Shown here one piece after another: positions 1 through 20,317 of a stretch of 20,317 nucleotides of DNA (position 1 is the first letter of the stretch; every line of letters begins with the position of its first letter). The position numbers and the translations under genes are program-made. Below the pieces are notes generated by a model that did no database searches, was not told the origin of the DNA, and saw only the letters and a list, made by a program, of their open reading frames with translations. This DNA comes from a virus. The stretch lies in the IMG/VR virus record IMGVR_UViG_3300038825_000183, positions 1 to 20,317 of that record, one strand, 5' to 3'.

Positions 1-591
1 GTCAAGGGAACAGACGTTCATAGCTACACTGCATCTATAATAGGGTGTTCTAGACAGGATGCAAAGGCACACACGTTCAAACCTCTCTACGGTGGGGTCA
101 GTGGTACTCCTGCACAACAAGCCTACTATACGGCTTTTAAAGAGAAGTACAGTAAGGTAGCAGAATGGCACAAAGAACTAGAAAAAGAAGCAGTGAAGAC
201 CAAAGAAGTAAAACTACCATCAGGTCGTGTCTATTCTTTCCCTGATGCTAAGTGGACAGATTGGGGTGCAGCCACAAATAGAACTGCTATCTGTAATTAC
301 CCTGTACAAGGATTTGCAACTGCTGACTTGCTACCTATTGCATTAGTTGAACTAGATAGAGTGATGCAAAAAAATAAAATGCAATCAGTAATATGCAACA
401 CGGTACATGATTCAATAGTGCTTGACGTACATCCTGATGAAAAAGATCAGTGTATCAAGGTATTATCTGAAGCCATGTTGTCTATTTCTAACGGCTCGAA
501 AGCTAGGTATGGCTTAGAATACGACATGCCAATAGGAATAGAATTAAAAATAGGAAATAATTGGCTTGACTTATCAGAAGTTAGTTATTAG
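1..591 (+). CDS. DNA polymerase, family A, C-terminal part (start lies before the window)
   Basis: This is the C-terminal part of a replicative DNA polymerase of the Pol I/T7 gp5 family, which copies the phage genome. The frame is open from base 1, so the first ATG in frame (193) is internal. The visible part has 196 residues. It begins just before the O-helix (motif B), seen as R18-x3-K22-x3-F26-x3-Y30-G31, which matches E. coli Pol I R754, K758, F762 and Y766. Motif C is at bases 403-414, with the residues VHDS (His 406-408, Asp 409-411). Ser replaces the Glu usual in bacterial Pol I; variants at this place occur in phage enzymes. Motif A and any 3'-5' exonuclease domain lie outside the window. 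A 39-base gap separates it from the next gene on the same strand. Family assignment is very secure; the full domain layout cannot be seen. Confidence 0.95.
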   Translation, partial: VKGTDVHSYTASIIGCSRQDAKAHTFKPLYGGVSGTPAQQAYYTAFKEKYSKVAEWHKELEKEAVKTKEVKLPSGRVYSFPDAKWTDWGAATNRTAICNYPVQGFATADLLPIALVELDRVMQKNKMQSVICNTVHDSIVLDVHPDEKDQCIKVLSEAMLSISNGSKARYGLEYDMPIGIELKIGNNWLDLSEVSY

Positions 592-630
592 GATCAAATT
601 ACATTTTAAATTAACTTAAAGGAAATAAAA

Positions 631-1485
631 ATGGAAACAAATGAAATGACTACAATCGGAAACGAAATGGATCAGTTAGTATCAGCATTTAGTGATGATG
701 ATACTGCTACGTTTATGGAACTTACAGGACAGGCTAAGAGTACATCTAATGTCGGCTTACCTAGATTGAACATAAATTATGACACGGAGACAGATGACGG
801 TGTTGCCTTGACTCGTGGCTCATGGAAGATGTTCTTAGATGGTGAGTTCCTTTATGCAAAGGAAGTGTTCATCAGACCTATCCTACGTACCTTTGAATGG
901 AGTGTGTATGATATGGAGCAAGGAACTTTCACTTGCAAGTCAGTACAAAAGCCTACGTTGGCAGGAGAATTTCCTGACACATCAGCAGGCAATAAGTGTG
1001 GTAGATTATCTGCAAAGGAAGAAGAACTCCTTAACGATGATGACCCACTTAAAGTAAAGTCACGATCTGCAGTATGTAATCAAGTTATATATGGTCAGGT
1101 TAGTGGTGCTTTTACTAAAGCAGATGGCACAAAGGTAGATGTGAAAGATAAGCCTTTCGTATCTTACTTTAAGCGATCAGGCTTTAAACCTATCAGAGAT
1201 TTCATAGATAGCTTAACTAGACAAAAGAAGATTATGCAAAAGGTTATGATCAAGTTAACAACTAGCAGAGTCAAGTCAGGTTCAGTTACTTACTATGTGC
1301 CAGTTCCGACTCTCCATTCGGAAGTGCAAGTCTCGGACTCAGATAAGGCATTGATGAAAGACTTCTCAGAAACCGTAAAGGCTCACAATGAGAATGTTTT
1401 AATTCAGCATCGAGAAGCTCAGAAACTCATTTCTCCTAGTGAGGAACAAGACTTGTCGGCTGATTTTGATGCTAAATCTGCTTAA
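631..1485 (+). CDS. Possible phage single-stranded DNA-binding protein
   Basis: This 284-residue protein is not securely recognised. The start ATG is preceded by AAAGGAA at good distance. After an acidic, probably disordered N-terminus (about residues 1-35) comes a mixed beta-rich region containing LPRLNINYD and an aromatic stretch ending FEWSVYD. Two cysteines follow (NKCGRL and AVCNQVIYG), then a lysine-rich helix (SLTRQKKIMQKVMIKL) and a charged tail ending with several acidic residues. A beta-rich body with an acidic tail, encoded between the DNA polymerase and a recombination exonuclease, is what a phage ssDNA-binding protein such as T7 gp2.5 would look like. No sequence motif proves it. 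Some marine phage proteins annotated as SSB have a similar cysteine and VxYG pattern, as far as I recall. Alternatives are a recombination mediator or polymerase accessory factor. Confidence 0.45.
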   Translation: METNEMTTIGNEMDQLVSAFSDDDTATFMELTGQAKSTSNVGLPRLNINYDTETDDGVALTRGSWKMFLDGEFLYAKEVFIRPILRTFEWSVYDMEQGTFTCKSVQKPTLAGEFPDTSAGNKCGRLSAKEEELLNDDDPLKVKSRSAVCNQVIYGQVSGAFTKADGTKVDVKDKPFVSYFKRSGFKPIRDFIDSLTRQKKIMQKVMIKLTTSRVKSGSVTYYVPVPTLHSEVQVSDSDKALMKDFSETVKAHNENVLIQHREAQKLISPSEEQDLSADFDAKSA

Positions 1486-1498
1486 AATCCAAGACTAC

Positions 1499-2359
1499 AT
1501 GCAGAAAGCTACTAGGGGGGAAGTCACGATCTCCCCTAGTGCTATTAAAGACTTTGCAAAAGAATGTGAAGAGTCTGTAGAAAGACAACTAAATAAAAAA
1601 CGTGAGTTCAGTATACGTATGTCAGGTCTAGGTAGACCTCTGTGCCAACAGTTGCTAGATAGGCAAGGCATCGAAGAAGATATGGACTACAATGCTTTGT
1701 TTCGTTTTATGTTTGGAGACTTGGTTGAGTCCATAGTTGTACTCATAATGGAACAAGCAAAGGTAGAGATTGTTGCTAAACAAAAGCCTGTAAAACTTAC
1801 TATTGCAGGACATGAGATAACAGGAACACTTGACCTTATCTTGAAAGATGAGATGGGAGTAGAGAAAGTTTGGGATGTTAAGTCTGCTAGTGAGTGGGCA
1901 TTTAGATTTAAATACACAGGATACGGTGGGTACGACAAGATAAAAGAAGATGATCCGTTTGGTTATGTTATGCAAGGACATCTATACGGTGAAGCTACAG
2001 GTTTGCCTTTCGGTGGTTGGATTGTTGTAAACAAATCTAGTGGTGAGATAGTTATGGTTGAAGCACCTGATTGGCAAGACGAAGATAGAAGAGAATATTT
2101 GAAGGATGCAGAGAAACGAGTAAAAAGATTACTTGATCCTGATCCTAATTTTGTAAAACCTTATAAGACAGAATTTGAAACTTACAAAGTAAAAGGTGAA
2201 GATGTACGAACAGGTAATAAAACCTTACACAAGATATGTAGCATGTGTGGATACAGATCACACTGTTGGTCAAATGCCCAACTACATGATAAGGTAACAT
2301 CAAAGGCTAAGTCAGCACCTAAAGTGTGGTATAACGTATTAAAAAAGAAAACATTATAA
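1499..2359 (+). CDS. Cas4/RecB-like PD-(D/E)XK exonuclease with Fe-S cluster motif
   Basis: This is probably a 5'- or bidirectional DNA exonuclease acting in phage recombination or DNA-end processing. The 286-residue protein has the RecB-family core: G73-x3-E77 (the position often His/Glu), G109-x2-D112, then W125-D126-x-K128 as the catalytic D-x-K. Cysteines C49 (in GRPLC) and C247-x2-C250-x5-C256 have the one-plus-three layout and C-x2-C-x5-C spacing known from Cas4 and AddB 4Fe-4S nucleases. The frame also offers GTG 1439 and ATG 1469, both inside the previous gene. I chose ATG 1499 because the homologous part begins soon after it and it follows the previous stop by 13 bases, but its ribosome-binding site is weak. 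The stop overlaps the next start (TAATG). There is no CRISPR array, cas1 or cas2, so this is a phage replication nuclease, not an adaptation module. Confidence 0.82.
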   Translation: MQKATRGEVTISPSAIKDFAKECEESVERQLNKKREFSIRMSGLGRPLCQQLLDRQGIEEDMDYNALFRFMFGDLVESIVVLIMEQAKVEIVAKQKPVKLTIAGHEITGTLDLILKDEMGVEKVWDVKSASEWAFRFKYTGYGGYDKIKEDDPFGYVMQGHLYGEATGLPFGGWIVVNKSSGEIVMVEAPDWQDEDRREYLKDAEKRVKRLLDPDPNFVKPYKTEFETYKVKGEDVRTGNKTLHKICSMCGYRSHCWSNAQLHDKVTSKAKSAPKVWYNVLKKKTL

Positions 2360-2754
2360 TGTCAGCAATTTACTTACATAACTATCAAACTAAATTACTT
2401 GAGTTGAATGAGAACTTGTATCACATATATGTTGAGTCTCATAAAGGCATAGGTGGTGGCAGAGATATAACATTCCTTAGACAACACGACAGAGGAATAC
2501 CATTGACTTTGAGAAACAACTTCTCTGAGCAGGGTGCAGTTACTCCTGAAACAGAAGCTAGAGATATTATGAAAGTAGAAAATGAATTTCAAACAATAAA
2601 CTACACTCTTAACTACGGAAAGATTTTATGTGTGCCGATATATCCCCTGCTAGACGAACTTACTACAATAGAAAAACAATCCCCGAAGATGGCAGGATAT
2701 ATAAACAAACGCCTAGAGTCATTGAGTTGGAAAATCCGAGTGGGGATAACATAG
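2359..2754 (+). CDS. Unknown protein in the recombination cluster
   Basis: This 131-residue protein has no function I recognise. Its ATG overlaps the stop of the exonuclease gene (TAATG), with no clear Shine-Dalgarno sequence, so it is probably translated by coupling. Its stop overlaps the GTG start of the endonuclease gene (TAGTG), the same junction style used elsewhere in the window. The first 90 residues look like a soluble mixed protein, with a Gly-rich turn (KGIGGGRD) and no membrane segment. The last 42 codons overlap an open in-frame extension of the endonuclease frame that starts at ATG 2628. Only one of the two frames need be coding there. If the longer endonuclease is real, this gene may end in an unconstrained tail or contain a sequence error. 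Confidence 0.6.
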   Translation: MSAIYLHNYQTKLLELNENLYHIYVESHKGIGGGRDITFLRQHDRGIPLTLRNNFSEQGAVTPETEARDIMKVENEFQTINYTLNYGKILCVPIYPLLDELTTIEKQSPKMAGYINKRLESLSWKIRVGIT

Positions 2755-3128
2755 TGGCTAAACGTAACGCAGGATACAGATCTAAGTTTGAATTAGCTCT
2801 AGCTAGAAACTTGATACAGAATAAGATAAAGTTTGAATATGAAAAGCATAAGATACTTTATGTTCCTAAAGTCCGTACATATACTCCTGATTTCTACATA
2901 CCTGCTACAGACATATACATTGAAGCTAAAGGTGAGTTTGATAAAGCAGATAGAGTTAAGATGGCTTTGGTAAAAGAACAACATAAGAAGTTAGATATAC
3001 GTATGGTGTTTATGAACGCTAGAAATAGAATATACAAAGGAAGTAAAACTACCTATGCTGATTGGTGTCTTAAGCACGACTTCAGGTGGGCAGAGGGATC
3101 AATACCTATGGAGTGGCTAAAGAAATGA
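2754..3128 (+). CDS. Endonuclease I-like Holliday junction resolvase (T7 gp3 type)
   Basis: This is a PD-(D/E)XK endonuclease of the T7 gp3 kind. Those enzymes resolve branched DNA before packaging and help break down host DNA. Numbered from GTG 2754 (124 residues), the catalytic pattern is E13 (SKFELAL), D46 (YTPDFYI), E57 and K59 (YIEAKG). T7 gp3 has E20, D55, E65 and K67, with nearly the same spacing, and both have an FEYE segment before the Asp strand. I chose GTG 2754 because it overlaps the upstream stop (TAGTG), follows GGGGA by seven bases, and gives a T7-like N-terminus. The frame stays open to ATG 2628, which has GGAAAG upstream and would give 166 residues; this alternative cannot be excluded. 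The 3' end overlaps the next start (ATGA). Confidence 0.85.
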   Translation: MAKRNAGYRSKFELALARNLIQNKIKFEYEKHKILYVPKVRTYTPDFYIPATDIYIEAKGEFDKADRVKMALVKEQHKKLDIRMVFMNARNRIYKGSKTTYADWCLKHDFRWAEGSIPMEWLKK

Positions 3129-3463
3129 AAAAGAAAGATATGAATACTCTTATGAGTTTAGAGAAAGATAAATACTATATAATTATATCTGAGTTGCCAG
3201 ACGATCAGTTTCATCTGGTAGCTTACGACACAACAGGCAAGAAGTATAAAACTTTTGAAGATCATTCAGTTGCGTCTATTATGCACGAGGGCGTAATGGC
3301 TTTGCTACGTAGGCGTGGTGATGAAGTGTTTAGATGTGGTGAGTCTGAGATAGAATTTAATTTTGCGGCCAAAGAACTTCAGATACAATATCAAGACGAA
3401 ACAGGAGATAAGCTTGACATCCCTGAAAATGTAATTAAAGTAGACTTTGGTAAAGAACAGTGA
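3125..3463 (+). CDS. Unknown small protein
   Basis: This 112-residue protein of unknown function has no membrane segment and a mixed, mildly acidic composition. The first part (KDKYYIIISELPDDQFHLVAY) looks like two beta strands, and there is an Arg-rich helix (MALLRRRGDEVF) in the middle. The start is placed at ATG 3125, which overlaps the endonuclease stop as ATGA and has GGAG 11 bases upstream. The frame is open further up to ATG 3086, but that would overlap the resolvase by 43 bases and lacks support. The stop overlaps a GTG start of the next gene (GTGA). Its position in a tightly coupled replication operon suggests an accessory role in DNA or nucleotide metabolism, but nothing in the sequence shows one. 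Confidence 0.7.
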   Translation: MKKKDMNTLMSLEKDKYYIIISELPDDQFHLVAYDTTGKKYKTFEDHSVASIMHEGVMALLRRRGDEVFRCGESEIEFNFAAKELQIQYQDETGDKLDIPENVIKVDFGKEQ

Positions 3464-3729
3464 TTGGACATATAGAGTATATGATGAAGAGATTAGAAGA
3501 AGAACAAGACATGGTCAATAGTCCTGCCCACTATAACAAGGCAAACATAGAGACTATTGACATGATAGAATCTGTCACAGGTGATGGGTTTGAAGCATAT
3601 CTTCAGGGCAACATTCTTAAATATATTTGTAGATATAAATATAAGAATGGTGTAGAAGATTTAAAAAAAGCAAAGTGGTATTTAAATAGATTAATTAAAA
3701 CAATAGGAGAAGATGAAGATGTCGTCTAA
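3460..3729 (+). CDS. DUF3310 (SaV-like) protein, possible nucleotide metabolism factor
   Basis: This 89-residue protein carries the typical DUF3310 signature: VNSPAHY near residue 19, IETIDMIES, then GNILKYICRYKYKNG and a DLKKAKWYLNRLI helix. This small helical family is widespread in phages. It is often labelled nucleotide kinase-like, but its biochemical role is not established. Here it lies directly before ribonucleotide reductase and overlaps it by 11 bases, which agrees with a job in nucleotide supply. The listed start is GTG 3460, overlapping the previous stop (GTGA). ATG 3481, ATG 3484 and ATG 3511 are in the same frame and would still include the whole conserved part, so the N-terminus is uncertain. 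Family assignment is firm; the function is not. Confidence 0.85.
   Translation: MIGHIEYMMKRLEEEQDMVNSPAHYNKANIETIDMIESVTGDGFEAYLQGNILKYICRYKYKNGVEDLKKAKWYLNRLIKTIGEDEDVV
3705..3709 (+). promoter_or_regulatory. Ribosome-binding site that decides the reductase start
   Basis: The sequence AGGAG lies inside the end of the DUF3310 gene. Two in-frame ATG codons follow, at 3713 and 3719. The spacer to 3713 is only three bases, while the spacer to 3719 is nine, so 3719 is the more likely start. Confidence 0.6.
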
Positions 3730-5647
3730 TATGTTACCAACATCCTACCAAGAGTTCATACACAAATCAAGATATGCTCGTTGGTTAGAAGAAGAGGGAA
3801 GAAGAGAGAACTGGAGTGAAACAGTTTCTAGGTATGTAGATTTTATGGAAGAAGCTTTGTTAGAAAAGCATAACTATAAAATAAAAAAAGGCGATAAACA
3901 CGCCATGACTGAGTACATAACCAATCTCAGTGTTATGCCATCTATGAGAGCTATGATGACTGCAGGATCTGCGTTGAAAAGAGATAACGTCTGTGGTTAC
4001 AACTGTAGTTATTTACCAGTAGATAGTCCACGATCTTTTGATGAAGCTATGTACATTCTTATGTGTGGCACTGGTGTAGGTTTCTCTGTTGAACGAGAGA
4101 ACATTGATAAGCTACCTATCATTAGTGAGAACATGCAAGAGTCTGATGTGGTGATTGTTGTGGAAGATAGTAAAGCAGGGTGGGCAAAAGCATTTCGTGA
4201 ACTTGTGGCTTTACTTTATTCAGGAATGATACCATCTTGGGATGTATCTAAGATACGCCCTGCAGGTGCAAGGCTAAAAGTTATGGGTGGGAGAGCATCA
4301 GGACCTGATCCTCTTGTTAACTTATTTAAGTTCACTATTGATAAATTCAAGGGTGCAAAGGGAAGAAAGTTATTTCCAATAGAGTGCCACGATATTATGT
4401 GTAAGGTTGGTGAGGTTGTAGTTGTAGGTGGTGTTAGAAGATCTGCACTAATTAGCCTATCTAATCTTAATGATGATCAGATGGCTCATGCAAAGTCAGG
4501 AGAGTGGTGGAACGCAAACGGTCAAAGAGCCTTAGCAAACAACTCTGTGGCTTACAAAGGCAAGCCTGCTATGGAAACCTACATGAGAGAATGGTTGGCT
4601 CTGTATGAGTCAAAGTCAGGTGAACGTGGCATGTTCAATCGTAAGGCTGCCGATGATCAGGTAGCTAAGAATGGTAGAAGACAGACAGGACACATGTGGG
4701 GAACTAATCCATGTAGTGAGATTATACTTAGACCATATCAGTTTTGTAATCTATCAGAGGTTGTAGTTCGTGAGGGCGATGATCTGTTGAGTCTACGATC
4801 CAAAGTACGTGTTGCAACAATCTTAGGTACATTTCAATCTACTCTTACAGATTTAAAATACCTACGTAAAATTTGGAAAACAAATACAGAAGAAGAAAGG
4901 TTGCTCGGTGTATCATTAACTGGTATTATGGATCATCACGTCTTGTCAAGAATGACGGACTCAAAAGTTTGGTTACAGGAAATGAAACAGGTAGCAATAG
5001 ATACAAACAAAGAATATGCAGATGCTATTGGTATACCAAGAAGCACGGCTATCACATGTGTGAAGCCAAGTGGTACTGTATCTCAATTGACAGACTCTGC
5101 ATCAGGTATTCATGCTAGACACAATGATTATTATATTAGAACTGTACGTGGAGATAATAAAGATCCACTCACACAGTTTATGAAAGAAGAGGGAATACCT
5201 GCTGAACCTGATGTGATGAAACCTGACAGTGTTACTGTCTTTTCATTTCCTATGAAATCTCCTAGTGGTGCTATCACTAGAACAGAGATGAGTGCAATAG
5301 AACAGTTAGAACTGTGGAAGATCTATGCACTTAATTGGTGCGAACATAAACCATCTGTGACTATTACTGTAAAGGAAGAGGAATGGATGGAAGTGGGAGC
5401 ATGGTTGTATGATAACTTTGACATTGCATCAGGGGTATCATTCTTACCATTTGCTGATCACACGTACCAACAAGCTCCTTATCAAGACATAGAACCTGAT
5501 GACTATCTAGAATGGAGTGGTCGAGTGCCATCCAAGTTAGATTGGAGTAAGTTTTCTAAGTATGAAAAGGAAGATAATACGAGTGGTTCTCGTGAATTGG
5601 CTTGCACTGCAGATGCCTGTGAAGTCGTAGACTTGAGTTCAAGCTAA
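3719..5647 (+). CDS. nrdJ: Adenosylcobalamin-dependent (class II) monomeric ribonucleotide reductase
   Basis: This enzyme reduces ribonucleotides to deoxyribonucleotides with a radical made from adenosylcobalamin, so it needs neither oxygen nor a second subunit. The 642-residue chain has every key residue of the Lactobacillus leichmannii enzyme at matching spacing: C96 (YNCSYLPV, first redox Cys), N330-P-C332-S-E334 (active-site Asn, thiyl Cys and Glu), C343 (second redox Cys, 11 residues on, as in C408/C419), and C629-x4-C634 at the end (as C731/C736). GGxASGPDPL and VVVGGVRRSALI segments are also typical of the family. The stretch between C96 and C332 is 236 residues, against 289 in L. leichmannii, so the regulatory region is shorter. 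It overlaps the DUF3310 gene upstream and the nuclease-like gene downstream (TAATG). No intein or truncation is visible. Confidence 0.96.
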   Translation: MSSNMLPTSYQEFIHKSRYARWLEEEGRRENWSETVSRYVDFMEEALLEKHNYKIKKGDKHAMTEYITNLSVMPSMRAMMTAGSALKRDNVCGYNCSYLPVDSPRSFDEAMYILMCGTGVGFSVERENIDKLPIISENMQESDVVIVVEDSKAGWAKAFRELVALLYSGMIPSWDVSKIRPAGARLKVMGGRASGPDPLVNLFKFTIDKFKGAKGRKLFPIECHDIMCKVGEVVVVGGVRRSALISLSNLNDDQMAHAKSGEWWNANGQRALANNSVAYKGKPAMETYMREWLALYESKSGERGMFNRKAADDQVAKNGRRQTGHMWGTNPCSEIILRPYQFCNLSEVVVREGDDLLSLRSKVRVATILGTFQSTLTDLKYLRKIWKTNTEEERLLGVSLTGIMDHHVLSRMTDSKVWLQEMKQVAIDTNKEYADAIGIPRSTAITCVKPSGTVSQLTDSASGIHARHNDYYIRTVRGDNKDPLTQFMKEEGIPAEPDVMKPDSVTVFSFPMKSPSGAITRTEMSAIEQLELWKIYALNWCEHKPSVTITVKEEEWMEVGAWLYDNFDIASGVSFLPFADHTYQQAPYQDIEPDDYLEWSGRVPSKLDWSKFSKYEKEDNTSGSRELACTADACEVVDLSSS

Positions 5648-6138
5648 TGATCGAAGTACCAATCAGCGAAAATTATATGCGTCATGCGAGGGAAAAAGCT
5701 TCTTCTGTAGGCATACTGCAGGGAAGTATTACAGGTGGCACTAGCAATATAGTAGGTGCGATAGGCGAGATAATTGTAGCTGATATCATTGGGGCAACTG
5801 AAGCAAACACATTTAACTATGATTTAGTAAAAGATGGGAATCGAATTGACGTTAAGACTAAACGTTGTAATACTAAGCCACAGTCTAATTATGATTGCTC
5901 GGTTGCATCTCATGGTACTAAGCAAGACTGTGATAGTTATGTGTTTGTAAGAATACTGACTGATCTCAGTAAGGCTTGGATACTAGGTAGCATTTCTAAA
6001 AAAGAATACTATGCTAAAGCTACTCGGTATAAGAAAGGTCAAGTAGACCCAAGCAACGGTTTTACATTTAAAGCTGATTGTTACAACTTACCTATAAGTA
6101 AATTAGAGCCAATCAATGAAGTCCAAAGTAAAAGCTAA
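5647..6138 (+). CDS. PD-(D/E)XK-type nuclease-like protein of unknown role
   Basis: This 163-residue protein has a recognisable minimal PD-(D/E)XK core. A helix carries G40-E41 (VGAIGEIIVADII), followed by Y58-D59 (NYDLV) and R66-I67-D68-V69-K70, the catalytic D-x-K strand. After this comes a Cys/Ser/His-rich loop and a strand with SYVFVRIL, then a segment naming a structural Trp-Ile-Leu-Gly turn. This order matches many small phage and restriction-type nucleases. The gene is coupled to the reductase (TAATG). That neighbourhood could mean host DNA degradation that feeds nucleotide reuse, nicking, or defence against competing DNA; these are inferences. It might also have lost nuclease activity, though the acidic residues and Lys are intact. 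The last 23 bases overlap the next gene. Confidence 0.68.
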   Translation: MIEVPISENYMRHAREKASSVGILQGSITGGTSNIVGAIGEIIVADIIGATEANTFNYDLVKDGNRIDVKTKRCNTKPQSNYDCSVASHGTKQDCDSYVFVRILTDLSKAWILGSISKKEYYAKATRYKKGQVDPSNGFTFKADCYNLPISKLEPINEVQSKS

Positions 6139-6337
6139 ATTGTTTTCACTAGAAGCGTTTTTAAATAAAGATGGGAATGTAGAGATACTTTATGATGCAG
6201 TAGAGCCTGATGAGTTTGAGAAAACTATGAATGTAGGACTACCTATGTACGAGGGTACAAATAAGGTGGGAGATTTCATAAGATACTTGAGATCAATTGC
6301 ACAAGAAGTTATGGATAAATCAGGGAGATTTTTGTAG
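6116..6337 (+). CDS. Unknown small acidic protein
   Basis: This 73-residue protein is unknown to me. It begins with a basic segment (MKSKVKAKLFSLEAF), continues with an acidic beta-type stretch (GNVEILYDAVEPDEFEK), and ends in a helix (VGDFIRYLRSIAQEVMDKSG). There is no membrane segment or cysteine. The ATG overlaps the nuclease-like gene by 23 bases, with only a weak AGAG before it. The stop overlaps a GTG start of the next peptide gene (TAGTG). The overlaps on both sides make it a credible member of the operon, perhaps a partner or modulator of the neighbouring nuclease, but that is only a guess from position. Confidence 0.65.
   Translation: MKSKVKAKLFSLEAFLNKDGNVEILYDAVEPDEFEKTMNVGLPMYEGTNKVGDFIRYLRSIAQEVMDKSGRFL
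6322..6327 (+). promoter_or_regulatory. Ribosome-binding site for the 32-residue membrane peptide
   Basis: AGGGAG stands nine bases before GTG 6337, inside the end of the preceding gene. This well-placed site is the main reason for accepting the very short gene that follows. Confidence 0.55.
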
Positions 6338-6435
6338 TGGAATGGTGGGAAGCGTGGTTAGTTATTGCCATAACGATCAACACCACTATCAATACAATTG
6401 TTTTCTTTAGAGGTCGTAAAGTATTTAGAAAGTAG
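6337..6435 (+). CDS. 32-residue single-pass membrane peptide
   Basis: This very short gene starts at GTG 6337, overlaps the previous stop as TAGTG, and has AGGGAG nine bases upstream. The peptide begins MEWWEAWLVIAITINTTINT, continues through a hydrophobic IVFF, and ends with the basic tail RGRKVFRK. This is a classic small membrane peptide: acidic and aromatic start, about 18-20 hydrophobic or small residues, and a positively charged end (likely N-out, C-in by the positive-inside rule). The stop's last base is 6435 and the opposing gene's stop begins at 6436. It could be a small holin or pinholin, a toxin-like membrane peptide, or a membrane anchor for a replication or nuclease partner. No homologue is recognised and expression is not proven. 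Confidence 0.5.
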   Translation: MEWWEAWLVIAITINTTINTIVFFRGRKVFRK

Positions 6436-6438
6436 TTA
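6433..6438. other. Convergence point of the early and late gene blocks
   Basis: The + strand stop TAG occupies 6433-6435 and the - strand stop TAA occupies 6438-6436, so the two convergent blocks touch with no spare base. I see no convincing GC-rich hairpin plus T-run on either strand here. The five-base inverted repeat at 6405-6421 is too weak to act as a terminator. Confidence 0.85.
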
Positions 6439-6762
6439 ACCTGCCTTTTTACCACTCTTCTTTTGTTTAGCGGCCTGTTTCATAGATTCTGTTGTGTTAC
6501 CATCATTATCTAAATCTATGTAATCAGGTTTAGCACCTGCACTTTTCTTTTCAAACTTCTTAATTGCTCCACCAAGATTATAACCCATATCAAACTTTTT
6601 TTGTTGAGTCATCATACCCATAGCGTCTTGTGTTTTAGGTGTAGCTGAACCTCTAGTTCTGTTTTTCTCGGCAAGTCCACCCATCATCATCGGCTTACGT
6701 GGTGATACCATACCACCACCATACATCTTAGTTGGGCGTTGTCCGTTATTATACGTCTTCAT
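6436..6762 (-). CDS. Small Met/Gly/Lys-rich protein with a DxDxDG loop
   Basis: This 108-residue basic protein is the last gene of the virion block. Its start is supported by AGGAGA just upstream in the 18-base gap after the 1654-residue gene. The N-terminal half is rich in Met, Gly, Pro and Lys (MYGGGMVSPRKPMMMGG) and is probably disordered. Then comes GYNLGGAIKKFEKK and a short calcium-loop-like motif, D83-x-D85-x-D87-G88 with E92, followed by a lysine-rich end. Similar small proteins with an IDLDNDGN-like motif near the C-terminus are common in marine phage contigs, as far as I recall, with no known function. Co-transcription with large virion proteins suggests a minor structural or DNA-associated component. 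A full EF-hand is not visible. Confidence 0.75.
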   Translation of the reverse strand: MKTYNNGQRPTKMYGGGMVSPRKPMMMGGLAEKNRTRGSATPKTQDAMGMMTQQKKFDMGYNLGGAIKKFEKKSAGAKPDYIDLDNDGNTTESMKQAAKQKKSGKKAG

Positions 6763-6780
6763 TGTTTTCTCCTGAGTTGT

Positions 6781-9700
6781 TTATGTTCGTAATTCTGTTG
6801 CATCAGGACTTCCGGGTTTAACTCCTCCTGATCTTTGAAAGTTTAATTCTTCCATTTGGCTACGGAAATCTCCAATGGCTTTATCAGGATCACCTATATT
6901 ATATTTACCTGTCAGTGTACCAAATGGAGTCATTGTAGGAACATCTCCCGGACCTACTTTCATAATTGTATCTCCAGCACCCTCTATCAAACCTTGTCTT
7001 CTCATAAGATCGTCTTTAGCTCTACCTTCTTCAAACAAAGTCTGCTCTTGACCAACTGCAGGTCTAGAAGATGCAAGAGCTTCTTCAGTAGATGCGTACT
7101 TAACACCTTGTTTGGCAACAGCACTTAATAACAAATTGTCAAACAATACAGCATCCTCTCCTCTAAGTGGTTTACCTGTCCTTATAGATTTAACAACAAG
7201 TCTAGCTATCTCTGGGTCGTTTATCATGGCTTGGAAAGCATTAAACTTTTGTACCCTTGCTGTTTGTAGCACGGCTTCTGTCATTAGATACTTCAAGCTA
7301 ACAACACCACGAGCAACAGAATAGACTCTACTTATGTATGATTCTACAGATAAACCTGTAGGTATGCCAGTTAAATTTATGTTACCTATCTTTGTAGGTT
7401 CTTTACCTGCAAGTAGTTCAGCAATTGTTACCATGTCATCATAAAATTTATCAGGATCAACAGGTTTGCCGCTATTATCAAGCATACCATCAGCACCTCT
7501 TGTTAGAAGAGTTTTGATTGTACCATCTTTTTGAGCTAAAGGTCCTCCTGATATACCGTCTAATAACGCTTTTGGATTTACTTTAAGTGGAACATTATCT
7601 AAAAATGTGCTTGAAGTCATATCTAAAGATAAACTAGGTTTACCCATAACTTTATCTTGAGATACAGATGTAAGTTTTTCCATAAACTGTCTAGCGACAA
7701 ACCTATCATACTGTTGTATTTTTAATTTTTTATCTTTCACAGATAAACTCTTATCTTGCATTAAACTCTTTATAAAACCTTTTCTCACGTTGTCTAGATT
7801 TGCAAGTCCTACGTCTCCCTGTTGTGCTTGAGCAAATACAAAATCAGGAGTTAAATCTTTACCATATTTTTGACCAAGCTCGATTTGTATTTTAACTTCT
7901 TGAGCTTCAATACCTTTTCCTTTTCGTATTAGTTCTGTTTTTTCTGTGATTATTTTCTTAACATTACTAACTGCTTGTCTAGCAATATCACTCTTCAAGG
8001 CTAGTTGCTCTATGCCGATTGAATCAAATATCTCTTGAATGTCATTATCATTAAACATATCTACTAATTCATTTGTTTTTGGATCACGCATCTTAGCTTG
8101 TTTCATGTGATTTATTAGGTTCATAACATCTTCTTCTTTATAATCTAATGTTATTCTACCATCTGTCATTTCACCTTGAGTTAAAAATTGTTTACTCAAT
8201 TTAGGATTTTTATGTAATTCCAACATGTTCTTACCAGCTTTAGTGTTGGTTAAGACTTGAAATTTCATTTGATCAATCCAGTTCTTTTTAAAAGTCTGTG
8301 TTCCAACTTCACCTGCAACAAACTCATATCTAGCTGGAGTGCCTGCTATTTCATCAGCAGTGCTTACAAGTTTACCACCATACACACTTGCCATTTCAGA
8401 AAACAAATTATTAAAAGAAGTTACTCCTGCAGGGGTGCTTATATCTTTTCTTGCTGCAATTTCTGATGAAAACCAATTTACAGGATCTTGATTAACACTT
8501 CCATATTTAATCATACCGTTTGAAAGTTTTGTTTTAGCGTAACTTGACCATCTCTTTCCTATGCCTGACTCATATATTGCAGAAGTATTTTGCCAAGTGC
8601 CGTTTGCATCTACTAGTCCAGCCATAACTTCAGGTCCTACGGCTGTACCTCCATCTGGCTGTAGTAATCCTATTTTAAAACCTGTATCTTTATTTTCTGC
8701 AGTCTTCATAATTAATTTTTTTATTTCCCCTACAGGCAGTGCTTGTCTTGTTGCTCCAAATCTATATTGTTGTTGAGACAAACTTGATAATACAAGTTGA
8801 TAGTCTGTAAAATTAATTGGTAGTTTTAAACCGGGTATTCCATCGAAACCCATTTCAGCATTGCCGTTTTTCAACACAGTCCATATTTGTAAATCAGTAG
8901 CATCAGGGTATATTTCTTTTATTTTATCTACAAGTGGATCTAGATTAGGATTTGATTTAAACATCCTTCCTGCTGCTTCTTGAAATACATTACCTAACTT
9001 ACCTTGAATAACAGTGGGTAGTTTAGTTCCTGCAATATCTTTTGCCGCATCACTTCCCTGCAACACTGTTTCTTCTATGCCATTTAGATACTGATCATAG
9101 ATTGGTGCAAAATCCATTTCTGCATTCTTATTGTTTGCTCGTAGTGTTGTAAATTTATCTGATGCAACTTTAAAACTACTTTTCTTGTTTCCTATAAATG
9201 ATGTTGATATATTTTTACCAATCTCTTGAGGTAAAGTATCTATAGCTATCTGTGCTTTGTTTGCACCTTCTAACACAGCTAATTTAAATTGTCCTAAAGT
9301 ATCGTTGGTTGCCTTTATGATTTGTTGTTCATTGTATCCAAGACCTTTCATTAACTCTGCTTTTGAAGTTCCCAAAGATTCAAGAACAGTATCATAATCT
9401 GTGTAAGCTCCCGGTGTGTCTGAAAGTTTTACTCCTGCTGCTTCCATTAACATAAAAGCTGTGGTATCATCTATGTCTTTATTGAAGTGTGCAATTTGAT
9501 CTGTAACTTGAGATTGTGAGTTTCTTAAATACTTTGATAACCCCTCAGTAAAATTTTTGATACTAGGATCAAGATTAGGAACAAATCTTAAATTGTTTAA
9601 CTCTCGTAGTGCTACTGCTAACTGTGTGTTTAAATCAGTCTGTTGAATTATATTTTCAGACAATCTTTGAAACTCGTGGTTCAACGTGTCCATTCCTTTT

Positions 9701-11745
9701 ACAGATAGCTTATCACCTAGTTGTCCTGCTTTTGATCGTAGTATATCCAAAGTAGATATGTTAGCTAAAGTGTTAACTATTATGTCAGGCTCTTTTATTA
9801 AAGGTTGACCATTTCTATCTTTCATACTTAGTATCTTAGTTGTTATTTCTTCTGCTCTAAGTATACCTGCTTCCATTCTAGATGCTAACTCAGGGTTAGT
9901 TCCCCCTAATAACTTTAAAAATTTATCTGCTTTTTGTTGCTCAGTTCCCTTTAACAAAGTTTTAAATATCTTTACACCAGCATCAACCAAACCTTTAGCT
10001 GTAGTAACTGAATCTACAATTCCCAAAGCTCTGTTAGATATAGGTGCAGTGGCGTAGTTACCTAAAACAACTCCACCTATTTCAAACATGGTAGCACTTG
10101 AATCAGGAAAGTAAAATTGCTGTGTGTTTTTAAGTAGAGATATACCATATGAAATACCAGCTTCTGTGGTAAGAGCTTCTCTTAAATCTTGAGGTATAAT
10201 GTTTCTTATGAATAAAGAATTTTTGTAAGAAACTTGATCTTCTAATTCTTGAGTGACATTTTGATAAGCTTTCTCCCACTTATCATCTATAGTTCTCTTA
10301 TCTTCTAAACTAATTTGTCTCTTCTTAAGTGCAACTATTCTAGCATCCACTATTTCCATATCAAGTAGAGCTGCTTTGTTTCCTTCATATATTTTTTTAT
10401 ACTCACTACTTCTTTGTATAGCGTTCATAACTCCGTTTGCTTTCCAGTTTCTATAAGCTATTGAGTTTATTTTAGTAGTATCATTAACATGTTCCCTTAT
10501 CAAAACGGCAGGAGTTTTTTTATTTTTATTTATTGCAGAAGCGTATGCTTCTTCAAATGTTGATTCTGCATCACCATATTTCTTTTTAATAAAATTTCTG
10601 AAAGCTCTATCTTTTAAAAAATAGCGACCAACTTTAACTGCTTGGAAAGGTGCTGATACAACACCACCAGCAAGAAATTCTTCTATAGCAGTCTCAGTTA
10701 TACTAGGACTCCACCTGAATATAAGGTCAGCCGTATCTTGTGATACTCCTGTCTTTTGAGAAAATTCTTCGGCCGCATAAGTTATGTGTCCAAGATCAAC
10801 CCCACCATCTCTCTGTTTAGGATTATCTTTTGGATCTTTAAACTCGTCATCAAAGCTAAAAAAGTTTGCAGTGGCAATAGCTACGTCAGCAACAGCTTCC
10901 ATACCCCACAGAGCTAAATTACCTACTCCTGCTACGGTGTCTCTACCTAATTGACCTACTCCTGCAACTTTAGAAAGTTCTCCACTTGCTTGAGCTTTGA
11001 GTATGTTTAACTTTTGATACTGATTTAAGGATGTATACTTGTCTAACATTGCCTTGAAAGATACAACTCTTTCATTAAAGTCAAGTACAACTGCACCCTT
11101 CCCTGACTTATCTGATAAAGGAAATATGGTTTTTTGACCCATAGTTACAGTTTCTTTTGTGTCATCATCTTTGATTAATACTTTTTTCTGATCTACATCA
11201 ACACCTATGTTTGGAAGACGAACTTGTTTGCTTTCATCTACAGTGCCAAATTGTCCAAGAAGTTTCACAATAGGTAGCACACCTACTCTACCGTCAGGTA
11301 GCACAACTTTAGTGCCTTGATTTGCTACCAACGCCTGCAACTTATCTTCGTAAGTCATCTCTGAGCCGAACTGTCTAATAGGAGAATCATCCAAACTTTC
11401 TATGGTTACCTTGCCATCATCACCTTTAAGAAACCCTAAACTTTCTGTTCCTTTTACATTTTGCTGTATTGCGTTAGCTAGTTCTTCTTTCGATAGTATT
11501 TGTCTGTTTGGTCCTTGAGCTTCTTTGTACATGTCATAGTAGGATACAGAACTTTTATAACCTGTAGCACTTTCCATTCCCTCTCTAAAGGCGTTAGGAT
11601 TATTTACCTGCCCACTAAAGTAACGTGCATCTAGCTCACCAGCAGGCAGATCTGTGATAGATATAGAACTATAGTCAAAGGGTTTGTCCTTATCCTCTAG
11701 TCTTTTATATACGTCACCAAACTGTTGTTGTACATTTTCAGCCAT
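6781..11745 (-). CDS. Giant internal virion-type protein (1654 residues)
   Basis: This is the largest gene of the window, encoding a soluble, mostly helical protein. I recognise no named domain. A beta-type region near residues 140-225 includes VVLPDGRVGVLPIV. A Gly/Ala-rich hydrophobic stretch at about 258-296 (contains VAGVGQLGRDTVAGVGNLAL) and another at about 345-370 could insert in a membrane. A charged coiled-coil-like region sits near 460-520. The rest alternates helices and short loops. The size, low cysteine content and possible membrane-active helices resemble ejected core proteins such as T7 gp16, which form the channel for DNA entry. I could not find a lytic transglycosylase or RNA polymerase motif. 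It starts three bases after the stop of the 661-residue gene, with AGGGGA about 12 bases upstream, so the two are coupled. Role inferred from size, composition and position. Confidence 0.72.
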   Translation of the reverse strand: MAENVQQQFGDVYKRLEDKDKPFDYSSISITDLPAGELDARYFSGQVNNPNAFREGMESATGYKSSVSYYDMYKEAQGPNRQILSKEELANAIQQNVKGTESLGFLKGDDGKVTIESLDDSPIRQFGSEMTYEDKLQALVANQGTKVVLPDGRVGVLPIVKLLGQFGTVDESKQVRLPNIGVDVDQKKVLIKDDDTKETVTMGQKTIFPLSDKSGKGAVVLDFNERVVSFKAMLDKYTSLNQYQKLNILKAQASGELSKVAGVGQLGRDTVAGVGNLALWGMEAVADVAIATANFFSFDDEFKDPKDNPKQRDGGVDLGHITYAAEEFSQKTGVSQDTADLIFRWSPSITETAIEEFLAGGVVSAPFQAVKVGRYFLKDRAFRNFIKKKYGDAESTFEEAYASAINKNKKTPAVLIREHVNDTTKINSIAYRNWKANGVMNAIQRSSEYKKIYEGNKAALLDMEIVDARIVALKKRQISLEDKRTIDDKWEKAYQNVTQELEDQVSYKNSLFIRNIIPQDLREALTTEAGISYGISLLKNTQQFYFPDSSATMFEIGGVVLGNYATAPISNRALGIVDSVTTAKGLVDAGVKIFKTLLKGTEQQKADKFLKLLGGTNPELASRMEAGILRAEEITTKILSMKDRNGQPLIKEPDIIVNTLANISTLDILRSKAGQLGDKLSVKGMDTLNHEFQRLSENIIQQTDLNTQLAVALRELNNLRFVPNLDPSIKNFTEGLSKYLRNSQSQVTDQIAHFNKDIDDTTAFMLMEAAGVKLSDTPGAYTDYDTVLESLGTSKAELMKGLGYNEQQIIKATNDTLGQFKLAVLEGANKAQIAIDTLPQEIGKNISTSFIGNKKSSFKVASDKFTTLRANNKNAEMDFAPIYDQYLNGIEETVLQGSDAAKDIAGTKLPTVIQGKLGNVFQEAAGRMFKSNPNLDPLVDKIKEIYPDATDLQIWTVLKNGNAEMGFDGIPGLKLPINFTDYQLVLSSLSQQQYRFGATRQALPVGEIKKLIMKTAENKDTGFKIGLLQPDGGTAVGPEVMAGLVDANGTWQNTSAIYESGIGKRWSSYAKTKLSNGMIKYGSVNQDPVNWFSSEIAARKDISTPAGVTSFNNLFSEMASVYGGKLVSTADEIAGTPARYEFVAGEVGTQTFKKNWIDQMKFQVLTNTKAGKNMLELHKNPKLSKQFLTQGEMTDGRITLDYKEEDVMNLINHMKQAKMRDPKTNELVDMFNDNDIQEIFDSIGIEQLALKSDIARQAVSNVKKIITEKTELIRKGKGIEAQEVKIQIELGQKYGKDLTPDFVFAQAQQGDVGLANLDNVRKGFIKSLMQDKSLSVKDKKLKIQQYDRFVARQFMEKLTSVSQDKVMGKPSLSLDMTSSTFLDNVPLKVNPKALLDGISGGPLAQKDGTIKTLLTRGADGMLDNSGKPVDPDKFYDDMVTIAELLAGKEPTKIGNINLTGIPTGLSVESYISRVYSVARGVVSLKYLMTEAVLQTARVQKFNAFQAMINDPEIARLVVKSIRTGKPLRGEDAVLFDNLLLSAVAKQGVKYASTEEALASSRPAVGQEQTLFEEGRAKDDLMRRQGLIEGAGDTIMKVGPGDVPTMTPFGTLTGKYNIGDPDKAIGDFRSQMEELNFQRSGGVKPGSPDATELRT

Positions 11746-11748
11746 ATA

Positions 11749-13734
11749 CTAGTTATCCCCTAGAGTAAATTCGTTACTTTTCTTTTCTTTGTTATCTTTA
11801 GATGTGTTACCTTGAATATTAACTGGTGCAATATCCTGTGCTTTGCTAAATCTACCTATAAATAGACCATCTTTATTACCAAGTTTACTATCTGCAAGTT
11901 GATCTTTATGTCTCGTGCTTATTTCAAAGACAGTGTTTACTATATCACCACCAGCCATATTTTGCATGAGGTGTGCAGATGCTACTTCTTTAACATCACT
12001 AGACATATATGCTTGAAAAATTACTTTCTTTCTTTCTGCATCTTGAGCAATAGCTTCAGCTATTTCTTTTAAAGCAAGATGTTGATTTTTGTCTGATAAA
12101 AATAAAAGTTGTAAACCTTCTTGTATTCTAGCTACGTCATCATCAGATATTCTAGGTCCTGCCTGAGTTCCACCTGTATTTTGAATATCAGCAGCTAATC
12201 TAAATGTCATTCTAGTAGCATAAAATTTTAACAAAGCATTTTTTATTCTTTGTTGATTCCCAGAAGCAACAGCGTCAGCATATTCTTGTTGTTGAGCTTG
12301 AAATAAACTTGTGAATTTACGTACTAAACGACCATCTCCACCAAAAGCTTCTACGGACTTTTGAATTAAATCAGTTACAACACCACCAAAAGCTACCACA
12401 GTTCTCGGTATATCGGCAACAGCACCTGTTTCTGCACCACCATCTATTAAATGTTTAACTTGTATAGCGTCAGTTTCTAAGTCTTGTGCCGATCTTAATT
12501 TTATAGCCATACTTGCACGAGGACTACTACCCCCTACTAGTTGTTTTAAAAGACCTTGATTCTTTAAATCAAGTTGACCATTTAAACCAAATTGTAAATT
12601 TGATTGGTATCTAAACCTAGTAGGTAAGGCGTTAGATATTACTGTTAATAACACTTGAGGATCATTATACAAATTTTGATTGTATCCTAATCTTTTTAAT
12701 TCTGTTCTTACATCATCTGCTAATCTTGCGTTATTTATGTTTGATGGATCATCAACATTTGCAAGATAAGGAGTAACGACTCCTATTGCATTAACTATTT
12801 CTCCTGCAGTTACTTTTTGTATCACTTTACCTTCGTGAATAGTTGTTCCTTGATCTTTAGCAAATTTATTTAACTTATTTGCCACATCACTAATCTTTAT
12901 AGGTTTACTTGTATCGATACCATGAGTTCTAGGAGCTAATCGTTTTAAAATATCTATTTGATTTTCATTAAAAACTCTTGTTCCATCAGCTTGCATATTT
13001 CTAAAAAAATCATTAGTTCCTATTGCAAGTTTAGTGTCACTAAATTCATACATTGTAGGTTTACTATCAGAATAGTCACCAGTTTCTTTTATAAATCTAT
13101 CTAACTCTTTTACAGACGTACCAACTCTTTGTGCTACTATTCTAGCAAGTGCAGGTATACTGCTGATGTAATCCCATTGCGATTTTTTAAATGTGTAAAC
13201 TTTTTTACCGTTTGCTGTTTTGTCTTCTTCTAATATTAAATTGTTTTGCCAAGCGTCAGCTAGACTAGTTATCATCGTATTTGTAAGATTTCTATCTTTT
13301 TCAAACAACTTTAAAAAATCAGGATTTAATACTGTAGACATTTGAGTGAATGTATCTTCTTTCTTTGCCTGATCATTTGCTGATTCATAGTTAGCACCTC
13401 TTGGTATGTATATTTTACCATCTCTAAAAAATCTATTATACCCTTTGGCTTTTATTTGGTCTTTAAAAAAATTACTATTAAACTGATCGCTGAGTACGTT
13501 GAACACTGCTGCATTTTTTGTATCATCTTTTACAGGTACATCTTTGGCGTAGAACGCTTTCCATTTTTGTTCTTCTTCTATTAGTTTTCTTCTTTTTTGA
13601 AAATCTCTTTTGTCAGCTTTTACAGCAGCTTCTTCGTCAGCTTCTACTTTTCTTTGAAAAGCAACGTTTTGATTGTACTGTTGAGCAGCACCTTTAATAG
13701 CATTTTTAAAAAAACTTCCTACATTTAATCCCAT
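11749..13734 (-). CDS. Internal virion-type protein (661 residues)
   Basis: This large, mostly helical protein shows no recognised domain. The start ATG overlaps the preceding stop (TAATG) and has a strong AGAGGAAG upstream. The N-terminus holds a small-residue segment (MGLNVGSFFKNAIKGAAQQY) followed by a highly charged coiled-coil stretch at about residues 25-65 (EADEEAAVKADKRDFQKRRK). The remainder is helical with Gln/Ala/Asp-rich parts and a polar C-terminal tail (about residues 630-661). No signal peptide, transmembrane helix or cysteine cluster is evident. It directly precedes the 1654-residue gene with a three-base gap. Two adjacent large helical proteins at the end of a late operon are the arrangement of T7-like internal core proteins gp15 and gp16, so this is the gp15-like candidate. 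That is an analogy of position and style, not homology that I can show. Confidence 0.7.
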   Translation of the reverse strand: MGLNVGSFFKNAIKGAAQQYNQNVAFQRKVEADEEAAVKADKRDFQKRRKLIEEEQKWKAFYAKDVPVKDDTKNAAVFNVLSDQFNSNFFKDQIKAKGYNRFFRDGKIYIPRGANYESANDQAKKEDTFTQMSTVLNPDFLKLFEKDRNLTNTMITSLADAWQNNLILEEDKTANGKKVYTFKKSQWDYISSIPALARIVAQRVGTSVKELDRFIKETGDYSDSKPTMYEFSDTKLAIGTNDFFRNMQADGTRVFNENQIDILKRLAPRTHGIDTSKPIKISDVANKLNKFAKDQGTTIHEGKVIQKVTAGEIVNAIGVVTPYLANVDDPSNINNARLADDVRTELKRLGYNQNLYNDPQVLLTVISNALPTRFRYQSNLQFGLNGQLDLKNQGLLKQLVGGSSPRASMAIKLRSAQDLETDAIQVKHLIDGGAETGAVADIPRTVVAFGGVVTDLIQKSVEAFGGDGRLVRKFTSLFQAQQQEYADAVASGNQQRIKNALLKFYATRMTFRLAADIQNTGGTQAGPRISDDDVARIQEGLQLLFLSDKNQHLALKEIAEAIAQDAERKKVIFQAYMSSDVKEVASAHLMQNMAGGDIVNTVFEISTRHKDQLADSKLGNKDGLFIGRFSKAQDIAPVNIQGNTSKDNKEKKSNEFTLGDN

Positions 13735-14315
13735 TAAACTACTTCCTCTTGTTCTACCTCTTCAGGAGCTATGGCAATAAAACCTTTTGCCACCACAGTC
13801 TCAGGTTCAGGATCTTCTTCTATTGTATCTGCTACCGATGTTATGTACTCATAAAGATCAGGATTTCTCTTTTCCATGAGAGTCATAATTGTCCGATCAT
13901 CGATGCCTTCATCCATTTCATACAGACCATCATCTGTGTTGTACCCTCGCACTGGTATGTTTTCTTCTTCTGCTATAGACATCAGGTACACGGCTATAGG
14001 TCCTTTAATTATTTCTGCCACGTCAGGAGTGAAATGTCCTTGACTAAATCCCCCTATTGCAATGGTGTTTGTTATCTCTTGGATAGACACACCTGAGATC
14101 ATTAGCTTTTCCATTTGTGTACGAACTTCAGGTGTCTCTAATCTATCTATAATAGCATCTACTGCTGTTGCAGGACTAGAGTGTACAGGAGGTTTTTCCC
14201 ACGCCCACTTACCTCTAGGTTGCGTAAATGACCATCCGGGAGGAGCTTTGTTAAAGTCATTCATACCTCCTGCTGATCTGTTTTGAGGATTTATTGTAGG
14301 TTTCATATCAGTCAT
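13734..14315 (-). CDS. Unknown virion-block protein with PPGWSFTQPRGKWAWEKPP motif
   Basis: This 193-residue acidic protein has a Pro/Trp-rich N-terminal motif (PPGWSFTQPRGKWAWEKPP, about residues 25-43). Helical segments follow (VDAIIDRLETPEVRTQMEKL and neighbours), then a Gly-rich turn (IAIGGFSQGHF). The long C-terminus is very acidic, ending EEVEQEEVV. The Pro/Trp motif is familiar to me from uncharacterised proteins of marine tailed phages, but I know no function for it. The start follows the previous stop by eight bases, with only a weak GGAT site; a second in-frame ATG three codons on is possible. The stop overlaps the next start (TAATG). The very acidic tail and location between virion genes would fit a chaperone, scaffold or connector accessory; this is conjecture. 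Confidence 0.7.
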   Translation of the reverse strand: MTDMKPTINPQNRSAGGMNDFNKAPPGWSFTQPRGKWAWEKPPVHSSPATAVDAIIDRLETPEVRTQMEKLMISGVSIQEITNTIAIGGFSQGHFTPDVAEIIKGPIAVYLMSIAEEENIPVRGYNTDDGLYEMDEGIDDRTIMTLMEKRNPDLYEYITSVADTIEEDPEPETVVAKGFIAIAPEEVEQEEVV

Positions 14316-14323
14316 GTTTATTT

Positions 14324-14839
14324 TTATCCGTAATATTTAGGAGCAAAACTTGGCTTCTTTGTCTTAGTTCCTACAGATATTTTACTGTAGTTAGCTAAGT
14401 TAATTGTTCTACCTGAACCATTATATATTCTCATTTGTTCAACGAGTGCTTTGATGGAAGGATTATCACCTGCATTTACTCTCATTATAGCGTCATTTAT
14501 TCTTGGTGTAAACCCTAGATCAGATGATCCTGCTTTAAACTTGGGAGTTCTTAGACGACTTGTTCCACTTATACCTCGTAGTTTTGCTTGGGCATGATCT
14601 ATTGGTTTATCAGGAGCAGCCACTGCTAAGAACCCACCTGCAAAATCCAAAGCAGTTCCAAGATAACCTGAAGTCTTTTTCATTTGATCGGCATAATTAA
14701 AGTTGTCAAAGTCAGAAGCTTTGAATGTATCGTAAGACTCATCGCCTGTCACAAAGTCAGTTACGGTATCATAAGCATCACCAACAAAAGTTGTTGCAGT
14801 ATCCCACGCACCTGTTAACCATTTCCACATTGTATCCAT
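14324..14839 (-). CDS. Small virion-type protein with amphipathic N-terminal repeats
   Basis: This 171-residue protein is unknown. AGAGGT, which touches the stop of the preceding gene, sits six bases before the ATG. The N-terminus contains two tandem 11-residue units, at 12-22 (WDTATTFVGDA) and 23-33 (YDTVTDFVTGD). Both have the aromatic-D-T pattern, giving an amphipathic helix that might touch membrane. A small hydrophobic patch follows (LDFAGGFLAVAAP, about residues 63-75). The C-terminal half is basic and Gly/Ser-rich, ending KKPSFAPKYYG. It sits between the helical repeat protein and the large internal-type proteins, so a T7 gp14-like ejection role is conceivable. No homologue is recognised, and the evidence for that role is only composition and place. 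Confidence 0.65.
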   Translation of the reverse strand: MDTMWKWLTGAWDTATTFVGDAYDTVTDFVTGDESYDTFKASDFDNFNYADQMKKTSGYLGTALDFAGGFLAVAAPDKPIDHAQAKLRGISGTSRLRTPKFKAGSSDLGFTPRINDAIMRVNAGDNPSIKALVEQMRIYNGSGRTINLANYSKISVGTKTKKPSFAPKYYG

Positions 14840-14849
14840 AATTTAACCT

Positions 14850-16229
14850 CTAACTAAATTTTTTCTTAGCATATGTGTTACCAACCTGAAATACTCCGTT
14901 AAGGACAGCTTTACCTAGTTCTGTACTGAACGTAGCGTCACTTTGCAACTCGTACAAAGAGGAGTTAGAATCAATTTCCATGCCTAATAAACCTATTTCA
15001 TGGTTTCTCTGTTCTTGACTCTGTGCTATATCTAATGCCCAACCTGCTTCATCTCTGTATCTTTGCCATAAGGCATCAAGAGAATTTTGTGTCATTCCTA
15101 ATAAGTTTTGAGCATTTTGTTGATTGGCAGCATTTTGATTAGCAGTTTCTGCAGTGTTTATTTCTCTACGCCACACGGCATTTGATTGTGCTATCTGTGT
15201 AGCCATACTTACATTGAACCTTTCACGAGAATCAGACAAAGTAGCATTATATTGTGCTATTGCATTAGCTTCATCTGCGTTGAATTGTTCTTGGGCAGCT
15301 TTACGATTTTTGTTGTTTGTTTCTATTTGGGCCCCTAATTCTGCAAAGAACTCATCTACTTGATTTTGTGATTGAGCATTGAACTGAGCCGCTGAATTTA
15401 TTGCCGCCTGATTAGATGTAAGACTTTGTAGTTTTCCTGCGTAATCAATCTCTCTCATTTTTTCTTCGTTAGATAAATTTTGTAAATCTAAAGTTAAGAA
15501 TGATTTGGCATTGTTGACTGCAACTTGCATACGAGCATCTAAGTTAGCCTTGTCCATAGCGGCATAAGTCATGGCATTTTGCATGACTGCTTGTTGTTGA
15601 TTTGTAAGATTAGCCATGTCCATCTGTGCATAGCGATCTGCATCAGCTTTAGCTATCGGAATACCTGATTCCATAATAGCTTGTGTTATGGCCGCAGAAG
15701 CCATGCTAGATGCACCCAAACCTCTAGATTGCATTATTGCCCCAACTTGTCTGACTGCAGGGGCAGCCCAAGCAGGTAAAGGTTTACCCTCTTCAAACGA
15801 TGAGAACAACTCTTCTAACTGATACTTGACTGTAGCTTCTTGTGATACAGTGCCTTGAGCAGCTTCTGCAACAGCTTTACTGCTTACTGTTCCTTGAACA
15901 TCACCAATTACAGATTCGGCAGATAATTTACCTTGTGCGGCAATTGCTTCAGGAGTTCCTTCTATGGTGTTTGCTACATACTTTTCTGCATTTTGAGCAG
16001 ATGGTACGGTAACATCTAAATCAGCAGTTGGTACTTCTGTAGGCGTAGCTTTTAGAGCAGTGTCTATAGCTGCTGGGGTTGATAGTATTTCTTCATCTTC
16101 TTTAACTTTTTGTACAATAGGAGTAAACTCAGTTCCAGCAGGTAATTCTTTAGCTCCTGCTCTTTCTTGAACTGTTTTTACGATATCTGTAACTGGTTCT
16201 GTTTCTAAAGTTGTGTCAGTTTCTGCCAT
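14850..16229 (-). CDS. Helical repeat virion protein, Ala/Gln/Asn-rich
   Basis: This 459-residue, almost entirely helical protein is rich in Ala, Gln, Asn and Glu. Residues 1-95 are acidic and probably flexible. Three 13-residue units start at Q99, Q112 and Q125 with the pattern QG(K/T)-(L/V)-S. A conserved-looking block follows (PAWAAPAVRQVGAIMQSRGL, residues 152-171), then three 22-residue units at 203-268. Next comes a region with aromatic residues spaced by 11 (F283, F294, Y327, F338) and a WRREINTAETANQNAANQ segment near 353-370. I recall very similar Ala/Gln-rich proteins in uncultured marine phages, always in the virion gene block and without known function. An ejected or internal tail protein is likely. 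I chose ATG 16229, which overlaps the previous stop as TGATG; GTG 16232 is one codon earlier. Confidence 0.78.
   Translation of the reverse strand: MAETDTTLETEPVTDIVKTVQERAGAKELPAGTEFTPIVQKVKEDEEILSTPAAIDTALKATPTEVPTADLDVTVPSAQNAEKYVANTIEGTPEAIAAQGKLSAESVIGDVQGTVSSKAVAEAAQGTVSQEATVKYQLEELFSSFEEGKPLPAWAAPAVRQVGAIMQSRGLGASSMASAAITQAIMESGIPIAKADADRYAQMDMANLTNQQQAVMQNAMTYAAMDKANLDARMQVAVNNAKSFLTLDLQNLSNEEKMREIDYAGKLQSLTSNQAAINSAAQFNAQSQNQVDEFFAELGAQIETNNKNRKAAQEQFNADEANAIAQYNATLSDSRERFNVSMATQIAQSNAVWRREINTAETANQNAANQQNAQNLLGMTQNSLDALWQRYRDEAGWALDIAQSQEQRNHEIGLLGMEIDSNSSLYELQSDATFSTELGKAVLNGVFQVGNTYAKKKFS
15426..15623 (-). repeat. Three 22-residue helical repeats (two hendecads each)
   Basis: Residues 203-224, 225-246 and 247-268 of the 459-residue protein align without gaps. 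Each begins (M/L)D-x2-NL (MDMANL, MDKANL, LDLQNL) and is rich in Gln, Asn and Ala. A 22-residue period equals two 11-residue hendecads, as in nearly straight coiled coils or membrane-lying amphipathic helices. Confidence 0.7.
15819..15935 (-). repeat. Three 13-residue tandem repeats
   Basis: Residues 99-137 of the 459-residue protein form three units of exactly 13 residues. They begin QGKLSAESV, QGTVSSKAV and QGTVSQEATV. The shared core is QG(K/T)(L/V)S. The repeat lies between the flexible acidic N-terminus and the helical body. Confidence 0.65.
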
Positions 16230-16462
16230 CACTTAGTTCCCATCAATATCTTGTCTAACTTATCTTCTAATCTTCTCATCGCATCCATTATCTCGTGGAC
16301 ATCATCCTTAACGTCATCCTTACGTGCATACTCTTCTCGTGTCTTGTTAAGGAGTATCTGTATACGCTTGACCTCTTGGAACATCTTGTTAAATGCCCAA
16401 CCGAATGGTACAACGACCATAGTCAGGATTATGTTCCAAAATAACATTGCGTCAATTTCCAT
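16229..16462 (-). CDS. Membrane-anchored coiled-coil protein, holin- or spanin-like candidate
   Basis: This 77-residue protein has one hydrophobic helix near the N-terminus (about residues 6-24, FWNIILTMVVVPFGWAF). A long charged helix follows (FQEVKRIQILLNKTREEY and on to RRLEDKLDKIL) that should form a coiled coil. There is no signal-peptide cleavage site, so it is probably an integral membrane protein with a soluble coil. This layout fits an inner-membrane spanin, a class of small holins, or a membrane-bound virion component. I recall close relatives in marine phages, mostly named hypothetical or holin-like. It starts two bases after the stop of the 57-residue gene and its stop overlaps the next start (TGATG). 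No endolysin gene is visible in the window, so a lysis role rests only on topology. Confidence 0.75.
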   Translation of the reverse strand: MEIDAMLFWNIILTMVVVPFGWAFNKMFQEVKRIQILLNKTREEYARKDDVKDDVHEIMDAMRRLEDKLDKILMGTK

Positions 16463-16464
16463 GA

Positions 16465-16638
16465 TTAGTCTGCTTCTTGTATTGTGTTGCCTTTAGCTAC
16501 CCATTCTTGGATTGCTTGGTAGTGTCTGTTAGCAGGGTCTAGTGGTACAGACATTTCAAATCCATTAATAACAGCTTTAATACTTGAATTACCTATATCA
16601 TTAAAACCTCTTGTGTATTGTGCTGATGTAATATCCAT
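16465..16638 (-). CDS. 57-residue fibre-associated small protein
   Basis: This short gene is well supported by AGGAGA five bases before its ATG; that site touches the stop of the preceding fibre gene. The protein begins MDITSAQYTRG, contains SIKAVINGFEMSVPLD and NRHYQAIQEWVAKGNTIQEAD, and then stops. The pattern (SIKAxINGxxxxVPxDxxNxxYxxIxxWVAxGNTIxxAD) is common in many phages, either as a stand-alone small protein next to tail-fibre genes or as a domain at the end of a tail protein. No enzymatic function is known. The location directly after three fibre genes fits a fibre-associated or assembly role. The TAA stop is two bases before the start of the membrane protein gene. Confidence 0.85.
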   Translation of the reverse strand: MDITSAQYTRGFNDIGNSSIKAVINGFEMSVPLDPANRHYQAIQEWVAKGNTIQEAD

Positions 16639-16646
16639 ATTATCTC

Positions 16647-17798
16647 CTATAGTTCTGCATCAAATTCTAATTTTTTTGTATCAGCAAAATATAAAGCATG
16701 AGCATACGCACCACTTGGGTCAAAATCTAAGCCTACTGTAAATGTTGCAACACCATCATGAGCTTGTTTTAATGTAAAATTACCAGCAGTAACATCATCT
16801 GTATTATTATTTCCTGAAACAACCCCAGCATTACCAGTAGGAGATGTACCATCATTATCTAATATAGTAGCAGTTGGTTCGGCTCTCATGTCTTGTTTTA
16901 AAGTCCAACTAAAAAATCCAGTATTGGTACTCCATCTCATCATAGCAAAAGTATAAAGAGCATTTGAATCAGATGTTGCATTATGTACTTGAAAATACCT
17001 CTGACACAAAGCTAGTTCTTCCCCAAATGACCTATGCTCAAAAGGTGTGGCTTGTGAGCCTACTTCAAATTGCAAACCAGTAATAAAAAATGTTCTACTT
17101 GTGCTGTCAAAAAAAGATGTTTGATTATCATTAAGTGTATTAGTGTAATCTCTTTCTGCCCATGCTCCATCAACAAATGTTCCACTTGAGTAGTTTGTTC
17201 CTCCATGCAACCAAAACATAAATGCCCAAACACCACTATTGCTATCATCTATTGCATAGTTTGAATTAGTGTCAGTATCACCGACTATGGTAATTTCATG
17301 TTTTACCCAAGAGGTAGTCACTGCAATTTCTTTAGAAAACCAACGAGCAGTACCACCACTTTTATGATACTGTGCTATAAAAGTATAACTTGCAGTTGCG
17401 TTTCCCTTTACATAAAAACTTACAGTTGTTGTTTTTGCATTAGCTGTATTGTAATTTAATTGTTGTAAATCTTGACCTTCAAGAGCATAGTTCAAATGAA
17501 AGTATTCATTTGATGCAATAGATGTATCAGCAGTAGTACAAGCACATTTTAAACTTTTACTAAATCCATCAGGTGCATCACTTTCTTGACTCATTGTCCA
17601 CCTACCAGCAGAGTTTCCTTGAAAGTAACCCATTCTATCAAGAGAACCATAACCTGAAGTTGATGCACCTAAACCAGTAACTGACGTACCTCTCTGAGCT
17701 ACTTCCATCGCACCATTTATGACAATGTTCCTTCGCCCACCAATCTGACTATTGGTTAGGACTTCACCCATCTTTGCTAATTCTGCTGCTTTGGTCAT
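16647..17798 (-). CDS. Receptor-binding tail protein with carbohydrate-binding-like domain
   Basis: This 383-residue protein probably binds the host surface. A short N-terminal helix, possibly the attachment part, is followed by NIVINGAMEVAQRGTS (24-39), a Tyr/Gly-rich stretch and a DRMGYF turn. A beta-rich jelly-roll-like region comes next, with GFSKSLKC, VSFYVKG and WVKHEITI. Then comes the highly typical ITGLQFEVGSQATPFEHRSF with EELALCQRYFQ (about 240-275). This combination is a recurrent signature of phage and prophage tail proteins thought to bind glycans. The C-terminal 110 residues form a separate beta domain. Its ATG overlaps the stop of the preceding fibre gene (ATGA), and its ribosome-binding site (GGAG at 17810-17807) lies inside that gene's final codons. 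The stop overlaps the AGGAGA of the next gene. Exact ligand unknown. Confidence 0.85.
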   Translation of the reverse strand: MTKAAELAKMGEVLTNSQIGGRRNIVINGAMEVAQRGTSVTGLGASTSGYGSLDRMGYFQGNSAGRWTMSQESDAPDGFSKSLKCACTTADTSIASNEYFHLNYALEGQDLQQLNYNTANAKTTTVSFYVKGNATASYTFIAQYHKSGGTARWFSKEIAVTTSWVKHEITIVGDTDTNSNYAIDDSNSGVWAFMFWLHGGTNYSSGTFVDGAWAERDYTNTLNDNQTSFFDSTSRTFFITGLQFEVGSQATPFEHRSFGEELALCQRYFQVHNATSDSNALYTFAMMRWSTNTGFFSWTLKQDMRAEPTATILDNDGTSPTGNAGVVSGNNNTDDVTAGNFTLKQAHDGVATFTVGLDFDPSGAYAHALYFADTKKLEFDAEL

Positions 17799-19186
17799 TC
17801 TGCATTCTCCAACGCTGTCACTTTTGCTTCAAGTGTTTCTATTCTTGTCATAGCTTCTTGCAGTGCTTTAACTGCTTTCATGTAGAGTATAGAATAAGCA
17901 ACCCCTTTTACTCGGTCTGTTACCTCTTTGACATCACCAACTTGTTTTCCTTCTGGTATGTCATCACCTTCTACATACAAAGAACCAAACTCTGAAGAAC
18001 TAATAATATCTCCTGCATCTGGTTCTACACTTCTCACAAGACTAGGACTTATTGCTTCAAGTTCTTGACCTATCAAACCAAGTTGTACTTTAGCTTCACT
18101 TTCTCCATATTCTCTTATATCATCTTTTCTTTGATAGTTAACAAATCTCATTGCTTTAATATCTTCCCATTGAGAATTAGCATCTGTTATATTATCTTTA
18201 ATTCTTCTGTCTGATATTTGTGCATAAGTTCCGTCATGATTATAGAGGTCACCATCACTATATATATTAAGTCTAACAGTTCCTCCACCATCTTGAAATT
18301 TCATAAATGCTGAAGTATTATCATCTGGTGATGACCCACTAAACCTCAACAACGTACCAAATATATTGCCAGAACTCGCATAGTTTTCTATGTAATTTAC
18401 CCAGTTGTTATTTGATTGACTTGTCTGAAAAATAGCACCACCTGCATTAGCAATAGCAGCACCAGTGCCTAATAATACTCTTCCTGCAGAATCAACACGT
18501 ACTCTTTCGCTTGTTCCATTTGTATTTATTATAAAAGCACCACCTGATTGTGCTTCTACTGTCAAAGATTCACCACTAGCACCTTGTAGTTTATTATTAA
18601 TAACCACACCACTATTAAATGTTGCCTTACCTGCATCTGACATATCAAGTGTAAGGGCAACTACAGTTTGCCCATTATCACTACCTAAAAATTTAATATC
18701 TGCATCACTAATTTGACTAGATAAAGCTAAATTATCTGAGTTGAGTTGTATATTTCCGTGTGACGTACCACCATTTTTAAAAGATATAAGTCCATCATCA
18801 GAATCAAGAATAATATCTCCTGCTACGTCTACAGTTAAATCGCCACTATCAGTAATATCACCTGCAAAACTAACTGCACCATCAAACGTACCACCATCTG
18901 CTTTACTTACAGTGTCTGCTACCGAGAACACATCAAATACCACGACCACCACGAGGTCATCTACGGATGCTCCTTGTGCTAGTACGATTGATGTGCCACT
19001 TGTTGATGTATAGTCTGCGTCACCTAACTTGATACCATTTTGATACACATCTACGAAGTTACTGTCTTTGTAACTTAAAGATGTACCCTCTGCACCTGCA
19101 CCAGTAAATGTGGTCTGCGATGCTGTTGCAGTGTAGGTGTGAACCCTACGTACTCCGTTAGATGGACTAACTCCTATGTATGCCAT
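17795..19186 (-). CDS. Tail fibre protein with C-terminal peptidase S74 chaperone domain
   Basis: This 463-residue fibre begins MAYIGVSPSNGVRRVHTYTA, an N-terminal domain I recall as frequent in marine podovirus-type fibres, which probably fixes it to the tail. The middle part is a repetitive beta region (ITDSGDLTVDVAGDIILDSD and similar), as in trimeric fibres. The C-terminus is an intramolecular chaperone of the S74 family: S325-D-R-R-I-K330 carries the Ser and Lys of the self-cleaving dyad. LGLIGQELEAISPSLV, GVAYSILYMKAVKALQE and a terminal coiled coil ending ALENAE follow. In this family the chaperone helps trimer folding and then cuts itself off before the Ser, which would release 139 residues. 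The start overlaps the upstream stop (TAATG); GGAG lies eight bases ahead. Confidence 0.92.
   Translation of the reverse strand: MAYIGVSPSNGVRRVHTYTATASQTTFTGAGAEGTSLSYKDSNFVDVYQNGIKLGDADYTSTSGTSIVLAQGASVDDLVVVVVFDVFSVADTVSKADGGTFDGAVSFAGDITDSGDLTVDVAGDIILDSDDGLISFKNGGTSHGNIQLNSDNLALSSQISDADIKFLGSDNGQTVVALTLDMSDAGKATFNSGVVINNKLQGASGESLTVEAQSGGAFIINTNGTSERVRVDSAGRVLLGTGAAIANAGGAIFQTSQSNNNWVNYIENYASSGNIFGTLLRFSGSSPDDNTSAFMKFQDGGGTVRLNIYSDGDLYNHDGTYAQISDRRIKDNITDANSQWEDIKAMRFVNYQRKDDIREYGESEAKVQLGLIGQELEAISPSLVRSVEPDAGDIISSSEFGSLYVEGDDIPEGKQVGDVKEVTDRVKGVAYSILYMKAVKALQEAMTRIETLEAKVTALENAE
17801..17818 (-). repeat. Fibre-end repeat, copy 1: C-terminal codons plus ribosome-binding site
   Basis: These 18 bases differ at one place from 19189-19206. 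They encode the ALENA end of the S74 fibre and contain GGAG (17810-17807) eight bases before the ATG of the next gene at 17798. The repeat therefore serves as coding sequence and as translation signal. Confidence 0.75.
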
Positions 19187-20148
19187 TATGCATTCTCCAA
19201 TGCTGTAATACGAGCTTCTATATCTTCAGGTATAAACTGTCTGTACCCATACTCAACTGCAACTAAAACTGCTGTGCTATCTGTAAATGTTATAGCTTCT
19301 CTTGCTATACCAATTGTTGCACAAATAGATGTAGCTTTCATACCCTCGCCAGTTGTTGATGATGTACAAATATAATCACCTACTGCAATGTTTCCATTTT
19401 CATTATTGCAAAGAATGTGTCCATCACCTAATACAAGTGCTTGATGTAAGTTAGTGCTACCTCGTTCTTCACTATTCATTGAACTACCATAAGCACCTAA
19501 TACTGCTTTTGATTTTGCACTAGATGATTTTTGCACGTTATACAAAATACCTCTTTCAGTATCAGCACCATTTTTTTGTGTATAACTTAAACTTGTTATT
19601 TCTAATAATGTGCCATAAGGATAAGCATTAGCTACACTATCTGCATCATTATCTGTATTTGGAATTATACAAGGGTGAAAGGCTGTAAAAGCACCATAGT
19701 TAACAGTTCCATTATTAGATGATATTGAGCCTTGTAGAGTTCCATCACCATCTGCAAAATCTATTTGATAATGTGTTCCTGCAGGGTCATTTGCACCTGC
19801 TGAAATATGCAAACCATAACCATCATTATTATTTCTGTTATTATCAATTCTTAATGTATAATCACTTCCTCCACCTCCTGCTAATATAGAACTACCATCA
19901 TTCCCAATAGTTAGACGTTCTGTATTATTTGTAGATAAAACCATATCAGCATTTGAGGTATTATTTATAAGAAGTTTGCCACTTGAGGGAACACCGATTG
20001 TAGATGTTCCAGAGCCAGTTCTTTCTAATTTTATTTCTATATCAGACGATTTTTCTATATGAATATCACTATCTATGGTGGTAGCACCTAAACCTACGTC
20101 ACTAGTTATTGTACCTAGACCTGCTCCTATTACTTTTGTTAATGCCAT
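19186..20148 (-). CDS. Tail fibre or spike protein with G2-like C-terminal domain
   Basis: This 320-residue protein starts MALTKVIGAGLGTITSDVGL, a common start of phage fibre proteins. It is followed by beta-repeat-type sequence (TSNADMVLSTNNTERLTIGN) and a Gly/Asn-rich part. The last 150 residues form a compact domain containing PYGTLLEI, GDGHILCNNENGNIAVGDYI, GEGMKAT, IGIAREAI and VLVAVEYGYRQF. This order recalls the G2-type self-cleaving domains at the ends of some phage spikes, but I cannot identify the catalytic residues, so the match is tentative. A short coiled coil ending ITALENA closes the chain, almost the same end as the S74 fibre. AGGAG, touching the stop of the gene before, lies seven bases before the ATG. 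The stop overlaps the next start (TAATG). Confidence 0.8.
   Translation of the reverse strand: MALTKVIGAGLGTITSDVGLGATTIDSDIHIEKSSDIEIKLERTGSGTSTIGVPSSGKLLINNTSNADMVLSTNNTERLTIGNDGSSILAGGGGSDYTLRIDNNRNNNDGYGLHISAGANDPAGTHYQIDFADGDGTLQGSISSNNGTVNYGAFTAFHPCIIPNTDNDADSVANAYPYGTLLEITSLSYTQKNGADTERGILYNVQKSSSAKSKAVLGAYGSSMNSEERGSTNLHQALVLGDGHILCNNENGNIAVGDYICTSSTTGEGMKATSICATIGIAREAITFTDSTAVLVAVEYGYRQFIPEDIEARITALENA
19189..19206 (-). repeat. Fibre-end repeat, copy 2: C-terminal codons plus ribosome-binding site
   Basis: This copy (17 of 18 bases identical to 17801-17818) encodes the LENA end of the 320-residue fibre. It carries GGAG (19198-19195) eight bases before the start of the S74 fibre gene at 19186, the same geometry as the other copy. 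Confidence 0.75.
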
Positions 20149-20157
20149 TCGTTACTC

Positions 20158-20317
20158 CTAGCTTATGCTACTTGCATCATCTCTTTGTTTGCGTGTCTTA
20201 TAGTCACTTCTTGCTGTTACAAGTGCAACAAAGTCTGCTTGGTTGCTTGGTATGGGGTCTGTGAAGCTACTGTCGTTCATTAGCTTTGTAGTCCACTCTG
20301 TCTGCATACGCTTCCAA
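20158..20317 (-). CDS. Unknown protein, C-terminal end only (continues beyond the window)
   Basis: A - strand frame is open from the window edge to the stop TAG at 20160-20158 and gives 52 residues: WKRMQTEWTTKLMNDSSFTD, then PIPSNQADFVALVTARSDYK, then a basic and polar end (TRKQRDDASSIS). Met codons at 20307 and 20280 could be starts, but the frame runs to the edge and no site can be judged. The stop overlaps the AGGAG of the following fibre gene, a junction style typical here, which supports it as a real gene. The helical character and position before the fibre genes resemble small tail accessory proteins, but no family is recognised. Confidence 0.6.
   Translation of the reverse strand, partial: WKRMQTEWTTKLMNDSSFTDPIPSNQADFVALVTARSDYKTRKQRDDASSIS

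Follow-up and report, generated by a model that had tools for sequence, protein, structure and literature searches.

Why should two neighbouring phage fibre genes with different C-terminal regions end in almost the same 18 bases, with a new gene beginning at the end of each copy? The window analysed here, a stretch of 20,317 nucleotides within a 21,230-base IMG/VR virus record, encodes fibres A, B and C as consecutive genes on its minus strand (Table 1), and a preliminary description had proposed that the repeat at their borders is a homology joint through which fibre cassettes are swapped. Our analysis indicates that the repeat is probably a seam that couples translation at the borders of exchangeable fibre cassettes, and possibly a recombination joint in addition. 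The window phage is probably an HMO-2011-like marine phage, because its class II ribonucleotide reductase has 68% identity to the counterpart in Puniceispirillum phage HMO-2011 and it encodes a T7-like endonuclease I; a DNA search for near relatives among isolates returned short partial matches only. The place of the internal virion protein is occupied by a 1654-aa protein (6781-11745), for which neither PHROG nor a tblastn search of 50,697 phage records gave a match.

Table 1. Fibre genes, adaptor block and seams of the window, with further loci that hold the fibre A C-terminal module
Feature	Position	Strand	Description
Fibre A	19186-20148	-	320 aa; MALTKV start; C-terminal module without a Pfam match; short terminal helix IEARITALENA
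Fibre B	17795-19186	-	463 aa; MAYIGVSP adaptor; C-terminal Peptidase_S74 (intramolecular chaperone); coiled-coil end
Fibre B adaptor block	18879-19186	-	103 codons, alike in many contigs
Fibre C	16647-17798	-	383 aa; MTKAAELAKMGEV start; first 16 codons DNA-conserved across relatives
Seam 1	19184-19206	-	ACAGCATTGGAGAATGCATAATG; fibre A end ALENA-stop, GGAG, 8-base spacer, fibre B start (TAATG overlap)
Seam 2	17796-17818	-	ACAGCGTTGGAGAATGCAGAATG; fibre B end ALENAE-stop, GGAG, 8-base spacer, fibre C start (ATGA overlap)
Fibre A C-terminal module in other loci			L002, L003, L007, L009, L010

The two copies, 17801-17818 (TGCATTCTCCAACGCTGT) and 19189-19206 (TGCATTCTCCAATGCTGT), differ at one base, as first reported, and the repeat lengthens to 23 bases at 91% (seams 2 and 1). 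On the coding strand both read GC(A/G) TTG GAG AAT GCA, with GGAG separated by exactly 8 bases from the ATG that follows, again in agreement with the preliminary description, and a pattern search of the window allowing up to 3 mismatches recovered these two sites only, against 0.02 expected from shuffles. An ALENA C-terminus had been assigned to both fibres; fibre A does end ALENA-TAA, with one base in common with the next ATG, but fibre B actually ends ALENAE-TGA, with a 4-base overlap with the next gene. Both seams have the layout of coupled genes, in which start and stop codons overlap and the Shine-Dalgarno sequence lies inside the upstream gene, 5-10 bases ahead of the start. The reported difference between the C-terminal regions is borne out: Peptidase_S74 is present in fibre B only (residues 325-384, E 1.9e-10), and fibre A gave zero Pfam matches even with the threshold relaxed to E 1. 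Its C-terminal module (GDGHILCNNENGN..GDYICTSS..GEGMKA) had no match in Pfam or in the phage collection, and the AlphaFold2 prediction for fibre A has a mean pLDDT of 44.

An invertible fibre cassette of the Mu/Gin type does not fit, as it requires inverted repeats and the window copies are directly repeated on one strand, and local duplication within the genome was rejected because the resemblance between the window copies does not exceed that among copies in other phages. Both window copies carry the minority codon AAT, which places an out-of-frame ATG immediately behind GGAG and lets a 5-base hairpin form around GGAG; AAC, used by most TAATG-type relatives, gives neither. A conserved hairpin was likewise discarded: the AAT version can pair GCATT-GGAG-AATGC, but this pairing is lost in the majority AAC version, and shuffled sequences fold at least as well.

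The seam, with consensus GCA-YTG-GAG-AAC-GCA-TAATG (or ...GCA-GA-ATGA), closes fibre genes in many marine phage contigs and isolates; isolates HTVC106P, HTVC100P and MEP401 have it at fibre gene borders with different next genes. Junctions were searched for with patterns that left synonymous sites open, so that codon bias was not created by the search. Among 91 ALENA-TAATG junctions, collected with frames open on both flanks, Leu is YTG and Glu is GAG in 90 each, AAC is used in 83, and GCA in 87 and 86 at the two Ala codons. Many unrelated genes follow (MAYIG, MPYIG, MALTK, MAKDK, MSKDK, MTRARD, MADIV and others), such that the same short sequence borders different modules in different phages. 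All 18 unique TALENAE/MTKA junctions use ACA, GCA (17/18), TTG, GAG, AAY, GCA and GAA, and the cap class QELEAR stands before 16 classes of next gene. Viral contigs contain the exact 20-mer GCAYTGGAGAAYGCATAATG in at least 120 stretches, and prokaryote genomes (257 Gb) contain it only 3 times, where by our own estimate a few occurrences are expected by chance. In L313 and L361 the ALENA seam stands on apparently non-coiled-coil ends (..AEQQALENA, ..AEQALENA) before fibre-like genes.

Codon identity, the probability that a shared residue is encoded by a shared codon, was calculated over 114 dereplicated ends. It is near the usage level at most positions up to -3 (.35 versus.37 expected at -3), modestly raised at codons -9, -8 and -4, and.92 versus.37 expected at the Ala before Leu-Glu (GCA -1), which belongs to a nearly fixed terminal stretch of the fibre ends (GCA in 123/127; terminal YTG in 101/114 and GAG in 103/114 of the dereplicated ends). 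The terminal dipeptide is encoded by AACGCA in 89/96 cases, versus 64/455 (14%) where that dipeptide occurs internally in these genes. YTGGAG encodes Leu-Glu in 118/136 ends with an overlapping start versus 1/105 internal pairs in the same proteins, a count that leaves out loci fetched with a fixed TTGGAG pattern; a second count was similar. On these counts the seam is conserved at the DNA level beyond the protein, with a codon choice tied to the overlapping start; freely differing synonymous sites had been named as grounds for abandoning the homology joint, and the sites inside the joint do not vary freely. AAC would avoid the out-of-frame ATG of AAT-GCA, which is at most part of the answer for its fixation because AAT is used in 7/18 TGA-type junctions, window seam 2 among them.

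Because YTGGAG is so common at the ends and so rare internally, these codons evidently carry the Shine-Dalgarno signal of the next gene. Leu-Glu is TTAGAA or CTAGAA in the four ends that have a farther next gene with its own spaced signal (L336, L101, L003, L273), and it reverts to the same codons in LEGA ends, where the signal GAAGGAG sits one codon later; synonymous codons are selected for the signal, as in coupled genes. From its position and this codon choice we infer that GGAG drives translation of the next gene. In 123 MTKAAEL starts, gathered blind to upstream sequence, the signal lies wholly within the previous gene in 92, of which about 50 follow GDLA or a similar ending (GGAGAYYTAGC-ATGA) and 26 a coiled-coil ending as here, and such peptide ends may therefore in part be the ribosome-binding site of the next gene read in frame.

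Fibre A and its counterpart in L005 are 83% alike up to seam 1, with unrelated genes beyond, while homology with L107 runs through seam 1 into the fibre B adaptor and L096 has the same seam 2 behind a different upstream fibre. L020 and L031 have an upstream block 88.6% alike followed by 1.35 kb of unrelated fibre body, and identity resumes at 91.6% 19 bases before the next ATG; L119 and L129 are 97.7% alike, then unrelated for 1.1 and 1.6 kb, and alike again at 97% from 24 bases before the ATG. In these alignments cassette exchange at the seam is visible in both directions, with homology stopping or starting there, and recombinants switch at the seam in window/L005, L020/L031 and L119/L129; window/L096 gives a further breakpoint. 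The preliminary description would have given up its proposal if relatives with swapped fibres lacked the joint; they have it, and homology starts or stops there. It had also suggested a search for other cassette numbers, and loci with fewer or more cassettes do occur (about 2 to 5). At least five different N-terminal starts (MALT, MTRAS, MAYIG, MPYIG, MTRARD) are found fused to the fibre A C-terminal module, which in L014 stands directly before MTKAAEL. The adaptor block has 79-97% identity in many contigs (91-97% in most) and sharp edges, with the seam on one side and the GGTFDG motif (fibre B residue 103) on the other; as many contigs are alike over this block and share nothing beyond, the adaptor appears to be exchanged as a block inside the gene.

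In the mechanism that we propose, the last codons of the upstream fibre would end a short coiled coil (..ALENA) and at the same time supply a Shine-Dalgarno sequence and spacer that serve the overlapping start codon that follows. Whatever its kind, a fibre body with the seam at its 3' end could then be joined to any next gene with translation retained, so that swapped fibre bodies would be recovered with a breakpoint at the seam. The exchange itself may take place by homologous recombination through the seam together with the 5' end of the gene that follows it.

The rival that survives best holds that the seam of some 20 bases, either by itself or together with the 5' end of the gene behind it, is kept as a recombination substrate for phages, its DNA identity being held because exchanges pass through it. 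We consider this unlikely, although coupling alone does not account for the conservation of AAC and of the GCA ahead of Leu-Glu, neither of which GGAG needs, and the fixation of GCA (-1) and AACGCA beyond the needs of GGAG speaks for a joint, as do breakpoints exactly at the seam in both directions. So does the conservation of MTKAAEL codons 2-16, of which.88-.96 are kept given the residue in two large classes of pairs, versus.53-.64 in the gene body and.45-.71 at core gene starts; MALTKV starts keep.84 over codons 2-8. MAYIG starts argue the other way, with little extra DNA conservation (.66 then.56). Because MTKAAEL codons 2-16 are kept and the body is near random, the longer DNA-level anchor, as judged by codon retention, is the 5' end of some next genes and not the 18 bases alone. 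Around the MTKA junction, nucleotide identity is.32-.38 farther out than about -75 and about +130, climbs through the seam and is highest, at.97, over the next gene's first 36 bases; the expected fall on both sides is there, but the peak predicted for the joint lies just inside the next gene.

Homology ends within 20 bases of seams number 212, versus 47 for random positions. Other gene starts of the same loci nevertheless break about as often, which counts against a joint: the frequency is.385 at seams versus.431 at those starts by pair, and.44 versus.31 by boundary, such that breaks are not clearly more frequent at seams. In L020/L031 the SK/NA differences that immediately precede the stop go with the upstream gene, and crossovers of this type therefore need not lie in the seam. 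Upstream and downstream proteins correlate across the seam with r -0.21, against r.89 for two parts of one gene; we do not take this decoupling as proof of seam recombination, because a pair of core genes is likewise uncorrelated (r -0.04) and free reassortment is therefore not special to the seam. What stands of the original homology-joint claim is thus the breaks at the seam and the restricted synonymous sites; TTG-GAG is explained by the Shine-Dalgarno signal, the breaks are matched at other gene starts, and the longer anchor of MTKAAEL genes is their first ~16 codons, downstream of the repeat. A wider version, in which one marine-phage seam, GCAYTGGAGAACGCATAATG, kept across unrelated phages, would be a universal plug, joint and translation signal together, through which pooled fibre cassettes swap across the phages of different hosts, seems to us equally doubtful.

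Most loci are metagenome contigs, and the seam and adaptor give some 40-65 identical bases, so the swaps might be assembly chimeras joined at short identical sequences; this is very improbable given that the three isolates named above also show the seam before different next genes, and the 8-17% divergence in several common blocks favours old natural exchange over one-sample chimeras. Protein constraint on the coiled-coil end (ALENA) alone has practically no chance of being the explanation, common as the peptide end [AT]LE[NS]A is in these coils, because the YTGGAG, codon-identity and AACGCA counts rule it out: codons are nearly fixed only at the last few positions and only before an overlapping start, and identical residues inside the same proteins take other codons.

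Translational coupling is characterised by an overlapping stop and start and a Shine-Dalgarno sequence inside the upstream gene. The coupling seam described here has both features and differs from ordinary coupling in that the same nucleotide stretch is reused before many unrelated next genes. Tetart and colleagues are said to have described in 1998 an exchange of T4-type distal tail fibres at conserved motifs; there too, short conserved motifs allow the receptor-binding part to be swapped, but they are internal glycine-rich protein motifs, whereas the seam spans a gene boundary. Short conserved boundary sequences between phage modules are an old idea (Susskind and Botstein 1978, cited in PMC3029335), and are also known from HK620 (Clark et al. 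2001, cited in PMC3029335). As that paper relays them, boundary sequences are, like the seam, short sequences common to the borders of exchangeable genes at which recombinants switch; compared with what is relayed there, the seam has a sequence defined in detail, turns up in many fibre genes that are unrelated to one another and evidently doubles as Shine-Dalgarno sequence and stop/start overlap. In mycobacteriophage Island3 the DNA of the last 18 residues (~60 bases) is common to the neighbouring genes 67 and 68, and was read as a recombination site that gained or lost a gene (PMC3029335). Island3 differs from the seam in being one event in one cluster with a longer repeat, and no ribosome-binding link is reported there (PMC3029335). 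A search of mainly open-access literature found no description of this seam, which brings to the known boundary sequences a defined sequence, many copies and a likely translational role.

Whether phage mosaicism arises at common boundary sequences or from random joining with subsequent selection is an old question that has lacked a case with many independent copies, and the seam offers well over a hundred comparable junctions. The predictions are separable: GGAG and its spacing should set translation, and the length of identity should set recombination. A search with the 20-mer is also a practical marker of fibre cassette borders in viral contigs.

The same signal logic is seen in L130-L235, where about 50 MTKAAEL genes follow genes of ~140 aa with a GDLA or similar ending; immediately ahead of GDLA the residues vary in almost every contig, as if this were a hypervariable end. 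In L357 (HMO-2011), some 13 small fibre-like genes form an array; many of their starts overlap, and several of the genes end in GDLA with the signal inside.
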